The notes under the pieces are model-generated. The model worked only from the letters and a program-made list of their open reading frames with translations, was not told the DNA's origin and searched no databases. DNA of 64,000 bases from Candidatus Raymondbacteria bacterium RIFOXYA2_FULL_49_16 (GTDB taxonomy: Bacteria > Fibrobacterota > OXYB2-FULL-49-7 > XYB2-FULL-49-35): NCBI GenBank assembly GCA_001789205.1, contig MFYT01000006.1:1-64000 (forward strand). Reading direction: 5' to 3'. Numbering within the stretch: the stretch's first letter is position 1; each line of letters starts with the position of its first letter. The translations under genes were made by a program, and so were the position numbers. Below are positions 1 to 64,000 of this stretch, in pieces.

Positions 1-125
1 ATTGCAGTTATATCCATTCGTTGCAACTCACCTTGGGCGGAGGCGTGATAGCGGCAGGATGGAGCGGATACGGAACAACCCAGGCGGACCATAGGGTATA
101 TCTGATAAAATTAAACGGCCACTAA
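1..125 (+). CDS. C-terminal fragment of a repeat/propeller-type protein (partial)
   Basis: An open frame enters from the left edge (first full codon at 3) and stops with TAA at 123-125. Its residues include the string GGGVIAAGWSGYG followed by RVYLIKLN. That resembles the last blade of secreted proteins whose repeats read DGGYIAAGY...DVYLIKTD. Only about 40 codons are visible, so neither the family nor whether the gene is intact can be settled. It lies on the same strand as the secreted-protein cluster that follows and ends without a recognisable sorting domain. The fragment could be a decayed end. Confidence 0.4.
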   Translation, partial: CSYIHSLQLTLGGGVIAAGWSGYGTTQADHRVYLIKLNGH

Positions 126-370
126 TCACTAATATAGACTAATAAGCGTCCGGGAATTTTTCATTTGGACTTTCTGAGACCCTCAATAATGTGTTTTTCA
201 AGCCTCATTGTTGAATACTCATATTTGCCGTATTGAACCCAAAAAAGTCCGTATTATTCTCACTTATATATATTAAATGCTGTTTTTCATAATTGTCAGA
301 ATATTGTGCCAATAATATATTAATCGAAACACACAAGGTGTTTAATAAAATTAACAAACAAGGGGGGTTT
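126..370. other. Intergenic region, AT-rich
   Basis: About 245 bases with no supportable gene. An open frame on the - strand here (205-396) has no ribosome binding site, runs into the next gene and resembles nothing recognisable. The block contains near-repeats of CACTAATC/ACTAATA around 120-145. Near its end there is a strong AGGGGGG at 361-367, which serves as the ribosome binding site of the next gene. No convincing promoter boxes or terminator hairpin could be assigned. Confidence 0.5.
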
Positions 371-1363
371 GTGTCAAACTTAAAAAAAGCTTTCATTTTT
401 AATGTGTTTTTGTTTATAGTTCAAGGTCTTTTTGCTGGCCCTGTTAATTATAGCGGTTATCAAAAGATCAGACTCATCCGCACTGTCGATGGTTCTTTCA
501 GTTCAGCTGGCGTAGAACAGGTGGGTAATTACTGCGACCCGGATTTCGGTTTTTTTAGGACCCACCTTTCTAGCTATTTCACCGTGGATTTTGATGTTTC
601 AACACTGCCGCCGTTTGAACAGATAGTTGGTGTGCAGCTTGCAATGCGGCCGGAAAACTCTTACCGCGGTACTGCGGGCATGTATTATAACATCATCCGT
701 TCAGACTCTTCTTGGATCCAGGGCACGCAGCAGAGTTATACCGCTGTGCCTCCCGATGGCGAGCCGAGTTTTCTGTATGCGCGCTGCCCGTCTGTAAAGT
801 GGAAAGCCGGATGGGCTAGCCTGGGAACAGTGGTCAATTTCGGTAAAAAACCTATTGTTTCCGACGCCACTAATATCCAGTCGCCATATATGATTATTGA
901 TATTGACAGAAGCACAGCAAAGGACCTGCTCGAAGGAAATGCGCATGGCATATGCGTATGGGGCTGGGATGCTGCCGCGAACGGATGGGACCAGTGGTAT
1001 TTTTACAAAGGCGCAAACCCCGACGGCTGGACCGAGCTTTGGGTATTTTACGATCCAACCGCGACTGAAAACAAAACCAGAAACAAGACATCGTCAATCA
1101 TATCCGCTTCTCCAAACCCATTCAATTGCACTACCATGCTGCACTACAACCTTAACAGCCGTACCAGTATTGCCATCACCCTGTACGATGCGCAGGGAAA
1201 GCTGGTGCTTCCGCTACTCAATGCACAGCAGTCAGCCGGATCATATTCTATTTCATGGGATGGCAAAGACAGCCGGGGTATGCGTGTTCATTCGGGGATA
1301 TATGTACTCAAAGCCTCACTCAACGGCTCACATTATACGAAAAAACTCATTGTGATCAAATAA
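371..1363 (+). CDS. Secreted DNRLRE/CBM-like protein with C-terminal sorting domain (copy 1)
   Basis: The start is chosen at GTG 371, directly after AGGGGGG, because the resulting N terminus (KKAF, a hydrophobic stretch, then GLFAG) is a good Sec signal peptide; an upstream in-frame ATG at 293 would add 26 residues with no such signal. The mature body is beta-rich, with motifs VGVQLAMRPEN and GICVWGWDAAANGW, reminiscent of the DNRLRE/CBM96-like domains of cell-surface proteins. The last 85 or so residues form a FlgD-Ig-like / type IX sorting domain: PNPFN, then LYDAQGKLV, SWDGKD, SGIYVLK and KKLIVIK. A paralogue starts nine bases downstream. Function is unknown; a binding or structural surface role is inferred. 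Confidence 0.85.
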   Translation: MSNLKKAFIFNVFLFIVQGLFAGPVNYSGYQKIRLIRTVDGSFSSAGVEQVGNYCDPDFGFFRTHLSSYFTVDFDVSTLPPFEQIVGVQLAMRPENSYRGTAGMYYNIIRSDSSWIQGTQQSYTAVPPDGEPSFLYARCPSVKWKAGWASLGTVVNFGKKPIVSDATNIQSPYMIIDIDRSTAKDLLEGNAHGICVWGWDAAANGWDQWYFYKGANPDGWTELWVFYDPTATENKTRNKTSSIISASPNPFNCTTMLHYNLNSRTSIAITLYDAQGKLVLPLLNAQQSAGSYSISWDGKDSRGMRVHSGIYVLKASLNGSHYTKKLIVIK

Positions 1364-1372
1364 GGGGGATGC

Positions 1373-2359
1373 ATGCGTTTTCCAGTCAGGACATTTGCGC
1401 TTTGTTTCGCGTTTGTGGTTTGCGCCAGCGCATGGGCGGCCCCAATTTTTTACGGCAGGACCCAATATCAAAAAACCAAACTGCGTCTCGTAAAGGACAA
1501 CTGGCTCTCCAGCGCTCCGGGAGAGCAGGCGGGCAATTACAGCGACGCATACTTTGGGTTTTTCAATACCAATAGCGCCCATTATTGGCTTATGGATTAC
1601 CTTATTTACACTGTGCCCGCATTCAACCAGATTGCGGGTGTTCAGCTTGCATTGGGGCCGGAGAACACGTGGAGAGGCGTTGCGGGAATGTATTACAACT
1701 GCATTCGATCAGACAGTGATTGGATCCAGGGCACACAGCGGGATCTCACCACACCGCCTCCCGAAGGCGAACCAAGCTTTTTATACGCGCAGAGCCCCTC
1801 TGTCCCGTGGAAACAGGGATGCGCGGACCTATCAACACTCGTGAATGACGGCCGGGCCCCGCTTTATGGTGATTCATCGAATATAGTAGGCGTTTATCTT
1901 GTCCTTGATCTTGAGCTGTCGGTTGTTAAGGATTTTCTCGAAGGGAATGCGCATGGCATTTGCGTCTGGGGATGGGATGCTGCCGCGAATGGATGGAGCA
2001 ATTGGTATTTTTACCGACAACCAAATGAATTATGGATCTATACCAGACTGAGCGATACTGAGCAAAAAAGCGGGCAGGCTGGTTTTGGGGAGATTGTGAC
2101 TGCCCAACCCAATCCCTTCAATTGTAACACCACGTTCCAATATCGTGTAAACGCGCAAGCCCGCGTTGTAATCAACGTGTACGACGCGCAGGGAAAATTG
2201 GTGCTTCCTCTGGTCAACGCGCAGCAGCAATCCGGATCACATTCCATTATATGGGACGGCAAAGACAGCCGGGGAACCAGCGTTCATTCCGGCGTTTATG
2301 TGCTAAAAGTTTCTATTAACGGCTCAAACCATGTAAAAAAGCTTATTGTGATCAAATAA
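1373..2359 (+). CDS. Secreted DNRLRE/CBM-like protein with C-terminal sorting domain (copy 2)
   Basis: A 328-residue tandem paralogue of the preceding gene: the two share GVQLA..PEN, GMYYN..RSD, EGNAHGICVWGWDAAANGW and nearly the whole C-terminal sorting domain (PNPFNC, YDAQGKLVLPL, WDGKDSRG, KKLIVIK). The ATG at 1373 follows a GGGGGA ribosome binding site located just past the stop codon of copy 1. The signal peptide is evident (FALCFAFVVCASAWA). The central region has diverged more than the C terminus. The pair probably arose by tandem duplication and is likely co-transcribed with the esterase downstream. No catalytic motif could be identified, so a binding role is the more likely one. Confidence 0.85.
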   Translation: MRFPVRTFALCFAFVVCASAWAAPIFYGRTQYQKTKLRLVKDNWLSSAPGEQAGNYSDAYFGFFNTNSAHYWLMDYLIYTVPAFNQIAGVQLALGPENTWRGVAGMYYNCIRSDSDWIQGTQRDLTTPPPEGEPSFLYAQSPSVPWKQGCADLSTLVNDGRAPLYGDSSNIVGVYLVLDLELSVVKDFLEGNAHGICVWGWDAAANGWSNWYFYRQPNELWIYTRLSDTEQKSGQAGFGEIVTAQPNPFNCNTTFQYRVNAQARVVINVYDAQGKLVLPLVNAQQQSGSHSIIWDGKDSRGTSVHSGVYVLKVSINGSNHVKKLIVIK

Positions 2360-2383
2360 GACGATTGAGAGGAGTAACGAGTC

Positions 2384-4099
2384 ATGAAAAGTAACAACCG
2401 CATTCCCGCCATTTTTGCGAACATATTCCTTGTAAGCTTAATGCTGTCGGTTCAATTACAAGCCCAGTCTGTACAACCCGCTGCCTGGGTGCCAGCGGAT
2501 CTGGCAACAAAGCTTGCAATAGCGCCGCAGACCAGCATGGACCAGGAAATACTTGCGGACATTGATTCGTTCCAGACAAAAATCGCGGCCCTGGACATGA
2601 GCAACACGTATGTCCAGAAGCTATTAAGCCAATTGCAGGAAAAGGTTTTTATTTTGTATAGAGAGTATAATTTGGACCATGCGCGTTCCGCCTTTGAGAA
2701 CTGCGATTGGACTGTCGCGGAATGCCTTCCAACCTTGCGGAATGAAATGTCTTTTTACCTTGGCAGACTCAAGGCCGGTACCAATCCTTTCATGATTCCC
2801 GGGCGTAATTTAGGCTATGTGTATTGGAATAGTAACAAGCAGATCATGGGCCAGTATACGCTCATTACGCCAGGGTACTACCTCTACGCCAACGCCACGC
2901 CTGCAATAATTTCACAGCAGGGTGATCCAGGTTCTCAGTTGCAGCTCACCCCATATATTCTTATCTGCAGGTTTAAAAAAGATTATCAATGGGACGACGT
3001 AAAACTTGAGGCAATGCTCAAAGCCATCATACTTGACGCGGCTGGTTTTGTCCACATTGATCCGTTCCGGTTGTATACGACCGGTTTTTCACATGGCGGC
3101 CACACCTGTCTGAGTCTTTCCTGGAGGTTCCAGGACTGGTTTGCGGCCTCTGTGCCGGTCCACAACAGCCTGGGATACAATACAAACCTTGCTTTTGTTG
3201 CAGTTCCAACAAGGCTTATCCACGGCACATTGGACGAATGGTACGACACCCGCCAATACCCATTCATGGTTGAGTCAGGGTGTACTGTAGAGCAGATACT
3301 TTTTATTACCAATCACAATTCGGATATTCCATTTGCTGATAGTGCGGAGTTGATCACGGAGTTTTGCGACCGGTATGTTATGAACCCCTATCCTAAAACC
3401 GTACACCACAACATGGAAGATATCTCCTATTCGCGGGCTTTTTGGACCAACGTTAAAGTTTCGAGTGGTAGTGTGACCAATGCGGAGTATACTATAGACG
3501 TGGGACCTGGAAACGTGATCACCATTACCCAGGCAAACCAGAACATAACGGGGTTTGATTTTTATCTGCAAGACTCGCTGGTCAATATGAGCCAACCAGT
3601 CGCGGTAGTGTATGGAACAGACACCGTGTACAACAGCATGCCTGCGGCCAAAATATCCGTGACTATACGGACAGGAGCGCAGATCAGCGAAGGAAACGAA
3701 CGGCTGTTGTGGCAGGAACTGGATTCACTGCAATGTACCATCTTTGGCTCCTGTTCCCCATATCAGATTCGCGTCGAAGACACACCGCGGAACATTGCTT
3801 CCGCAGGACAACTTGAAATAACAGCAATCCCGAATCCATTTAATCCAAGGACAAAGATACTAGTGAGTTCGCCTCACTTAGCGGGCGAAGTGGGCGGCCA
3901 GCGGTTAGCAGGCGGCAAGAATGCTAGTATTAAAATATTCAATGTTCATGGTACATTAGTTCATAAGCAGTACACTACCGGCTACCAGCTGTCTGCTGGC
4001 ATCATATGGAACGCCTCATATATACCCAGCGGTATTTACATTGTACAGATACGGTATGGCGATCTACTGGCGAGCAGGGCGATCACGCTTTTAAAATGA
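2384..4099 (+). CDS. Secreted alpha/beta-hydrolase (PHB-depolymerase/esterase-like) with sorting domain
   Basis: A 571-residue protein with a signal peptide (hydrophobic run then LQAQS) and an alpha/beta-hydrolase domain. The nucleophile elbow is GFSHGG, serine near residue 236, followed by LIHGTLDEW with an acidic candidate near 284 and a histidine in FITNHNSD. This pattern fits the feruloyl esterase / PHB-depolymerase-like group. The enzyme is expected to hydrolyse ester bonds in an extracellular polymer, but its substrate is unknown. The C terminus is a FlgD-Ig-like sorting domain (PNPFNPRT, IFNVHGTLV, SGIYIVQIRYG). Inside it lies an extra segment around residues 497-507 that is absent from the paralogous domain of the gene at 5706 and is encoded by a hairpin-forming stretch. 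AGGAG near 2370 supports the start. Confidence 0.85.
   Translation: MKSNNRIPAIFANIFLVSLMLSVQLQAQSVQPAAWVPADLATKLAIAPQTSMDQEILADIDSFQTKIAALDMSNTYVQKLLSQLQEKVFILYREYNLDHARSAFENCDWTVAECLPTLRNEMSFYLGRLKAGTNPFMIPGRNLGYVYWNSNKQIMGQYTLITPGYYLYANATPAIISQQGDPGSQLQLTPYILICRFKKDYQWDDVKLEAMLKAIILDAAGFVHIDPFRLYTTGFSHGGHTCLSLSWRFQDWFAASVPVHNSLGYNTNLAFVAVPTRLIHGTLDEWYDTRQYPFMVESGCTVEQILFITNHNSDIPFADSAELITEFCDRYVMNPYPKTVHHNMEDISYSRAFWTNVKVSSGSVTNAEYTIDVGPGNVITITQANQNITGFDFYLQDSLVNMSQPVAVVYGTDTVYNSMPAAKISVTIRTGAQISEGNERLLWQELDSLQCTIFGSCSPYQIRVEDTPRNIASAGQLEITAIPNPFNPRTKILVSSPHLAGEVGGQRLAGGKNASIKIFNVHGTLVHKQYTTGYQLSAGIIWNASYIPSGIYIVQIRYGDLLASRAITLLK
3872..3894. repeat. Hairpin-forming insert inside the sorting-domain coding region
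   Basis: CTCACTT at 3873-3879 pairs with AAGTGGG at 3888-3894 (one T-G wobble) around an eight-base loop, within coding sequence. The encoded residues (SSPHLAGEVGGQ) extend the sorting domain by about nine residues relative to the equivalent domain of the hydrolase at 5706. This looks like a small palindromic element accepted in frame, as known for selfish repeats in some other genomes. That interpretation is inference. Confidence 0.4.
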
Positions 4100-4132
4100 G
4101 TTGCTTGCATACATGTTAAATGGTGAGGGCAT

Positions 4133-5500
4133 ATGAAAAGAAAAAGCATTTCCCGACGGTCATTTCTGAAGAAAGCCGGTGTTTCAATGGCGGCTGTCCC
4201 GGTCATTCCGCTTATTCATCCGGTCCAATCATTCGCAAAAACGGACCGTATCGTCGCGTTGCCTCCTGGGAACAAATGGCCAGGCCGTGGCATTTTGGAT
4301 TTTAACGAAGACGCTTTTTCCTCGGGTTTGATTCAAATCGTGAAAGTTAAGGAGATGGTCGATGAAAGCATTAAAAAGCTGACTGGACAGGACAGCGTGG
4401 CTTTGGCCTGGGAGAGCATTTTTCCCGATTCCAACCCCATTACCATTGATAAGAAAATCGCCATCAAGGTGAACGTGACCTTCACGACCAAGACGCATTG
4501 GCAAGTCGTCAAAGCAGTGACAGACGGGCTCATGTCCATGCTTGGCGGAACATACCCCGGCGCCAACATCTCCCTTTTCGATGTCGGCGGATGGGGCGTA
4601 ACCTGGTCGCGCGCCCTTTTTCCCGGGGTGATCCAGAACGATTCAAGCACGGACGCAGGCCATTATGACTCTGCCGCGGGCTGCAACATGGCCAACTGCA
4701 TGTACGATGCCGCATATCTTATCAATATTCCGGTAATAAAAACGCATTGGGCCAGCGTGGGAGGCATCACTCTTGGTTTCAAGAACCACGTGGGTTCTTT
4801 CAGCGATGTTTCGTGCAAGGACGTAAACGGGCTTGTCAATGGCCGGTGCGCTGGAGTGATTAAACAAAAAACGGTCCTAACTGTTATTGACGCGATCAAA
4901 GGCACAAAAGGTGGCTATAACGGCAGCGAGACCACCTTTCCTACCTATGCCGCACACATGCGCAGTCCCGCTTCCACGCAGGTAGATCCCTGTACCATCA
5001 TTATGAGCACTGACATGGTCGTTGCGGACTATTTGGGAAGAAAAGTGTTCCGTGTTGAATTGAACAATCCCCAGTATGGCAGCGGACAATATGACCTGAT
5101 ACAGGCAGCGGCAAACACGCAGTATGGTATTGGCGCTGAGGACGATCCAGCATGGGATTACCGGGAAATCATCAATGGCGTGCCGTCCGTATCAACCGAG
5201 CAAGAGAAGTTTCAACTCCATGGCGGCATAGAACTCATGCAAAACACCCCTAATCCGATGTCTTACAACACGAGCATCAGATATTCAATTCCAGAGAACC
5301 TGCGGAGCCGACCGGCCTATTTTACCATATACGATCTGCAGGGTAGGATCATAAAAAAAGAGCGCTTGTATAGTGGCGCCTCTCATATTGCTTGGGACGG
5401 ACTTGATATGAGCGGGAATATGGTGCATAGCGGCGTCTATTTATACAGGATCAGTGTTAATGGAGCATCGATCGTGAAAAAGCTGATAGTCCGGCGGTAA
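4133..5500 (+). CDS. DUF362 family protein with Tat signal and C-terminal sorting domain
   Basis: A 455-residue protein. The N terminus carries a twin-arginine signal (SRRSFLKKAG followed by a hydrophobic stretch and QSFAK). The middle contains the DUF362 hallmarks: a conserved IAIKVN strand, a cysteine-bearing NMANCMYDA segment, then IPVIKTHWASVGGITLGFKNHVG. DUF362 proteins are often redox or iron-sulfur associated, but the function is unsettled. The last 85 residues are a FlgD-Ig-like sorting domain (NTPNPMS, IYDLQGRII, WDGLDMSG, SGVYLYRISVNG, KKLIVRR). Combining folded export by Tat with a sorting domain normally served after Sec export is unusual. The start at 4133 follows GGTGAGGGC. It is co-directional with the secreted hydrolases. 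Confidence 0.88.
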   Translation: MKRKSISRRSFLKKAGVSMAAVPVIPLIHPVQSFAKTDRIVALPPGNKWPGRGILDFNEDAFSSGLIQIVKVKEMVDESIKKLTGQDSVALAWESIFPDSNPITIDKKIAIKVNVTFTTKTHWQVVKAVTDGLMSMLGGTYPGANISLFDVGGWGVTWSRALFPGVIQNDSSTDAGHYDSAAGCNMANCMYDAAYLINIPVIKTHWASVGGITLGFKNHVGSFSDVSCKDVNGLVNGRCAGVIKQKTVLTVIDAIKGTKGGYNGSETTFPTYAAHMRSPASTQVDPCTIIMSTDMVVADYLGRKVFRVELNNPQYGSGQYDLIQAAANTQYGIGAEDDPAWDYREIINGVPSVSTEQEKFQLHGGIELMQNTPNPMSYNTSIRYSIPENLRSRPAYFTIYDLQGRIIKKERLYSGASHIAWDGLDMSGNMVHSGVYLYRISVNGASIVKKLIVRR

Positions 5501-5568
5501 TAACTTTGAGAGAACCTATACGCAACAGCGGCAATAGCGGTTTAGGATTATTAAGCTTATTTCTCCCC

Positions 5569-5610
5569 AGGGCTGCCTGAAGCCCCCCATTTTTAGCTTC
5601 AGGCGGCCCT
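5569..5610 (+). terminator. Long hairpin downstream of the DUF362 gene
   Basis: A 15-base stem (5569-5583 with 5596-5610, a single T-G wobble) encloses a 12-base loop containing TTTTT. It sits 70 bases past the stop codon of the DUF362 gene and about 95 bases before the next start. The bases after the hairpin are CCCTATATC, so a classical uridine tract is missing. It may act as a weak terminator, an mRNA-stability element or a mobile palindrome. Confidence 0.5.
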
Positions 5611-5705
5611 CCCTATATCATTAAATTGAACACTGGCAATAGACCGCTTTATAAAGCGCTTTTACTGTTAAAACAAGAAATGCATATGCGCAAAGGAGGC
5701 TTAGT

Positions 5706-7733
5706 ATGGTAATCAAAGGAGTCGTGATAATCCTGGCAGCGGCATTGTACGCGTACACACTGCCAACCGCGGTGACCGCGTTCCACCGTAGCGGTCAAAC
5801 CTTTATCACCTGGACAGTGGATGAGTCGTCCTATTACGACGTATACCGCCATACCGGACCGATCAATGCATCGAACCTTAGTCAGGCTGAAAAGGTGGCG
5901 ACCAGAATAGCAAAGAATTCGGGCAATTTTAGGCGTGGGGACGTCGTGGGCCTGAGCAGGGTTGTTCTCAACAGCATAACCAGCGACGGAAGCGGCGATC
6001 AAGTCTCCGCGAGTACAGGCGTGTTCGTGTACACGGTACACGACAGCGGTGCGCATTATTACGCAGTGACTGCGCGCGACTCAACGACGGTTGATACATC
6101 GAACAGCGTTGGACCTGTCATTGAGAGTGAACAGGTCGTCGAATACGTCGTTGCCTACAGCAGGGACAACGGCGCATTCAAAGGGATTATACAATTCATG
6201 GACTATGCTGAATGGAATCCCACGTATGAAGGGTATATATATCTGTTTGGCCTGTTTACGCCAACGGGCCAGAGCAGTTCCGGAAAATACCCTTGCGTAA
6301 TCAATTTGCACGGCATGAGCGCGTACCTGGGCAGCAGATGGGACGGGACCATGTCCGACCGGTACCAGATTGTTATTGACGACAGGAACAATACTCATTT
6401 TTACGGATTTACGGACGACAATGGCCATGCGGTGAATTATACCGAAGCGAGGATCATGGACGCCCTGGCATATGTAATCAGGCATTACAACGTGGACACC
6501 AACCGCATCTTTATCGAAGGCGGGTCCATGGGCGGATATGGGTCGCTGAATATAGCGCTCAGGTATCCGCATATATTCGCGGCAGCAAGGCCCATACTTG
6601 CCATGACAAGTTCCGCACAATTAAATAGCATGGATCCCGCAACGCCCGTGAAGAACATTGGCCTGCTTGCCAGCCATCTGAAGCACTATGACGGCACGCC
6701 CTTATCAGCATGGAACACACCCGAGGTGACCCTGATACGCTTGGCAGGGATCGATTTACCATATTTGGCCAGCATGCACGCCTCGCAAGACGAAGTGGTA
6801 CCGTATCCCGCCCAGGGTGGTGATTTTTATCGCCTGCTCAACGGGTATAAACATGGTTTTCTCGGCTGGATACATCTTTCAAGCCATTTTGGCAGCAACT
6901 GGGTCCCAGGGTCGCCAAATATAAATCATTATGACTGGCTGCTGAACAATCCCACCGGCAATGGCGGCTTTGACTGGGTCTTCAGAAAAGACATCAGCTA
7001 CCCGGTATTCTCAAACTCGCACGTTGTGGGTGATTACACAGGCCCCGCATGGGGTGGAGAAAAGTATTATCATTGGCACTTGATGTGGGGATGCCCCTGG
7101 ACAAACCGTTATCAGCAGCTTGTACCGCAGGAGGCGCAGCAGATCATGGACGCTGCGGGCGAATACAAGATATGGATACAGTGCTATGCCGAGACGCAGT
7201 CCGGCTATCTGCCTGCTCCCATATACAACGACACTGTCGACATTACCCCACGCAATCTCCAGCACTTTGTTGTCAATCCAGTGGTGCAATATACAGCGCG
7301 GAACGTAAAAGCAGACAGCACGGTGCTGCAGGAAAAGACGCTTGTGTCCGACAGCCTCAACCTCCTCACATTCGAAGATTTTTATGTATCCAGCCAAGGC
7401 AGCTATCTGCACATAATGCCTAAAAACACCCTGATTCAGCGTCAGTCTGTGCGCGGCGATGACGGGAAAGGCGTTTCACTGCAGATCGACCCCAATCCGT
7501 TCAATCCAAGTACAAGAATAGCATGCAGATGGGAGCAGTCAGCAAGGAATGAAAGAATAGAGATAGCTATTTATAATGTACATGGAAAGCTTGTTCAGAG
7601 TTTGCTGGCTACTGGTTCCCAGCTGGCCGCTGGTTTGACCTGGGACGCCAAGAAACTTGCGTCTGGGGTATATGTGATTCATGTCAGGGCAGGAGACAGG
7701 GCCATACTGCAACGCGCTATGCTTATCAGATAA
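5706..7733 (+). CDS. Secreted alpha/beta-hydrolase (prolyl-oligopeptidase/esterase-like) with sorting domain
   Basis: A 675-residue protein with an N-terminal signal sequence, then a fibronectin-III-like segment (VTAFHRSGQTFITWTVDE, YDVYR). A hydrolase domain follows, containing PCVINLHG, the nucleophile elbow EGGSMGGYG (serine near residue 274) and SQDEVVPY with the candidate acid near 361. Such enzymes deacylate polysaccharides or cleave peptides; the substrate here is not identifiable. The C-terminal sorting domain (PNPFNPST, IYNVHGKLVQSL, SGVYVIHVRAG) is closely related to that of the hydrolase at 2384. AAAGGAGG at 5691-5698 supports the ATG. The gene ends 28 bases before the stop of the convergent hflC. 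Confidence 0.87.
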   Translation: MVIKGVVIILAAALYAYTLPTAVTAFHRSGQTFITWTVDESSYYDVYRHTGPINASNLSQAEKVATRIAKNSGNFRRGDVVGLSRVVLNSITSDGSGDQVSASTGVFVYTVHDSGAHYYAVTARDSTTVDTSNSVGPVIESEQVVEYVVAYSRDNGAFKGIIQFMDYAEWNPTYEGYIYLFGLFTPTGQSSSGKYPCVINLHGMSAYLGSRWDGTMSDRYQIVIDDRNNTHFYGFTDDNGHAVNYTEARIMDALAYVIRHYNVDTNRIFIEGGSMGGYGSLNIALRYPHIFAAARPILAMTSSAQLNSMDPATPVKNIGLLASHLKHYDGTPLSAWNTPEVTLIRLAGIDLPYLASMHASQDEVVPYPAQGGDFYRLLNGYKHGFLGWIHLSSHFGSNWVPGSPNINHYDWLLNNPTGNGGFDWVFRKDISYPVFSNSHVVGDYTGPAWGGEKYYHWHLMWGCPWTNRYQQLVPQEAQQIMDAAGEYKIWIQCYAETQSGYLPAPIYNDTVDITPRNLQHFVVNPVVQYTARNVKADSTVLQEKTLVSDSLNLLTFEDFYVSSQGSYLHIMPKNTLIQRQSVRGDDGKGVSLQIDPNPFNPSTRIACRWEQSARNERIEIAIYNVHGKLVQSLLATGSQLAAGLTWDAKKLASGVYVIHVRAGDRAILQRAMLIR

Positions 7734-7761
7734 TCCTGACCGTACAAATATGTATCAGAAT

Positions 7762-8715
7762 CTATCGTGCGTTCTGGCTTTGCAGATACCCGAAAAAGTC
7801 ACCCTTGGTGGAAAGGACCAGCCAATCCTTATCAGAAAGCGTGGTCTTGTACGTTTCCATGGTTTTGATAAACCGGTAGAATTCCCGCGATTCAGGGCTT
7901 CTATTGTAGGCTGACGCATAGATGGTGGTGGCCTCGGCATCGGCCTTGCCGATGATCTCCTGCGCGGTTTTGTATGCCTCTGACTGGACTTTTTTAAGGT
8001 CGCGTTCCCTATCACCGATGATTCGCGACGCCTCGCCCTGACCTTCGGAGCGGTATTTTTCGGCAATGCGCTTGCGCTCGCTGATCATGCGCTCGTAGAT
8101 TTTCCGCTGCACCTCCTCGACATAGTTGATGCGCTTGAAGCGAAGGTCGAGCAGTTCAATGCCCAGTTCGAGCGTGCGCGGCGCGGCCACCGCGATGATT
8201 GACCGTGTGACCTTCTCGCGGCCGTATTGGATTTTGGTAAGCAAGCTGTCGCCTTCGGTCACGGTCAGCTCTTCGTCGGCCTGGGACTCTCTGTTGGTGG
8301 ATCTGATGACTTCAACCAGGTTGTGCTTGGCAATGGCATTGCGTGTTTCGCCGTCGAGAATATCGTCGAGCCGCGACTGGGCGCCGCGTTCGTCACGCAC
8401 GCGCTGGAAAAAGAGCAGAGGATCGTGGATGCGCCAGCGGGCATAGGCGTCGACCCAGATAAATCGTTTGTCCTTGGTGGGAACCTGGTTGGGGTCGCCG
8501 TTCCATTCGAGAAAACGGCGTTCAAAAGAGTTGGCCTTCTGGATAAAAGGGACCTTGAAATGCATTCCCGAGGTCACAATGGCACTTCCCACGGGCTTAC
8601 CGAATTGCGTAATAATGACCTGTTCGGTCTCTTTTACAATGAATGTGGCTGAAAGGATTGTGATAAAAATGGCGAAGCCGATCGCCGCATAGGCAAGAAT
8701 TCTGGAATTATTCAT
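7762..8715 (-). CDS. hflC: HflC, protease modulator of the HflKC complex
   Basis: A 317-residue SPFH/prohibitin-family protein with one N-terminal membrane segment (about residues 7-27), then VKETEQVIITQFGKPVG, typical of HflC. The long alpha-helical region with RMISERKRIAEKYRSEGQGEA is the HflC signature. In characterised bacteria HflC assembles with HflK into a large membrane cage around FtsH and tunes its proteolysis. The start codon overlaps the end of hflK by eight bases, indicating translational coupling. The C terminus extends slightly past the helical region (LVLSTKGDFFGYLQ), as is usual. Confidence 0.95.
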   Translation of the reverse strand: MNNSRILAYAAIGFAIFITILSATFIVKETEQVIITQFGKPVGSAIVTSGMHFKVPFIQKANSFERRFLEWNGDPNQVPTKDKRFIWVDAYARWRIHDPLLFFQRVRDERGAQSRLDDILDGETRNAIAKHNLVEVIRSTNRESQADEELTVTEGDSLLTKIQYGREKVTRSIIAVAAPRTLELGIELLDLRFKRINYVEEVQRKIYERMISERKRIAEKYRSEGQGEASRIIGDRERDLKKVQSEAYKTAQEIIGKADAEATTIYASAYNRSPESREFYRFIKTMETYKTTLSDKDWLVLSTKGDFFGYLQSQNAR

Positions 8716-9691
8716 TTTTCAGCCCCTCCTTGCCGAGATTGAACAGGGGTAGAATCCCCGATGTCTTCTCGTCGGTTATCAGTTTTCTGCCCACCTTCTG
8801 CATCACATCATTCATGGTTTCCAGGTATACGCGCTGCCTGGTGACCTCTTTTGCCTTTGAATATTCCTGGTACACAGAATTGAATTTCGCAGCTTCTCCC
8901 TTGGCCTGGTTGACCCGCTCAAGGGCATATCCCTTTGCCTGCGATATTGTCTGGTCAGCTTCCCCCAGGGCCTTGGGGATGACCTTGTTATATTCTGACT
9001 TTGACTGATTGATCATCTTTTCCTTTTCCTGCTGTGCCTCGTTCACTTCGTTGAAGGCGGGCTTGACCTCGTCCGGAGGGTTCACGTCCTGAAGCACCAC
9101 CTGTTCGATTTTGAGGCCGGTCTCATACTGGTCGCAGAGCGTCTGGAGCATGACGGCGGCTGAAGTGGCGATCTCCTGGCGACCGATGGTCAATACCTCG
9201 TTCACGGTGCGGTCGCCAACGATTTCGCGCATGGTTGTCTCGTTGATGTCCCTGAAGGTCTTCACCGTGTTGCGCACGCGGAAAAGAAATTTATAGGCGT
9301 CGTTTATCCTATATTGAACAATCCACTCAACCTTTGCCGCATTCAGGTCGCCAGTGAGCATGAGCGATTCCTCATTGTAGGACCTGTTTTTATATTCAGT
9401 GGTCACGCCCTCCAGGTCGGTCCTGAAGCCGAATTCCAGCTTCAGCTGGCGTTCGACCGGCACCTTGGTCACTTTTTCTATGCCCAAGGGCAGTTTGAAG
9501 CTGAGTCCGGGATTTACCGTTCGCACATATTTACCGAACCTCAATATGACCCCGACTTCCTCGGCAGCCACGGTAAAAATTGATGAATAGAGCAGTACTG
9601 CCGCAATAAAACCCAGCAGGCCGTTTCGCATGGTGCGCGGGGACATGCCGGCCGGGAGCAGCTCTTCCCATTTGAATACACTTTCACTCAC
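8708..9691 (-). CDS. hflK: HflK, protease modulator of the HflKC complex
   Basis: A 327-residue SPFH/prohibitin protein with a single membrane segment (about residues 24-44), followed by EEVGVILRFGKYVRTVNPGLSFKLP, which matches HflK. The distal helical part includes VVLQDVNPPDEVKPAFNEV, a strong HflK motif. The start is GTG at 9691, backed by an excellent AAGGAGGA ribosome binding site. It forms a two-gene operon with hflC. Unlike many HflK proteins it lacks a long glycine-rich N-terminal extension. In known systems the partner is the FtsH protease, which is not encoded in this window. Confidence 0.95.
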   Translation of the reverse strand: MSESVFKWEELLPAGMSPRTMRNGLLGFIAAVLLYSSIFTVAAEEVGVILRFGKYVRTVNPGLSFKLPLGIEKVTKVPVERQLKLEFGFRTDLEGVTTEYKNRSYNEESLMLTGDLNAAKVEWIVQYRINDAYKFLFRVRNTVKTFRDINETTMREIVGDRTVNEVLTIGRQEIATSAAVMLQTLCDQYETGLKIEQVVLQDVNPPDEVKPAFNEVNEAQQEKEKMINQSKSEYNKVIPKALGEADQTISQAKGYALERVNQAKGEAAKFNSVYQEYSKAKEVTRQRVYLETMNDVMQKVGRKLITDEKTSGILPLFNLGKEGLKNE

Positions 9692-9792
9692 GTAGTTCCT
9701 CCTTTACTGCATTATAAAAAGACAATGTTCTAATATAACCAATGATAGGGGGTAATTCAAGGTAATGCGAGCACTGGTGGGTCTGAATATGG

Positions 9793-10071
9793 TTAGCCTC
9801 CTATGTGTTTCGCGGTAAACCCGCGTTTTTGCAGCTCATCGATCAACAGATCGCGGTGGTCGCCCTGGATCTCAATGACCCCGTTCTTTATTGTTCCTCC
9901 AGCGCCGCAACGCTGTTTAAAGGCCCGGGCAAGGTCCTCAAGAGCATTGCCGCGCAAGGGTAGGCCGCTGATTGTGGTGACGCCTTTGCCCTTGCGGTCT
10001 TTGGTTTCGCGTCCCACCCTGACAAGGGTGGTTGTGGAATAGACGATAGATGAGTTCGTCATGGCGTACAT
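9793..10071 (-). CDS. yciH: YciH/SUI1 family translation initiation factor
   Basis: A 92-residue eIF1/SUI1-fold protein. The conserved core is visible as VRVGRETKDRKGKGVTTISGLP, followed by LARAFKQRCGAGGTIKNGVIEIQGDHRD. Bacterial YciH proteins bind the small ribosomal subunit and influence initiation fidelity; the physiological role outside E. coli is little tested. The ATG overlaps the stop codon of the upstream DOMON gene (TAATG), which implies coupled translation. A second in-frame ATG four codons in is an alternative start. Confidence 0.93.
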   Translation of the reverse strand: MYAMTNSSIVYSTTTLVRVGRETKDRKGKGVTTISGLPLRGNALEDLARAFKQRCGAGGTIKNGVIEIQGDHRDLLIDELQKRGFTAKHIGG

Positions 10072-10586
10072 TACAGAATAATTGATTTTATTAACGCCAC
10101 GGCGTGCTTCTTTTTCTTGTCAGTTGACTGGCCAGCGGCAAAGATCAGCTTCACGGTTTTTCCCGACTCAAGAAGACAGTCTTTTTTATCACCGCTGTTG
10201 AGAGGAATGGAGAAGGTAAGCGTCGTAACATTGTTTTGTACAGAACAAGTCCCCGAGATAAGATCGTTGGTTCCCTTTAAAAGGGTATCGGGCTTGTGCG
10301 AGAACATGCCATCCCCGAATTCATCGGACACCATTGACGCGCCATTGACAATTGTGCCAATAACGATGTTCGCGTTTTTCATGACCCACCCGGGATTAAA
10401 ACCCACGGCAACCCAGCAATCGCCCGGATACGACACCGTGAAGGAAAGGGCGTTATTTTTAATTGTGTAACTAAAGGAAAAGGCGCCTGCCGTGTCCGCG
10501 ACCGGCACTGCTTTTTGGTCAGGCGCCTGAGACCACACAGCAGCGCACAAGCAAAGGAAACAGGCAACAGCATATATGCGCGACAT
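10071..10586 (-). CDS. Exported DOMON-domain protein
   Basis: A 171-residue protein with a signal peptide (VACFLCLCAAVWSQA). The body reads as a DOMON domain: CWVAVGFNPGWVMKNANIVIG is the characteristic block, followed by DEFGDGMFSHKPDTLL and SIPLNSGD. DOMON domains bind haem or sugars in secreted redox proteins. Neither the ligand nor the partner is evident here. No membrane cytochrome is fused, unlike many eukaryotic family members. It is translationally coupled to yciH, which is probably an operon coincidence rather than a functional link. Confidence 0.8.
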   Translation of the reverse strand: MSRIYAVACFLCLCAAVWSQAPDQKAVPVADTAGAFSFSYTIKNNALSFTVSYPGDCWVAVGFNPGWVMKNANIVIGTIVNGASMVSDEFGDGMFSHKPDTLLKGTNDLISGTCSVQNNVTTLTFSIPLNSGDKKDCLLESGKTVKLIFAAGQSTDKKKKHAVALIKSIIL

Positions 10587-10591
10587 GTTTT

Positions 10592-11017
10592 TTAGCCCCT
10601 TTTCAGCTGAAGGCTTTTTCCCGTATATTCCATGAACTCTATGGCATTGTTGTCAGGATCGTTTACCCACGCCTGGTTTGAATTGTCCATGCCGATTGTA
10701 ATGTCCGATACTTCCACGCCTTTTTTCTTCAAGCCTTCGACAAAGGCGTCAAGGCGCGTGACTTCAAAACAGAGGTGCTGGTACTGGTTTCCCTGGATCA
10801 GCTTTTCAATTGTGCCGCCCCACTGTTTTACTGCCAGTTCCTGGCTGAATATCTCGATAAAGGTGGAGTTGCCGCAATCAAAATAATATCCAAAGGGCGT
10901 GCCATCCTCAAGATCGAGGGTGAATTTGATTGGCATGCTGAGTTTTTTTGAGTAAAAATCGACCATAGCGTCAATATTTTTTGTGTAAAAACAGATGTGG
11001 GCCATTTGGCGAATCAT
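10592..11017 (-). CDS. VOC/glyoxalase superfamily protein
   Basis: A 141-residue vicinal-oxygen-chelate fold protein. It starts with MAHICFYTKNIDAMVDFY, followed by FIEIFS, HLCFEVTRLDAFVEGL and NDPDNNAIEFMEYTG, the standard two beta-alpha-beta-beta-beta modules. The ATG at 11017 is preferred because the longer frame runs back through the upstream glycosidase gene. Metal ligands are consistent with His at the start of module one, Glu in IEIF, His in HLCF and Glu in IEFME. It could be a lactoylglutathione lyase, epimerase or dioxygenase relative; the sequence alone does not decide. It starts 13 bases after the glycosidase stop and is likely in one operon with it. Confidence 0.87.
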   Translation of the reverse strand: MIRQMAHICFYTKNIDAMVDFYSKKLSMPIKFTLDLEDGTPFGYYFDCGNSTFIEIFSQELAVKQWGGTIEKLIQGNQYQHLCFEVTRLDAFVEGLKKKGVEVSDITIGMDNSNQAWVNDPDNNAIEFMEYTGKSLQLKRG

Positions 11018-11030
11018 ACGTATAACCTCG

Positions 11031-12731
11031 TTATTGTGCTTTGAATACCATCTTGACCGCCTCGTACGCGAGCTTGGGTCTGCGGTATTCGTCCACAGTC
11101 CCCTTGTTATTAAACGCGCGCGGCCGGGTGAGGGCAAAGGCGCTTGCATGGGTGCGGCAGTCGCAGAACTGCCAGAGCGAAACACCCGCAATTGCTGAAT
11201 TGTTTTTCACTTCAATGCATACGGTCTTCAAATGTTCAGTCTGAAACTCTTCGGACCAGTGGGCGTGCAAAGGGTCTCTCCAGCCATAGATGGCGCCCGC
11301 CCCAATTTCAGAAAGAATAAAGGGTTTTTTACCAAAACCCCGTTTTCCAAGCGAATCCATAATTTTATTTATGTGCGGGACAATCTCGTCAAGTGGCGCC
11401 ATTTTTTCCCTATCAATCGCGTACCAGCCAGGATAGGTGTTGACGCATACTACGTCGGCCAGGTCGAAATTGAGATCATCAAAGGGAAACATACTGGCAT
11501 AGGTCACCAGCCTGGACGGGTCTTCCGCGCGGATACACGCTGCCAGACGGGTGTAGAGGTCGCGCGATTCAGGAATGTTGCTTGCGCCCTCGTTGAGAAA
11601 GCCCCAGAGTACCACCGACGGATGGTTGATGCTGTTCTGCACCATAAGACGGGTCTGGCGTTCCTGCGCTTCCACAAACAGCTGGTTTTTGAAGTGCTCG
11701 ACTTTTTGGCCCCAGCCAAGGCTCTCTTCCATGACCAGAAAACCTTTTTCATCGCACAGATCGAGAAAACGCTGGTCCTGCGGATAATGCGAACCCCGTA
11801 CAAAATTACAGCCAAGGTCTTTCAGCAACTGGAGGTCGTCTACAAGCTGTTGCAGGGGCAGGGCAGGGCCGTATTGCGGATGGGCCTCATGACGGCAGTA
11901 TCCCAATAGCTTGATAGTCTGTCCATTTAAAAAAACAGACCCTTTTTTTGCCTCAATGGTCCTTAAACCAAACCGTTCTACAATGTCGTCGTCTTTTGTT
12001 CGCACCTGCATAATGTGCAAACAAGGGTTTTCAGGAGACCAGGGAGTGGGATTTGGCACAGTGAGGTCAACCGCAACACGGTTGTTTTTTACCGGAATAT
12101 TCTGGAATTCTTGAATGGCGCTGTTATCTAGTGAAACAGACAGGGTGATTTGATCAGGCGTCGCACCGTTGAAGAGAATGTCCGCCTCGATTTTCCCCGA
12201 GGCAAGGTCCAGTGTTTTTATCCGCGCCCGTTCAATGAAGCAGGCGGGCGTTTCGTGCCATGCAACGCTCCTGAAGATGCCTCCGTAGGCGTAAAAATCG
12301 AAAAATTGCTCTTGAAGGGGCACGCGTTTTTTATCGAATCTGTTGTCTATAAGCACGATAAGTTCCCGGACACGTTTTTCCGAAGCAGGGACTTGGACCC
12401 AAAAGCCCGAGTAGGGAAGGCTGCTTTCGTGCAACATGGTCCCATCCACAATGATCCTGCACCACATGCCAAGACCATGGAAGCGGATGCGGCCGGGCAT
12501 GCCTGGTGTTACTTCAACCAAGGTCCGGTAGGCGGCTGTACCCCGTTTTCCCGCATAAGCGGGGCTGGCATCGAACGCGCCGGGCACTGGCATGCGGTCT
12601 ATGTATGCGAGGTTTTTAAGATCAATTGCCTCAAGATCGCACTCTGTTCCCAGGAACATAAAATCCCACATACCGTCGAGCAGATGAACTGTGCGGGAAA
12701 CATGGCGCGGGTAGGGAGTTATTGTATTCAT
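11031..12731 (-). CDS. Glycoside hydrolase family 2 protein (beta-glucuronidase-like)
   Basis: About 566 residues from the ATG at 12731 (MNTITPYPRH...). In-frame starts further upstream run into the terminator hairpin of the sigma gene and are unlikely. The architecture is GH2: an N-terminal sugar-binding domain (LLDGMWDFMF, RIRFHGLGMWCRIIVDG), an immunoglobulin-like domain, then a TIM barrel. Barrel motifs are KLLGYCRHEAHPQYG, NFVRGSHYPQDQRFLDLCDEKGFLVMEE and WGFLNEG, with the general acid/base Glu in NEG. The nucleophile is in KPFILSEIGAGA. No signal peptide is seen, so it is probably cytoplasmic. The resemblance is closest to beta-glucuronidase, but beta-galactosidase or another exo-activity is possible. 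Confidence 0.9.
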   Translation of the reverse strand: MNTITPYPRHVSRTVHLLDGMWDFMFLGTECDLEAIDLKNLAYIDRMPVPGAFDASPAYAGKRGTAAYRTLVEVTPGMPGRIRFHGLGMWCRIIVDGTMLHESSLPYSGFWVQVPASEKRVRELIVLIDNRFDKKRVPLQEQFFDFYAYGGIFRSVAWHETPACFIERARIKTLDLASGKIEADILFNGATPDQITLSVSLDNSAIQEFQNIPVKNNRVAVDLTVPNPTPWSPENPCLHIMQVRTKDDDIVERFGLRTIEAKKGSVFLNGQTIKLLGYCRHEAHPQYGPALPLQQLVDDLQLLKDLGCNFVRGSHYPQDQRFLDLCDEKGFLVMEESLGWGQKVEHFKNQLFVEAQERQTRLMVQNSINHPSVVLWGFLNEGASNIPESRDLYTRLAACIRAEDPSRLVTYASMFPFDDLNFDLADVVCVNTYPGWYAIDREKMAPLDEIVPHINKIMDSLGKRGFGKKPFILSEIGAGAIYGWRDPLHAHWSEEFQTEHLKTVCIEVKNNSAIAGVSLWQFCDCRTHASAFALTRPRAFNNKGTVDEYRRPKLAYEAVKMVFKAQ

Positions 12732-12776
12732 GCATGAAATATACTTTTTTACACGCATATGCCACTTTACCGGAGA

Positions 12777-12814
12777 TAAAAAAGTGCGGGACGCCCTTGG
12801 GAGGCGTCCCGCAC
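12777..12814 (-). terminator. Rho-independent terminator of the sigma factor gene
   Basis: On the - strand a perfect 12-base stem (12784-12795 with 12803-12814) encloses a seven-base loop and is followed by six uridines (12778-12783). It lies just past the sigma factor gene. A very similar arrangement, with the same bases upstream of the hairpin, follows the small sigma-4 gene near 51920. Confidence 0.9.
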
Positions 12815-12843
12815 CAACCACAAAAGAGAAGGGGGGGATTTAT
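12813..12843 (-). promoter_or_regulatory. Conserved 3' untranslated block of the sigma gene
   Basis: Between the stop codon and terminator lies a pyrimidine-rich block (ATAAATCCCCCCC, then TTCTCTTTTGTGGTTGGT). The same block, with five rather than seven cytosines, follows the small sigma-4 gene at 51889-51917. Near-identity here contrasts with much greater divergence of the coding regions. That suggests selection on the RNA or DNA itself, or a recent conversion. Confidence 0.6.
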
Positions 12844-12854
12844 GTATACGCCTA

Positions 12855-13703
12855 TTAGGCGCAATGCGCCATTTGCACTGTGGGAAAACCCGCTTTCATT
12901 TTTTCGAGGGCCTTTTTCTTGATCTGACGCACACGTTCTTTGGAGATGTTCAATTTTCTACCGATCTGCTCGAGGTTGAAGGAGGTTTCCGCGTCAATGC
13001 CAAAATAATACTTGATGACCTTTTTTTCCTGCGTGTTGAGGGAATCGACCATCTCATCGATATTAAAGCGCAGGGCGTCCTTGTCCACGAATTCGTCCGG
13101 CGCCTCGGTGTGGGTGTCGGCCATGAGGTCGTGGATATTGGCGTCGTTCTCGTCATCGATCTGGGCGTCCATGGAAACACGGTTGTTGGAAAGCGAGAGA
13201 ATCTGCTCAATCTCGTACGGTTTGCTCTGGGACTTACGCGCCACATAATCGTAATCAATGAAGCCGTGTTCTTGCAGAGACATTTCCGCGAGGCGGTTGA
13301 CCCGTTTTGACTTTGACTCTTTTTCCGCTGAGACGCGGACCAGGCGCGATTTCTCGTACAGGGCCTTGATAATGGACTGCCGGATCCACCACACCGAGTA
13401 GGAGATGAACTTGACCGAGTAGCTTGACATATTGTAGCGATCAATGCTTTCAATGAGCCCAAGATTGCCTTCGTTGATGAGCTCGGGCATGGAGAGGCCC
13501 TGGTTTTGGTATTTTATCGACACGCTGACAACAAACCTCAGATTGGACGTGATTAGTTTATTGAGCGCTTCCTTGCTTTTGCTTTTTTTATATTCAGTGA
13601 GGAGTTCACGTTCCTCTTCGCGCGAAAGGCGCGGATACCCTCTGATCTCTTTCAAATATTGATTAACGAAGTCCTGCTCTGTTCTGTACTTCTTATAATA
13701 CAT
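12855..13703 (-). CDS. Sigma-70 family RNA polymerase sigma factor (RpoD/SigA-like, short)
   Basis: A 282-residue sigma factor without region 1.1. Region 1.2 is near DFVNQYLKEIRGYP, region 2 spans LITSNLRFVVSVSIKYQ...LINEGNLGLIESIDRY...FISYSVWWIRQSII, region 3 follows, and region 4 is VIKYYFGIDAE...LEQIGRKLNISKERVRQIKKKALEKM. It resembles the short primary sigma factors of Bacteroidota/Fibrobacterota, though a group 2 role is also possible. The ATG at 13703 is preceded by GGAGGT; an in-frame TTG four codons upstream is not needed. It is monocistronic, with its own promoter and a strong terminator. An 84-residue relative at 51620 shares its first five residues, region 4 and C-terminal tail. 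Confidence 0.93.
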   Translation of the reverse strand: MYYKKYRTEQDFVNQYLKEIRGYPRLSREEERELLTEYKKSKSKEALNKLITSNLRFVVSVSIKYQNQGLSMPELINEGNLGLIESIDRYNMSSYSVKFISYSVWWIRQSIIKALYEKSRLVRVSAEKESKSKRVNRLAEMSLQEHGFIDYDYVARKSQSKPYEIEQILSLSNNRVSMDAQIDDENDANIHDLMADTHTEAPDEFVDKDALRFNIDEMVDSLNTQEKKVIKYYFGIDAETSFNLEQIGRKLNISKERVRQIKKKALEKMKAGFPTVQMAHCA

Positions 13704-13737
13704 TTTAACCTCCAATTCTCGTTTGATGTTCTATAAA

Positions 13738-13769
13738 AATATAACGAAAGTGGCTTTTCTATGTGTCAC
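13738..13769 (-). promoter_or_regulatory. Promoter of the sigma factor gene
   Basis: Read on the - strand, GTGACA (13764-13769) is followed after 20 bases by TATATT (13738-13743). The upstream CATTACA-N5-GTGACAC and the TTTCGTTATATTT block recur with identical spacing before the small sigma-4 gene (51555-51586), although the bases between differ. This conservation is the main evidence for promoter function. No transcription start is known, and -10/-35 assignment by eye is tentative. Confidence 0.6.
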
Positions 13770-13838
13770 GGTATTGTAATGGAGAGGTAAAAAGACGGTA
13801 ATGGAAAAAATCGGCGTAACCCGCTATTTTATAATGAC

Positions 13839-14393
13839 TTACTGAACAGAATTGTTTTCTTTCACAATGTGTTCACCGATTTTTTCATTATAAATTCCCA
13901 CAGCTTCAGGGATTTTATCGTGGGCAAGATAGTTGGGAACCCAGCTGATAAGGGTAAATCCGAATCCAACAAAGAGGATAGGGGAGATTCCTTCGCCTCC
14001 AGCCAGAGATACAATGGCGCCTAGTGCCGAGAGGCCAAGGCCGCCGAAAAAGAGCCCGGAAAAGCCCATTTTGCAGTTTCTATACGAAAGCATGATTTGG
14101 TAGGCGGGATCGACATCGTACACATATTCGGCGAGGTTGTCTCCGAAATAGGTCACTTTGGTATAGCGGATGTCGCGATCGACTCTGAAATAGTACTGGT
14201 TTGATTTCGGTTTTTGCTTGATGCCTTTCTGGGAGAAAACATCTTCCTCTGTGGTAAGGTCGATATAGGTCATGCCCCTGAGGGGTTCGAGATTGAGATT
14301 GTCCGTCGCCTCAGCCGTGTCCCTCTCGGCCTGTTGTGCGCCTGTATATGCGCACGCAAAAAAAAGGATGCTGAAAAGCGTTATCCGGAGCAT
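13839..14393 (-). CDS. Hypothetical exported membrane-associated protein
   Basis: A 184-residue protein from the ATG at 14393, preceded by GGGGGGACAGG. The N terminus is a signal peptide (LFSILFFACAYTGAQ). A charged middle follows, with EDVFSQKGIKQ and YYFRVDRDIRYTKVTYF. Then comes a glycine-rich double hydrophobic segment (about 125-165, GLFFGGLGLSALGAIVSLAGG), which resembles the membrane hairpins of small envelope proteins. No known family was recognised. A longer frame up to 14552 would overlap lptC and is not supported. It lies immediately downstream of lptC and may belong to the same envelope operon. Confidence 0.7.
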   Translation of the reverse strand: MLRITLFSILFFACAYTGAQQAERDTAEATDNLNLEPLRGMTYIDLTTEEDVFSQKGIKQKPKSNQYYFRVDRDIRYTKVTYFGDNLAEYVYDVDPAYQIMLSYRNCKMGFSGLFFGGLGLSALGAIVSLAGGEGISPILFVGFGFTLISWVPNYLAHDKIPEAVGIYNEKIGEHIVKENNSVQ

Positions 14394-14439
14394 GATACTG
14401 TCCTGTCCCCCCTCATACTTAAATATTGTATAACATATA

Positions 14440-15048
14440 TTATTTTTCATTGAATTTTCTATCAACATTATGAATTTCAGCCTGTACGTTTCGTAGAATG
14501 CGCCATTCGGAAAGGTCGGTATTGGCAATAAACCCCCGGCCCGAATAGACATCGCCCTCCTCGGTCACCATGCGGACGAATTTATCCGAAGTGACCTTGG
14601 CCGACTTTTTGTCCCAGGCGATGAGCGAGGTGGTTACTCGCTTTCCCTCTGCGGTTGATATTTTGACTTTGCCCATTGCTATGAGCGTGTCCATGTTTTC
14701 AGAGATTTTCCCTGAATCGGCCGTGAGGTGCGAGGTGCCGTTTGTCTGAAAATAGACCAAGTCAACGGGATTCACATAGGTGCGGCTGTCTTTACGGTAT
14801 TTTATAATGTGCGTTGATGTAAGGGTCCAGAGCTTCCGGTTGTCCTCGGTAAGGGTAAGCCGGGTGGTATCGAAGAATTCCTGAACGGGCAAGCGGCTCT
14901 CCTCAATCCTGGTACCGCTGATTTTTGGCTTGTCCCTGGAGCAGGAAATAAGAATCAGACAGCAGGCAACAGGCAGCAGGCAGATAAAAGCCCTGACAAA
15001 GAGACCTAACGGCTGCCGGTTGCCAAGTATCCGCTGATTGCTTATCAT
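14440..15048 (-). CDS. lptC: LptC-like lipopolysaccharide export lipoprotein
   Basis: About 202 residues from the ATG at 15048, which overlaps the acyltransferase stop as ATGA. The N terminus has a lipobox (LILISC near residue 38). An LptC/OstA-like beta-jellyroll follows: FFDTTRLTLTEDNRKLWTLTS, VDLVYFQTNG, LTADSGKI, MDTLIAMGKVKI and DKFVRMVTEEGDVYSGRGFIAN. In the Lpt bridge, LptC passes lipopolysaccharide from LptBFG to LptA. Many LptC proteins are anchored by a membrane helix, so a lipoprotein form is characteristic of some phyla. The signal-peptide region is partly built from a heptameric repeat (14961-15024). Upstream neighbours are lipid A type genes. Confidence 0.85.
   Translation of the reverse strand: MISNQRILGNRQPLGLFVRAFICLLPVACCLILISCSRDKPKISGTRIEESRLPVQEFFDTTRLTLTEDNRKLWTLTSTHIIKYRKDSRTYVNPVDLVYFQTNGTSHLTADSGKISENMDTLIAMGKVKISTAEGKRVTTSLIAWDKKSAKVTSDKFVRMVTEEGDVYSGRGFIANTDLSEWRILRNVQAEIHNVDRKFNEK
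14961..15024. repeat. Inverted heptameric repeat inside the lptC signal region
   Basis: Tandem units AGCAGGC-AACAGGC-AGCAGGC (14961-14981) are followed 30 bases later by GGCTGCCGGTTGCC (15011-15024), the near-exact reverse complement (12 of 13 bases) of GGCAACAGGCAGC at 14966-14978. The pair lies within coding sequence and gives the residues GNRQP and LLPVACCL. A similar seven-base-period inverted pair occurs at 54213-54291, so this may be a dispersed repeat family. Confidence 0.6.
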
Positions 15049-15947
15049 GGCTTTGATTTCCATCGGTCGTGCATCCAAATCCATTGGGCGGGATCGTTCC
15101 TGATCACCTGTTCGAGCAGCGTGTTGAATTGGGTCATGACCGAGGTGATTTTCTCATCCTCGGCGTGTCCCCGCGGCTCAAGCGGGGGATGTATCGTGAC
15201 CCGCTGGGTGTTGTCCGCCATGCGTTCCGTAAAAACAGGAATGAGCAGCGCACCAGTACGCACGCCAAGTTTGAAGGGCCCCATGACTGTTTTTGCCGGT
15301 TGTCCGAAAAAAGGTACAAATCTGCTTTCAACTCTTGTGTCAAGATCACACAGAACGCCCAGCGCCCGGCCCTGTTTGAGCCAGGAAAGCACGGCCCGGG
15401 GGCTTTCCTGGCGTTCGAGGTAGGTGACGTTGAAGAGACCGCGGTTGCGCGCAATAAAGCGGCTGACGCGTTCGTCGAACGAGGGCGCGCCCAGTACCAG
15501 TATGGGGAAACCGAGCAGGGAGAACCGGGGCGGCATCATTTCAAAGCAGCCTGTGTGCGCGGTGACAAAAATAATACCGCGGCCCGCGGCCAACGCGGTG
15601 TGTGCTATTTCCAGGTTGCGAACGGCCATATACCGCCCGGGCGCCTGTGTAAAAAGCTGTTTCATGAGGATAGCGTCGACCAGATTCGCGGTGATGTTGG
15701 CAAAGACGCGTTCGCCAATGGCGCGACGGTCCTTTTCAGTGAGTTCCGGACCAAAGGCGCGCGCCAGATTGGCGTCCATCTTGTTCCGTTCGTGTGCGGC
15801 AAGCTGGTATGCGGCCCGGGCGAGCCATGTGGCTGCGCAAAGCGATGCGCCGCGGGGGATCACGCCAATGCAGGCTGCCGCCGCCCGAATGGCAAGATAG
15901 ATGGCGGTGTTTTTCACCCGTTTTTTGAGGGGCTGGTCACTTTTCAT
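15045..15947 (-). CDS. Lipid A biosynthesis (LpxL/HtrB-type) acyltransferase
   Basis: A 300-residue protein starting at ATG 15947; the longer frame reaches back through the M28 gene and is rejected. The family motif H-x4-E is present as HTGCFE, near residue 133. Further conserved pieces are ERQESPRAVLSWLKQGRALGVLCDLDTRVESRFVPFFGQPAKT and the C-terminal WIWMHDRWK. An N-terminal amphipathic/hydrophobic segment would place it at the inner membrane. LpxL-type enzymes add a secondary acyl chain to a lipid A precursor. Its start overlaps the end of the M28 gene by 11 bases, and it overlaps lptC by four, giving a tightly coupled envelope operon. Confidence 0.9.
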   Translation of the reverse strand: MKSDQPLKKRVKNTAIYLAIRAAAACIGVIPRGASLCAATWLARAAYQLAAHERNKMDANLARAFGPELTEKDRRAIGERVFANITANLVDAILMKQLFTQAPGRYMAVRNLEIAHTALAAGRGIIFVTAHTGCFEMMPPRFSLLGFPILVLGAPSFDERVSRFIARNRGLFNVTYLERQESPRAVLSWLKQGRALGVLCDLDTRVESRFVPFFGQPAKTVMGPFKLGVRTGALLIPVFTERMADNTQRVTIHPPLEPRGHAEDEKITSVMTQFNTLLEQVIRNDPAQWIWMHDRWKSKP

Positions 15948-16848
15948 ACAGGTATCCGATGAGTACTCTGCCCACGGCATCGAGGCTTTCAGCAGAGCAT
16001 TTGTCGGGCGTGTCCTGCGCCGTATGCCAGTACGGGTAATCAAAATCGATAAGGTCAATGGCCGGGAGGCCCTTTTCAATGAGCGGCACATGGTCGTCGA
16101 GGACCATGGGCCCCATACGGTCAACGAATGCGGGAATGTTCAGCGACGCTGCTATGTCCCAGAGCGTCCGGATAAGCAGGGGTGCGCTTTTAACCGAGCC
16201 AGGCTCTTTTGGTATGGAGAGGTTGCGGTCGCCGATCATGTCGATAAGGATGGCGCCCGCATAGGAAGCGGGCTTGGCCTGTGCGGCGAAGTGCTTTGAT
16301 CCCAAAAACCAGAAATTGTCGCCACCGTTGCCCATGTCCTCGCCGTCGAAAAAAATTATCTCCACGCTTTTTGTAGAAGAAAGGCTATCGAGCGCGGTAC
16401 ATATCTCCATGAGGACCGCCACACCGCTGGCGCCGTCGTTTGCGCCCGGGATGGGCGTGTTCCGGTTAACCTGCAGGGGCTCACGGTCGGCCCAGGGGCG
16501 CGTGTCCCAGTGGGCGCAGAGAATTGTTTTTTTAGGAGCAAGGCCGGTAAAGGTGATATGAAAATTTGTCAGCGCGAGCGCTTTTCCCTGCCGGGTGTCT
16601 TGTACGGAAAAATCATGGCGGGCATAGGTCCCATTTTTTTTCGATTTGAGAAATGTTTCGAGCCATATTTTCATGTTTCTATGACCTTGGGAGTTGGGAT
16701 CCCTGGGCCCCAAAGCGCATTGGGCTTCGAGGTACGAAAAGGCGCGTTGAGAGTTGAACCGGGGAGTCGCGGCCCCAGCAACCAGGACTGGAAATAAAAA
16801 AAGGAGAGCGTAGAAAACTCCAGCGACTCTCCCGAAGTGCGTACGCAT
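15937..16848 (-). CDS. M28-family metallopeptidase / glutaminyl cyclase-like protein
   Basis: A 303-residue exported protein with a signal peptide (FYALLFLFPVLVAGAA). The zinc-enzyme motifs of glutaminyl-peptide cyclotransferases are visible: LCAHWDTRPWAD, IPGANDGASGVAVLME, EIIFFDGEDMG and LIDFDYPYWHTAQDTPDKC. Acidic/His ligands sit in AHWD, AND, GED and YWHT. It may cyclise N-terminal glutamine of exported proteins, or act as an aminopeptidase. In bacteria with type IX secretion, substrates often begin with Gln after signal cleavage; that link is inference here. Its start abuts the stop of the dksA-like gene, and it is coupled to the acyltransferase. Confidence 0.88.
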   Translation of the reverse strand: MRTHFGRVAGVFYALLFLFPVLVAGAATPRFNSQRAFSYLEAQCALGPRDPNSQGHRNMKIWLETFLKSKKNGTYARHDFSVQDTRQGKALALTNFHITFTGLAPKKTILCAHWDTRPWADREPLQVNRNTPIPGANDGASGVAVLMEICTALDSLSSTKSVEIIFFDGEDMGNGGDNFWFLGSKHFAAQAKPASYAGAILIDMIGDRNLSIPKEPGSVKSAPLLIRTLWDIAASLNIPAFVDRMGPMVLDDHVPLIEKGLPAIDLIDFDYPYWHTAQDTPDKCSAESLDAVGRVLIGYLYEK

Positions 16849-17238
16849 TTATTCGAGGTTTTTGCGCTTTTTTTCCTCTTCGGCCGATTTGCATTTTATG
16901 CAGAGCCGCGCGTGGGGAACGGCCTTGAGCCGCTCGAAATCGATGTCCTCGCTGCATTCCACGCACACGCCATAGTCCTTGTCTTTTACACGGAGCAGCG
17001 CCTCCTCGATGTGGTGCAGATACCGGCCTTCGCGTGAGGCGAAGAGGAAGGCCTTTTCGCGCTCCTGGAAATCGGTCGCCTGGTCGGCGAGGTGATAGGT
17101 GTAGGACGAGAGTTCGCCGCTGGCCTCTTTAGAGGTTGTGTTGAAATTTGACTCCTCGATGAGATTGAGCTCTTTGAGCAGGGTAGTGCGTTTTTCCATC
17201 AGGAGTTTTTCGAAGAATTTCCGGTCTTTCTGGTTCAT
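16849..17238 (-). CDS. TraR/DksA-family C4 zinc finger protein
   Basis: A 129-residue protein made of an N-terminal coiled coil (about residues 1-80, many Glu/Lys) and a C-terminal four-cysteine zinc finger (CVECSEDIDFERLKAVPHARLCIKC). DksA-type proteins enter the RNA polymerase secondary channel and modulate stringent-response promoters. The coiled-coil tip that in DksA carries two acidic residues reads ADQATDFQEREKA, compatible with that role. It lies between ileS and the envelope operon, a neighbourhood common in other bacteria. Confidence 0.9.
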   Translation of the reverse strand: MNQKDRKFFEKLLMEKRTTLLKELNLIEESNFNTTSKEASGELSSYTYHLADQATDFQEREKAFLFASREGRYLHHIEEALLRVKDKDYGVCVECSEDIDFERLKAVPHARLCIKCKSAEEEKKRKNLE

Positions 17239-17280
17239 GCGCCCATCCTTTGTGACAATGTATTCTTGGTAAGATACATT

Positions 17281-20200
17281 TTATTTTTGCGCCTTTTCAA
17301 TGCCGATTTTTACGGGCGCATCGTTAATAATATACTCTTTTTTTTCCTGAACGGAACCCGGAATCTTGGCGTCGAGGAAGGTCGCAAGGGTCTCGGACAG
17401 AACAAGCTCGCGGTATCGCACGCCAATGGCCGCAGCGAGGGCCGCGTCCGCGGTCTCAAAATGAAGCCGGATGCGGTCTTCCTTGTCCAGGCCGATTTCC
17501 TTGCGCATGGTATTGACGCGGTTCTTGAATTCGAGCGCAAGGCTTTCGGCGAAAAGTTCCTCTGAGATAGTGATATCGAGCGCCACTGTTATGGCATCGC
17601 GCGACTCAATGGCGCCGCTGGTAAGGGAGGTCCGTTCCACCACCACTTCACCGGGTTCGACGGCAACGCCCAAAATGCTTACGGGCGTGCCGTTGGCAAG
17701 CTCTGTTACACGGGCGGGTTCGAGGGCGGCGATGGCTACCGCGGCTTCCTTCATGCGCGGGCCGAACTTTTTTCCCAGCAGCCGGTAGTTGGGTTTGACC
17801 GTAAGCGAAACGATGGCCGTGGCGTCATTGGCCCAATCAATTCGTTTTATATTCAATTCCTCCCTGATCAGCTGTTCGTAGTGCCGTACCATTGACTGTT
17901 CGCGCTGTCCCATCACCACAGTGGCCAGGGGCAGAGGCTGCCGGTTTTTGATGTTGTGTTTGGCGCGCAGGGCATTGCCAATGCCCACCACGGCGCGTAC
18001 CAGGCGCATCCGTTCCTCGAGTTCGGGATCAATGTGCGATTCGTCGGCCATGGGATATTCGCAGAGATGCACGGACGCGGGGCCGCCTTTTAAAGCGAGG
18101 TTTTGGTACATTTCCTCGGATACGAAGGGCAGTATAGGCGCCAGGACCTTCGAGAAGGTGAGTAGCACCGTATGGAGGGTGCTGTGGCATTCGTTTTTGG
18201 CGGCGGGGTCATCGGCGACATTGGCCCAAAAGCGTCCGCGGCTCCGCCTGATGTACCAGTTGGTGAGATCGTCGATGAAATCGACCACGGCCGGCACCAC
18301 CTTGTACAGGTTGTACGATTCCATCTGGGCGTTTACTTCCTTGACAAGACTCTGGAGCATGGAGAGGATCCAGCGGTCGAGTTCGTTGCGCGAGCGCACG
18401 GTGTTGCGCGCGGGGTCCCAGCCGTCGGTGATCGCGTATTCAATGAAAAAGTTATACGAATTCCAGAGCGGGATAATTACGCTTTTCAGTATTTCCTTTA
18501 CTCCAGCCTCCGAGAACCGGAGGTCCTCGGCCCTGACAACAGGAGAATTGATGAGATACATGCGCAACGCGTCAGCTCCATAGGTTTCCATCACATATTC
18601 GGGCGCAGGATAGTTCTTGAGGCGCTTGCTCATCTTCTTGCCGTCCTCGGCAAGGATGAGGCCGTTCACGATCACGTTTCTGAACGCGGGTTTCTCGAAA
18701 AGAATGGTTGAGAGTACGAGAAGGGTGTAGAACCATCCGCGCGTCTGGTCGAGTCCTTCGGCAATGAAATCCGCGGGAAAACCCTGTTCAAAAAGCTCTT
18801 TGTTTTCAAAGGGATAGTGCTTTTGTCCATAAGGCATTGAACCCGACTCGAACCAGCAGTCAAAGACCTCGGGCGTGCGCCGCATGGCGCCGGAACAGCC
18901 GGACCGTGTGCAGGCAAAGGTGATTGGGTCAAGCGTGTGCTTATGAAGATCGCCGGCAGTACGGCTGGCCAGGGCCTCAAGCTCTTTGATGGACCCTATG
19001 CATTCGACGTGGCCGCACGCTGGACAGATCCATAGGGGGATGCAACTGCCCCAGAAGCGGTTGCGGCTGATGTTCCAGTCCTTGGCCTCCTTGAGCCAGT
19101 TGCCAAACCGCTTGCTTCCCACGTATTCGGGCACCCAATGGATGCGTTCGTTGCTGGCGCACAGTTTTTCGCGCAGATCCTCAACCCTGATATACCAGGC
19201 TTCGATAGCGCGGTATATCAGGGGAGTGTCGCTCCGGTCGCAGAAGGGGTAGCTGTGCACGATCGTACTCTGATGCACCAGCTTTCCCTGGCTTTTCAGC
19301 ATATGGATAATGGCCTTGTCCGCGGCCTTGCAGTGCTGGCCCGAGAAATCCGGGACCATGCCGGTAAAGTTAGCCTCAATGTCCAGGGGATCGACAATCT
19401 CGATGTTCTCCTTGATGGAGATCCGGTAGTCGTCCTCGCCATAGGCGGGCGCCATGTGCACAATACCGGTGCCGTCCTCGGTGGTGACAAAGGGGTCGTT
19501 CAACACCCTGAAGGCGTTGGGGTGGTCTTTGAAATAGGGAAAGAGCGGCTCGTACGCCATGTTGTAGAGCGCCGTGCCTTTTATGCGAGAAAGGACCTCA
19601 TACTCGCCGGGTTTTTTGTAATGAGTGGCAAGCCGCGCCTCGGCAAGGTAATAGACCGCGTTCTGGGCCGTGTCTCGTATCTTGACATAATCAATATCAG
19701 GTCCCGCGCACAGGGCCAGGTTGCTGGGGAGCGTCCAGGGTGTGGTGGTCCACACGAGGAAATACTCGTTTTCCGCACCTTTGATTTTGAATCTGACCGT
19801 TATTGAGGGGTCCTGCACGTCTTTGTAATTCGCATTTGCCTCAAAATTGGACAAGGGGGTCGTCAACGCCCATGAATAGGGCATGACCCGGTGTGCCTTG
19901 TACACCCGGCCCTTTTTCCAGATTTCCTTAAAAACCCACCAGACCGATTCCATGAAGGTGCGGTCCATGGTCTTGTAATCATTGTTAAAGTCGACGAAGC
20001 GACCCATGCGGGTGACCGTGGTCCGCCATGCTCCCGCGTATTTAAGCACCGAGGAACGGCAGGTTTCGTTGAAGAGGGCCACGCCTTTGTTCAGGATTTC
20101 GGGCGTGCCTTTGAGGCCCAGTTCGTCCTGCACCAGTTTTTCTATTGGCAGACCGTGGCAGTCCCAGCCAAAACGGCGTTCGACATAGCGGCCGCGCATT

Positions 20201-20418
20201 GTCCAGTAGCGGGGCACAATATCTTTGAGCGTGCCCGCGAGCAGGTGGCCGTAATGCGGCAGTCCTGTGGCAAAGGGCGGACCGTCGTAAAAGACAAAGG
20301 GCTTTTTCGCCTTGGTCTGTTCCAGGCTTTTTTCAAAGGTTTTATTTTTTTCCCAGAGGACCAGTACCTCTTTCTCCATTTCAGGAAAGGTACGGGATTT
20401 ATCGAGTTTTTTAAACAT
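17281..20418 (-). CDS. ileS: Isoleucyl-tRNA synthetase (type 2)
   Basis: About 1045 residues from ATG 20418. The class I signatures are present as GLPHYGHLLAGTLKD (HIGH equivalent) and GKKMSKRLKNY (KMSKS equivalent). An editing domain lies between them (WTTTPWTLPSNLA), and a zinc-like knuckle WICPACGHVEC is inserted before the KMSKS part. The eukaryotic/archaeal-like wording around HYGH and the absence of a C-terminal zinc finger identify the type 2 IleRS, known to tolerate mupirocin. The enzyme charges tRNA-Ile. A longer frame up to 20517 overlaps punA and is rejected. It follows punA by 13 bases. Confidence 0.97.
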   Translation of the reverse strand: MFKKLDKSRTFPEMEKEVLVLWEKNKTFEKSLEQTKAKKPFVFYDGPPFATGLPHYGHLLAGTLKDIVPRYWTMRGRYVERRFGWDCHGLPIEKLVQDELGLKGTPEILNKGVALFNETCRSSVLKYAGAWRTTVTRMGRFVDFNNDYKTMDRTFMESVWWVFKEIWKKGRVYKAHRVMPYSWALTTPLSNFEANANYKDVQDPSITVRFKIKGAENEYFLVWTTTPWTLPSNLALCAGPDIDYVKIRDTAQNAVYYLAEARLATHYKKPGEYEVLSRIKGTALYNMAYEPLFPYFKDHPNAFRVLNDPFVTTEDGTGIVHMAPAYGEDDYRISIKENIEIVDPLDIEANFTGMVPDFSGQHCKAADKAIIHMLKSQGKLVHQSTIVHSYPFCDRSDTPLIYRAIEAWYIRVEDLREKLCASNERIHWVPEYVGSKRFGNWLKEAKDWNISRNRFWGSCIPLWICPACGHVECIGSIKELEALASRTAGDLHKHTLDPITFACTRSGCSGAMRRTPEVFDCWFESGSMPYGQKHYPFENKELFEQGFPADFIAEGLDQTRGWFYTLLVLSTILFEKPAFRNVIVNGLILAEDGKKMSKRLKNYPAPEYVMETYGADALRMYLINSPVVRAEDLRFSEAGVKEILKSVIIPLWNSYNFFIEYAITDGWDPARNTVRSRNELDRWILSMLQSLVKEVNAQMESYNLYKVVPAVVDFIDDLTNWYIRRSRGRFWANVADDPAAKNECHSTLHTVLLTFSKVLAPILPFVSEEMYQNLALKGGPASVHLCEYPMADESHIDPELEERMRLVRAVVGIGNALRAKHNIKNRQPLPLATVVMGQREQSMVRHYEQLIREELNIKRIDWANDATAIVSLTVKPNYRLLGKKFGPRMKEAAVAIAALEPARVTELANGTPVSILGVAVEPGEVVVERTSLTSGAIESRDAITVALDITISEELFAESLALEFKNRVNTMRKEIGLDKEDRIRLHFETADAALAAAIGVRYRELVLSETLATFLDAKIPGSVQEKKEYIINDAPVKIGIEKAQK

Positions 20419-20431
20419 GATACATGTGTCC

Positions 20432-21253
20432 TTACAGTTTTTCCAGCACACCTTCGACCAGTGACACAAGGCGAGGTTCGGCCTCATTGGCGCGCCTGAT
20501 GATTTCTTGTATGTCAACCGGCTTGAGCGTATCAGGATCGCATTTATCGGTGATGACGGAAAGACCGAGCACCTGGAGTCCGCAATGGACTGCCACGGTC
20601 ACCTCGGGCACCGTTGACATGCCCACCACGTCGGCCCCGATAACGCGCAGCATGCGGTATTCCGCCGCGGTCTCGAGACAGGGACCACTCATGATCGCGT
20701 AGACGCCTTTGCGTACGGAAATGCGTTTGTGCGCGGCAACCTGTTCTGCAAGGCGGATGAGGTCTTTGGTGTAGGCGTTGAACATGTCGGGAAAACGCGG
20801 ACCCAGCCGGTTGTCGTTCTTTCCAATGAGGGGCGTCTGGCCCAAAAGGTTGATATGGTCGGTGATGAGCATGATGTCGCCGGGATCGAGGTCGCGGGAG
20901 ATGCCGCCGCACGCGTTGGAAACAATGAGCGTCTGGATGCCCAGCGTCTTGAGGACCCGCACCGGATAGGTGACCTGCTGGAGCGTATAGCCTTCGTAGA
21001 AATGAAAGCGGCCCTGCATGACAGCCACTTTTTTTCCCGAGAGAAGGCCCAGAATGAGCTTGCCTGTGTGGGTCTCGACCGTGGAGAGCGGGAAATGGGG
21101 GATGTCGCCGTAGCTTATCTCCGCCTCGCGCTGCACCCGGTCCGCAAGCTTACCCAGGCCTGTGCCCAAGATGATGCCGATCTCCGGCGTAAACGGCGTG
21201 CGCTCCCGTATGGCAGCCACAGATTGTGAAATGCAATCAAAAATTTTGTCCAT
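20432..21253 (-). CDS. punA: Purine nucleoside phosphorylase
   Basis: A 273-residue trimeric-type (PNP/MTAP) phosphorylase. Motifs include IGIILGTGLGKLAD, GRFHFYEGY, LIVSNACGGISRDL, SGPCLETAAEYRMLR and GADVVGMSTVPEV. It splits inosine or guanosine with phosphate to give the base and ribose-1-phosphate, in purine salvage. The GMSTVPEV segment and an Asn-containing base pocket (VITDKCD follows) fit the inosine/guanosine class rather than methylthioadenosine phosphorylase. The gene sits between the DUF167 gene and ileS, all on one strand with very short gaps. Confidence 0.95.
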   Translation of the reverse strand: MDKIFDCISQSVAAIRERTPFTPEIGIILGTGLGKLADRVQREAEISYGDIPHFPLSTVETHTGKLILGLLSGKKVAVMQGRFHFYEGYTLQQVTYPVRVLKTLGIQTLIVSNACGGISRDLDPGDIMLITDHINLLGQTPLIGKNDNRLGPRFPDMFNAYTKDLIRLAEQVAAHKRISVRKGVYAIMSGPCLETAAEYRMLRVIGADVVGMSTVPEVTVAVHCGLQVLGLSVITDKCDPDTLKPVDIQEIIRRANEAEPRLVSLVEGVLEKL

Positions 21254-21255
21254 GA

Positions 21256-21480
21256 TTATCTCCTGATTTCAACGATTTTGTTTCGCGATCCCTGGCCCGC
21301 GACAATGGTCACCGCGCTTTTTGCCACGTCAAAGTGCCGCGCCAGCGCTTCGACCACGGCCATGTTCGCCTTGTTGCCGACCGGCGGCGCCGTGCACCGC
21401 ACCCGTACCCTGCCTTCGGCGTCGGGGCCTTCGACGTTGTTCCGCGACGAGCGCGGCGCCACCTTCACGGAAACCCTCAC
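21256..21480 (-). CDS. DUF167 (YggU) family protein
   Basis: A 74-residue protein with the YggU core: VKVAPRSSRN, CTAPPVGNKANMAVVEALA and VTIVAGQGSRNKIVEI. The family is widespread and structurally known, yet has no settled function. The start overlaps the divIVA stop by four bases, and the stop precedes punA by three. DUF167 genes commonly lie beside yggT/yggS, as here. Confidence 0.92.
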   Translation of the reverse strand: MRVSVKVAPRSSRNNVEGPDAEGRVRVRCTAPPVGNKANMAVVEALARHFDVAKSAVTIVAGQGSRNKIVEIRR

Positions 21481-21959
21481 TGCGCCTCACCGTGCTGCTT
21501 CTGCGTTTCCGGTTCGATTTCAAGTACATTGAGCATTTCGAGTTGCGATTTGACAAGTGCCCTAAACTTGATGATGAACGTTTTCTTCTGTTCGTGCAGC
21601 AACGCCATATCACGATTGATGGCCTCAAGGCGCTGCACCGCGTCGGCCGCGGATTGTGTGGCCCGGTATTCGGCTTCCCTGACAATGAGTTCCGCCTGTT
21701 TTTCAGCGTTTTTCTTTGTCTCCTCAATGGACTGCTGCGCCTGGAGCAGCATGTCGTGCAGGACTTTCTCAAGTTTTTCATATTTCTCGAGTTCGCCTTT
21801 TAAACGGGCGTTTTCGAATTCACCGTCTTTTTTTCCGCGTTCAAACTCTTCAACGCGGCCGGCCATCATGTCGAGGTAGGCCTGCACTTCGTCCGGATCG
21901 AATCCCTTGAAGGTCCGCTTGAATGTCTGGCGCCTAATGTCCATTGGCGAAAGGGCCAT
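21477..21959 (-). CDS. DivIVA-domain coiled-coil protein
   Basis: A 160-residue protein. The N-terminal lipid-binding segment reads LSPMDIRRQTFKRTFKGFDPDEVQAYLDMM, a standard DivIVA head. It is followed by a long coiled coil (about residues 35-140) and a short tail. DivIVA proteins recognise membrane curvature at poles and septa and organise division or growth partners. They are best known from Gram-positive bacteria, but occur in several diderm phyla. Neighbours yggT and yggS match the ylm cluster around divIVA elsewhere. AGAATACCC upstream is a poor ribosome binding site, but the start matches the domain boundary. Confidence 0.92.
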   Translation of the reverse strand: MALSPMDIRRQTFKRTFKGFDPDEVQAYLDMMAGRVEEFERGKKDGEFENARLKGELEKYEKLEKVLHDMLLQAQQSIEETKKNAEKQAELIVREAEYRATQSAADAVQRLEAINRDMALLHEQKKTFIIKFRALVKSQLEMLNVLEIEPETQKQHGEAQ

Positions 21960-21974
21960 GGGTATTCTCCCAAG

Positions 21975-22253
21975 TTAAATCAGTGAAATGAGCGTGCGCT
22001 CCAAAAAGCCGATGAGCAAAAAAACCATCAGGGGCGAGAGGTCGATGGGCAACTGGACATTAAGCCTGTCCATGAGGCGCACGTAGAGCTCGCGCACAGG
22101 CAGGAGCACCGGATCGGTGAGTCGCACCAACCAGTCAACAATCACATGGTCGGGGGCCATGGGCACCCACGAAAGGATGATACGCATGAAGATAAGCATT
22201 TCGTAGATCCGCAGCAGGGTGACCAGCACCATGATGAAATTTTCCGCTGCCAT
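21975..22253 (-). CDS. yggT: YggT family membrane protein
   Basis: A 92-residue protein with two hydrophobic segments (about 5-25 and 68-90) around the characteristic loop RIILSWVPMAPDHVIVDWLVRLTDPVLLPVRELY. The family is linked to osmotolerance and to division-site organisation (YlmG), but its biochemical role is unsettled. Its start overlaps the yggS stop by one base (TGATG-like coupling). It fits the yggS-yggT-divIVA order. Confidence 0.92.
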   Translation of the reverse strand: MAAENFIMVLVTLLRIYEMLIFMRIILSWVPMAPDHVIVDWLVRLTDPVLLPVRELYVRLMDRLNVQLPIDLSPLMVFLLIGFLERTLISLI

Positions 22254-22936
22254 CAGCTCGCCTCCGCGAAAAGAGCGCGGCCAATGCGCACCATGGTTGC
22301 GCCTTCCTCAATGGCGATCTCAAAGTCATCGGACATACCCATGGAGAGTTCGGGCAGCGCAATGCCGATGACGCGCGCACAATCGGTTTTAAGAGCGGCG
22401 AGTATTTTAAAACACGAACGGATGCGCGTAGCGTCGTCCGTGAGCGGCCCCATGGTCATGAGACCCTGTATTGTTATGTTCTGCAACAGGGCCATCTCCC
22501 GTATAGCGGCAATAGCATTTTCGGGACGAACGCCTGACTTTGCATCTTCACCTGAGGTATTTACTTCAATAAGCGCATTCATTGTCTTTCCCAGTTTTAC
22601 GCACTCGGCATCTATGCATTGCGCGAGCCGTACCGAATCCACGGATTGGATCATGTCAGCCATTCTTACTGCCTGCTTTGCCTTGTTTGTCTGCAGATGG
22701 CCGATGAAATGGACTGTGAACAGCCCGTGCATGGCGTCATATTTCGTTGTAAGCTCCTGCACCCTGCTTTCACCGATGTTGGCTATGCCATGGTCCTTCA
22801 GAGAAACGACCTCTGCGACAGAATGAGTTTTTGTCACGGCCACAAGAGTAATGTCTTTTCCCGTGCGGCCGCTTCTGCGCGCGGCAGCATCGATCCGTTC
22901 CAGAATACGGCCAATGGCTTTTGCCATAACAGACAT
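22253..22936 (-). CDS. yggS: YggS family pyridoxal phosphate homeostasis protein
   Basis: A 227-residue PLP-binding TIM-barrel protein (PLPBP). Visible blocks are ITLVAVTKTHS, with the PLP lysine in VAVTK, then IGESRVQELTTKYD, VHFIGHLQTNKAKQAV, LIEVNTSGEDAKSG and LSMGMSDDFEIAIEEGATMVRIGRALF. Such proteins buffer free pyridoxal phosphate and affect amino acid pools. It heads the yggS-yggT-divIVA-DUF167-punA-ileS run, and its start lies just downstream of AT-rich DNA (22937-22975) that may hold the promoter. Confidence 0.95.
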   Translation of the reverse strand: MSVMAKAIGRILERIDAAARRSGRTGKDITLVAVTKTHSVAEVVSLKDHGIANIGESRVQELTTKYDAMHGLFTVHFIGHLQTNKAKQAVRMADMIQSVDSVRLAQCIDAECVKLGKTMNALIEVNTSGEDAKSGVRPENAIAAIREMALLQNITIQGLMTMGPLTDDATRIRSCFKILAALKTDCARVIGIALPELSMGMSDDFEIAIEEGATMVRIGRALFAEAS

Positions 22937-23005
22937 AAAATCAATAAAATATATCTTTAGTACGCAGGATTTCTCAATGAAAACATGGGGACACGGGGCG
23001 GAATT

Positions 23006-23650
23006 TTATTCAAAGACCCAGCGGCCGAAGCACGTGCTGTTATGGAAATCGGCGATGCCCGTGGGCGACCAGGCGCAATATTCAGGCACGCCGGCAAGAA
23101 CATCGCACCGAAGCAGATTTCCCCGCCACGCATCGCCGGCACGCGGCGGAATATGTGGAGAGAGAAAGAGGTCGGCAAAATCAATGGCAATGTAGGCTTC
23201 CCAACCTACCTGCGAGGTCCTGGTCCTGCTCTGGAAGCTTTCAGGATTCCACCCTGTAAAGCCTTGAAACCGTTTTCCCCTGCGGCCCGGCGCTGCAATG
23301 TCGTTTATTATGAGGGCGTCGAAGCGGGCGTTGAGAGGGTTTACTTCAAGTTCATAGTACAGGGAGCCGTACCCAAAAGGATCGATGAAAAGTTCCACCA
23401 CGTCTTCGGTATACAGGGGATCGTCGTGCCCGGTGAGTGTGGCAAAGGGCTGGATATCATCGCAGGAAAACCAGGCGTAGAGACGTTCGCTGTCCCAGGC
23501 AAGTCGGCCCTCGGTTTTCTGTTTTGGCGGTTTTCCGGTCACGGTATCGACCAGCCTGATGGGTGTTGCGGCGGAAAAATGAGAGGCGTCAATCTGATCA
23601 AATTCAGGCATGACGCAGCGCCTGATGCCGTACGAAGAAAGTTTTTCCAT
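23006..23650 (-). CDS. Family 9-like carbohydrate-binding protein
   Basis: A 214-residue protein from ATG 23650, whose start overlaps the flavodoxin stop (TGATG). It matches the CBM9-like fold used by many stand-alone proteins: FSAATPIRLVDTVTGKP, ARLAWDSERLYAWFSCDD, DDPLYTEDVVELFIDPFG, YYELEVNPL and GWEAYIAIDFADL. No signal peptide is visible, so the protein is probably cytoplasmic, which is usual for this subgroup. The sugar ligand is not predictable. The reading start upstream (23701) would run into the flavodoxin gene. Confidence 0.85.
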   Translation of the reverse strand: MEKLSSYGIRRCVMPEFDQIDASHFSAATPIRLVDTVTGKPPKQKTEGRLAWDSERLYAWFSCDDIQPFATLTGHDDPLYTEDVVELFIDPFGYGSLYYELEVNPLNARFDALIINDIAAPGRRGKRFQGFTGWNPESFQSRTRTSQVGWEAYIAIDFADLFLSPHIPPRAGDAWRGNLLRCDVLAGVPEYCAWSPTGIADFHNSTCFGRWVFE

Positions 23651-24111
23651 CACTGCCGCTCCTGCGCAGCGCGGGCAAGTTCCTTGCCAAGTGCGCAACA
23701 CGCGTCCAGGACCGTCCGCGAAGGCTTGCCCGCTGACGCAATGGTCGGGCCAACTTTGTCCCCCAGTTCGGAAAAGAGCGTTTCGAGCGGGCCCTTCACG
23801 TCGCCGCCGCCGCCGTGTGAATAAAAGAGACCGTATTTTTTCCCTGTAAGCCCCCGGGCATTGTTCTTTTTCGCGATATACCAGTCGTCAAGAAACGTTT
23901 TCAGACCGCCGGCAATATAGCTGTAGTAGTCTGGCGAACCAAAGGCGGCCACAGAAAACAGACGGTATTGATCGATGTCCATGCGCACCTCGTTGGTGTT
24001 GACGAGAACGGCCTTCATTCCCTCGGCGGCGGCGCCCTCGGCAATTGCCCGGGCCATGGCAGCGGTGTTGCCATATTCTTGCGAATGAAACAGAATCAGG
24101 AGAGATCCCAT
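23650..24111 (-). CDS. Flavodoxin-family protein
   Basis: A 153-residue flavodoxin-fold protein. The FMN phosphate loop is LFHSQEYGNTAAMARAIAEGA. The isoalloxazine-binding segments are AFGSPDYYSYIAGGLKTFLDDWY and GLFYSHGGGGD. This resembles the flavodoxin/WrbA-type group rather than long flavodoxin. An electron-transfer or quinone-reduction role is inferred from the fold. It forms a coupled pair with the CBM9-like gene. Confidence 0.85.
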   Translation of the reverse strand: MGSLLILFHSQEYGNTAAMARAIAEGAAAEGMKAVLVNTNEVRMDIDQYRLFSVAAFGSPDYYSYIAGGLKTFLDDWYIAKKNNARGLTGKKYGLFYSHGGGGDVKGPLETLFSELGDKVGPTIASAGKPSRTVLDACCALGKELARAAQERQ

Positions 24112-24128
24112 GGGCGCGTCCTTTCACC

Positions 24129-24557
24129 TTAATGGCATGCGCGGAGCATGTTGAAAATCCAGTGTATGAAAAAAGGCGACAACAACGCGAGCGCGAAAAG
24201 CCGCGGTCCCTGTTCCGAAGAGAATATAAACCTGAGTCGTTTCAGGTTCAGCAACGAAATTGCCAGCCCGTAGAACGCAAGACACACACAAATGAGCAGC
24301 ACGGCGGCAAAGAACGATGAGAGCGAAAAGGCGGCGTCTATGTTACCGGCCGCAAGCGCCTGGACCGTGCGGGTGATGCCGCAGGTAGGGCAGGGCAGGC
24401 CGGTCAATGAAAAAAAGAAGCAGTGAAAGCGGCCCATGATGTGTCCGGGTAAAAAGGCAACGATGATAAGCGCGCAGAAAAATAATACAGACCAGACAAG
24501 TTCGTGGTCAAGGGCGCCTGGAGCAAGGCGTACGCGCTGCAGTCGTATGGCTTTCAC
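24129..24557 (-). CDS. DUF2752 membrane protein
   Basis: The GTG at 24557 overlaps the preceding stop as GTGA and yields 142 residues; the longer frame to 24926 is an out-of-frame reading of the Yip1 gene. Membrane segments lie near residues 20-45, 80-100 and 115-135. The hallmark is the motif FFFSLTGLPCPTCGITRT, which defines DUF2752. Its cysteine pair may bind metal or form a disulfide. The function is unknown; genes of this type often sit next to zinc-ribbon or Yip1 membrane proteins, exactly as here. Confidence 0.85.
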   Translation of the reverse strand: MKAIRLQRVRLAPGALDHELVWSVLFFCALIIVAFLPGHIMGRFHCFFFSLTGLPCPTCGITRTVQALAAGNIDAAFSLSSFFAAVLLICVCLAFYGLAISLLNLKRLRFIFSSEQGPRLFALALLSPFFIHWIFNMLRACH

Positions 24558-25297
24558 AGCGCCAGAAGCCCCTTTACCAGGCCTACGCCGGACACAACAA
24601 GCGTGAGGGCCGCTGCGGTGGCGCAGGCGCAGCAGAGCGCCACGGGAAGTACGACCGCGACAAGCGCCCGCATCGTGGAGGTTCGGTGCGCCTCCTTGAG
24701 ACCGGTTATCATTATATATAGCCACCAAAAGAGCGCTGCAATGACGCCGCATACGGGAACAACGCTCAACAGCGCTGTCGCTCCCTGGGCATAGGCGAGT
24801 ACCTTGAACGTGGAGGCAAAGCCCTGTGTTGCGCCACCGGTAATCGTGAGGCAGAGGTGAAGAAGACCTGAAAGCGCGAAGAGCGCAACAGCGACGCAGA
24901 AAGGCATAATGAAGACCACGACGCACAGGTCGGCCCAGGTACCCAGATACCGCGCAATAAAGGCGTTGTCGGGACCGAGATTGAAGGTGCGCAACACGCC
25001 TTGCCAGAGCGTGCTAAATGCGCCGCCGATGGTGCTTCCGATGATGCCGAAGAGAAAAGCCTTGAACAGGGCCGAATCCCGGTTAAGGTTCCTGAAGGTA
25101 TGGGAAGGGGAGAACAGCACTTCCTGGATGGTAATGAAGAACGAGGGAATGCTGAAGATGCCGGTTTTCGCTTCCCAATCCGGGGCAATGGCCGGACCAA
25201 CAGGTACCACCGCGGTGCCTAATTCCGCACCGCAATTGAAGCACGCGGCATTGTGCGCGCTGTTTTCCATCCCGCAGAAATGGCAGACCATGGTCAT
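24554..25297 (-). CDS. Zinc-ribbon Yip1-domain membrane protein
   Basis: A 247-residue protein beginning with a four-cysteine zinc ribbon (CHFCGMENSAHNAACFNCG). A linker follows, and then five or so hydrophobic segments of the Yip1 type (LFSPSHTFRNLN, FKAFLFGIIGSTIGG, VLAYAQGATALLSVVPVCGVIAALFWWLYIMITGLKEAH). The bacterial function is not defined. The ATG overlaps the methyltransferase stop by four bases, and the end overlaps DUF2752, so the three genes form an operon. Confidence 0.85.
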   Translation of the reverse strand: MTMVCHFCGMENSAHNAACFNCGAELGTAVVPVGPAIAPDWEAKTGIFSIPSFFITIQEVLFSPSHTFRNLNRDSALFKAFLFGIIGSTIGGAFSTLWQGVLRTFNLGPDNAFIARYLGTWADLCVVVFIMPFCVAVALFALSGLLHLCLTITGGATQGFASTFKVLAYAQGATALLSVVPVCGVIAALFWWLYIMITGLKEAHRTSTMRALVAVVLPVALCCACATAAALTLVVSGVGLVKGLLAL

Positions 25298-26166
25298 GCT
25301 CCCTTTCTGAATACGAGGCCAATTGACGAAGAGGCGACCCCTTTGTAGTCTTGGATCGCGAGGCCGGGCGTTGACTCGAGCGCCGCGAGGCTGAAGGAGT
25401 CGTAGCCGTACAGTGTATTGGCGCGCTCGAGCGGCATGAGGGAGAGGCCAGAGGCCTCGATGACGTTTTTCACATCAATATTGCACTCGAGGAGCGCGGA
25501 ACGGCGCGGATAGATGAAGTCGAGGGTGAGCGCCAGGATGCCGTTGGGCTTGAGCACGCGCGCCATTTCGCGCATCATGCGCGCCTGCAGGTCGCAGTCC
25601 GCCTGGGTCTGGGCCGTATGGAGTTCATCGGCAACAGGGACCGCCCTGCAGTGTTCGAGTACCGAGACGGAGACCACCCGGTCGAACGTGGCGCTGGCAT
25701 AGCTTATCTTTTCCATGCCCTCTACCCGGTAGTCGATGGCAAGGCCGTATTTTTTCGCAAGTCTCCGGTCAATGCCATGCCATCCCACATTTTCAAAGGG
25801 GTCGATTGCCGAAACTTTCAGGCCCATATCGGCGTAAAAATATTGGAGCGGCGCCCTGCCGCAGCCTGCATCGAGAATGGAGAGCCCGGGTTTGAGGTCC
25901 AGGTTTTGTATGATCCAGGGGTATTCCCACCGTTTGTTGGGTCCCACGGGTCCTGAACCCACGTACGAATCGAGTTTTTGCATGATGTTTTTATAGGACG
26001 CTGAATTGCGTTCCGCAAGGCGGGCATAGGTACTGATGAAGTCGGGCCGGGGAACCTGGGCCAGATCAAAGGGTGCGCGTACATAGGTTTTGCGCAGGGT
26101 GAGAGTGAGCTTTGAACGCTGCAGGAAACGGATAAGAGGCGCGGGTATGCGCTGGGTAAGATTCAT
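25294..26166 (-). CDS. Class I SAM-dependent methyltransferase
   Basis: A 290-residue Rossmann methyltransferase. Motif I is LSILDAGCGRAPLQYFYADMG, motif II is VSAIDPFE and the post-motif region is FDRVVSVSVLEH. There is a long N-terminal extension of about 100 residues before the domain, with WEYPWIIQNL immediately preceding. The substrate is unknown; small-molecule or polysaccharide methylation would fit. It is the first gene of the three-gene run that continues with the Yip1 and DUF2752 genes. Confidence 0.87.
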   Translation of the reverse strand: MNLTQRIPAPLIRFLQRSKLTLTLRKTYVRAPFDLAQVPRPDFISTYARLAERNSASYKNIMQKLDSYVGSGPVGPNKRWEYPWIIQNLDLKPGLSILDAGCGRAPLQYFYADMGLKVSAIDPFENVGWHGIDRRLAKKYGLAIDYRVEGMEKISYASATFDRVVSVSVLEHCRAVPVADELHTAQTQADCDLQARMMREMARVLKPNGILALTLDFIYPRRSALLECNIDVKNVIEASGLSLMPLERANTLYGYDSFSLAALESTPGLAIQDYKGVASSSIGLVFRKGA

Positions 26167-26365
26167 GGTGGAATGTAATATACAATTTTATGCCCCTGAA
26201 AATAAGGCAAAAAAAAGCCCGCAAGAGCGCCTCATGTATGGGCATCATTCATACAAGCCATGCTCTTTGTTGCTTGATGACGCCCGTACAGACTTACTCC
26301 CACTATCCAATCCTAAATATTCCTGGCTTGAACCAGACCTTGCCAATTTATAATTTTTTAGATCC
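26167..26365. other. Divergent intergenic region
   Basis: About 200 bases separate the methyltransferase (-) and the BatD-like gene (+). An open frame on the - strand (26245-26628) runs into the BatD-like gene and shows no family features, so it is not called. The sequence is AT-rich near 26170-26215 and 26345-26360, consistent with promoters for both directions, but no clear -35/-10 pair could be fixed. Confidence 0.4.
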
Positions 26366-27316
26366 ATGATGTTCAGATCCTGTGCCATTGGCATCGTATT
26401 TATAACAACAGCTCTTTTTTCGTTTGACCTTACCCGTAGCGTTGACCAGACAACGATCACGCTTGGTGACATGGTGCGTCTCAAGGTGACGGCAGTGCGG
26501 CGCGCGGATGAAAAACTTGTGTTTCCCGGTCCTGACGCTGATTTCGGCCAGTTTGAATTAAAAGACATGCGGAGCAGCGAAGCGCCTTCGGGGTCCCTGC
26601 TTGCCGAGACGTATGAATACCTCGTCACTGCCTATACGTTGGGAACGCTCACCATGCCCGCGCTCACGGTCGTCAATCTGAAGGACACTGCTGACCGGAA
26701 AGCGACCGACCCTGTGGAAATCGTTGTCAAGCCGGTCACGGTCAAGGACACCAGCGACATTGTGGACATCTACGGGCCGGAGAGCATCGGCTTTGGCGCG
26801 CGCTTCTGGGCAGCGCTTTTTGGCATTGTGGTTGCCCTGGGCCTTCTCGTGTGGCTGATTGACCGGTATCTTCTGAAGCGCAAACGGAACGAGGAGAAAA
26901 AGGAGGCGCCGCCAATACCACCGGAAAAACTTTTTGAACAGGAGATAGGGCAGCTTGTCCGCGACGACCTTCTGGCAAAGGGCGAGGTGAAAATATTCCA
27001 TTTCAGGATTTCGGAAATATTGAGGAGGTACATTGGCGCGCGTCTCAATTTTTACGCCCTCGAATCGACCACCAGCGAGCTTATCAGCGCGCTCAAGGCG
27101 TCAAAAACCGATCCCAAAGTGGTGCGCCTTGTTGAACAGTTCTGCACAGTAAACGATCCGGTGAAATTCGCCAAATGGATACCGAAAAGCGGGGAATCCG
27201 AGAACCTGATAATTTTGGCGCGCGAACTGGTCTCTCTGACACCTCCCTTGGAACAGAAGGAACCTGCCGGAAGCCCCGCGGCACAGCAAGGCGCTGATAA
27301 AAAACACATTACATAA
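26366..27316 (+). CDS. BatD-like membrane protein with DUF4381-like C terminus
   Basis: A 316-residue protein with a signal peptide (FITTALFSFDL). An oxygen-tolerance (BatD) type N-terminal beta domain follows: ITLGDMVRLKVTAVRR, YEYLVTAYTLGTLTMPAL. There is one membrane segment near residues 150-170 (FWAALFGIVVALGLLVWLI). The cytoplasmic tail, from about 195, reads FHFRISEILRRYIGARLNFYALESTTSELISAL, similar to DUF4381. Usually such proteins sit with BatA/BatB von Willebrand proteins and a MoxR ATPase; none is adjacent here. A stand-alone envelope role is therefore possible but unproven. Confidence 0.75.
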   Translation: MMFRSCAIGIVFITTALFSFDLTRSVDQTTITLGDMVRLKVTAVRRADEKLVFPGPDADFGQFELKDMRSSEAPSGSLLAETYEYLVTAYTLGTLTMPALTVVNLKDTADRKATDPVEIVVKPVTVKDTSDIVDIYGPESIGFGARFWAALFGIVVALGLLVWLIDRYLLKRKRNEEKKEAPPIPPEKLFEQEIGQLVRDDLLAKGEVKIFHFRISEILRRYIGARLNFYALESTTSELISALKASKTDPKVVRLVEQFCTVNDPVKFAKWIPKSGESENLIILARELVSLTPPLEQKEPAGSPAAQQGADKKHIT

Positions 27317-27428
27317 AAACAGCCGACAGTACGTCAGATATTTCCTTTTTTTAGGCCAAGCGAATTTTGTATTTTAATATGTTTAGCATTTATGTGGATA
27401 GTTTAAATAAAGGAAATTTTTTTAGGAA

Positions 27429-28286
27429 GTGACGAATGCCGTCAAAAAGAAATACATAGACCTCCATTTACATTCAACTTATTCTGACGGTACCCTTTCA
27501 ATAAAGGAGATCGTCGAATATGCGTCCACACAGCATCTTGCGGCCATTTCCCTGACCGATCACGACTGCATCGCCGGGATACGGGAAATAACCGAACTGG
27601 CCGGAAAAGTGGGACTTGAGGTCGTTCCCGGAGTGGAGATAAGTTCGCTTGTCGAAACCAGCGATATCCACGTCCTCGGATATTTTATCGATTACAGCAA
27701 TACCGAACTGAACGAGCGGCTCGAGGAGATCCGGCTTATCCGGATAGAGCGCGCCAAGAAGATAGTCCAGCGCCTTAACGACAAGGGTGTGGTGCTCCGC
27801 TTTGAACGGGTGCTCGAGTTCGCCCGGGGCTACTGTATCGGCAGGCCGCACATTGCCCAAGCACTGGTTGCCGAGGAACACGTTAATTCGTTTACCGAGG
27901 CTTTTGACCGCTATCTGGGAAACCACACGGAGTTCTATATCCCGGTCCAGAAACTGAACCCTGCCGAGGCCATCGCGCTGATCAAGTGCGCGGGCGGCGT
28001 CTCCGTGCTTTCACACCCGCATGTAACCGATCGGAACGACCTGCTTGAGCAATTCGTAAAGGATGGCCTTGATGGCATTGAGGTATACAGTCCCAAGATG
28101 ACCTACCGGCAATTTAATTTTTACCGGCAGTTCTGCCACAAATACAACCTTTTGGAAACTGGCGGCTCGGACTGCCATGGGCCGCGCTTCAACGACACCA
28201 TGTCGATAGGAAGCACCAAGACGCCGTATCGATTTCTGGAGAGAATGCAGGCGCGGATTCAGCAGCACAACGGCGCAAGCTTCTAA
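27429..28286 (+). CDS. PHP-domain phosphoesterase (RNase AM/TrpH-like)
   Basis: A 285-residue PHP phosphoesterase. The start is GTG at 27429; an ATG seven bases later is out of frame. Metal-binding motifs are YIDLHLHSTYSDGT, ISLTDHDCIAG, VVPGVEIS, CIGRPHIAQALV, VLSHPHV and GGSDCHG. The relatives cleave 3',5'-bisphosphonucleotides or degrade RNA 5' ends (TrpH/YciV group). The ribosome binding site is weak (AAGGAA at 27412-27417). Upstream AT-rich DNA around 27357-27400 may hold a promoter. Confidence 0.9.
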   Translation: MTNAVKKKYIDLHLHSTYSDGTLSIKEIVEYASTQHLAAISLTDHDCIAGIREITELAGKVGLEVVPGVEISSLVETSDIHVLGYFIDYSNTELNERLEEIRLIRIERAKKIVQRLNDKGVVLRFERVLEFARGYCIGRPHIAQALVAEEHVNSFTEAFDRYLGNHTEFYIPVQKLNPAEAIALIKCAGGVSVLSHPHVTDRNDLLEQFVKDGLDGIEVYSPKMTYRQFNFYRQFCHKYNLLETGGSDCHGPRFNDTMSIGSTKTPYRFLERMQARIQQHNGASF

Positions 28287-28290
28287 AACG

Positions 28291-29154
28291 TCACTCTTCC
28301 ACCTTTACCCACGCTGGCAGCGGACCGGCATAGCCGAGTTTCGCGGCGTTTTCACTAAGGACCGGTTCGTATGCCGCAGGCGTTTTGTCAGCGGGAAGCA
28401 CGACATACACTTTTTCAACGAGGAAATTGCTGCCTATGGGCGCTCCGCCGTACAGAGTAACCGCGCGATTGATAAGATCGTTGTCAGCGTACGACTTAAG
28501 GTTGGTGCGGCCACGGAGTTCAAGGAGGTATTCATCACCCCCTTCGCCGGGAAGGTGCTGCGAGGGACCCATGAGCAGCTGGTAGCCGTAGAGTACGTCA
28601 AAGGTTTCCAGCTTACGGATGACGCATTCCGGCGTTTCAGACACTGTATCTACGGGAGCATATCTCTTTTTATAAAACATGGTGCCGTAGAGCAGCAGGG
28701 GAAGCCCGCTCTTCACATAGACTGCCGCGCAGCGGGCGGGGCACACGTCCATCGCGTAAACGGCAAAGCCGCGTTCCGCAACGCTTTTAAGAAAAATGGA
28801 GGGATCGATGTCCGGACCGCGGCCATTTAAATACCGGGTTATGTTTTTTTGCCCGGGAAAGGTCTCTTCGGCAAGGGGAGGCAGACCAGGCAGGTGATAG
28901 GAGAGAAGCACATCCAAAAAATTGAATTGCATCCAGTAAAAATCGTGCTCGGGAATGCGGCTGAGCCCGGAATCGCCCCGTTCCCAGTAGATGCGCTCCT
29001 CTTTGAGTGAGAGTGGGGGCAGGTCGCAGCGGTGACGTGCGGCATAGAGGAGCGGCGAATTGTGGACAATGTCAGGGTTTCTAAAAATCGAGGCGCACGA
29101 AAAGAAAAGAGCGGCCGCGCCGCAGCACAGCACTGTCCGCAGCAGGGCGTTCAC
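28291..29154 (-). CDS. Hypothetical lipoprotein
   Basis: A 287-residue protein with a lipoprotein signal (LCCGAAALFFSCAS, lipid-acceptor Cys near residue 20). The body has DFYWMQFNFLDVLLSYHLPGLPPL, an RGPDIDPSIFLKSVAERGFAV segment and VKSGLPLLLYGTMFYKKRYAP, which hint at a papain-like or transglutaminase-like fold. No catalytic triad could be established. It ends only five bases from the convergent PHP gene. It follows the pilin-like gene and could share its operon. Confidence 0.65.
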   Translation of the reverse strand: MNALLRTVLCCGAAALFFSCASIFRNPDIVHNSPLLYAARHRCDLPPLSLKEERIYWERGDSGLSRIPEHDFYWMQFNFLDVLLSYHLPGLPPLAEETFPGQKNITRYLNGRGPDIDPSIFLKSVAERGFAVYAMDVCPARCAAVYVKSGLPLLLYGTMFYKKRYAPVDTVSETPECVIRKLETFDVLYGYQLLMGPSQHLPGEGGDEYLLELRGRTNLKSYADNDLINRAVTLYGGAPIGSNFLVEKVYVVLPADKTPAAYEPVLSENAAKLGYAGPLPAWVKVEE

Positions 29155-29156
29155 GG

Positions 29157-29546
29157 CTATTCCCAGTTTACCCGTTTAGGCTTAAGTACGCCGTTTTCAT
29201 TCGCGAGATTGTAGGTGCACACAATGCGGCGTTTCATGTTGTTCACATAGCCGATTGAAATGGCGGAAAAGGTGGTGTCGTTCGCCTTTTCCATATTGAC
29301 AGTATAGTAGCCGCCGCGGTATTTGACGTTGAGGAAACCTTGGTTCCACAACGGGTCTTTCTGGATTTCCATGAGGGCCATTTCCATGCCGTACTCGGCC
29401 ACTTCCTGGGCCAGCTTCTTGTTCACCTCGCGTTCGCGCAACTCCTTGGTCACGAAGACGATGATGACACCCGCGAGGGCGACAAGCGTGACCAGCGCCA
29501 CGATAAAGACGGTCATAGACTGGGAGGAACCTCTCTGATTTTTCAT
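29157..29546 (-). CDS. Single-pass membrane protein, pilin-like N terminus
   Basis: A 129-residue protein starting at ATG 29546 with AAGGAGAG just upstream. The N terminus (MKNQRGSSQSMTVFIVALVTLVALAGVIIVF) is a short polar leader followed by one hydrophobic segment, as in type IV pilin-related or PilX-type proteins. The remainder has EVAEYGMEMALMEIQKDPLWNQG and a beta-rich tail. No classical prepilin cleavage pair (G|FTLIE) is present, so this is not a confident pilin. It lies 23 bases after rlmH and before the lipoprotein. Confidence 0.65.
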   Translation of the reverse strand: MKNQRGSSQSMTVFIVALVTLVALAGVIIVFVTKELREREVNKKLAQEVAEYGMEMALMEIQKDPLWNQGFLNVKYRGGYYTVNMEKANDTTFSAISIGYVNNMKRRIVCTYNLANENGVLKPKRVNWE

Positions 29547-29569
29547 TCCGCTCTCCTTACTTGGCCGTA

Positions 29570-30043
29570 TCACCGGTGATAGGCCGTATGGCGGGCGATG
29601 GACAACGCCCGGTATATCTGCTCCGCCAGGACCACGAGGGCCACATGGTGATTGAAGGTGAGCGCCGAAAGAGATATCGCGCTATGCACGTGTTTCAGGA
29701 TGTCCGGAGCAAACCCGTTAATGCCGCCTATTAAAAATAACAATTTGCCGTTGCTGTGTACACTCTCCTCAACAAAGGAGGCGAAAGCGAGGCTGTCCAA
29801 GGAGCGTCCCGCAGGTGTGAGGAGCACCACGCGTCCCGTGAATCCCTCAAGGGCCTCTATAGCCGCGTCGGTCTCCTTGCGCACCTGGGTTTTCATGGGT
29901 TCGCTGTTGCGGTCCCTGAGACGAATAATGGAAACATCGCACCAGGCGCGGCACAGCACCGCGTAGTGTCCAGCGCCGCTCTCCGCAAAGGGTTCGGCCC
30001 GTTTTCCCACGCAAAGGACCGTGACAGAAGGCTTTATTGCCAT
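29570..30043 (-). CDS. rlmH: 23S rRNA (pseudouridine-1915-N3) methyltransferase RlmH
   Basis: A 157-residue SPOUT methyltransferase. The characteristic C-terminal knot is LLFLIGGINGFAPDIL...SLSALTFNHHVALVVLAEQIYRALSIARHTAYHR, and the first half has VLLTPAGRSLDSLAFASFVEE. RlmH methylates pseudouridine 1915 in helix 69 of 23S rRNA. The SAM-binding GG in FLIGG and the tail YHR are in the expected places. Its start overlaps the PilZ gene by ten bases. Confidence 0.93.
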   Translation of the reverse strand: MAIKPSVTVLCVGKRAEPFAESGAGHYAVLCRAWCDVSIIRLRDRNSEPMKTQVRKETDAAIEALEGFTGRVVLLTPAGRSLDSLAFASFVEESVHSNGKLLFLIGGINGFAPDILKHVHSAISLSALTFNHHVALVVLAEQIYRALSIARHTAYHR

Positions 30044-31170
30044 TGGATTTCTTCGCGTTGTTTCTCAAAAATAAGGCGGATGAGTTTTTCACGGAGCGCG
30101 GCATCGATGCTCAGGAAACTGATGTTATTGAAAAGGAAGGACTCGCCGGCCGTGTTTTTTTTCTCGATGCGGACCACCTTGCTTTTAAGTCCGCGAAACG
30201 ACTCGCCCCTGAAATTAAAATTGACGGACAATACATCACCCAAATGGAACTCCTCGACCGTGCGGAGTTTTACTCCGCCGCCGGAAATGTCCTTGATGGT
30301 GCCGGTGAATTTGGCCCCGCTTTTGGCGAGTTCGGGGTCGGCCTCGGAGGCGAGTACGCGGAACATGGCCTCAATGGTCACTTCGAGGCGCAGGTACTCG
30401 CGCAGTTGTTTGCGGTCCATCTCGACAACGTGCGCCAAGGTGAGGGACGTATTGTCCGGGCTCTTGGTGATTACCAGGGTGCGGAAGCTGTAGACCGCGT
30501 CGCCGGTCTGGATGAGCGACACGGCCACCTCAGAGCCCTGGGAAAAAGCGGCCACCGCCTCCTGTTCTTCGGGATTGACCACTGCCATGGACAATTCGCT
30601 GATGTCCCTGATTTTGCTTCTAAACTTGGCGTTGTCCGTACCCTTGACAGGAGATATGTTTATAGGCTGGCCAGCGGACAACTCGCGCGATGAATAATAG
30701 CGGGTGCCGGGCTGCAGCCGCGTGTATTCGAGGCGGCTGCGGATGGCGCTGATGATGTCGCAGACACGGAGCAACTCGTCGTGTTTGCCCCTGAGGCGTT
30801 CGATCTCGGCACTGACACCCTCTTCGAAGGCCTTAATGCTTTTGAACATAACGTCGGACGTCTCAGCGCCGCTGGCATGGAAGATTCTGCGCAATTCCTG
30901 TTTTTCAACATCGTTGAGTCCATGTGTTTTACAGAGGGACTCGAATACGCTCCAGGAGAGTTCGGCGGTCTTCTGCGATTCGCGCCGTGAGCGGAAGAGT
31001 TCGGTACCAAACATTAAGAAGACGGCGAGCAGCAGGACGCCGCCAATGCCAAAAAAGATGTAGAGTGATGCGTTGGGCCACGAGGAAAAAATGTCTTTTA
31101 CCGTATGGGTGGCAGCGTGCGCCGCAACGGGCAGCAAGGCGCACAGGCTCAGGAATACGGGTTTTGCCAT
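30034..31170 (-). CDS. Membrane-anchored PilZ-domain protein
   Basis: A 378-residue protein. A signal-like segment (residues 2-20) is followed by a membrane segment near 37-57 (LYIFFGIGGVLLLAVFLMF). An alpha-helical region follows, and then a YcgR-like N-terminal beta domain (GTDNAKFRSKIRDISELSMAVV). The C-terminal PilZ domain is RKQLREYLRLEVTIEAMFRV (the RxxxR type motif appears as REYLR) with DISGGGVKLRT. PilZ domains bind cyclic di-GMP; the DxSxxG part is clear. It may sense that messenger and act on envelope or motility. It is divergent from the HDOD operon. Confidence 0.85.
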   Translation of the reverse strand: MAKPVFLSLCALLPVAAHAATHTVKDIFSSWPNASLYIFFGIGGVLLLAVFLMFGTELFRSRRESQKTAELSWSVFESLCKTHGLNDVEKQELRRIFHASGAETSDVMFKSIKAFEEGVSAEIERLRGKHDELLRVCDIISAIRSRLEYTRLQPGTRYYSSRELSAGQPINISPVKGTDNAKFRSKIRDISELSMAVVNPEEQEAVAAFSQGSEVAVSLIQTGDAVYSFRTLVITKSPDNTSLTLAHVVEMDRKQLREYLRLEVTIEAMFRVLASEADPELAKSGAKFTGTIKDISGGGVKLRTVEEFHLGDVLSVNFNFRGESFRGLKSKVVRIEKKNTAGESFLFNNISFLSIDAALREKLIRLIFEKQREEIQWQ

Positions 31171-31185
31171 GGGCTTTGATTTAGG

Positions 31186-31213
31186 TTGACAGTAATTTTA
31201 TATTTAATATATA
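31186..31213 (+). promoter_or_regulatory. Promoter of the 31271-32457 operon
   Basis: TTGACA at 31186-31191 is followed after 16 bases by TATATA at 31208-31213, within a run of alternating T and A. The boxes lie about 58 bases before the first start codon. The choice of -10 box is ambiguous because several TATA-like hexamers overlap. Confidence 0.5.
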
Positions 31214-31270
31214 TATATACTTACCTTTTTTTGTCCAAGTCAATCGTTTTCTGACGCAAGCAAGGAGCAT

Positions 31271-31582
31271 ATGAAGCGCATATCGGTAAACGAGATAACC
31301 GAAGGCATGGTATTGGCAAAACCGGTTGTCGGGTCCGGAGGTAATATCCTCCTTGGCGAAGGTACGGAGCTTCGTACCACCCTTATTTCGCGACTGCGCA
31401 ACTGGGGGGTACCTTTTGTGGTCATCCAGAGCCAGGAAGGCGAAATTACCGAGGAAAAGATCACGGCATCACTTGATACGAAACGACAGGAAGTGGAACG
31501 GGTATTTGAACAGGTGAAAAACCATCCACTTATGGCCATTATTTATGAAGCGACAAAAGAGCATTTTGGGAAGGCATCATGA
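31271..31582 (+). CDS. Small protein with HD-GYP-type N-terminal (DUF3391-like) domain
   Basis: A 103-residue protein preceded by CAAGGAG. It reads ISVNEITEGMVLAKPVVGSGGNILLGEGTELRTTLISRLRNWGVPFVVI, the small beta domain that precedes HD-GYP domains in many phosphodiesterases, here without the catalytic part. A helical tail (residues 70-100) follows. Its stop overlaps the start of the HDOD gene (ATGA), so it may be a split regulatory module for it. Function is unknown. Confidence 0.82.
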   Translation: MKRISVNEITEGMVLAKPVVGSGGNILLGEGTELRTTLISRLRNWGVPFVVIQSQEGEITEEKITASLDTKRQEVERVFEQVKNHPLMAIIYEATKEHFGKAS

Positions 31583-32457
31583 TTACCGCTAGCACAATCG
31601 GATCACAGGAAAAGCTGAAACTGGCGGTTGACCGCATTACGGGCCTGCCAACGCTGCCGCAGGTCATCACTGAAATCACCCGGCTCATGCAAAATCCCCG
31701 TACCTCCGCCGAGGAGGTGGGCAAGGCGCTCATTATGGACCAGGCGCTTGCCTCAAAGGTACTCAAGCTGGTCAATTCCGCTTTTTACGGGTTTCCGGGC
31801 CGCATCAATACCATTACCCACGCTATTGTCATACTCGGGTTCAACACGGTCAAAAATATCATTCTTACCGCATCCATTTTTGAGACACTGGGCGGCAAGG
31901 GCGGAGGCCAGAAGGAATTTGACATTGAAAAATTCTGGCTCCATTCGATAGGCACCGGGGTCCTTGCGCGTGAAATATCGAAAAAGCTCAACTTCAAGTT
32001 CTTTGAAGAATGCTTCCTGGGAGGCCTGCTCCACGACCTTGGTAAAATCATCCTGTATAAATTCATGCCCGAGGAGATGGACAAGGTGCTCCAGGTACAG
32101 AAGGAGGAAAACTGCCTTTTCTTCCTGGCTGAGAAAAAAGCGCTTGACGTTACCCACGATCAGATTGGTGGCTGGCTGACCAGCAAATGGAACCTGCCCG
32201 AGGATTTACGCAACGCGGTACTGTATCATCACATGCCCATGCTTTCGGGAAAATACGCCATGATGGTTTCGATCGTCCACATTGCCGATATCCTGTGCCG
32301 CGCGCTCTGCATTGGGTCGGGCGGGGACTCCACCATCCCGGTTGTCGATGAAAAAGCGTGGGAAAAACTGAAATTTTCGCGGCAGCTGATAGACAAGATC
32401 TACAGCGACATCGATTTAGAGCTCGAAAAGGCCGCGGTCTTCTTTCAGATAATGTGA
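31579..32457 (+). CDS. HDOD-domain signalling protein
   Basis: A 292-residue HDOD protein. Motifs are GLPTLPQVITEITRLMQNPRTSAEEVGKALIMDQALASKVLKLVNSAFYGFPGRINTITHAIVILGFNTVKNIIL, HSIGTGVLAREISKKLNFKFFEECFLGGLLHDLGKIIL and AVLYHHMP. The HD pair (LLHD) is present, but the family is generally considered noncatalytic or poorly characterised. Roles in chemotaxis, motility and cyclic-di-GMP signalling are known in relatives. It is coupled to the preceding DUF3391-like gene and divergent from the PilZ gene, which suggests a common signalling theme. The 3' end overlaps the convergent NUDIX gene by 13 bases. Confidence 0.9.
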   Translation: MITASTIGSQEKLKLAVDRITGLPTLPQVITEITRLMQNPRTSAEEVGKALIMDQALASKVLKLVNSAFYGFPGRINTITHAIVILGFNTVKNIILTASIFETLGGKGGGQKEFDIEKFWLHSIGTGVLAREISKKLNFKFFEECFLGGLLHDLGKIILYKFMPEEMDKVLQVQKEENCLFFLAEKKALDVTHDQIGGWLTSKWNLPEDLRNAVLYHHMPMLSGKYAMMVSIVHIADILCRALCIGSGGDSTIPVVDEKAWEKLKFSRQLIDKIYSDIDLELEKAAVFFQIM

Positions 32458-33008
32458 TCTTTCGCGCCCGAGTCTGCGACCAACAAAGCACAGAGAATTG
32501 TTTTTGAATCGATTATTTCTTTTCGTTGCACCAGCCATAACAGTTTTTTAAACGGCATACTTACCTGTTCCACGAATTCTGTTTTGTCGAGTTTCAGCGA
32601 TCCGGTATTCACGAGATCCGTTCCCGCAAATAAGGTGATGAAACCCGTGGAGTATCCTTCGGCATGGGCATAGGTAAGCAGCTTTCTCAGGCGCCGCGGC
32701 CGAAAGCCGGTCTCCTCGGCGCATTCCCTGCGTGCACACGCCGCAGGAGTTTCTTTTTTGTCAATTACTCCCGCCGGAATTTCCAGAATGGTGCGGCCAA
32801 TTGCCGGTCGGTGCTGCCGTACCAGATGAACAATGCCATGATTGTCGATCGGCAGAACAGCCACGGCATCGCGCACGCGCACAATTTCCCTTAATGCGCG
32901 CTTACCGTCCGGCAGGGTGATGGTGAGCCGTTCGAGAGAGAGATAGGAGCCGGTAAAGGGGCGTTCCCGCTTTGTTACCGGCTCGAACAGAGGATCGTGG
33001 CGTTTCAT
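32445..33008 (-). CDS. NUDIX hydrolase (ADP-ribose pyrophosphatase type)
   Basis: A 187-residue protein with the complete Nudix box from GVIDKKETPAACARRECAEETGF. The preceding RQHRPAIGRTILEIPAG is typical of ADP-sugar pyrophosphatases (NudF group). It probably hydrolyses ADP-ribose to AMP and ribose-5-phosphate. It is the neighbour of the FecR gene on the same strand, 11 bases after that gene's... convergent partner HDOD on the other side. A macro-domain protein lies elsewhere in the window (52213) but is not linked by position. Confidence 0.92.
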   Translation of the reverse strand: MKRHDPLFEPVTKRERPFTGSYLSLERLTITLPDGKRALREIVRVRDAVAVLPIDNHGIVHLVRQHRPAIGRTILEIPAGVIDKKETPAACARRECAEETGFRPRRLRKLLTYAHAEGYSTGFITLFAGTDLVNTGSLKLDKTEFVEQVSMPFKKLLWLVQRKEIIDSKTILCALLVADSGAKDHII

Positions 33009-33019
33009 GACCAGGGGAT

Positions 33020-33835
33020 TTACCAGCCGAGCGAAGAGTCTTTTTTCCGGTTCCAGTCCGCCCAGCCAGCGGAGCCTATTTTTTTCGCGTCAATTGGCCG
33101 AAGCGCGCAATTTGTGCCATTGACAATGGAAAAGGCCCGGCGTTCCTCATCGAGCATGGCGCGGAGCTTCTCTTCCTGCTCTTTCTGGTGTTGCTCAAAG
33201 GCTTGCTCTTGTTCCGCAGCGTATTTTTCGAACTCCACGTCCGCTTGGGCCGCATAGTCCTGGAAGGCCTTTTCCTGCTGTTTCAGGTATTGTTCCATGT
33301 TCTTCACCAAGTCGATCTGCTTTCCCTGCTGCACGACAAAGACCGAATCGCGGCCCCCTGTCTTGTTTGACAATAACACGCCAATGGCCCCCTTGAAGAC
33401 CAGGTATTTTGAGGCATTGGTATTGCTTTCAACGGCAAAGACCGTGCCCCGGATGGCGGCCGAGGCCGTGGGCGTTGAGACCTCGAAGCGTTGGGGGCCC
33501 ACCAGCCGTTTCACATTGACCCAGATAGACCCTTTTACCGCGTTGACTTTTGTCAGCGAACTGTCAATGGCGCTTACCACTACAAGGGCGTTTTCATCGA
33601 TACGCACCACACGGTCACTGGCCAGGGTCACTTCGCAGCGCGACTCGGCCTTGGTGGCCACTGCGTCGTTTTCGAACAGGGGCAGCCGTATCCGGGCCTT
33701 TACCCACGATGAGTCACTGCTGCGTTTAATGAATACGTCGCCAACCATGTCCGAGACCTGGCCCAGGGGCTGTTTTGCCCACCCGGCATTTGCCAGAAAA
33801 AAAATCGCGCAAAACGCGGCGGTTATTTTATGCAT
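33020..33835 (-). CDS. Exported FecR-domain protein with coiled coil
   Basis: A 271-residue protein with a signal peptide (FCAIFFLANAGWA). The FecR domain reads VGDVFIKRSSDSSWVKARIRLPLFENDAVATKAESRCEVTLASDRVVRIDENA and FEVSTPTASAAIRGTVFAVE. From about residue 175, a strongly charged coiled coil follows (EQYLKQQEKAFQDYAAQADVEFEKYAAEQEQAFEQHQKEQ, rich in Q and E). Stand-alone FecR-domain proteins without a sigma partner are frequent in envelope clusters of diderm phyla. The start overlaps the CsgG-like gene's end by 13 bases, so it is the last gene of the envelope operon. Confidence 0.85.
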   Translation of the reverse strand: MHKITAAFCAIFFLANAGWAKQPLGQVSDMVGDVFIKRSSDSSWVKARIRLPLFENDAVATKAESRCEVTLASDRVVRIDENALVVVSAIDSSLTKVNAVKGSIWVNVKRLVGPQRFEVSTPTASAAIRGTVFAVESNTNASKYLVFKGAIGVLLSNKTGGRDSVFVVQQGKQIDLVKNMEQYLKQQEKAFQDYAAQADVEFEKYAAEQEQAFEQHQKEQEEKLRAMLDEERRAFSIVNGTNCALRPIDAKKIGSAGWADWNRKKDSSLGW

Positions 33836-35580
33836 TTGCCCTTGACCTGTCCCACGAGGTTATCGGCAAGGGGCCGCAGATTGGTGATGTCAAAGCCTGA
33901 GGCGCTCATGGCGCAGAGGGCCGTGCCCTTGCCCGAGTCAATGATGCGCGCGTCGACCTCGATTTTTCCCGCGACCACACTGGCGCTGCCAATGAGGATG
34001 AGTTCCGCGCCAGCCAACTGGGCTATCTGCAGGGCCTCGCTTTGTTCAACAATACCGCTTTGGCCCAGGGTCTTCTCTTCCATGATCTTGTTGATCTGGG
34101 AGCGCTCGACCACGTCGAACTTGCGCGAGTTGATGAGCTTGGTGATAATCATGTCGGAGACTGACTCTGCAAGGTTGTACCAGTCGGTATAGGCGCTCAT
34201 GTTTTTAAATGGGAAGACCGCGATGGTGCGCTTTGGCGTATCAGCGCCCGCCCCGCAGATTTTATCGAGTATGAGTTTTATGTCGCTCTTGATGCCCACA
34301 TTACCAATGCCCTGGGACACTGATTTGCCAAGTGTGCTGCCTGTGCCCTTGCCTATTTTTTCGAACGATACAATGCTTTTACCGTCCTGAATCAGGGCAA
34401 AGCCCATGGTCACGTCGCTTTTGACAAAGGTACGCGCTTCGGAAAGGCCCTGAACATTGCCGGTTTCCTTTGCGGAAAGCGATACCTCAATCGTGTTTTC
34501 AGACGCCGTGTCCATTTGCACGTCGTATTTGCCCAGAAGTTTTATGGCTTTGTCGGTAAGGTCGATCTGGTCGGCCCTGAGTTCGGGCGCGACCTTGACT
34601 GTTATTTTTGCCCAGCAGGGGTTTGAATTCACCTTGTAGGTAAAGGTCTGGTCGGTTGCGGCAAGGACCTTGCGGAGGGTCTCGTTTACCGGGAGCCTGA
34701 CGCAGGTAATGTATTTGTGGCTGCCCACGGCGCTGTTCACGTTTTCGCCCAGGCTGAACGATGCTGAACCCGATTCATCGGTGTATTTTTCCATGACAGT
34801 CTTTTTCGCCTCGTCCTTGAGTTCAACAAGGGTCCCCGCCACTGGTACGCTTTCCGCACTCACGGTGATCATAAAAGGCGCCTCGGGTACCATGCCAACG
34901 GTAAGTTCCTGGTTGTCGCCCGCGGCCTTTTCGACTTTGATTGAGGCAACACACTTTTCGTAGAGCGCGGCAATGTCGTTTACCGACACGTCGATCTGTT
35001 CCGCGGCGGTGACCTCGGCTGCGGCCGAGAGTAGGGTGCGCTGTTCCATGATGTCCGCGATGTCGCGTTTGGCGGCCGAGAGCTTTTTCATGCCCTGGCC
35101 GATTTTGCCGGCCCCGATATCGGCCTTGGCGCCGTTCATCTGCGTGGCAAGGTCTTTTTTCAATTCCTGTATTCTTGCTTTGGTGTTGGACACGAAGTTG
35201 TTTTTATCCAGGACCGCGAGCGCATAGTAGATTTTACCCTGCTGGGCGGTCTCGACCACCTGGATGCCCTGGATGTCTCCTGAAGTGGTGAGCTGCGCGC
35301 GCGATGCGGACTTGGAGGTTGTCTTTTCAGCGCCATTGATGGAGAACGAAGTCATTTCATCGAAGGTAGAGGCGTTTACTTTTACTGAAATCTGCTTTTT
35401 GACTTCAACCATGGCGCTCTGCTTTGCGGCATCAGCGCCTTTTTCTGAGAGGCCCACGCCTACAAAATAGAGCGCGTTGGGATAGCCCTGGTGCTTGCCC
35501 GTGGTAATCCAATCATTTGCGGCGAAGAGCGCGACAGCCGCGCACAGCAGGCCAATCCGGGTGAGAAGAGTGGATGTCAT
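33823..35580 (-). CDS. LPP20-like and CsgG/TolB-like two-domain envelope protein
   Basis: A 585-residue protein starting at ATG 35580 with AAGGAGACC upstream. After a signal peptide comes an LPP20-type domain (YFVGVGLSEKGADAAKQSAMVEVKKQISVKVNAS), a helical spacer, and a middle beta region (PEAPFMITVSAESVPVAGTLVELKDE). The C-terminal CsgG/TolB-type domain runs from about residue 450 (KRTIAVFPFKNMSAYTDWYNLAESVSDMIITKLINSRKFDVVERSQINKIMEEKTLGQSG, then AQLAGAELILIGSASVV). CsgG pores export curli subunits, but domain matches of this sort also occur in nonpore lipoproteins. A rho-independent terminator separates it from its upstream neighbour. Confidence 0.82.
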   Translation of the reverse strand: MTSTLLTRIGLLCAAVALFAANDWITTGKHQGYPNALYFVGVGLSEKGADAAKQSAMVEVKKQISVKVNASTFDEMTSFSINGAEKTTSKSASRAQLTTSGDIQGIQVVETAQQGKIYYALAVLDKNNFVSNTKARIQELKKDLATQMNGAKADIGAGKIGQGMKKLSAAKRDIADIMEQRTLLSAAAEVTAAEQIDVSVNDIAALYEKCVASIKVEKAAGDNQELTVGMVPEAPFMITVSAESVPVAGTLVELKDEAKKTVMEKYTDESGSASFSLGENVNSAVGSHKYITCVRLPVNETLRKVLAATDQTFTYKVNSNPCWAKITVKVAPELRADQIDLTDKAIKLLGKYDVQMDTASENTIEVSLSAKETGNVQGLSEARTFVKSDVTMGFALIQDGKSIVSFEKIGKGTGSTLGKSVSQGIGNVGIKSDIKLILDKICGAGADTPKRTIAVFPFKNMSAYTDWYNLAESVSDMIITKLINSRKFDVVERSQINKIMEEKTLGQSGIVEQSEALQIAQLAGAELILIGSASVVAGKIEVDARIIDSGKGTALCAMSASGFDITNLRPLADNLVGQVKGKCIK

Positions 35581-35600
35581 GAACAGGTCTCCTTTCTTAG

Positions 35601-35630
35601 AAAAAACGGCCGGCACAGGTGCCGGCCGTT
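35601..35630 (-). terminator. Rho-independent terminator/attenuator inside the envelope operon
   Basis: A perfect 12-base stem (35605-35616 with 35619-35630), two-base loop, and uridines on the - strand from 35606 to 35601. It lies between the DUF6175-like gene and the CsgG-like gene, 38 bases past the upstream stop codon. It could uncouple expression of the two parts of the operon, leaving the lower genes at a lower level unless there is read-through or another promoter. Confidence 0.85.
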
Positions 35631-35667
35631 GTATGGTTCACACGAGAGGGCATTATTGCTGGCGGTG

Positions 35668-36912
35668 TTATTCCGGCTGGACCCCGCAGATGATCAGTTT
35701 GCGGTTGAGAACAATCTGGGTCACCTTGGCCGTACCAGTCATTTTTTTCTGGATAAAACGCATGACATTGCGGGCTTTCTTGAAATCGTCCTTTTTCGCC
35801 CACACATTGTAGTCCATGGTTTTGTCCGTTGCCACGTTTTCCTTGTTCTTCGCAAAGCCTTCGTCAATGCAGTCGGAGATGGCGTCCTGGACAGTCTGGA
35901 TATCGTCAAACCCGCTGGTGATGTTGAAGATAAGTTTGTACTGGATGCCGTCGTTGAGGTCCTTGGTCCAATAGGCGGAAACACGTGCGAGCACTTTGTC
36001 GATGGCGTCGTTGATGGCCTCTTCGACCAGGGGTTCCATGGCAGCGCCTGCGCGGGTTTTGCTGTAGCCGGTTTCTGTTCCAAGCAGGCGGGCCGTGGTG
36101 GTTTCATAGGCCTTGACCTGGACGGAAGCTTTGCCGTTTGTCACTGTTCCGGCAAAAATAATATAGACGTCAGAACCAAGGGCCAGGGCGATCTGATAGG
36201 CAATGTCCTCTTCTGCGCCTTTTACCTCGGCCTGCATCTTGGACTGATCGGCAAGCTGCTCGGCGGCGCGGGGAACAGCCACCTCGTAGGTGCGGGCAGT
36301 GAGATAGCTTTCAATTACCGCTGCAGCGTGTCTGGCCAGCGGGTTGGTGTCAAAGACCTGCATGGGGGTTTGGCCCTTGGGGGTCTCGGGGATGACCATG
36401 ATGACCGGATTTCCCTGTGCAGAGGCGAGCGCGTCCTTTGACACAATCACGTTCTTTGCAGCAAGATCATCGGTGAGCTTCTGCTTGTTTACCCTGAAGA
36501 GCTTGGTCATTTTCACGCCTTTTTCTCCGTCGGGCAGCTTGGTCTTTACTGTTGAGATGACCTTGTCAGCTTCCCACGAAATATAGACGTTCACATTTTC
36601 GCCTTTGAAGAACTCTTCGGCAATGCCTTCGAATTTAGTCTTTGCGTCAGGCGAATTGAGCAGCGGATCCGTGCCGCCGACGAGTACAAACCAGACCGCC
36701 GACTTGCGCGCGTCGAGCAGTGCGTTCTTTTCCATGTCGTTCACGAACCAGCCAGTCTTGCCGCCCAGGCCAGTCGCACTGATGGTAACTTCTGCGGACG
36801 AGAAACTCTCAACAAAGGTCGCCTGATTAGACAACGGCTTGTTGGATTCGTCCTTGGCAAAAGCGCTGAAGGCCAGCAGGCCCACGCACAGGAGTGAAGT
36901 GATTAATTTCAT
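35668..36912 (-). CDS. DUF6175-like exported protein
   Basis: A 414-residue protein with a signal peptide (LLCVGLLAFSAFAKD). Conserved-looking features are TLNDMEKNALLDARKSAVWFVLVGGTDPLL, an internal PVIMVIPETPKGQTPMQVFDTNPLARHAAAVIESYLTARTYEVAVPRAAEQL, and EEDIAYQIALALGSDVYIIFAGTV, which resemble DUF6175 and the CsgG-like fold of its neighbour. It is presumably envelope-located. It is the third gene of the LPP20 operon, separated from its upstream gene by 24 bases. Confidence 0.72.
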   Translation of the reverse strand: MKLITSLLCVGLLAFSAFAKDESNKPLSNQATFVESFSSAEVTISATGLGGKTGWFVNDMEKNALLDARKSAVWFVLVGGTDPLLNSPDAKTKFEGIAEEFFKGENVNVYISWEADKVISTVKTKLPDGEKGVKMTKLFRVNKQKLTDDLAAKNVIVSKDALASAQGNPVIMVIPETPKGQTPMQVFDTNPLARHAAAVIESYLTARTYEVAVPRAAEQLADQSKMQAEVKGAEEDIAYQIALALGSDVYIIFAGTVTNGKASVQVKAYETTTARLLGTETGYSKTRAGAAMEPLVEEAINDAIDKVLARVSAYWTKDLNDGIQYKLIFNITSGFDDIQTVQDAISDCIDEGFAKNKENVATDKTMDYNVWAKKDDFKKARNVMRFIQKKMTGTAKVTQIVLNRKLIICGVQPE

Positions 36913-36936
36913 TATTTGTTTCCTTTTCTATAAATG

Positions 36937-38616
36937 TTACAGACCAAGACGGCCGCGAACCATGTCAACAGGATCGAACGGCAGCGATGGCGGAGACCAG
37001 GTGAGACCAGCGTGAATGCCAATGCCTGAATGGGGGAAATCACCAGTCTGCCAGTCGCTTGCGAGAGTTGCTGATTCAAACCGGATGCTTAGATCTGCTA
37101 TGAGGGCCGGGGTAAGGTTAAATCCGGCATTGGCTCCTGCAAAAAAGCCCATTCCCGAGAAGGTTTCATCGATGCTCAAGCTGAAGGCACCCGCACCAAT
37201 GGATCCGCGTGAGGCTGTGGCTGAAAATGAAGCCAATCCGGCTTCAACGCCCAGGGTGAATCGCTTGACCAAAAAGCGTTTCATAAGAAGAATATCGAGC
37301 TGCCCGACCGATGCGCCGTCCGAATATGTGGCAATGTCTGCTTCTCCGGCAGATCCGAGACCATAGCCAACACCGGCAAAGAGCTGGTTGACGCCAAAAT
37401 GACGGCCAATATTGTATCGTGCGTCGAGCTGGAGCCCCATACCCATGCCCAAGATGGCAGTGTCACCGCTGTTTGCCACACCGGGGAAGGTGCGGAACTT
37501 GATTGCAATGTCGATGGGGATGCGGGGAAATTCGGAAAGCACTGAACCGGTCATTGGTTCGCCGGCAACGATCTGCGCCTTGGATTTGTAGCCTTCCTTG
37601 CTGTTGGAGTCGGCGACCATGGAGACAACAACCCAGCCGTTAAAGGTGGATTTGACCGAGCCGTCTTCTGATTCTTCAAATTCGGCAATGCGGAATTTAT
37701 CGTCGGCACGGAGACCTTCATTTTTTCCAAGATCGAAACCGACCTTGCCAGCATCGACTTCAACAACCTGTCCGGAAAGGCGGAATTCGGGCATTTCCTG
37801 GGTGGCGACCAACAGATTGCGGGCCGCATTTTTTACGCATGAACGGAAGGCGAATTCTTTGTGGTCAACAAGTTTTCCGTCCTTCATGAAGGTTTTACCT
37901 TCTTTTGCAAAGCCCATGGATTTGGTCATTTTTTTGACCACCAGCTTGGCCTGGGCCTTTTCGCCCTTGGTTGATATGCGGTACCAGAGAATACCCACAT
38001 CCATGAGCATTTTGTACTGGCCGCCGCTGGTGAGTCCCGAGTAGCTTTTACACACGGGGATGAAGATAAAGGCTGAGTTCATGACTTTTGCGATTTCAAC
38101 ATCGCTAAAGCCGAATTCTTTTGCCTTGATGGCGTAGAAGGAGTTGCGGTCAGCCTCGCTGGTGTAGTTTTGGGCGCGCAGTTCCTTGTTCAGATCGACG
38201 ATGGCCAGGATTTTTGGCACAATGGTTTTGTCCATAATCTCGGCGATATTGTCGATGGTGATTTCTTCCTTGGCATTTGCCTGGGCCACAAAGTCGCTGA
38301 TGAATGACTGGGGAAGAGGATTGTAGTCGAAGCGGGGCATCATGAGTTTTTCCTTGATCTTCTCAAGGGTGTATCCCACGTATTCGCCCGGCATGCCGCG
38401 CACTGATTTGTCCATGAGCCAGAGCGCGTCGATAAAGGTGACTGACTTGCGTTCGTATTTGCCTGCTTCGGTTGTGGCCGCGTCCTGCTCGGCTTCGGCG
38501 CTTTCGAGAAGCGCCTGGTTGTCAGGCGCGGGTGCTGCCTGTTCAGCGGTTTGTGCTGCGACCGGAACAATGGCTGCAAGAACCACGATTAAGGCTATTG
38601 CAATGATCTTTTTCAC
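36937..38616 (-). CDS. Exported protein with C-terminal beta-barrel-like region
   Basis: A 559-residue protein with a signal peptide (IALIVVLAAIVPVAAQT). Residues up to about 350 are a mixed, partly helical domain. After SGQVVEVDAGKVGFDLGKNEGLRADDKF, which resembles CsgG-associated or flagellar-assembly-type beta segments, comes a beta-barrel-like tail from about 370 (LGMGMGLQLDARYNIGRHFG, VGYGLG, GVEAGLASFSA, GANAGFNL, ADLSIRFESATL, GIGIHAGLTW). An outer membrane location is inferred. No known family was recognised. It is the second gene of the LPP20 operon. Confidence 0.68.
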   Translation of the reverse strand: MKKIIAIALIVVLAAIVPVAAQTAEQAAPAPDNQALLESAEAEQDAATTEAGKYERKSVTFIDALWLMDKSVRGMPGEYVGYTLEKIKEKLMMPRFDYNPLPQSFISDFVAQANAKEEITIDNIAEIMDKTIVPKILAIVDLNKELRAQNYTSEADRNSFYAIKAKEFGFSDVEIAKVMNSAFIFIPVCKSYSGLTSGGQYKMLMDVGILWYRISTKGEKAQAKLVVKKMTKSMGFAKEGKTFMKDGKLVDHKEFAFRSCVKNAARNLLVATQEMPEFRLSGQVVEVDAGKVGFDLGKNEGLRADDKFRIAEFEESEDGSVKSTFNGWVVVSMVADSNSKEGYKSKAQIVAGEPMTGSVLSEFPRIPIDIAIKFRTFPGVANSGDTAILGMGMGLQLDARYNIGRHFGVNQLFAGVGYGLGSAGEADIATYSDGASVGQLDILLMKRFLVKRFTLGVEAGLASFSATASRGSIGAGAFSLSIDETFSGMGFFAGANAGFNLTPALIADLSIRFESATLASDWQTGDFPHSGIGIHAGLTWSPPSLPFDPVDMVRGRLGL

Positions 38617-38651
38617 ATGACCTTCCTTTTTTGTTTATGTTTTTGTAATTA

Positions 38652-39203
38652 CTAGTTGTTCTGGAGTTTGTCGAGTTCCTTATCAAGGTTCTCAAAGCCC
38701 TGTTTGGCGCGGAATTCAGAGAGTAGGGCCTCGCGCGAGGTAAGCGAATTGGTGACCTGCTGTTTCACGAAATCTTTTACCGCAGGGTCTGTGGTGTTGA
38801 GCACTGCCAGGGAATACATGGATCCATTTACAAATTCGCGGCGTTCAATGACCACGCCAATAAGGTTCTGGTCTGTGATGGAACGGGTGACGGACTGTGA
38901 GAACTCAGTAACTTCAGGGCTGTTGATGCCTGATTCCTGCATGAACTGGGAGGTCATATTGGAGATCTTCTGTCCCAATATCTTCGCGATCTCTGTTTTT
39001 GCATTGAGATCGGCAATGTCTTTTGCCAACTGGGGGCTCGCTTTTTTCGCAATTCCTGTGCCATAAAGTTTGCCTGGCGCAGAGGGAGGGTTGAGGACAA
39101 ACGCGGGCATGCCGGACTGGTCGACCGGAGCAGCCTCTTTTGTACCGCCGCAATTTACAAGCATGAGACTGAGACCCAGAAGGGCCGGAACGAGGAATCG
39201 CAT
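38652..39203 (-). CDS. LPP20 family lipoprotein
   Basis: A 183-residue lipoprotein (LSLMLVNCGG lipobox, lipid-acceptor Cys near 18). The LPP20 domain follows: PAFVLNPPSAPGKLYGTGIAKKASPQLAKDIADLNAKTEIAKILGQKISNMTSQF, then QNLIGVVIERREFVNGSMYSLAVLN. LPP20 proteins are small outer membrane lipoproteins of unknown function. It is the first gene of the 33020-39203 operon; a good promoter (TTGACT-N18-TATACT) precedes it. Its LPP20 domain is related to that at the N terminus of the CsgG-like protein. Confidence 0.88.
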   Translation of the reverse strand: MRFLVPALLGLSLMLVNCGGTKEAAPVDQSGMPAFVLNPPSAPGKLYGTGIAKKASPQLAKDIADLNAKTEIAKILGQKISNMTSQFMQESGINSPEVTEFSQSVTRSITDQNLIGVVIERREFVNGSMYSLAVLNTTDPAVKDFVKQQVTNSLTSREALLSEFRAKQGFENLDKELDKLQNN

Positions 39204-39263
39204 GAAACCTCCAATTGGGTTAAGTTGTTGTTATTTATGACTTACAGCATTTTCTGATCCAAT

Positions 39264-39293
39264 AGTATATGTTTTAAGTATTTTTACAGTCAA
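39264..39293 (-). promoter_or_regulatory. Promoter of the LPP20/CsgG-like envelope operon
   Basis: On the - strand TTGACT (39288-39293) is followed after 18 bases by TATACT (39264-39269), about 60 bases ahead of the LPP20 start. This is close to the standard sigma-70 consensus and is the clearest promoter in the window. Confidence 0.65.
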
Positions 39294-39356
39294 GGGATAT
39301 TAATACATATTCTGTATTTGTAGTTTTTATAGTTTTAGTGACCATAGAATTAATCA

Positions 39357-39855
39357 ATGAGACGAATACTAATATTGATGCTCTGCATTGCCGCTGATAA
39401 AAAGGGCGTTGTCTGGTTTGGCCATTTTTTTAGTCTCACCTGTCTTTTAAAAAATGCGACGCTTGTCCGCTATACGCCTGAAAATGGCCTGCTCAGCAAG
39501 GAGATAAACCAGGTGCTCTGTACGTCAAAAGGCGAGTTGTGGGTCAGTTATATGGGCAAAACCGCCAAGGTGAGCAGGTCAATGGACCAGGGAAAAAACT
39601 GGGAGCATTTTGAGCCTGTGACAGTCAAAGGTCTTGGCATGCAGGAGCCGGTTGGTCTTGGATGGTTGGAAAAAATATAAGCAGGAAGAAAAGGGGCTTG
39701 CCAGTTATCGCGTCTGGGACGTATTTGTTGACGCGACAAACGCGGTCTGGTGCGCATTTGTACTCGCGATAGCCCAGATACCCGATGGGACGCTGTGGTT
39801 TGCTACGGCCCAGGGTGTCAGCTCGTTTGCTGGTGAGAAGAGACCCCGTGCGTAG
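39357..39855 (+). pseudogene. Decayed two-component-regulator propeller (Reg_prop) gene
   Basis: Two short frames together read as propeller blades: frame one (39357-39680) has IAADKKGVVWFG and LVRYTPENGLLSKEINQVLCTSKGELWVSY. Frame two (from about 39660) has KGLASYRVWDVFVDATNAVWCAF and IPDGTLWFATAQGVSSF. The blade pattern (NGL, I..I..D..G.LWFGT) identifies the sensor part of hybrid two-component proteins. A shift between the frames near 39660 and the missing ends show a truncated, nonfunctional copy. It points tail to tail at the hybrid kinase gene at 39877. Confidence 0.72.
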
Positions 39856-39876
39856 TGAGGGACCATCCTGTTTTTC

Positions 39877-42210
39877 TCATGCAAGCAATTTTTTTAAAAG
39901 TTTGGCAAGGTCGCTGCTCCGGTAGGGTTTGGCGGCCATGCCCGCAAAACCGAATTGTCCGGGATGGGCCAGCACCGGGTCGTTTGAATACCCGCTTGAG
40001 ACAATGGCCCTGACCTGCGGATCAATATTTTTCAGCTGCTCAAGGGTTTCTTTGCCGCCCATGCCGTTAGGAATGGTAAGATCAAGAATGACCACGTCGA
40101 ATTTCTTTCCCGCTTCCATTGCTGCCTTGTAGCTTCGCAGGGTTTCCTCTCCATGCATGGCAACCGAGACATTGTATCCAAGATTTGAGAGCATATCAGT
40201 GGCAAGGTTGCGCAAAATAGGCTCGTCGTCCATAATTAGGATGCGGCCCGTGCCATGCGGCGCAATGTCCGCGGCGTTTTCCTCAGCAGCCAGGGGCCCG
40301 GTTGCGGCGGGCAAATAAATTGAAATAGCCGATCCTTTGCCCGGCTCGGATTCAACCGTGATTGTACCGAAGTGTTTTTTGACAATGGAATATGAGATGG
40401 CAAGCCCCAGACCGCTACCCTGTTGTTTGGTGGTGAAAAACGGGTCAAATATCTTTCCCGCCATTTCGCGGGGAATACCCACACCCGTATCAGCAATGGT
40501 GATGCGGGCGTAATTTCCCGGAGCCAGCGGAGGTATCTGTCCCGCACCAAGGACCAGGGTTTCTACTCCTATTCTGATTGTGCCGCTTCCAGGCATTGCC
40601 TGGCGCGCGTTAAGTACGATATTACTGATGAGTTGAGAAATCTGGCCTGGATCAGCCTCGCATGGCAGTTGCTGCTGGGCAAAGGTGTATTTGCATACGC
40701 AGGATGAACCGCTTATGGCAAGCTCGGCAGCGTCCCGAATAAGCGGCTGCAGATCAACGGGCTTTTTTGCCGGGCTGCCGCCTTTGGCAAAGGTAAGGAG
40801 CTGATTGGTGAGGTCTTTTACCCTGTTGAAGGCGCCCATTGCCCGGTCAAGATAATGCGCTGGCTTTTCATCGGCCGAAAGCAGATTGCGCGCCATGTCG
40901 ATGTATCCAAAAAGACCTGAGAGCATATTATTGAAATCGTGGGCAATGCCACCCGCGAGGATGCCCAGGGAATCAAGTTTTTGGGATTTTTGCATCTCGT
41001 ATTCCAGGCGTTTGCGTTCTTCCTCGGCCTGTTTTATCTTTGTTTCATCAGTATAGACGGCAACGATCTCACCGGATGCTAGTTTGTACACATAGTTATC
41101 GCGCCATCCGACAATGCGATCGTCCATGTACTGGCCAACGGGAAAATGTTCCGGAGCGCCTGTGCGATACACCCGCTGGAACACGGCGAAAATGCCAAAA
41201 TCCCTGACACCGGGAAAGGCCTCGGTGACCCGTTTTCCTAAAACCTGCTCGCGCGGCATCTGTTCCATGGCTTGGGCTGCTTTGTTGAATTCCTTGAAGA
41301 TAAAATCGTCCCCATTGTCCACGACCTCGTACACAGCCACGGCTGTCTGCATGGTATCGATGAGCATGCGGTAGCGGCCTTCACTCAGGACCATCTGCTG
41401 GTTTGCGGCGCGAAGCTGCTGTTCGGTCGCCTGAAGCTGTTGGTTCGCGGCCCGGAGCTGCTGTTCGTTAGCTGTCAACTGCTGGTTTGACGCCTTGAGC
41501 TGCTGTTCGCTTGCTGTCAGCTGCTGGTTGGTGCTGTCCAGCTTACGATTTGCATCAAACAATAGGTTCAGCATTGCGGTGCGGGCGCTGACAAACCGTA
41601 TTGAGGTGACGAGCACATAGATAAAAAGGACCACGCACAAGACAAAAAGAACAATTTGGATCTTGTGAAACGCGCTGATTTTCTCATCAATTGTCGCGTG
41701 GATTTCTGCAGTGAGGCTGTCCGCGCGCAGAATGAGTTCGGTAAAAAGCGAATCGTATGAAGCGTCAGAAAGTGAACGGTCGGAGAGCCTTTTTTGTGAC
41801 AAATCTTTAATTGATAGAATGATGATAGAAAAGGTGTTTGAATAAGAACAGATGCCCGTGGTGCAGGTATCGGGTTTTTTGACCCCCAGGACTTGGTGCA
41901 TGCAGAGACGGCCTGCATGGGTCTCTGCGCTGTCGAGGCACGGCCAGAGAGAATCGAGCGTCTGGTCAGGATCGCCCGCGAGATATTCCTCGAATGCAAG
42001 GTGGGCGCGAATGGCTTCGTATTTTGCGTTTAGCGCTGCATGTTCAATGGGCAGCAGCGTACGGGTGATTGTTGATTCAATGTGCAGGGAATAGGCGACG
42101 AATCCTGCGACAAACAACCCGAGCAGCGCTGCCGGAACATAGATCCGGCTGGCGCGTGTGAGGCGTTGTCGCCTGGCCGTCCTTGGTTCAGGGCCTTTCT
42201 TCATGGGCAT
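39877..42210 (-). CDS. Hybrid sensor histidine kinase with PAS and receiver domains
   Basis: A 777-residue protein starting at ATG 42210 after GGGAGG. Two membrane segments (about 23-42 and 185-204) flank an extracytoplasmic sensor region of about 140 residues holding four cysteines. A striking repeat-rich coiled coil (224-275) follows, then a PAS domain. HisKA comes next (KLDSLGILAGGIAHDFNN; phosphoacceptor His in IAHD), then HATPase_c (LISNIVLNARQAMPG, DTGVGIP, GSGLGLAISYSIVKKH) and a receiver domain (ILIMDDEP; phosphoacceptor Asp in VVILDLTIPNGMGG). The 5' end overlaps the cheD remnant. The signal is unknown; a decayed propeller gene lies next to it. Confidence 0.93.
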   Translation of the reverse strand: MPMKKGPEPRTARRQRLTRASRIYVPAALLGLFVAGFVAYSLHIESTITRTLLPIEHAALNAKYEAIRAHLAFEEYLAGDPDQTLDSLWPCLDSAETHAGRLCMHQVLGVKKPDTCTTGICSYSNTFSIIILSIKDLSQKRLSDRSLSDASYDSLFTELILRADSLTAEIHATIDEKISAFHKIQIVLFVLCVVLFIYVLVTSIRFVSARTAMLNLLFDANRKLDSTNQQLTASEQQLKASNQQLTANEQQLRAANQQLQATEQQLRAANQQMVLSEGRYRMLIDTMQTAVAVYEVVDNGDDFIFKEFNKAAQAMEQMPREQVLGKRVTEAFPGVRDFGIFAVFQRVYRTGAPEHFPVGQYMDDRIVGWRDNYVYKLASGEIVAVYTDETKIKQAEEERKRLEYEMQKSQKLDSLGILAGGIAHDFNNMLSGLFGYIDMARNLLSADEKPAHYLDRAMGAFNRVKDLTNQLLTFAKGGSPAKKPVDLQPLIRDAAELAISGSSCVCKYTFAQQQLPCEADPGQISQLISNIVLNARQAMPGSGTIRIGVETLVLGAGQIPPLAPGNYARITIADTGVGIPREMAGKIFDPFFTTKQQGSGLGLAISYSIVKKHFGTITVESEPGKGSAISIYLPAATGPLAAEENAADIAPHGTGRILIMDDEPILRNLATDMLSNLGYNVSVAMHGEETLRSYKAAMEAGKKFDVVILDLTIPNGMGGKETLEQLKNIDPQVRAIVSSGYSNDPVLAHPGQFGFAGMAAKPYRSSDLAKLLKKLLA
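41386..41541 (-). repeat. Heptad-type repeat in the histidine kinase coding region
   Basis: Seven-residue units such as LTASEQQ, LKASNQQ, LTANEQQ, LRAANQQ, LQATEQQ and LRAANQQ follow one another, giving roughly 21-base DNA repeats with strong similarity. They encode an in-register coiled-coil linker between the second membrane segment and the PAS domain. The near-identity suggests repeat expansion rather than ordinary coiled-coil evolution, so length may vary between strains. Confidence 0.8.
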
Positions 42211-42713
42211 AGGAAACCTCCCTCAGATTTACCAGTCCGGCATCCGAAGCATCGCCCAGACCGCAGAAGACCTGGCCTGTTGCGCAGTGCAGAGTAATGC
42301 GCCGCCGTAAAAAACCGCCAAGAGAAGAAGCGGCAAGGGGCAGGCTTAAGTCGTAGAGGGTCTGCAATGCGCTGTCTATGTTCATTTCACAAATGGTATC
42401 TTCGTGCCGCTGGAGCACATTGGCCCCGCCAGCGACAAAGGCGACCAGGGATTGGGACTTCGAACCGCACTCAAGAAGCCGCTGCACCAGTCGGGCTGCC
42501 GCGTTCGAAATGTATTTTGAGCACATTGTCCGTGCCATGTATTGGCGCGCTTCCCGGCAGCATGGCATGGGCGAGTCCGCCCGCGCACGCCACGGGATCA
42601 TAGAGGCCTATGACAATGCATGAGCCGATTGCGCTGGAGACAAGCGCCGTGTTCCCGGTACCTACCCCCACCTCACCGGTCTGGACGTCGATGACATGCC
42701 GTTCGTAGCGCAT
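42188..42713 (-). pseudogene. cheD: CheD chemoreceptor glutamine deamidase, split by frameshift
   Basis: The first frame (42471-42713) gives the CheD start: VGTGNTALVSSAIGSCIVIGLYDPVACAGGLAHAMLPG, with the catalytic Cys in GSC and His in LAHAM, then PIHGTDNVLK. The second frame continues with YISNAAARLVQRLLECG, VAFVAGGANVLQ and LRRRITLHCATGQVFCGLG, to 42188. They join if one A is removed from CTCAAAATAC near 42510. CheD deamidates chemoreceptors and activates receptor complexes. The usual Thr before GSC appears as Ser. This may be a pseudogene, an assembly error or a +1 frameshift site. It overlaps the start of the histidine kinase. Confidence 0.8.
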
Positions 42714-42858
42714 AAAATTTCACTTTGTAAGGATACCGAAAATATATGTTTGTTATTTTCCGGTATCAATTGAAAAAATGAAACTATTTGACCTTGCCAA
42801 TAAATTTATTATTTTTTACAATCCTTATGATACGAAAAAAATCAACCAAGGAGATTCA

Positions 42859-43062
42859 ATGGCAGGCCAAATTAAGCGATTAATAGACACGATTATTACC
42901 CAGCGTGCAAAAGGAAATACAACAATTATGTATACGACAAAAGCAAAATTGACGTTGAAAGGGGTTAATCCCGACTTGTTTTCAGATACATCAGCCGACG
43001 ATCCCGAAACTATTAACCGGCTTAAAGGGATAGCCGCCGAACTCGGCGTGACCATTGCTTAA
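42859..43062 (+). CDS. Small hypothetical protein upstream of FIST
   Basis: A 67-residue protein from ATG 42859, chosen because AAGGAG lies directly upstream at 42844-42849; the longer frame from 42778 has no such site. It reads IKRLIDTIITQRAKGNTTIMYTTKAKLTLKGVNPDLFSDTSADDPETI, with no membrane segment or known motif. It ends 38 bases before the FIST gene and probably shares its transcript. The conserved-looking KGNTTIMYTTKAKL segment suggests a small adaptor, but the function is unknown. Confidence 0.7.
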   Translation: MAGQIKRLIDTIITQRAKGNTTIMYTTKAKLTLKGVNPDLFSDTSADDPETINRLKGIAAELGVTIA

Positions 43063-43100
43063 GAATTTAATAATAGAACTTTTATAACAGGAGTATTACA

Positions 43101-44204
43101 ATGGCAATCAAGCAAGTGTATTCGCTTCAGGAAACGAAGCTGGTAGCCGGTGATTTTAAAAAGCAATTGGGTTCCTTCTCTCCTTCTGTTGTCTTGTTTT
43201 TCGCGTCAGTCAGCCACGACCACTCTCTTCTTAATACGGAGTTGCAGAAGGCCTTTCCCGGAGCAAAGATTTTCGGTTGTTCCACAGCAGGGGAAATCGT
43301 TACAGGCAAGATGCTCAGCAACGCTGTTGTATGCATGTGTTTCGACAAGGAAACGATCGCCGATGCGCATATTGAGGTCCTTGAGAACATCGCTTCCGAA
43401 GACCGGGTGCCAGAAACGTTTAAGAAATTCGAAACGTATTTCAAGACACCAATTAAAGATATGGATGTATCACAGTATGTGGGTATCATCCTTATTGATG
43501 GGATGAGCGGGGCCGAAGAGCGCGTCATGGACCGCATTGGCAATTTGACGGACATTTCATTTATCGGCGGTTCCGCGGGCGACGACCTGCAATTCAAAAA
43601 GACGTTCGTTTCCTCGGGAGGAAAGGCCTATTCGGGCGCGGCGGTATTGGCGCTTTTAAAGCCAGTCAACGGCTTCGATTTTCTTAAGACGCAAAGTTTT
43701 TCTTCGACCGGAAAAAAGTTGAAGGCGACGGACGTTGATGAAACCGCGCGCACTGTCCACGCATTCGACGGAAAACCAGCTATGCAGGCGTATGCGCAGG
43801 TGCTTGGTGTATCATTGGCGGATGCCGGGCAGAAATTTATGACAAATCCAGTTGGGCTCAAGGTAGGAGAGGAATTTTATGTGCGAAGCCCCCAGCAGCC
43901 GCAGGGACAATCGCTGCGTTTTTATTGCAACATTAAAAAAGGGATGGAACTCGATGTCCTGGTTTCCCGCGATATAGTCCAGGATACGCGCATCGCCTTG
44001 GACGCGAAGAAGAAGGAACTTGGCCTGATACGCGGCATTATTGATTTTCATTGCATTTTGCGCACACTCGAGCTTCGGCAGAAAAACCAATGCGATGCCT
44101 ATGGAAAACTGTTCGAAGGAATCCCTGCGATTGGGTTCTCAACATATGGTGAGGAATTTATAGGCCATATTAACCAAACCTCTACAATGTTGATTTTTAA
44201 ATAG
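43101..44204 (+). CDS. FIST domain sensor protein (N- and C-terminal domains)
   Basis: A 367-residue protein with AGGAG upstream. The FIST N domain reads VVLFFASVSHDHSLLNTELQKAFPGAKIFGCSTAGEI, then YVGIILIDGMSGAEERVMDRIGNLTDISFIGGSAGDDLQFKKTFV. The FIST_C domain reads FYCNIKKGMELDVLVSRDIVQDTRIAL, with the typical SFSTYGEEFIGHINQTSTMLIF finish. FIST proteins are cytoplasmic sensors, often placed beside histidine kinases and chemotaxis genes, thought to bind small ligands such as amino acids. Divergent from the kinase/cheD pair, supporting a shared signalling role. Confidence 0.92.
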   Translation: MAIKQVYSLQETKLVAGDFKKQLGSFSPSVVLFFASVSHDHSLLNTELQKAFPGAKIFGCSTAGEIVTGKMLSNAVVCMCFDKETIADAHIEVLENIASEDRVPETFKKFETYFKTPIKDMDVSQYVGIILIDGMSGAEERVMDRIGNLTDISFIGGSAGDDLQFKKTFVSSGGKAYSGAAVLALLKPVNGFDFLKTQSFSSTGKKLKATDVDETARTVHAFDGKPAMQAYAQVLGVSLADAGQKFMTNPVGLKVGEEFYVRSPQQPQGQSLRFYCNIKKGMELDVLVSRDIVQDTRIALDAKKKELGLIRGIIDFHCILRTLELRQKNQCDAYGKLFEGIPAIGFSTYGEEFIGHINQTSTMLIFK

Positions 44205-44271
44205 AACGGGCGCAATTCTACGGGACCCAATCGGGCACGTCGGGCGATATCGCGTGCCGTATACGCGAAAA

Positions 44272-44325
44272 TATGCCGCTGTCTTATTATGCCGCTGTCT
44301 TATTTAGTATAAGGCAGCGGTTTTT
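44272..44325 (+). terminator. Terminator of the FIST gene, with duplicated 5' arm
   Basis: A 16-base unit (TATGCCGCTGTCTTAT) occurs twice in tandem at 44272-44287 and 44288-44303. The second copy forms a 12-base stem with 44309-44320 (one wobble) around TTAGT, followed by five uridines (44321-44325). It lies downstream of the FIST gene. The 3' part overlaps the coding end of the MauE-like gene on the other strand, whose tail (CLILNKTAA) is read from it. Confidence 0.75.
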
Positions 44326-44784
44326 AGTTTTTATGGTAAATTTCCGCGTACCCTGATACAGGATGACTACCAGGGTGATGCCAAAGTACACCATGTCGCG
44401 CACCAGGAGTTCACGGGGGTCTGAAAATTCGCCCGCCTTGTGAAAGCCGAAGCAGCCGCAGTCGAATTGCAGGCCGCGCATCAGATTATAACTGATTGCC
44501 ACGATGAATATAAGCAGCATACCGTTGATAAGCACTGCTGCCGAACGGGGCCATATGCCAAACACAAGGCAGAGACCGCAGACCAGCTCGAAAAAGGGCA
44601 GCATGATGGCCAGCACGTTTATGGTAACCCCCGGCATTATCTTGTAGCCATAGATGACTTTTGCCATGTCGGCCGGATGCATTATTTTATGAACGCAGGA
44701 ATAGACAAAGAGCCCTCCTAAAAAGAGGCGGCAGGCAAGTTCCACATAGGGATTGCCGAAAAAAGCGGCGAGTTTAGTTTTCAA
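44287..44784 (-). CDS. MauE/DoxX-like membrane protein
   Basis: A protein of about 165 residues with four hydrophobic segments (roughly residues 15-35, 50-75, 80-100 and 120-140). The motif FDCGCFGFHKAGEF belongs to the MauE/DoxX group, whose cysteines are linked to thiol-disulfide chemistry. The start is tentative: TTG at 44784 has GGAGGG eight bases upstream, whereas ATG 44820 has no ribosome binding site and overlaps the rhodanese gene by 47 bases. It is the last of a DUF1573-rhodanese-MauE trio that follows the CoA activase. Confidence 0.8.
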   Translation of the reverse strand: MKTKLAAFFGNPYVELACRLFLGGLFVYSCVHKIMHPADMAKVIYGYKIMPGVTINVLAIMLPFFELVCGLCLVFGIWPRSAAVLINGMLLIFIVAISYNLMRGLQFDCGCFGFHKAGEFSDPRELLVRDMVYFGITLVVILYQGTRKFTIKTKNRCLILNKTAA

Positions 44785-45268
44785 CGGGAAGGCCCTCCGA
44801 TTTCCATGCCGGGAATCCATCGATAAAGACTTTTACGTGTACATATCCCGCGTTTTCAAGGTTTTCGGCAAGTTCGTGGCTATCGGGACATTCGCGGCCG
44901 CTGCAATAGGCCACAATGAGCGTTGAATCGGGGTATGCCTGCCTGAATGGGCCGAACACGCTGAAAAAATTGTCTACCGGCAGCGAGATTGCCCCGCGAA
45001 TGTGGCCCGCTGCATAGTCTTCGGCAGCGCGTGCATCGACAAAAAGAACGCCTTCGTTAAAATACTCCTGCGCCTTGGGCAAGTCTATCTCCCTCGCCTG
45101 GTTGATAAAATCGTGCTTGGCCTTTGCCGATATAACGCCTTTTGCCGTGTCCCACTGGCCAACCAGGGCGATGCCGCGAGGGGAAAGCGCATTGACGATA
45201 AAGGCCAACGCTATGGCGATAAGGGCAATGACAATGCATCCTTTACTGGTATTGATTATTGCTGCCAT
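44774..45268 (-). CDS. Membrane-anchored rhodanese-domain protein
   Basis: A 164-residue protein with one N-terminal membrane segment (about 11-30). The rhodanese domain reads VLFVDARAAEDYAAGHIRGAISLPVDN, and the active-site loop is YCSGRECPDSHELAENL, with the catalytic Cys in CSGREC. The loop is six residues long, typical of sulfurtransferase-type rhodaneses. It could transfer sulfur or sense redox on the periplasmic side. Its start overlaps the DUF1573 gene end by 13 bases. Confidence 0.9.
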   Translation of the reverse strand: MAAIINTSKGCIVIALIAIALAFIVNALSPRGIALVGQWDTAKGVISAKAKHDFINQAREIDLPKAQEYFNEGVLFVDARAAEDYAAGHIRGAISLPVDNFFSVFGPFRQAYPDSTLIVAYCSGRECPDSHELAENLENAGYVHVKVFIDGFPAWKSEGLPVEN

Positions 45269-45972
45269 TTTTTTATCGAGGCCCCTATGCGTTTGGTGAA
45301 TTTTCTGCCATCGGCGAACGAAACCGAAAGATCCACATGGCCATATCTGGTTGAATCGACTGGAGCGGTTATTTTTGGTTCTATGGAAAAATCGAAGGTC
45401 TGATTAGCCTGAAGCGTGAGGCCTGTAACGGGAAAGCGTTTGCTGAACACCAGTTCCTTCAAGTCCGTGACCACGTTAATCTCTGTCAGCGGAGACTGGT
45501 GGTCATTGGTCACGGTAAATGCGATCTCTTTTTCCTGAGTGGTTTTCCCGTCCTTTTCACATGAAAACTTGATATAGGTTGGATTATACGACCAGACGCG
45601 TTTGATATCAGCCGTGAACGCGACCACTGCATAGGGCTTTTGCGGATCGTTTGAATAGACCGTGACGGTCTTGTGCACATTGCCGAAGAATTTTTCTGAA
45701 TCAAAGGTGATTTTCAGCGCGCCTTTTTCACCGGGAGCCAGCTGTTTCTTTGCCATCTCGGGAGCGGTACAGCCGCACGAGCGGTCGATTTTGCCGATTA
45801 CCAGGTCAGCGTCGCCCGTGTTTGTTATCTCACAGGAATACGAGACAATGTCGCCTTGGATGAGCGTGCCCATGGAAAAGGAGTCGGGAGCAACAACAAT
45901 GCGTGGAGCAGCGGTAACTGTGCAGGCAAGAATAATGGGTAAAATAATAGCCGACAGGCGCCTAAGAGTCAT
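45256..45972 (-). CDS. DUF1573-domain exported protein
   Basis: A 238-residue protein with a signal peptide (LPIILACTVTAAP). The DUF1573 (Ig/PapD-like) domain has YSCEITNTGDADLVIGKIDRSCGCTAPEM, APGEKGALKITFDSEKFFGNVHKTVTVYSNDPQKPYAVVAFTADI, and then a second beta domain. The CGC pair is the family signature. The function is unknown. The gene is frequently co-located with rhodanese and DoxX/MauE-like genes in Bacteroidota-like phyla, as here. It follows the activase gene by 32 bases. Confidence 0.9.
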   Translation of the reverse strand: MTLRRLSAIILPIILACTVTAAPRIVVAPDSFSMGTLIQGDIVSYSCEITNTGDADLVIGKIDRSCGCTAPEMAKKQLAPGEKGALKITFDSEKFFGNVHKTVTVYSNDPQKPYAVVAFTADIKRVWSYNPTYIKFSCEKDGKTTQEKEIAFTVTNDHQSPLTEINVVTDLKELVFSKRFPVTGLTLQANQTFDFSIEPKITAPVDSTRYGHVDLSVSFADGRKFTKRIGASIKKWQQ

Positions 45973-46004
45973 GGGAGAAAAGTATTAAATTCGGCGGGCT
46001 GATA

Positions 46005-49000
46005 TCAATTTTTCTCTGCTGGTTTTTTGTCGGCTGTGTCTTGTTTGTTAAAACTTTGCACGTTGAACGAGAAGATATTGATTTTGGACATGATATTGGG
46101 CGGATAGAGGTTGCCGTCGTTTTCGAGTGAAATGACCGGATATTTGCGTTCGTGCGCCCACGGACCATAGATGGACTCGATTAAGCGGCCGGGCAGACAG
46201 GCAAAGGGTGCGATAATGACAATGCCTGAATATCCCTGTTCCATGGCTTCGGCAGCTACCGAAGGCGAAAGCGTTGCCTCGGTGGCAAAATCCGTAGAAG
46301 TGAATTCGTCGGCGCGCGCCATTATTTTCATCATATTAGAAGGCGCGGCCGGGAAAATGCCCGAGGCCTGGAAGGCATGTTCAATTTTATGCTGGACTTT
46401 GTGCTTCCACCAGAATTCTACACGCAACAGCGCCCGCTTGAGCAGGTAGCGGGTGACAATTTTGTTCCACAAAGGTTTTTTTCTGTACGCCAGCTTCAGT
46501 TCGTATTCGCGCATGAAATCGAGATAGTGTATCCACTCGGAAAGGCCCGAGATGCGCGCCATGATACCCCATTCGGTAAGGGTGTCGATGAGCGATTGCA
46601 CTGAAAAGTCATCGCGCCGCACGTAGATTTCGCCCACTACCAGGACTTTTTTAACCGTGGTAAGATCGCGCGCCAGAGGCAGAGTACGCAGTTTTAGGGA
46701 CATTTCATGGATGACCTTGGGCAAATCGCGTGACAGATTGCCGCTGGCAAAGACCTCGATCATTTTTTTCCAGTATTCATCGGCAATGGCAAAGCCGTCC
46801 TCGGGATTTTTCAAACAGACACGCATGCCGCTCTTGAGGTCTTTCATGGCATCGCCCGCGCACACCGCATGCCAGGCCATGAGCGTGAAGCCGCGTCCAA
46901 GTTCGGAGTACGAATTGTCAGAATTAAGTTTGAGCAGCGCGATGTTGGGAAATCCTTTTTCGCGTAAAATTCGGTCGAAAAAGACCGCGTATTGGCCCGT
47001 GCGGCAGGGACCGGTGGTAATAGGCATAAAGAGCACGTAGATTTTTTCAGGGTCTATAGTAAACTCGTTGAAATAGCGGATAAAGGCGCCTAAAACCAAA
47101 AGCGCGGGAACGCACTCCTTTCCGCTGGCAACATTGCGCGCAAGCTGGAGCGAGGTGCGGTCGGGCACGGGCAGGGGCACGGCATTGACCCCGCACCTGT
47201 TGGCGATGGTGGCAATGGCTTCGGTGGATTCGCTGCCCATGGAGGGCAGGAGCAGGACCACGCGTTTGTCGAGCAGGTCGATTTTTTTGCCGGTCTGCAA
47301 ATCTTCAATCTTGATGTTTTTATCGGCGATTTTAATGTCGTACCGACGATCGAACACGGTACCGGGTTTGAACATGGCGCTGCGCGCGTACCCGTCGATA
47401 ATGTCGAGAAAAGCCTCGATGCGTGTATCGACACCCGCATCGGCAGTGTGCGAATCGAGTTCGAGCACCAGGAAGGGCTTGGTGCCGTTTATCCAGCGCA
47501 TGTAGTGGAGGATAAAGGAGTCGGGCGCGCAGGAAAAATTGGATAGATAGCACTGGTAGAGGCTCTTGTATTTGGCGATGTTTTCCGCGGCCCGCATGTT
47601 TTGCTGTCCATAGTACCAGTACATGTTTTCGTAGATATCCGCGTTTTCGAGCGGAACAAAATCAAAGGGAATGACCGTGAAACCGCGCGAGGTAAATTTG
47701 CGCGGGATACCCATGTTGGTGTAGTGGGTAAAGGCGTTGTAGGGTCTTCCGAAAACCACTATGGCGCGCCGGCCTTCGGCCTCGTACCGTTCCATGGCGC
47801 TTTTTCCGATCTCATTGGCTTTTTTAAGGTATTTGAGGTACGCGACCACTCCTTTGCGGAATGCGTGGCGGCCTTCTTTTGCTGAAAAGCCCAGTTTTTG
47901 CGCGGTTTCGATAAAAGGTTTACCGCCTTTGTCAAAGCCGTGAGCGAAGTCGATGACCGGTCGCAGAATTTTTTCATCAGGGATCTGGAATGCGGTGCGG
48001 ATATAGTAGGGGAAACCCTGCACAATAGGGCACAAGCAGGCGTGGGCATCGTCCTGCATGGTTTCCATGAACTTGAAATGCGGCAGGAAATAGTAGTCCA
48101 CATTTTTTTTATAGAGCTCTTCGGTCATGGCGTGCGCGATTTCACCCGGATAGCAGAAGGGCGCGTTCATTTTATCCAGGCCATCTTTGTCCGGTGTCTC
48201 GGACAGAATGGTTTTTACGCCAAGTTCCGCAAAGAAGGTGGCGTAGAGCGGCCACAGGTTGTAGACTGAGAAGGCCTGGGGAATGCCGACAACGAGATCT
48301 TTTTTCGGTACGACCTTTGAGAGATCGGGAGCGAATTCGGAAAAGAGCATGGTGTGGCGTACGGCAATGAGATCTTCAACCTTTGCCTCATCGACCTGTA
48401 CTTTTTTGCGGCTGTTGGCGTATTTGTTGCACCTGCCGCCGAAAAAGTAGCGTGAATCAGCCACGCGGAGCTTGCGGATGGGGCAGTAGTTGTCGCACGA
48501 TTTACAGACGAATTCGCCCTCATATACAATTTCGGCAGCGAGAATGGCGTTGAACGAGAAATCACCGGCATCGAGCAGGCCGTCGGCGTGTTTCTGCTTG
48601 GCGAGTATGCCCACGCCAAAGCAGCCCATGAGTTCGGGGTCGGGCGGCACCACAATGGGCTTGTTTACCAGTGCGGCAAAGGCCAGGGGGATGCCGCTAT
48701 TTTTTGCCACGCCGCCCTGCAGCACAACGCGATTGCCGATGGAACGATTGCCTACAACGCGGTTGAGGTAATTATGTACAATGGAGTAAACAAGGCCGGC
48801 CACGATGTTTTCGCGGCTTGCGCCTTCCTGGATGGCCTTGCGTATGTCGGAATTGATGAAGGCCGAGCAATGCTCGCCGAAACGGAGCGGCGCCTCGGCC
48901 TTTTCGGCAATGGGACCAATCTCGGCTGCCTGGTGTATATTGAGATCTCCGTGGGCTGATTCCTCGAGAAACGAGCCAGTACCCGCGGAACACGCCTCGT

Positions 49001-50273
49001 TCATTGCATAGTCGACCGGCACATTGTTTTTCAGATATACGTATTTGGCGTCCTGGCCGCCGATTTCAAAAATGGTATCAATTGATTTGTCAAAATAGGT
49101 GGTTCCCACTGTGTGTGCGATGATTTCGTTGTACACGCCCTGGGTTTGCATGAAGACGCCCAGGATCTCGCGGGACGAACCGGTGGTTGCCGCAAGCGTG
49201 ATATGGATGGGACTGTCGCCGATTTTTGCGAACACCTGCGCTTTGACCTCTTCAATGCATTTTTTTAGCGCCTTGACTGGATCGCCATGGGTGCGGCCAT
49301 AGTGTGAGGCCACAATGAGCTCACGTTCCTTGTCGATGAGCGCGACCTTGGTGGTGGTGGAGCCGCCGTCGATACCTAAAATGTATTCGCGACCCGCCTC
49401 GACCTCGCCGTGACGCGGGGCCATATAGGTAACCTTGTCGTGGAAGGGGGTGAGTGACGGCATGCGCTCGAACGATACTTTTTCGTGGACAAAGACTTCG
49501 TCAAACGGGGGCAGGGGCGTGCCGTCGCGGCCCGCGATGATTGCCGCGCCATAGGCCTCAAAGTAAGGCGCGCTTTCGGGAATAATGAATTCGACCCGGG
49601 GCATGCCTTCGCGCAAAAATTTTATCAGGTGGCTGTTTTGGGTAAGGCCGCCGGTGAGCAGTACAAAGCCGCTCTGGATTTTGGCTTTTTTCAGGAATTC
49701 CATGACCTTGACAGCCATGACATTGGAGAGCGAGAGCACAATGTCGCCCTTGGCCGCCTCGCCTTTGTTGAGCTTGTGGGTGCAGTCGCTTTTCATAAAG
49801 ACCGAGCAGCGCGAAGATAGTTTGTGCACCTGTGCTCCCTCGGCAAGGCGTATGCCTTCGGGGATATCGAGGTCCATGCGTTTGAGCTGCTGTTTGAAAA
49901 ACTCGCCCGTGCCCGAGGCGCACTTGTTTCCGGAAAAGGAGTTGATGACGCGGCCGTCAGCATCGATGACATAGACCACGAGGTCTTCACCGCCCAGGGC
50001 GACTACGGCGCGGCAGGCAAGATTGTCGCGCACAAGCACTTCCTGGATGGCCATTGCCTCAATGACGCCGTGGGCTGCGACCTGCTTGCGTCCCTCGTTG
50101 CCTGTGACCACGGTGGTTATATCTGGCTGTACGCCCAAATCCTTGAGCATGGTCACCAGGGTGGTACGTACGTCGCCGTCGTGCGCCCTGACGCTATTGG
50201 CAACCATGGCCTGGTCTTCGAGGACCACGATTTTAACACTCGACGCGCCGATATTAATGCCGCATGTTTTCAT
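46005..50273 (-). CDS. Acyl-CoA dehydratase activase (BadF/HgdC-type), giant fused form
   Basis: A 1422-residue protein. Two ASKHA/BadF ATPase domains (residues about 1-255 and 290-560) each carry the iron-sulfur pattern: NKCASGTGEFF, RCSVFMKSDCTH in the first; EACSAGTGSFLEESA and HCSAFINSDI in the second. A DUF2229-like part follows (about 600-850), with a cysteine cluster FVCKSCDNYCPIRK. HgdB-like segments come last. In 2-hydroxyacyl-CoA dehydratases and benzoyl-CoA reductases the activase uses ATP to inject electrons at very low potential. The partner enzyme is not in this window, so the target is unknown. It implies anaerobic metabolism. Start at ATG 50273. Confidence 0.9.
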   Translation of the reverse strand: MKTCGINIGASSVKIVVLEDQAMVANSVRAHDGDVRTTLVTMLKDLGVQPDITTVVTGNEGRKQVAAHGVIEAMAIQEVLVRDNLACRAVVALGGEDLVVYVIDADGRVINSFSGNKCASGTGEFFKQQLKRMDLDIPEGIRLAEGAQVHKLSSRCSVFMKSDCTHKLNKGEAAKGDIVLSLSNVMAVKVMEFLKKAKIQSGFVLLTGGLTQNSHLIKFLREGMPRVEFIIPESAPYFEAYGAAIIAGRDGTPLPPFDEVFVHEKVSFERMPSLTPFHDKVTYMAPRHGEVEAGREYILGIDGGSTTTKVALIDKERELIVASHYGRTHGDPVKALKKCIEEVKAQVFAKIGDSPIHITLAATTGSSREILGVFMQTQGVYNEIIAHTVGTTYFDKSIDTIFEIGGQDAKYVYLKNNVPVDYAMNEACSAGTGSFLEESAHGDLNIHQAAEIGPIAEKAEAPLRFGEHCSAFINSDIRKAIQEGASRENIVAGLVYSIVHNYLNRVVGNRSIGNRVVLQGGVAKNSGIPLAFAALVNKPIVVPPDPELMGCFGVGILAKQKHADGLLDAGDFSFNAILAAEIVYEGEFVCKSCDNYCPIRKLRVADSRYFFGGRCNKYANSRKKVQVDEAKVEDLIAVRHTMLFSEFAPDLSKVVPKKDLVVGIPQAFSVYNLWPLYATFFAELGVKTILSETPDKDGLDKMNAPFCYPGEIAHAMTEELYKKNVDYYFLPHFKFMETMQDDAHACLCPIVQGFPYYIRTAFQIPDEKILRPVIDFAHGFDKGGKPFIETAQKLGFSAKEGRHAFRKGVVAYLKYLKKANEIGKSAMERYEAEGRRAIVVFGRPYNAFTHYTNMGIPRKFTSRGFTVIPFDFVPLENADIYENMYWYYGQQNMRAAENIAKYKSLYQCYLSNFSCAPDSFILHYMRWINGTKPFLVLELDSHTADAGVDTRIEAFLDIIDGYARSAMFKPGTVFDRRYDIKIADKNIKIEDLQTGKKIDLLDKRVVLLLPSMGSESTEAIATIANRCGVNAVPLPVPDRTSLQLARNVASGKECVPALLVLGAFIRYFNEFTIDPEKIYVLFMPITTGPCRTGQYAVFFDRILREKGFPNIALLKLNSDNSYSELGRGFTLMAWHAVCAGDAMKDLKSGMRVCLKNPEDGFAIADEYWKKMIEVFASGNLSRDLPKVIHEMSLKLRTLPLARDLTTVKKVLVVGEIYVRRDDFSVQSLIDTLTEWGIMARISGLSEWIHYLDFMREYELKLAYRKKPLWNKIVTRYLLKRALLRVEFWWKHKVQHKIEHAFQASGIFPAAPSNMMKIMARADEFTSTDFATEATLSPSVAAEAMEQGYSGIVIIAPFACLPGRLIESIYGPWAHERKYPVISLENDGNLYPPNIMSKINIFSFNVQSFNKQDTADKKPAEKN

Positions 50274-50593
50274 AATATATCACCGGGAGCGGGTATCAGT
50301 AAAAGGATGTAAAAAATAATAAATACACGGGTATAGGACAATGCAAATCACCCTTATGGGTAAATGGCAGGAGGCGGCGAAGTGTCCGCAAGTGACGGTT
50401 TCAGGCTCACACAAAGCCCCATTTAAAAACAGTCTCTGAAAACCCCTTTGTATTTCGTCCTTTTTTTTGGCTCCACCATTTTTTTTGGACCCGCCTCGCC
50501 GAGCGCGAGGCGGGCGAGTAAAAGAAATGGTGGAAATCCCGGTATTGGCAGCTTCCCGGTGATCAGCTTTTAATCTTACAATAGCATTACTCA
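50274..50593. other. Intergenic region with repeat block and palindrome
   Basis: About 320 bases with no supportable gene between the activase and the broken ATPase. It holds TATTTCGTCC plus a T-run and CTCCACCATT (50451-50480), which recurs before the sigma-4 gene at 51519-51546. It also holds the palindrome at 50472-50534. The remainder (50290-50445) shows nothing recognisable. Confidence 0.6.
50472..50534. repeat. Long nested palindrome
   Basis: An outer inverted pair (TCCACCATT, 50472-50480, with AATGGTGGA ending at 50534) encloses a perfect inner hairpin: CCCGCCTCGC (50490-50499), loop CGAGC, GCGAGGCGGG (50505-50514). It lies upstream of the ATPase remnant. The GC-rich core inside A/T-rich flanks looks like an inserted palindromic element; the T-run on its left makes it a possible - strand terminator after the... 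opposite-direction activase start, which is unlikely. Confidence 0.65.
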
Positions 50594-51491
50594 GTGAAGG
50601 CTGCCTGGGATGAAAAGGCCAGAAAAGAAATCCCTGTGGTAATCTTGGCGCTGGGGTCTTCCTCTTTTTTTATCCAGAAAGGCCTGTCAGAGAGCCTCTC
50701 CGGCCGTTTTCTGCTGTATCGCTTTCCTCATTGGAGCTTTCCGGAAATGAAGGCCCTGTACGGGTGGGATGTGGATAAATGGATCTTTTATGGCGGGTAT
50801 CCCGGCACCGGAACACTCGTCGATACACCCGGCACCTGGCAAAACTATGTCACGGATTCCCTCATTGAAACCGTGCTCGCAAAGGATGTGCTGCAAATGC
50901 AGAGCGTGGCAAAGCCCGCGTTACTGAGGCACCTCTTTGCGCTATCCGCGGCGCATCCGGCGCAGATATTTTCCTATAATAAAATGTTTGGCCAGCTTCA
51001 GGATGCGGGCAACACTACCACCCTGTCCCATTATCTCAAGCTCTTGGAATCAGCTTATCTCATCATGCGGACTGGAAATGTTCCGGCAGGGTCAGAGGGT
51101 CAAAAGAGGCAGCAGCCCCAAGATTATCTTATGGAACAATGCCCTTGTCACGGCGCTCCATTTAAAATCTTTTGCGGAAACACGGAAAGATCACGAATGG
51201 TGGGGGTGTCTTGTGGAAAACGCGGTCGGTGGTCACCTGCTCAATCACCTCCATGAGACAGCAGGTGAGTTGTATTACTGGCGGCAGAGAGACTTTGAAG
51301 TGGATTTTGTGCTGAAAACCGCTGAAAAAACAGTGGCCATTGAAGTCAAATCTTCCCGGCCAAGGGTGTCAAAAGGTCTTGAGGCGTTTTTAAAGAGGTA
51401 TCCAAAGGCCGTGCCGGTCATTATCGGACCGGGTGGCATAGCTCTTGAAGAGTTTTTCACCATGTCTTTAGACAAACTGCCAGGATTGTAA
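50594..51491 (+). pseudogene. DUF4143-type AAA ATPase, truncated and frameshifted
   Basis: The first frame holds the middle of the family: VVILALGSSSF, LSGRFLLYRFPHWSFPEM, FYGGYPG, YVTDSLIETVLAKDVLQMQSVAKPALLRHLFAL and LSHYLKLLESAYLI. A one-base shift near 51065 continues as GLEMFRQGQRVKRGSSPKIILWNNAL, ENAVGGHLLN, LYYWRQRDFEVDFVLKTAEKTVAIEVKSSR, to the stop at 51491. The N terminus with the Walker A nucleotide loop is missing. Such ATPases (often annotated as ATP-binding DUF4143 proteins) are common as addiction or accessory genes in uncultured bacteria. Clearly nonfunctional here. The C-terminal PD-(D/E)xK-like DVDF/EVK motif is preserved. Confidence 0.85.
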
Positions 51492-51554
51492 CGGTTGTTG
51501 TTTATAATTATTGTCGCGTATTTCGTCCTTTTTTTACTTCACCATTACATTCGT

Positions 51555-51586
51555 GTGACACTTAGAAATTTGGTTTTCGTTATATT
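51555..51586 (+). promoter_or_regulatory. Promoter of the sigma-4 gene
   Basis: GTGACA (51555-51560) and TATATT (51581-51586) are 20 bases apart, exactly as before the full sigma gene at 13738-13769. Conserved with that promoter are CATTACA five bases upstream of GTGACAC, TAGAAA, and TTTCGTTATATTT, while spacer bases differ. Conserved upstream bases continue to the T-run at 51529-51535. Confidence 0.6.
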
Positions 51587-51619
51587 TATAACACACAAGA
51601 CAATGTATCGGAGGACAGA

Positions 51620-51874
51620 ATGTATTACAAAAAACCTGCTGTGAAGAATGAAGAAAAACATGTCAATATTGAAGAAATGATCGGTACACTCACCAGTCCG
51701 GAAAAACTGGTCATCAGTTCCTATTTCGGGCTCAACGAAAAAGAAGCGTTGACCCTTGAGCAAGTCGAGAAAAAGCTGAATATTTCAGAGGAACGGGTCA
51801 GGCAGCTCAAAAACAATGCTTTGGATAAAATGAAACATGCCTTCCAAACAGTACAAATAGCGTATTGCACATAG
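51620..51874 (+). CDS. Stand-alone sigma region 4 protein (truncated sigma paralogue)
   Basis: An 84-residue protein with GGAGGA upstream. It begins MYYKK, as does the full sigma factor, then skips regions 1.2-3 and resumes at the equivalent of region 4: NIEEMIGTLTSPEKLVISSYFGLNEKEALTLEQVEKKLNISEERVRQLKNNALDKMKHAF, ending TVQIAYCT (the full sigma ends TVQMAHCA). Region 4 contacts the -35 box and the polymerase beta flap, so the protein could bind one of these without forming holoenzyme. Its promoter, 3' block and terminator match those of the parent gene. No anti-sigma or activator function has been shown. Confidence 0.85.
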   Translation: MYYKKPAVKNEEKHVNIEEMIGTLTSPEKLVISSYFGLNEKEALTLEQVEKKLNISEERVRQLKNNALDKMKHAFQTVQIAYCT

Positions 51875-51888
51875 CACTATGTGTTAAT

Positions 51889-51917
51889 ATAAATCCCCCT
51901 TCTCTTTTGTGGTTGGT
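51889..51917 (+). promoter_or_regulatory. Conserved 3' untranslated block of the sigma-4 gene
   Basis: ATAAATCCCCC followed by TTCTCTTTTGTGGTTGGT, which is identical to the block after the full sigma gene (12813-12843 on the other strand) apart from two cytosines. The function is unknown; candidates are a protein- or RNA-binding element shared by the two transcripts. Confidence 0.6.
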
Positions 51918-51920
51918 AAC

Positions 51921-51949
51921 GGGGCGCCCCCCCTTGGCGCCCCTTACTT
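51921..51949 (+). terminator. Rho-independent terminator of the sigma-4 gene
   Basis: A perfect eight-base stem GGGGCGCC (51921-51928) with GGCGCCCC (51936-51943), a seven-base loop of CCCCCTT, then TTACTTTTTG. It is preceded by the same conserved block as the full sigma gene, although the hairpin bases themselves differ. Confidence 0.85.
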
Positions 51950-52046
51950 TTTGTGTTCTTGACCTTCCCTCCTGCGGAATGACATTTTAGAAACAGACAA
52001 ATGAAATTTTCTGTGGCAAACAAGAGCATCAAAAAAGGAGACAACA

Positions 52047-52190
52047 ATGGGTAAATTTTTGATCGTGGTTTCGCTCTTTATGTTCGGCTGTGCTTCTCAA
52101 AAAGCGACCAAAAGCAATGCTGATCTGTCAGAGGAAAAGGCCAAGGCGGGTTTTGAAGAGATGCAGAAGGAATTGGACAAAAATAAGTGA
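52047..52190 (+). CDS. Small 47-residue lipoprotein
   Basis: The ATG at 52047 follows AAGGAG at 52035-52040 and the frame runs to TGA at 52188-52190. The product begins MGKFLIVVSLFMFGCASQK, with a clear lipoprotein signal (lipid-acceptor Cys at residue 15). The remainder is a charged helix (SEEKAKAGFEEMQKELDKNK). It is too short for family recognition. It lies 170 bases after the sigma-4 gene, beyond its terminator, so it is probably transcribed separately; its own promoter was not located. Confidence 0.7.
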   Translation: MGKFLIVVSLFMFGCASQKATKSNADLSEEKAKAGFEEMQKELDKNK

Positions 52191-52212
52191 TACGAGGTAT
52201 CTGGCGCCTTTT

Positions 52213-52722
52213 TCAGGCAAGCGCCCGCTGATATTCTGCTAGATCCCGTTCTGAGAAGCAGCAAAAGATCACCTGCATGGGATTGACAAGGGTTTCAAGC
52301 GTGGTGCGTACCGTGGCAACAGCCACCTGGGCCGCCTTCTCAATTGGATAGCCATAGACACCGGTGCTTATCGCCGGAAACGCGATCTCCCTGATTCCAT
52401 GCTGTTGTGCAATCTCTAAAGATTTTCTGTAACAACTTCCCAGCAGCCCTTTCTCGCCCCGTGCGCCTCCATGCCACACAGGACCCACGGTATGGATCAC
52501 GAAACGGACAGGCAGTTTGTAGCCCTTGGTGATTTTTGCGTCTCCGGTCGCGCATCCGCCCAGCGTACGGCACTCTGCCAGCAGTTCCGGGCCTGCCATC
52601 CGGTGAATGGCGCCGTCAACACCGCCGCCTCCCAGAAGCGTGGTGTTTGCGGCATTGACAATGGCATCGATTCTTAGGGTCGTTATATCAGCGCGCATGG
52701 CTTTCATGGAAGGTTTTACCAT
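52213..52722 (-). CDS. Macro-domain protein (O-acetyl-ADP-ribose deacetylase-like)
   Basis: A 169-residue macro domain. The ADP-ribose pocket motifs are [55 protein letters not shown], and [14 protein letters not shown]. It is of the MacroD/YmdB type, whose members deacetylate O-acetyl-ADP-ribose or reverse mono-ADP-ribosylation. The start at 52722 has AGGAG eight bases upstream; a start five codons in is also possible. It is divergent from lptE. Confidence 0.92.
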
Positions 52723-52891
52723 AGTGTTTCTCCTATGGAATATTTCTTGGATAATATAAATAATTGTTTACCAATTAAACCCTAAATACAGCGCGCCGAT
52801 CCCCGAGGAGGCCCCTTGTTTCAGGTATTAGGCCGTATCGAGGGGCGGCGCACCACTACTTCCTGACGCGACCTGCATTTAATTATCTTTC

Positions 52892-53377
52892 ATGCGTATG
52901 CGTAACCTACTTATTGTCCTTTGCTGTGTGGCGTTTTCAGGGTGCATCAGGTACAGTTTTACCGGATCAACCCTGCCGTCGCACATCAAGACCGTGTCCA
53001 TCCCGCTTGTCGAAAACACCACGGCCGAAATCGGGATAGAGGAGAAGCTCCGCGACCAAGTGTACAACGCTTATACGGGGTTGAACGTGCTTTCCGTGGT
53101 GCAGGACAACGGCGACGCTGACCTGCGCATACGCGTCATCGTGTACGCCAATGTACCAGACGAATACGACGCTTCGGGAAACGTGAAGACCTACAAGGTC
53201 ACCATCACTGCCCAGGTGGCTTTTGTCGATACAAAAGAGAACAAGGCAATTTTTGAAGATACAATTACCGGCTCAGGCATCTACGACCACCGGACCGAAA
53301 ACGTGGACACTGGCATTGGGATCGCCCTGGGCATGCTCAAGGAATCAATCATCAATAACACGGTATCAGGATGGTGA
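52892..53377 (+). CDS. lptE: LptE-like lipopolysaccharide assembly lipoprotein
   Basis: A 161-residue lipoprotein (lipobox VAFSGC near residue 18). The body matches the LptE family of diderm phyla: LPSHIKTVSIPLVENTTAEIGIEEKLRDQVYNAYTGLNVLSVVQDNGDADLRIRVIVYANVPDEYDASG and ITAQVAFVDTKENKAIFEDTI. LptE plugs the LptD outer membrane translocon. Together with lptC at 14.4 kb it indicates an LPS-type outer membrane. It is followed by dapF with three bases between. Confidence 0.85.
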   Translation: MRMRNLLIVLCCVAFSGCIRYSFTGSTLPSHIKTVSIPLVENTTAEIGIEEKLRDQVYNAYTGLNVLSVVQDNGDADLRIRVIVYANVPDEYDASGNVKTYKVTITAQVAFVDTKENKAIFEDTITGSGIYDHRTENVDTGIGIALGMLKESIINNTVSGW

Positions 53378-53380
53378 CGT

Positions 53381-54211
53381 ATGAAGTTTGTTAAGATGCA
53401 CGGCGCTGGCAACGACTATATCTATGTTGATTGCTTTGCCCAGACCGTGAAAGACCCTGCGGCGCTGGCCATAAAAGTTTCCGACCGTCATTTCGGCATT
53501 GGCGGCGACGGACTTATCCTTATCGCCCCTTCGTCAGTGGCTGATGCGCGCATGATCATGTACAATGCCGACGGCAGCGAGGCCGAGATGTGCGGCAATG
53601 GTGTGCGATGCGTGGCCAAATACGTATACGACAACATTGTGCCAAAGGAAATGCTTCGGATCGAGACAAAAACAGGGGTCAAGGACATTGTCATGCAGGC
53701 GCGTGATAAAAAGGCCTTTGCCGCGCGCGTGAACATGGGCAAGCCTGTATTGGCCGCGCAGGAAATCCCCGCCATTCACCCGAAGCAGATGGTGATTGAA
53801 CAGCCCCTGTCTGTTGGCGGTATGGCCCTTACCATGACCCTGGTGAGCATGGGCAATCCGCACTGCGTCATCTATGTTGACACAGTTGACTCGTTCGAGG
53901 TATGCAACATTGGCTCGCAGATCGAGAACCATCCCATGTTTCCCCGGCGCACCAATGTTGAATTCGTTGAGATTTTATCGCGCACTGAGGTGCGGCAGCG
54001 TACTTGGGAGCGCGGCTCGGGTGAGACCCTTGCCTGCGGCACAGGCGCGTGCGCGGTCTGCGTTGCGGGCGTGCTCACGGGAAAGACTGATACGGTCATT
54101 ATTAACCGTTTGCGCGGGGGTACCTTAACGCTCGAGTGGATGAACAAGGACGAACCAGTGTTCATGACCGGGCCGTGCGTGGAGGTTTTCAGAGGAGAGA
54201 TAGGTGAGTAA
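53381..54211 (+). CDS. dapF: Diaminopimelate epimerase
   Basis: A 276-residue enzyme. The two catalytic cysteine segments are MCGNGVRCVAKY and ACGTGACAVCVAG, flanked by the conserved MHGAGNDYIYVD, FGIGGDGLI and MVSMGNPHCVIY. It converts L,L- to meso-diaminopimelate for lysine and peptidoglycan synthesis. The ATG follows the lptE stop by three bases. Its last codons overlap the start region of the downstream EEP-family gene. The last residues (VFRGEIGE) agree with the family. Confidence 0.96.
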   Translation: MKFVKMHGAGNDYIYVDCFAQTVKDPAALAIKVSDRHFGIGGDGLILIAPSSVADARMIMYNADGSEAEMCGNGVRCVAKYVYDNIVPKEMLRIETKTGVKDIVMQARDKKAFAARVNMGKPVLAAQEIPAIHPKQMVIEQPLSVGGMALTMTLVSMGNPHCVIYVDTVDSFEVCNIGSQIENHPMFPRRTNVEFVEILSRTEVRQRTWERGSGETLACGTGACAVCVAGVLTGKTDTVIINRLRGGTLTLEWMNKDEPVFMTGPCVEVFRGEIGE

Positions 54212-55397
54212 GGAGGCACGAGGCACGAGGTACGAGGTACAAGACCGGATACCAGACCTTCATTCATCTCGCTCCTCGCTCCTTGTACCTCAATCCTGCC
54301 ATGTGCGATATTTTGTAACCGGCATTCTCTTCCCCGCGCTTTTTTTCTTGCACTGTTCCTTTGATCCTTTTCGTACGACCTTTGATGACACTGAAGACGC
54401 GGTCATGTATGAAGCTGCAGAAAAAACCTCGGCGCTCGCGTCCATAGACACCCTCACTATCATGGCGTGGAATATCAAATTCGCGGGCGGCCGCATCGAC
54501 TTTTTCTTTGACTGCTACGGCGATCGAACTCTCATGACCAAGGATGAGGTAACGGATAATCTCGACGGGCTGGTGCGCAAGATCAATCAGGTAAATCCGG
54601 ACATCCTGCTGCTCGAAGAGGCTGATATCGAATCAAAGCGCTGCGCCTATGTAGACAATATCCAGTATATCCTCGACCACACCAAGCTCAACTACGGCGC
54701 GTATGCGTCGCAATGGAAAGCTGATTATGTGCCCAGCGACGGCATTGGCCGCATCAATTCGGGTAACGTGATATTGTCAAAATGGAAACTCTCGGACGCG
54801 GAACGCATTGCCCTGCCGCTGCAGAGCGAGCAGGACGCGCTCACACGGTATTTTTACCTGCGCCGCAACATCCTGACCGCGCGGGCCGCGGTGCCTGGCC
54901 AGGCGAATTTCCGGGTCATCTGTATTCACGCCGACGCATATTCCCAGGATGGTACCAAGAAAAAGCACATTGACCGGTTCAAGGCGGAAATTGATCGTTT
55001 TGACGCAGCAGGCGCGCTGGTTGTTGCCGGCGGCGATCTTAATTCCTTGCCTCCAGGATCCACCATGCTGAAGGATTTTCCTGATTCAAAGTGCGTAAGC
55101 GAGGATTTTCAGGCTGATGATTTCAGCGAAGAGACAGAGTGGCTTGTGCCGCTGTACACCGCCTATGCCGAGGCCATTCCTCTTGCAGTGTATCAGGCAG
55201 ACCAGGCGTCTTATTTTTCTCATACAACAGACAAAGATGGTTTTTGGAACAGGCGGCTCGACTATATTTTCACCAACAATGATTCCGGGTTTGTTACTGG
55301 TGCTGGCATGGTGCATCAGGACATTGGCCATGGAGGCATGGAAACCATGCCCCTTTCTGACCACGCACCGATAACGGTGAGGATAGTGTTGCCATGA
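54204..55397 (+). CDS. Endonuclease/exonuclease/phosphatase (EEP) family lipoprotein
   Basis: A 397-residue frame beginning with GTG 54204 behind GAGGAG. Its first 33 codons are a translated heptameric repeat; a second start, GTG 54303, would place a lipoprotein signal (GILFPALFFLHCS) at the N terminus and may be the real one. The EEP domain reads IMAWNIKFAG, ILLLEEAD, GGDLNSLP, HTTDKDGFWNRRLDYIFTN and LSDHAPITVRI. Metal residues Glu, Asp, Asn and His are in their usual places. It resembles extracellular nucleases or sphingomyelinase-like phosphodiesterases; the substrate is unknown. Confidence 0.85.
   Translation: MSKEARGTRYEVQDRIPDLHSSRSSLLVPQSCHVRYFVTGILFPALFFLHCSFDPFRTTFDDTEDAVMYEAAEKTSALASIDTLTIMAWNIKFAGGRIDFFFDCYGDRTLMTKDEVTDNLDGLVRKINQVNPDILLLEEADIESKRCAYVDNIQYILDHTKLNYGAYASQWKADYVPSDGIGRINSGNVILSKWKLSDAERIALPLQSEQDALTRYFYLRRNILTARAAVPGQANFRVICIHADAYSQDGTKKKHIDRFKAEIDRFDAAGALVVAGGDLNSLPPGSTMLKDFPDSKCVSEDFQADDFSEETEWLVPLYTAYAEAIPLAVYQADQASYFSHTTDKDGFWNRRLDYIFTNNDSGFVTGAGMVHQDIGHGGMETMPLSDHAPITVRIVLP
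54213..54291. repeat. Inverted pair of heptameric repeats
   Basis: Units GAGGCAC, GAGGCAC, GAGGTAC, GAGGTAC (54213-54240) are followed by AAG. After a spacer come the units CTCGCTC, CTCGCTC, CTTGTAC (54268-54288), ending in CTTGTACCTC, the reverse complement of GAGGTACAAG at 54234-54243. The element sits at the 5' end of the EEP gene. It resembles the one in lptC (14961-15024). Confidence 0.75.
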
Positions 55398-56167
55398 GGT
55401 CTCTCCGGATATTTCTTTTTCTTCCATTACTTGTCTTTTCTAAGACCGCGCCATGGTCAGCAGGTACTGCCGCGACCATTCCCGCGCACCGGGTTGAAGT
55501 GGGTCTGTTCCAGCCTCTGTGTTACGGTCTTACTGAATCAGTAGAGCTTTCAACGTTTCCTTTGGTCAATGTGCTCATGCCCAACCTGGGCCTCAAAAAA
55601 GCGTGGCCCGATAAAGGCAGGCTTTTGCTGGCGTCCGAGCATTCTATCACCTGTCCAACACCTCTGTTGCGCACATTGGCGCGCGATGGTGCTGGCGGCC
55701 TGCTGCCGTCGGACGCGGTTGTTCCTGTTATCCTCACGGTCAAGAACCAGGCCCTGGTCACCAAGGAATGGAACAATGGTTTTTCCCTGACAGGCAAGGC
55801 GGGCATTGTGCTTGCGGCGCGGTTTGGTGACATGAACATGCCCACTATCGATTATGCGAATATTTTTCCCCGTACTGCGGTGTATCATTCAGGATATATA
55901 GTCAACGCTGGCGTGGATTTCAACGGGGTTATCCGCGGGCCGTTCGCGTTTTTACTCGACGCTGACCTTTTTCTCACAGGCCTCGATGATGGCGCGTATG
56001 CGATTGAACACAAGGGGCTTTTCATCTGGAACAAAAGCCACAGGTTCAGGACGTGTGCGGGGTACAAGGTCATCTTTGGAGAATATCCCTTTGGCACGCA
56101 GCTTGATGTAATGCCGTTTTACCCATTACCGGTACCGGTGTTTGATCTGCAATGGGGATTTCGATAA
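55394..56167 (+). CDS. Hypothetical exported beta-rich protein
   Basis: A 257-residue protein whose ATG overlaps the EEP stop by four bases. The N terminus is a signal peptide (FLFLPLLVFSKTAPW). The body alternates short hydrophobic and polar segments (HRVEVGLFQPLCYG, ELSTFPLVNVLM, IVNAGVDFNGVIRGPFAFLLDADLFL, GYKVIFGEYPFGTQLDVMPFYPLP), and ends in VFDLQWGFR. A terminal phenylalanine/arginine on a beta-strand is compatible with an outer membrane protein, but no family was recognised. It is probably co-transcribed with the EEP gene. Confidence 0.7.
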   Translation: MRSLRIFLFLPLLVFSKTAPWSAGTAATIPAHRVEVGLFQPLCYGLTESVELSTFPLVNVLMPNLGLKKAWPDKGRLLLASEHSITCPTPLLRTLARDGAGGLLPSDAVVPVILTVKNQALVTKEWNNGFSLTGKAGIVLAARFGDMNMPTIDYANIFPRTAVYHSGYIVNAGVDFNGVIRGPFAFLLDADLFLTGLDDGAYAIEHKGLFIWNKSHRFRTCAGYKVIFGEYPFGTQLDVMPFYPLPVPVFDLQWGFR

Positions 56168-56191
56168 GAGTATATTTGCCTTTTTTAATCC

Positions 56192-57157
56192 ATGGCTGCA
56201 ATACAGAAAATCACGGGAATTGTTAATCCCAGGAGTGCGAGCGGAAAAACCGCGCACCGGTTCAGAGACTTGGTGGGTCTGTGCGACAAGCACCTTGGCC
56301 GGGCGGCGGACCGCATCAACTGGAAATTCACCATGAAAAAGGGCCATGCCGAGGAGCTTACCCGCATTGCCCTCGAAGAGGGCGCATCCATCATTCTTTC
56401 CGTGGGCGGCGACGGCACGCACAGCGAAGTGGTCAAAGGTTTTTTTTCCAAGACTGGCGCGGTCATACATCCGGCGGCCAAACTTGCGGTCATTCCACAG
56501 GGAACAGGTGGCGACTTGTCACGCAGCCTGGGATTAACAAGCGGCGCAGAGGCGGGTGTCAAAGCGCTTGCGCAGGGAACGACGATCGCGGTTGACGCGG
56601 GTGCGCTTGAATACACCAGTCTTAACGGCGCAACCGCAAGAACCCATTTTATCAACATTACCTCCATGGGGGTAAGCGGTGTCATCACCAAACTCGCAAA
56701 CAGCGGCCCAAAGTGGCTGGGCGGCAAAACCGTGTTCGCGCTTTCCACCGCACTGGCATTTCTGAAATACAGGAACAGGCCGCTGAGCCTGAGCATTGAC
56801 CATGGCCCGTTTGAAGAGCATGTTGTGGCGTCCCTTGCCGTTGCCAATGGCAGGTTTTTCGGCGGCGGCATGAAGATTGCGCCCACGGCGCTTCTCAACG
56901 ACGGACTTTTTGACGTTGTGTGCATCGGTGATTTCAATTTCTTTGGGTTTTTGCGCCATTCCCGGCATGTCTATGCAGGCGCCCATCTCTCTGAAAAAGG
57001 GTTCTGGTGCAGGCAGGCGCGTACCATCACGGTCAGATCAGACCACGAGATATTCCTCGATGTTGATGGTGAAAACCCGGGTACGCTTCCCGCGACCTGT
57101 ACGGTGCTGCCCCGTGCCATTACCCTGTTCACGGGCCCTGGCGCCGCAATATCCTGA
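56192..57157 (+). CDS. Diacylglycerol kinase family lipid kinase
   Basis: A 321-residue protein of the DagK/YegS fold. The nucleotide-binding motif is SVGGDGTHSEVVKGFF, followed by AVIPQGTGGDLSRSLG. The C-terminal part includes AVANGRFFGGGMKIAPTALLNDGLFDVVCIG and LDVDGENPGTLPATCTVLPRAI. Such enzymes phosphorylate diacylglycerol or related lipids; some act on undecaprenol or long-chain bases, which cannot be decided here. The start at 56192 is weakly preceded. It lies 24 bases after the hypothetical barrel gene. Confidence 0.92.
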   Translation: MAAIQKITGIVNPRSASGKTAHRFRDLVGLCDKHLGRAADRINWKFTMKKGHAEELTRIALEEGASIILSVGGDGTHSEVVKGFFSKTGAVIHPAAKLAVIPQGTGGDLSRSLGLTSGAEAGVKALAQGTTIAVDAGALEYTSLNGATARTHFINITSMGVSGVITKLANSGPKWLGGKTVFALSTALAFLKYRNRPLSLSIDHGPFEEHVVASLAVANGRFFGGGMKIAPTALLNDGLFDVVCIGDFNFFGFLRHSRHVYAGAHLSEKGFWCRQARTITVRSDHEIFLDVDGENPGTLPATCTVLPRAITLFTGPGAAIS

Positions 57158-57222
57158 GAAACCCTTTTTCAGACTTGCTGCAACAGTATATATTACTATT
57201 GGTACAGCACAAGGAGTAACGC

Positions 57223-58485
57223 ATGGACGATCTTTCCCTGTTTCTCAGGTTTGTGGTGGCGCTTGCCATCAGCGTTCTCATGGGTTTGCAGCGCGAATTC
57301 GCGTACGAGCAGCACGACCGCGAATTGCCCACGGGTGTTCGTACCTTTGCCCTCATGGGCCTTATTGGCTGCAGCACGGCCTTTATTTCCGACACGCTTT
57401 CGTCGCCATTGCCCTTTATTATCGCGCTGGGCGTTGTGGGCGCATTTCTAGCCGTCAATTATTATATCGAAGCAGCCCAGGGGCAGGTGGGACTCACCAC
57501 AAAAATGGCCTCAATTTTCACCGTCATTATCGGCGGCATGGCCTACTGGAGCCAGATTGAGGTTCCCATTGCCCTGGGAGTTGTCGCGACCTTTCTGCTC
57601 TCGGCAAAGATTGAGCTCCATTCATTTGTCCAGCACTTAAAGCGCGAAGATGTTGTGGCGGCACTTAAATTCGCGGTCATTTCCGCGGTCATTCTCCCTG
57701 TTTTTCCAGATAGGTCCTTTGGCCCCGAGCCTTTTAATATTTTCAATCCCTTCAAGCTCTGGCTTTTTGTGGTTTTCATCTCAGGCATCAGTTTTATTGG
57801 ATACGTGATGATCAAAATTGTCGGGTCTAAAAAGGGCATAGGCATTACCGGGTTTTTTGGAGGCATAGCATCGAGCACAGCCGTTACCCTCAGTTTTACC
57901 CAGCGCAGTGTCGAGAACCAGGAATATTCCACCTCATTCGCTTTTGCCATTGTGCTTGCCTGGACCATTATGTTCATACGGCTGCTCGCAGTGGTTGCTT
58001 TCCTGAATGTGAGCCTTGTGCCGCTGTTGGTTATGCCGGTGGTTGTTTCCGTGATCGTGGGGCTTTCCTACTGCATCTATCTTTTCAAGTCTCAGAGTTA
58101 TGGACAGCAGAAGGAGGATGTTGCGTTCACCAATCCTTTTGAAGTGGTGCCCGCGGTAAAATTTGTGCTTATTTTTATTGTCATTCTTCTTGTTTCAAAA
58201 GTCGCACAGCTCTATTGGGGCAACTTCGGCGTATATATATCAAGTTTCTTTGCCGGTTTGGCTGATGTGGACGCCATTGCCTTTTCCATGGCAAAGTTGA
58301 GCAAAGGGCCTGAAGGGCTCACCATTGCGATTGCGTCAAAAGCCATTGTTCTTGCCGCTGTGGCAAACACTCTGGTAAAGGGTACAATTGTGTGTGTGAG
58401 TGGCGCGCCTGCTCTCAGAAAAGCGATTTTGCCAGGATTTATTCTTATCACTGTTGCGGCCACTGCGGTCATCTTCTTTATGTAG
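57223..58485 (+). CDS. MgtC/SapB family membrane protein with DUF4010
   Basis: A 420-residue membrane protein. The N-terminal MgtC/SapB part (LRFVVALAISVLMGLQREFA, GVRTFALMGLIGC) is followed by the larger DUF4010 part (GGIASSTAVTLSFTQRS, WGNFGVYISSFFAGLADVDAIAFSMAKLSKG). About 12 hydrophobic segments are present. Relatives are related to magnesium or acid-stress adaptation, but the transport activity of the DUF4010 form is unproven. AAGGAG 8-13 bases upstream supports the ATG. It is convergent with the nitroreductase gene. Confidence 0.92.
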   Translation: MDDLSLFLRFVVALAISVLMGLQREFAYEQHDRELPTGVRTFALMGLIGCSTAFISDTLSSPLPFIIALGVVGAFLAVNYYIEAAQGQVGLTTKMASIFTVIIGGMAYWSQIEVPIALGVVATFLLSAKIELHSFVQHLKREDVVAALKFAVISAVILPVFPDRSFGPEPFNIFNPFKLWLFVVFISGISFIGYVMIKIVGSKKGIGITGFFGGIASSTAVTLSFTQRSVENQEYSTSFAFAIVLAWTIMFIRLLAVVAFLNVSLVPLLVMPVVVSVIVGLSYCIYLFKSQSYGQQKEDVAFTNPFEVVPAVKFVLIFIVILLVSKVAQLYWGNFGVYISSFFAGLADVDAIAFSMAKLSKGPEGLTIAIASKAIVLAAVANTLVKGTIVCVSGAPALRKAILPGFILITVAATAVIFFM

Positions 58486-58523
58486 ACAACTCCTGGCGAA
58501 TTGACAATTTTTTCTTACAATCT

Positions 58524-58958
58524 TTATAAAAGTAACGCCTCCAAAGGCTCTCTTTCCTGCAATTCAAGCTCCCGCTCTCTCAGCTGCAAGGGTAGTGTTG
58601 CCTGAAGGGTGAAATTTCCCATGGCAAGTCCAAGGTCGTATAGCGCCCAGCGGTTGGGATCGCCGTTTTCCATGGTTGTTTTGACCACTGTTAAAACCAG
58701 CAAAGGCGCGCTACCTGCCCACGTTTTGTTCCGGTCAGTAAGGCAGGCGAAGAGTTGTGCATGGCGCGGGGCGTCTTTTTTTTGCGCATAGACAAACCGC
58801 CATGGCTGTTCGTTCATGGCAGACGCTGCCCAGCGCGCCGCTTCAAACAGGGAGAGGATGGTTTCCTTTTCAATGGCCTTGTCCGCAAAGGCGCGGGGGC
58901 TCCAGCGCTTGCTGATGAAGGCGTGGACAGGATGGCCAACAAATGGTACGGGTTTCAT
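58524..58958 (-). CDS. Truncated nitroreductase-family protein
   Basis: A 144-residue protein from ATG 58958 with GGAGA upstream. The N-terminal FMN-binding half is intact: HAFISKRWSPRAFADKAI, FEAARWAASAMNEQPWRFVYAQ. LYDLGLAMGNFTLQAT follows, where family members continue for a further 50-60 residues. Here it ends in LPLQLRERELELQEREPLEALLL, a charged low-complexity tail unlike the family. The C-terminal flavin contacts are therefore missing. It is probably inactive or a different protein. An upstream in-frame start exists at 59054, but it lacks support. Confidence 0.75.
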   Translation of the reverse strand: MKPVPFVGHPVHAFISKRWSPRAFADKAIEKETILSLFEAARWAASAMNEQPWRFVYAQKKDAPRHAQLFACLTDRNKTWAGSAPLLVLTVVKTTMENGDPNRWALYDLGLAMGNFTLQATLPLQLRERELELQEREPLEALLL

Positions 58959-59099
58959 ATGTGTCTCCAAAGCTCTGTAAGAGATCGTGAGTGACCGTTT
59001 TCCAGGAAGAATATAGCAGATGAAATGAGAATTTTCAAGACACTTATCCCTCACCGGCCGTTTTGATATCCGCCTTTGGCGGACTATTCGACGCTCGGT

Positions 59100-61607
59100 C
59101 TACCTCCACTCATGCCTGGGATATCTCCGTGACAGCGTTTTCTTCAACTCCGGATAATGCTTTTCCCAAAATCCTGCCAGATCATTCGTGACCTGAACAG
59201 GTCTGTGGTTTGGCGCAAGTATCTCAAGCAGCACGGTTGCCCTGCCATTGGCGATTTTCGGTGACGCATTCATGCCGTAAAAATCCTGGATTCGTGACCT
59301 GCCCTTAGGCTCCTGACCCACTGTATATGTAATAGGCATGCGCCTGCCATTGGGCAGTTGAATATGAGACGGCGCCATGGAGTCAACAAAGTGTGATTTG
59401 CTCCCAAGAATTCTACGGATAACAGGTAACACTTCTTTTTCCCGCACAGCATTGTATCGCGTTTCCCCGGCACAGAGCTCTTTAATAATCAGTTTTTTAT
59501 CATCATCGCCCATTTGCGGCAGGTTTTGTTCAGGGAAAATTGACGCAACCCAGCGAATGCGGTCAATATATGCCTGGGTTTCCTCGTCAAAGCCATTGAG
59601 AGCTAGATTTTTATCAACAATGTAATGTGCGAGAAATTCAGCCGCAGCTTCTGGATCAGGCTGGTCGTTTAGTTTGTCTTCAATGAGCACCCCAAGGCAG
59701 AAAGTTTTGGTGCGCTGTTCAACTGCTTTGCGCTCAGCATTATACGAAAAATTGGTTTGTGAGCGCCAGTTATCAGGAAAGAGTTCGAGTAACCAATCTT
59801 CCTCTATGCCGCAGCAGAGCGTTAAAATGGTTTTTGGCTGCTGGCCCCTGTTGCGTACTTCGCGTACTTCTGTTGCCACCAGGAATTGGGCGCCGCGCGC
59901 AGCGCTCTCGCGGGCAAGTTCGCCCCTGCGTCCGTCACGAAACTCGCATTGAAGCGTGCCCATGTCGCGGCGGCGGGCAAGCCGGTCAGGATAGGAGAGC
60001 AGCAGGGCCTTTGACAATGCGTGCGGATCTTCGGCATTATCGCGCGTGTGCATGCGCTGGTGGCGCAACAGGTTCAGGAAATAAGCCTGTGTACGAAGGA
60101 CCTGGCGTGCAGCGCCAGCATTGAGCCCAAGCCTGGTACATATGGTTATATCAAAATGGGATTGCTCAGCGCGATCTATCAGATACGCTAATGCGTTAAA
60201 ATCAGATCCGTGTTCGCGCATGGCTGAACGGTCGGGCAGATCGGGTTTGCCTGTTAACACCTGCCGCTCGGTCAGAACAGCGGCTGCAAGCGCGCCCATT
60301 TTTGGTACCCCGCGTTTGACGGATTCAAGCAAAAGCCGTGACAGCCGGGGGTGGGCTGGCAGTTTTGCCATTGCAGTGCCGTCGGCCGTGACTGAGCCAT
60401 CGGCTTTGAGCGCGCCAAGCTCAACAAGCGTTTCAAACCCTGCCTTGAGCGCAATTTCAGGAGGCGGTTCAAACCAGGGGAATGTTGATACGTCATTGAC
60501 CCCCATCATCTTTACGTTCAGCAGGGCTTCGCACAGATCAATGCGCGCCACTTCAGGCTGGGTGCGCGGGCTGCGTGTGTCATGATTTGCCTGGCTCCAC
60601 AGGCGTATGCAGATGCCCGGTGCTTCGCGGCCAGCGCGTCCTGCGCGCTGTGCAGCAGATGCCTGGCTTATGGTCTCAACATAGAGGGTGTTAAAGCCTC
60701 TGTTCGGGTCGTACCTGTTTATACGCGCAAGGCCGCTGTCCACAACATGGCGCACGCCAGGAATAGTAAGCGAGGTTTCGGCAATGTTTGTGGCAACAAT
60801 GATTTTGCGGCGGTCCGTTGGTTCCATGACGCGCTGCTGCTGGTGTGGCGGCAGATCGCCGTACAAGGGAAAGAGTGTGCAGAGTTCGGGCAAATGTGCG
60901 TTGCGCACTGCTTCGACCGTGCGCCGTATTTCATAGGCGCCGGGCATAAAGATCAGAATGTCGCCTGTTTCTGTGTTCATAAGCTGACGAACCGCCGTTA
61001 CCGCATTGTCCCATGGCGGTGATTCGCGGCCAACAGCAGAGTAGCGTATGTCAACAGGAAAGACGCGGCCCTCCGTATGCACGGTCACGCTGTTTTCAAG
61101 ATAGGCTGCAAGAGGCCCTGGTTCGAGCGTGGCAGACATAACAATAATTTTGAGGTCAGGCCTGCGTTCAATTTGCAATTGGCGCGTCAAGGCCAGGCCA
61201 AGGTCTGTTGTCAGGCTTCGTTCGTGGAATTCATCAAAGATTATTGTTGAAACATTTTTTAATGAATGGTCATGCAAAAGTCTGCGAGGCAGAATGCCTT
61301 CGGTAATGAACAGCACGCGCGTGTCATCCGAAACTGCGCTTTCAAACCTGGTCTGGAAGCCTATTGCCTCGCCGAGTTTTACATTGCGCTCGGAGGCAAC
61401 GCGCGCTGCAAGCATTCGCGCGGCAATTCTGCGCGGCTGCAGAACAAGGATTTGGCCCTGTGCTATATCGGAATCAAGAACAAACTGCGGCACCTGGGTC
61501 GATTTGCCGCTGCCGGTTGGCGCGTGGAGTATCAGGCGGTTTTTTTCGCGCAGGGCTGAAACAATCTGTTCTTTGACATCGTAGATGGGGAGCGTAGAAG
61601 GATTCAT
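59100..61607 (-). CDS. hrpB: ATP-dependent RNA/DNA helicase HrpB
   Basis: An 835-residue DEAH/RHA helicase. Motifs are PTGSGKSTQVPQFV (I), LQPRRIAARMLA (Ia), DEFHER (II; HrpB family), SATLE (III), LIFMPGAYEI, TNIAETSLTIPG and QRAGRAGREAPG (VI). The C-terminal HrpB-specific portion is about residues 420-830 and includes LAYLIDRAEQSHFDI. HrpB function is poorly defined; HrpA relatives act in mRNA processing and stalled ribosome rescue. Length matches the family. It is preceded by a hairpin at 61621-61642. Confidence 0.95.
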   Translation of the reverse strand: MNPSTLPIYDVKEQIVSALREKNRLILHAPTGSGKSTQVPQFVLDSDIAQGQILVLQPRRIAARMLAARVASERNVKLGEAIGFQTRFESAVSDDTRVLFITEGILPRRLLHDHSLKNVSTIIFDEFHERSLTTDLGLALTRQLQIERRPDLKIIVMSATLEPGPLAAYLENSVTVHTEGRVFPVDIRYSAVGRESPPWDNAVTAVRQLMNTETGDILIFMPGAYEIRRTVEAVRNAHLPELCTLFPLYGDLPPHQQQRVMEPTDRRKIIVATNIAETSLTIPGVRHVVDSGLARINRYDPNRGFNTLYVETISQASAAQRAGRAGREAPGICIRLWSQANHDTRSPRTQPEVARIDLCEALLNVKMMGVNDVSTFPWFEPPPEIALKAGFETLVELGALKADGSVTADGTAMAKLPAHPRLSRLLLESVKRGVPKMGALAAAVLTERQVLTGKPDLPDRSAMREHGSDFNALAYLIDRAEQSHFDITICTRLGLNAGAARQVLRTQAYFLNLLRHQRMHTRDNAEDPHALSKALLLSYPDRLARRRDMGTLQCEFRDGRRGELARESAARGAQFLVATEVREVRNRGQQPKTILTLCCGIEEDWLLELFPDNWRSQTNFSYNAERKAVEQRTKTFCLGVLIEDKLNDQPDPEAAAEFLAHYIVDKNLALNGFDEETQAYIDRIRWVASIFPEQNLPQMGDDDKKLIIKELCAGETRYNAVREKEVLPVIRRILGSKSHFVDSMAPSHIQLPNGRRMPITYTVGQEPKGRSRIQDFYGMNASPKIANGRATVLLEILAPNHRPVQVTNDLAGFWEKHYPELKKTLSRRYPRHEWR

Positions 61608-61620
61608 GGGCGCATCTTTT

Positions 61621-61642
61621 CCGGCAGCACGGAGGCTGCCGG
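61621..61642 (-). promoter_or_regulatory. Hairpin upstream of hrpB
   Basis: CCGGCAGC (61621-61628) and GCTGCCGG (61635-61642) form a perfect eight-base stem with loop ACGGAG. On the - strand it lies about 13 bases ahead of the hrpB start codon. It may fold in the leader and affect translation, or end an upstream transcript; no U-run follows on that strand, so a terminator role is not favoured. Confidence 0.4.
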
Positions 61643-61754
61643 GTGATCAGTTATTTCTGTTTTTTTTTGGGCCAGGGACGGCCCATAAATCGAGACCGTC
61701 TTTGGTCTTATGATCAAGCGGCACCCTCCGCGTTGCCGCATTCATCAGGGGGGA

Positions 61755-62945
61755 TCAAATTACCCTGCATATAATGCATTTTAAATACGCTGATTCAGGA
61801 CACGAGGCAAGTACGGGATGGTCTGGGGGTTGGCCGCGCACTTCGAGTATCTGCACATTCCTGTTTTCGCGCGCAGCGGCATTGCTGATGACGCGAATGA
61901 GTTCCTGATCTGACACACGGCCAGAGCAGCTGCACGAGACAAAAATAGCGTTTTCAGCGCATATTTTAAGCGCCTGTGAATTCAGCTGTGTATAGCCTTT
62001 GAGCGCCTGGTCCACCCCGCGTGACGATTGGGCAAACCGGGGAGGGTCAAGCACAACGAGGCCGAAGCTTTCGTGGTCAGAAGCCATTTTATCAAGCATT
62101 TTAAAAGCATCGCTCCGGACCCAGGTAATATTCCGCAGGTTGTTCAGGGAGGCGTTTTGCCCGGCAAGGGCAAGCGCGTTCTCTGAGGAATCAATGGCTG
62201 TCACTTCAACGGCGCCGGCTTTTGCCAGATTTAGGGAAAAGCCGCCCGAATAACAGCAGATATCGAGACAGCGTCTGCCCACCGCATAAGCGGCCGCGGC
62301 CTTCCGGTTGTCGCGCTGGTCAAGGTAATAGCCTGTTTTATGTCCAGTGTGCAGGTCCACAAGAAATGAAATATTGTTTTCGACAATGGTAACGGGGCCT
62401 TCGGGCATGTTTCCCCGGATCAGTTGGTCCTGTGCTTCAATACCTTCGAGTTCGCGCATGCCTTTTTCAGTGCGCAGATACACAACCGCTGGCTGCAGCA
62501 GAGTAACAAGCGAATCGACGATAAGGTCCTGTTGGAGGAAAAGACCCAGAGAAGTGAATTGAACCGCAAGAATGTCGCGATAGCGATCAACGACAAGACC
62601 GGAGAGCATGTCACCTTCGCTGAAGACGAGTCTGCACCCAGTTTCCTGACCCATGAGCCCAAGGCTTGAACGCAGATGTATTGCACATGCGATTCGGTTG
62701 TGCCAGAAATCGTGTGTGAGTCTGACTTCTTGGTCCCACGAATAGAGGCGAACGCGGATCTGGCTGTTGGCATTGTACAGGCCATGGGCCACAAAAGCGC
62801 CGGTTCCGGAGATAACCGTGACTTCCGCGCCATTGGCAGGTTTGCCTTCTATACGGTCAACAGCGCCTGAGAAAAGCCATGGGTGGCGGCCAAACGCAGG
62901 GCCCTCACGTCCGGTCTTGAGATATACGCGCGGTAATTCAGCCAC
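61755..62945 (-). CDS. rlmI: Class I SAM-dependent rRNA methyltransferase RlmI-like
   Basis: A 396-residue protein, start GTG 62945. An N-terminal PUA domain (VYLKTGREGPAFGRHPWLFSGAVDRIEG) is followed by an RlmI-type linker and the Rossmann domain: LDLHTGHKTGYYLDQRDNRKAA, LDICCYSGGFSLNLAKAGA, VTAIDSSENAL and LVVLDPPRFAQSSRGVDQALKGYTQLN. A second conserved cysteine lies in FVSCSCSGRVSD. E. coli RlmI methylates C1962 of 23S rRNA; the same reaction is likely, though related enzymes exist. It starts 12 bases after serA. Confidence 0.93.
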   Translation of the reverse strand: MAELPRVYLKTGREGPAFGRHPWLFSGAVDRIEGKPANGAEVTVISGTGAFVAHGLYNANSQIRVRLYSWDQEVRLTHDFWHNRIACAIHLRSSLGLMGQETGCRLVFSEGDMLSGLVVDRYRDILAVQFTSLGLFLQQDLIVDSLVTLLQPAVVYLRTEKGMRELEGIEAQDQLIRGNMPEGPVTIVENNISFLVDLHTGHKTGYYLDQRDNRKAAAAYAVGRRCLDICCYSGGFSLNLAKAGAVEVTAIDSSENALALAGQNASLNNLRNITWVRSDAFKMLDKMASDHESFGLVVLDPPRFAQSSRGVDQALKGYTQLNSQALKICAENAIFVSCSCSGRVSDQELIRVISNAAARENRNVQILEVRGQPPDHPVLASCPESAYLKCIICRVI

Positions 62946-62957
62946 AGCGTTGATTGT

Positions 62958-64000
62958 TTACGCGGCCTTTATAATACGGACTTTAATGACACCATTGATG
63001 GCTTCGAGTTTCCTCGTCACATTCTCGCCCACGTCGCCATCGATGTCCACGATGTTGTAGGCATAGTCGCCCCTGCTCTTATTGAGCATTTCAGCGATGT
63101 TCATTTTCGCATCGGCAAGGGCTGTGGTGAACTGGCCCACCATGTTGGGTATGTTTTTATTGATGATGGAAATGCGCGTTTTGCCCGAGCGTTCCAATTG
63201 GCAGGCCGGGAAGTTGACTGAATTGGTGACATTGCCATTTTCAAGAAAATCCCGTACCTGGTTTGCCACCATGATTGCGCAGTTGTCCTCTGCCTCGGGT
63301 GTGGACGCGCCCAGGTGGGGGAAGCAGGTGACATTGGGGGCCTGGAGAATGGCTTCGTTGCCGAAATCAGAGACATAATGGGCGATTTTGCCCTCCTTGA
63401 GCGCGGCGATAAGCGCGGCTTCATCAACCAGCGCGTCGCGCGACAGATTCACAATGCGCACGCCTTTTTTCATGAGGCTGATTTTTTCGGCATTGATGAG
63501 GTGCTTGGTTTTATCAGACAGGGGCACGTGGACGGTGATATAGTCGGAATTGGCCACCAGCGCGTCGAGGCTGCGCGCTTTTTTCACATCGTGCGAAAGG
63601 CTCCAGGCCGCTTCGACCGAAATATAGGGGTCAAATCCTTCAACATCCATGCCCAAGGCCAGTGCGCTGTTGGCGACCATGACGCCTATGGCGCCAAGAC
63701 CTATGACGCCCAGTTTTTTTCCCAGGAGCTCGGGACCCACGAATTGCGACTTGTCCTTTTCGATCATTTTGGAGATTTCAGCGCCTTTGCCCGCAAGGCC
63801 GCGTGCATAGGCCAGGGCGTCGGCAATGCGGCGCGAGCTGATGAGAAGCCCGAGGATTGCCAGTTCCTTGACCGCGTTTGCGTTTGCGCCGGGTGTATTA
63901 AAGACAACAATACCCTGTTCAGAACATGCATCAACAGGAATATTGTTGACGCCTGCGCCGGCCCGGCCAATGGCCTTGAGCGTGGCAGGCATTTTGCCGT
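62958..64000 (-). CDS. serA: D-3-phosphoglycerate dehydrogenase (partial, N terminus off the window)
   Basis: At least 344 residues are seen; the 5' end runs beyond position 64000. The NAD domain contains AIGRAGAGVNNIPVDACSEQGIVVFNTPGANANAVKELAI and KLGVIGLGAIGVMVANSALALGMDVEGFDPYIS. Catalytic residues are Arg in NLSRDALVDE, Glu in FGNEAIL and His in CFPHLGAST. A C-terminal ACT domain begins near TRISIINKNIPNMVGQ. The enzyme makes 3-phosphohydroxypyruvate, the first step of serine synthesis, and the ACT domain may permit serine feedback. The true start must be beyond the edge because the substrate-binding domain is short. Confidence 0.95.
   Translation of the reverse strand, partial: GKMPATLKAIGRAGAGVNNIPVDACSEQGIVVFNTPGANANAVKELAILGLLISSRRIADALAYARGLAGKGAEISKMIEKDKSQFVGPELLGKKLGVIGLGAIGVMVANSALALGMDVEGFDPYISVEAAWSLSHDVKKARSLDALVANSDYITVHVPLSDKTKHLINAEKISLMKKGVRIVNLSRDALVDEAALIAALKEGKIAHYVSDFGNEAILQAPNVTCFPHLGASTPEAEDNCAIMVANQVRDFLENGNVTNSVNFPACQLERSGKTRISIINKNIPNMVGQFTTALADAKMNIAEMLNKSRGDYAYNIVDIDGDVGENVTRKLEAINGVIKVRIIKAA

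Follow-up and report, generated by a model that had tools for sequence, protein, structure and literature searches.

A pared-down sigma factor copy that keeps the control elements of its parent and probably tunes the parent's activity

The short gene and its parent

The window analysed here is a stretch of 64,000 nucleotides (positions 1 to 64,000 of contig MFYT01000006.1) from Candidatus Raymondbacteria bacterium RIFOXYA2_FULL_49_16. At 51620-51874 on the forward strand it carries a short gene for an 84-amino-acid stand-alone sigma-70 region 4 protein, identified by Pfam, by identity with a parent sigma factor and by predicted fold. The gene starts with ATG, 5 nt downstream of a Shine-Dalgarno sequence GGAGG (51610-51614, forward strand), and its frame is intact with no internal stops; an earlier sequence-only reading of this DNA had its coordinates and reading frame right. 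The protein matches the Pfam domain Sigma70_r4 at 1e-11 over domain positions 2-50 of 50, and region 4 is the sole sigma region that it matches in Pfam. This whole-domain match, together with matches to region 4 chains in the PDB by sequence and by fold, makes it a member of the sigma-70 region 4 family. As an alternative identity we considered a YlxM-type HTH protein; no such family appeared in Pfam at E values up to 0.1, and Sigma70_r4 was the best match. Sigma factors are the proteins that direct RNA polymerase to genes, and their region 2 is responsible for core binding and for -10 recognition. The short protein does not qualify as a functional sigma factor, since region 2 is required and only region 4 is matched.

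The parent gene lies at 12855-13703 on the reverse strand, so that the two transcription units have opposite orientations within the window, and it encodes a 282-amino-acid sigma factor with regions 1.2, 2, 3 and 4 (Pfam, NCBIfam). Both proteins begin with MYYKK, and their region 4 sequences are identical at 37 of 69 positions (54%). At the DNA level the similarity of the two units consists of exactly two blastn blocks, one running from the promoter through the start codon (51531-51633, with 72% identity across 105 nt), the other from region 4 through the terminator (51665-51952, with 69% across 290 nt); the flanks, when compared, gave nothing further. Genome-wide, the only strong blastn matches to the short unit are these two blocks of the parent (E values of 6e-23 and 2e-7). 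It is therefore well supported by the sequence comparison that the short gene is a paralog of the 12855-13703 sigma, derived from a duplication of the whole unit in which some 200 codons of the interior were lost (residues 6 to ~205), as had been proposed when it was described as a duplicate with regions 1.2-3 deleted. The further proposal that MYYKK is joined directly to region 4 holds only in part: the pentapeptide is indeed common to both proteins, but it is separated from region 4 by a stretch of about 10 residues (PAVKNEEKHV) that match poorly.

A few other features of the window should be described. Immediately upstream of the short gene, at 50594-51491 on the forward strand, is an AAA_14/DUF4143 ATPase gene without its N-terminal part and in two overlapping frames, which is likely a pseudogene. 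This ATPase relic is flanked, at 50450-50480 and 51518-51548 on the forward strand, by a repeat that is exact over 18 nt, GTATTTCGTCCTTTTTTT, and 87% identical over 31 nt, and that is found nowhere else in the genome; it is perhaps a trace of an insertion or a local duplication beside the short gene. Also next to the short gene are a macro-domain protein (52213-52722, reverse strand) and, at 52048, a small frame that resembles a lipoprotein. Elsewhere in the window, 620-1364 and 1628-2360 form a direct repeat of about 740 bp with 66% identity.

Promoters and the shared 3' module

Comparison of the two sequences, aided by blastn, points to a promoter region at 51531-51586 on the forward strand for the short gene (CATTACA at 51543-51549, GTGACA at 51555-51560, TATATT at 51581-51586) and to one at 13738-13793 on the reverse strand for the parent (CATTACA at 13775-13781, GTGACA at 13764-13769, TATATT at 13738-13743). 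Both have exactly the arrangement CATTACA-N5-GTGACA-N20-TATATT, which agrees with the original observation, and CATTACA-N5-GTGACA has exact matches in the 5.4 Mb genome at these two genes only. Over the stretch TTTTTAC..TTATA, 41 of 54 positions are identical. This is above neutral expectation, with P ~4e-6 at the rate of third codon positions and 0.01 if neutral identity is 60%. A scan for sigma-70 consensus promoters with spacings of 16-18 finds no promoter at either gene, because the unusual N20 spacing is outside its range.

A genome search for GTGACA-N16-20-CGTTATA returned five further matches, all of them copies of one repeat, TGTGACAGGTTTTGTCACATC, beside transposase- or recombinase-like frames, and we therefore do not claim a regulon. 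This repeat is a 21-nt near-palindrome with 16 copies in the genome at up to 3 mismatches and none for the reversed control; after several copies come CGTTATA and frames that resemble transposases or tyrosine recombinases. A single promoter match with 1 mismatch, on C70 ahead of an ABC transporter-type frame, lacks a comparable -10 and is regarded as chance.

The 3' ends of the two genes have the same order of elements: an inverted repeat over the stop codon, a 23-nt block and an intrinsic terminator. In the short gene (forward strand) these are CACATAG-CA-CTATGTG with 7 bp (51868-51883), the block CCCCCTTCTCTTTTGTGGTTGGT (51895-51917) and a terminator with an 8-bp stem and a T tract (51921-51951). 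In the parent (reverse strand) they are CGCCTA-A-TAGGCG with 6 bp (12849-12861), a block identical over all 23 nt (12813-12835) and a terminator with a 12-bp stem (12784-12814). That each terminator is preceded by the same block had been noticed before and is confirmed here; the stop-codon inverted repeats were absent from that account. They are rare in the window: among 103 long frames a single one has a stop-codon stem of at least 6 bp, and about 100 other frames lack such a hairpin. The two hairpins have arms of different sequence, yet the arms pair in each gene, in a comparison of two sequences with a 2-nt register shift. The terminators, again only two sequences, differ by one compensatory pair, G-C to A-U.

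The block itself is 100% identical, against 45% identity at the near-saturated third codon positions, and this exceeds neutral expectation (P ~3e-6, or 0.002 at 60% neutral identity). Its 18-nt core has two exact sites in the genome, at these two genes only, and an RNA model of the 3' end matches only the same two genes in 167 genomes. Such conservation, with stop-codon hairpins so rare in the window and with stable 3' folds (z -4.1 and -5.7), would suit the idea that the short gene acts mainly as RNA, its 3' tail being a decoy for a trans-acting regulator (a protein or a small RNA), or sharing one with the parent, or yielding a 3'UTR-derived small RNA. In our opinion this is quite unlikely. 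The stability of the folds is largely driven by the terminators, Rfam has no match for the 3' end, and within 3 mismatches the genome holds no complementary partner of the block beyond the background of reversed patterns. Further, the block pairs with its own mRNAs no better than shuffles do, nothing convincing was found for pairing with start regions in the window, and its predicted pairing within the full-length mRNA is not low.

Selection on the short gene

For the pair of region 4 sequences we obtained a dN of about 0.3 and a dS of 1.3-2.2, the latter near saturation, so dN/dS is well below 1; codon positions 1 and 2 are 77% identical and third positions 45%. When the short branch was simulated as neutral, at 0.5 changes per site, the copies kept a mean of 36% amino acid identity, with a maximum of 54% in 400 runs, and the chance of having no stop was 14%; the real gene has 54% identity and no stops. 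Since simulated neutral copies are on average less identical and mostly carry stops, coding constraint on the short gene is likely. In a tree of region 4, limited by its 68 columns and long branches, the end branch is 0.76 for the short gene and 0 for the parent, so that essentially all of their divergence falls on the short branch. The short protein has thus changed faster, which suggests either weaker constraint than on the parent or a shifted role, and the constraint on it seems moderate.

These data bear directly on the question of whether the gene is a slowly decaying duplicate, a truncated sigma fragment that happens to keep a promoter and a terminator and whose 3' similarity comes partly from occasional gene conversion. 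The faster evolution of the short branch would agree with decay, as would the truncated and frameshifted ATPase gene that adjoins it upstream, and no orthologs were found in up to 167 genomes of the phylum. However, the ratio of the rates points the other way, 54% identity with an intact frame is improbable for a neutral copy at such synonymous divergence, and the ribosome-binding site, promoter, block and terminator are all intact. The view that this is not a decaying fragment is thus supported, with constraint that is moderate, and we do not class the gene as a pseudogene; decay would be a rather improbable explanation.

The absence of orthologs deserves a separate comment. For neither gene was one found in up to 167 genomes of the phylum, where the two proteins match other sigmas only (the best match of the parent has 45% identity), and no compared genome is closer than the phylum level; absence elsewhere therefore says little. 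All of the short sigma-4 frames examined in the phylum genomes run off contig ends. Scans of genome collections gave no match for the short protein and distant sigmas only for the pair, and among phages, plasmids and viral contigs there were either no matches or full or unannotated sigma-like ones below 60% identity.

Fold and contact residues of the short protein

Structure prediction from the single sequence was poor (pLDDT 59). With a 13-row alignment of sigmas pLDDT rose to 72, and because that alignment is made of sigmas, the predicted region 4 fold is partly imposed by it. This alignment-guided model matches 1ku7, which is region 4 bound to -35 DNA, and also the sigma4-flap chimeras 7kuf and 8cyf; the predicted fold is compatible with flap binding.

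For a closer look we mapped the residues on E. coli numbering and used published lists of functional positions (PMC4943231). From the core-binding list, positions 555 (E555), 562, 563 (F563) and 598 are the same as in the parent and I565 is conservatively changed. Among the -35 contacts the short protein has K584E, K593N and Q554P, and at position 584, where 51 of 52 other sigmas have R or K, it has E. G577E affects a position that is listed for both DNA and core binding. Over positions 551-603 the net charge falls from +7 in the parent to +1 in the short protein. This loss of basic residues suggests that binding of the short protein to -35 DNA may be weakened. However, changes are found in 7 of 16 DNA contacts and in 32 of 69 positions overall, with no statistical enrichment in DNA contacts, so weakened binding is no more than our inference. 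Further, the recognition helix retains E585, R586, R588 and Q589, which are identical in all 52 compared sigmas, and L573 and E574 are kept too. With the recognition helix in this state, -35 binding may survive.

The same residues make it conceivable that the short protein works independently as a small regulator that binds DNA, using its HTH on -35-like DNA and not acting on RNA polymerase at all, and its fold likeness to 1ku7 agrees with that. We consider it unlikely: the acidic residue at 584, the asparagine at 593 and the lowered net charge argue against it, and the genome search for matching promoters yielded no wider regulon.

Comparison with known systems

The short protein shares sequence, helix order and predicted fold with region 4 of group 1/2 sigma-70 factors (PF04545); it differs in that its gene encodes this domain only, with regions 1.2-3 missing, and in its loss of charge at DNA contacts. 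There is nothing unusual in homology to region 4, and separate proteins that carry sigma regions are already known. SigO-RsoA of Bacillus subtilis is a two-protein sigma (PMC10141391), and the likeness to it is that sigma regions reside on separate small proteins. This precedent suggests that the short protein might be half of a split sigma, its region 4 acting in trans with region 2 from another protein. Unlike in that system, the present genome has no orphan region 2 partner at the sensitivity of Pfam: all 11 of its 11 region 2 matches are in frames of at least 176 amino acids that also match region 4. Hence the short gene is not half of a split sigma, as far as we can judge, and we hold that explanation to be very improbable.

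Two phage T4 proteins also invite comparison. The small protein gp33 replaces sigma region 4 at the beta-flap tip, shows no DNA binding of its own, can repress alone and activate with a partner, and is structurally unrelated to region 4 (PMC7892883). It is thus not a region 4 homolog, whereas the short protein is a genuine paralog of region 4 in a host sigma. AsiA is an anti-sigma factor that binds region 4 (PMC2988021). The short protein could likewise lower sigma activity via the same interface, the difference being that AsiA binds region 4 and the short protein itself is region 4. In a limited search of the open-access literature we found no case of a region-4-only paralog that retains the parental promoter together with a strictly conserved 3' module. 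This agrees with the earlier remark that such genes are not widely described, and as a negative it is weak.

Implications of the hypothesis

In our opinion, the pared-down copy probably tunes the activity of the parent sigma. The retained promoter and 3' tail make it probable that the small protein and the parent are produced jointly, under the same conditions. Free region 4 would then occupy a surface otherwise taken by region 4 of the parent, which may lie on the tip of the beta flap or on an anti-sigma or activator that binds region 4, and with that surface occupied, parent-directed transcription would be limited or tuned. The earlier suggestion that the product could compete with or titrate the parent is therefore plausible. 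The loss of basic -35 contacts would fit a protein that has kept its partner contacts and binds DNA more weakly. We infer expression, co-regulation, partner binding and the direction of the effect from the sequence.

In its specific form, a co-regulated region 4 micro-protein that modulates the parent as a competitor or a decoy, we give this hypothesis somewhat less than an even chance. It is favoured by region 4 homology with an intact frame, by control elements unique to the pair, by a low dN against saturated dS, by a promoter and a block more similar than neutral expectation, by core-binding positions kept while -35 contacts have changed, by the drop in charge, and by the fall of nearly all the divergence on the short branch. 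Against it stand the preserved recognition-helix residues, the change G577E, the lack of enrichment in DNA contacts and the failure to find an ortholog among the genomes compared; relaxed constraint, too, would fit the faster evolution. A wider formulation, which we offer tentatively and regard as doubtful, is that the sigma and its free region 4 paralog constitute one regulatory module, with the same promoter and the same 3' RNA module, in which a built-in decoy would limit or sharpen the parent's output and the 3' module would place both genes under joint post-transcriptional control.

If the hypothesis is confirmed, it would reveal a simple route by which a bacterium may acquire a brake or a decoy for its own sigma factor: copy the whole unit, remove the central part and retain the control elements. 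A further implication would be an element at the 3' end of sigma mRNA that is conserved more strictly than the protein.
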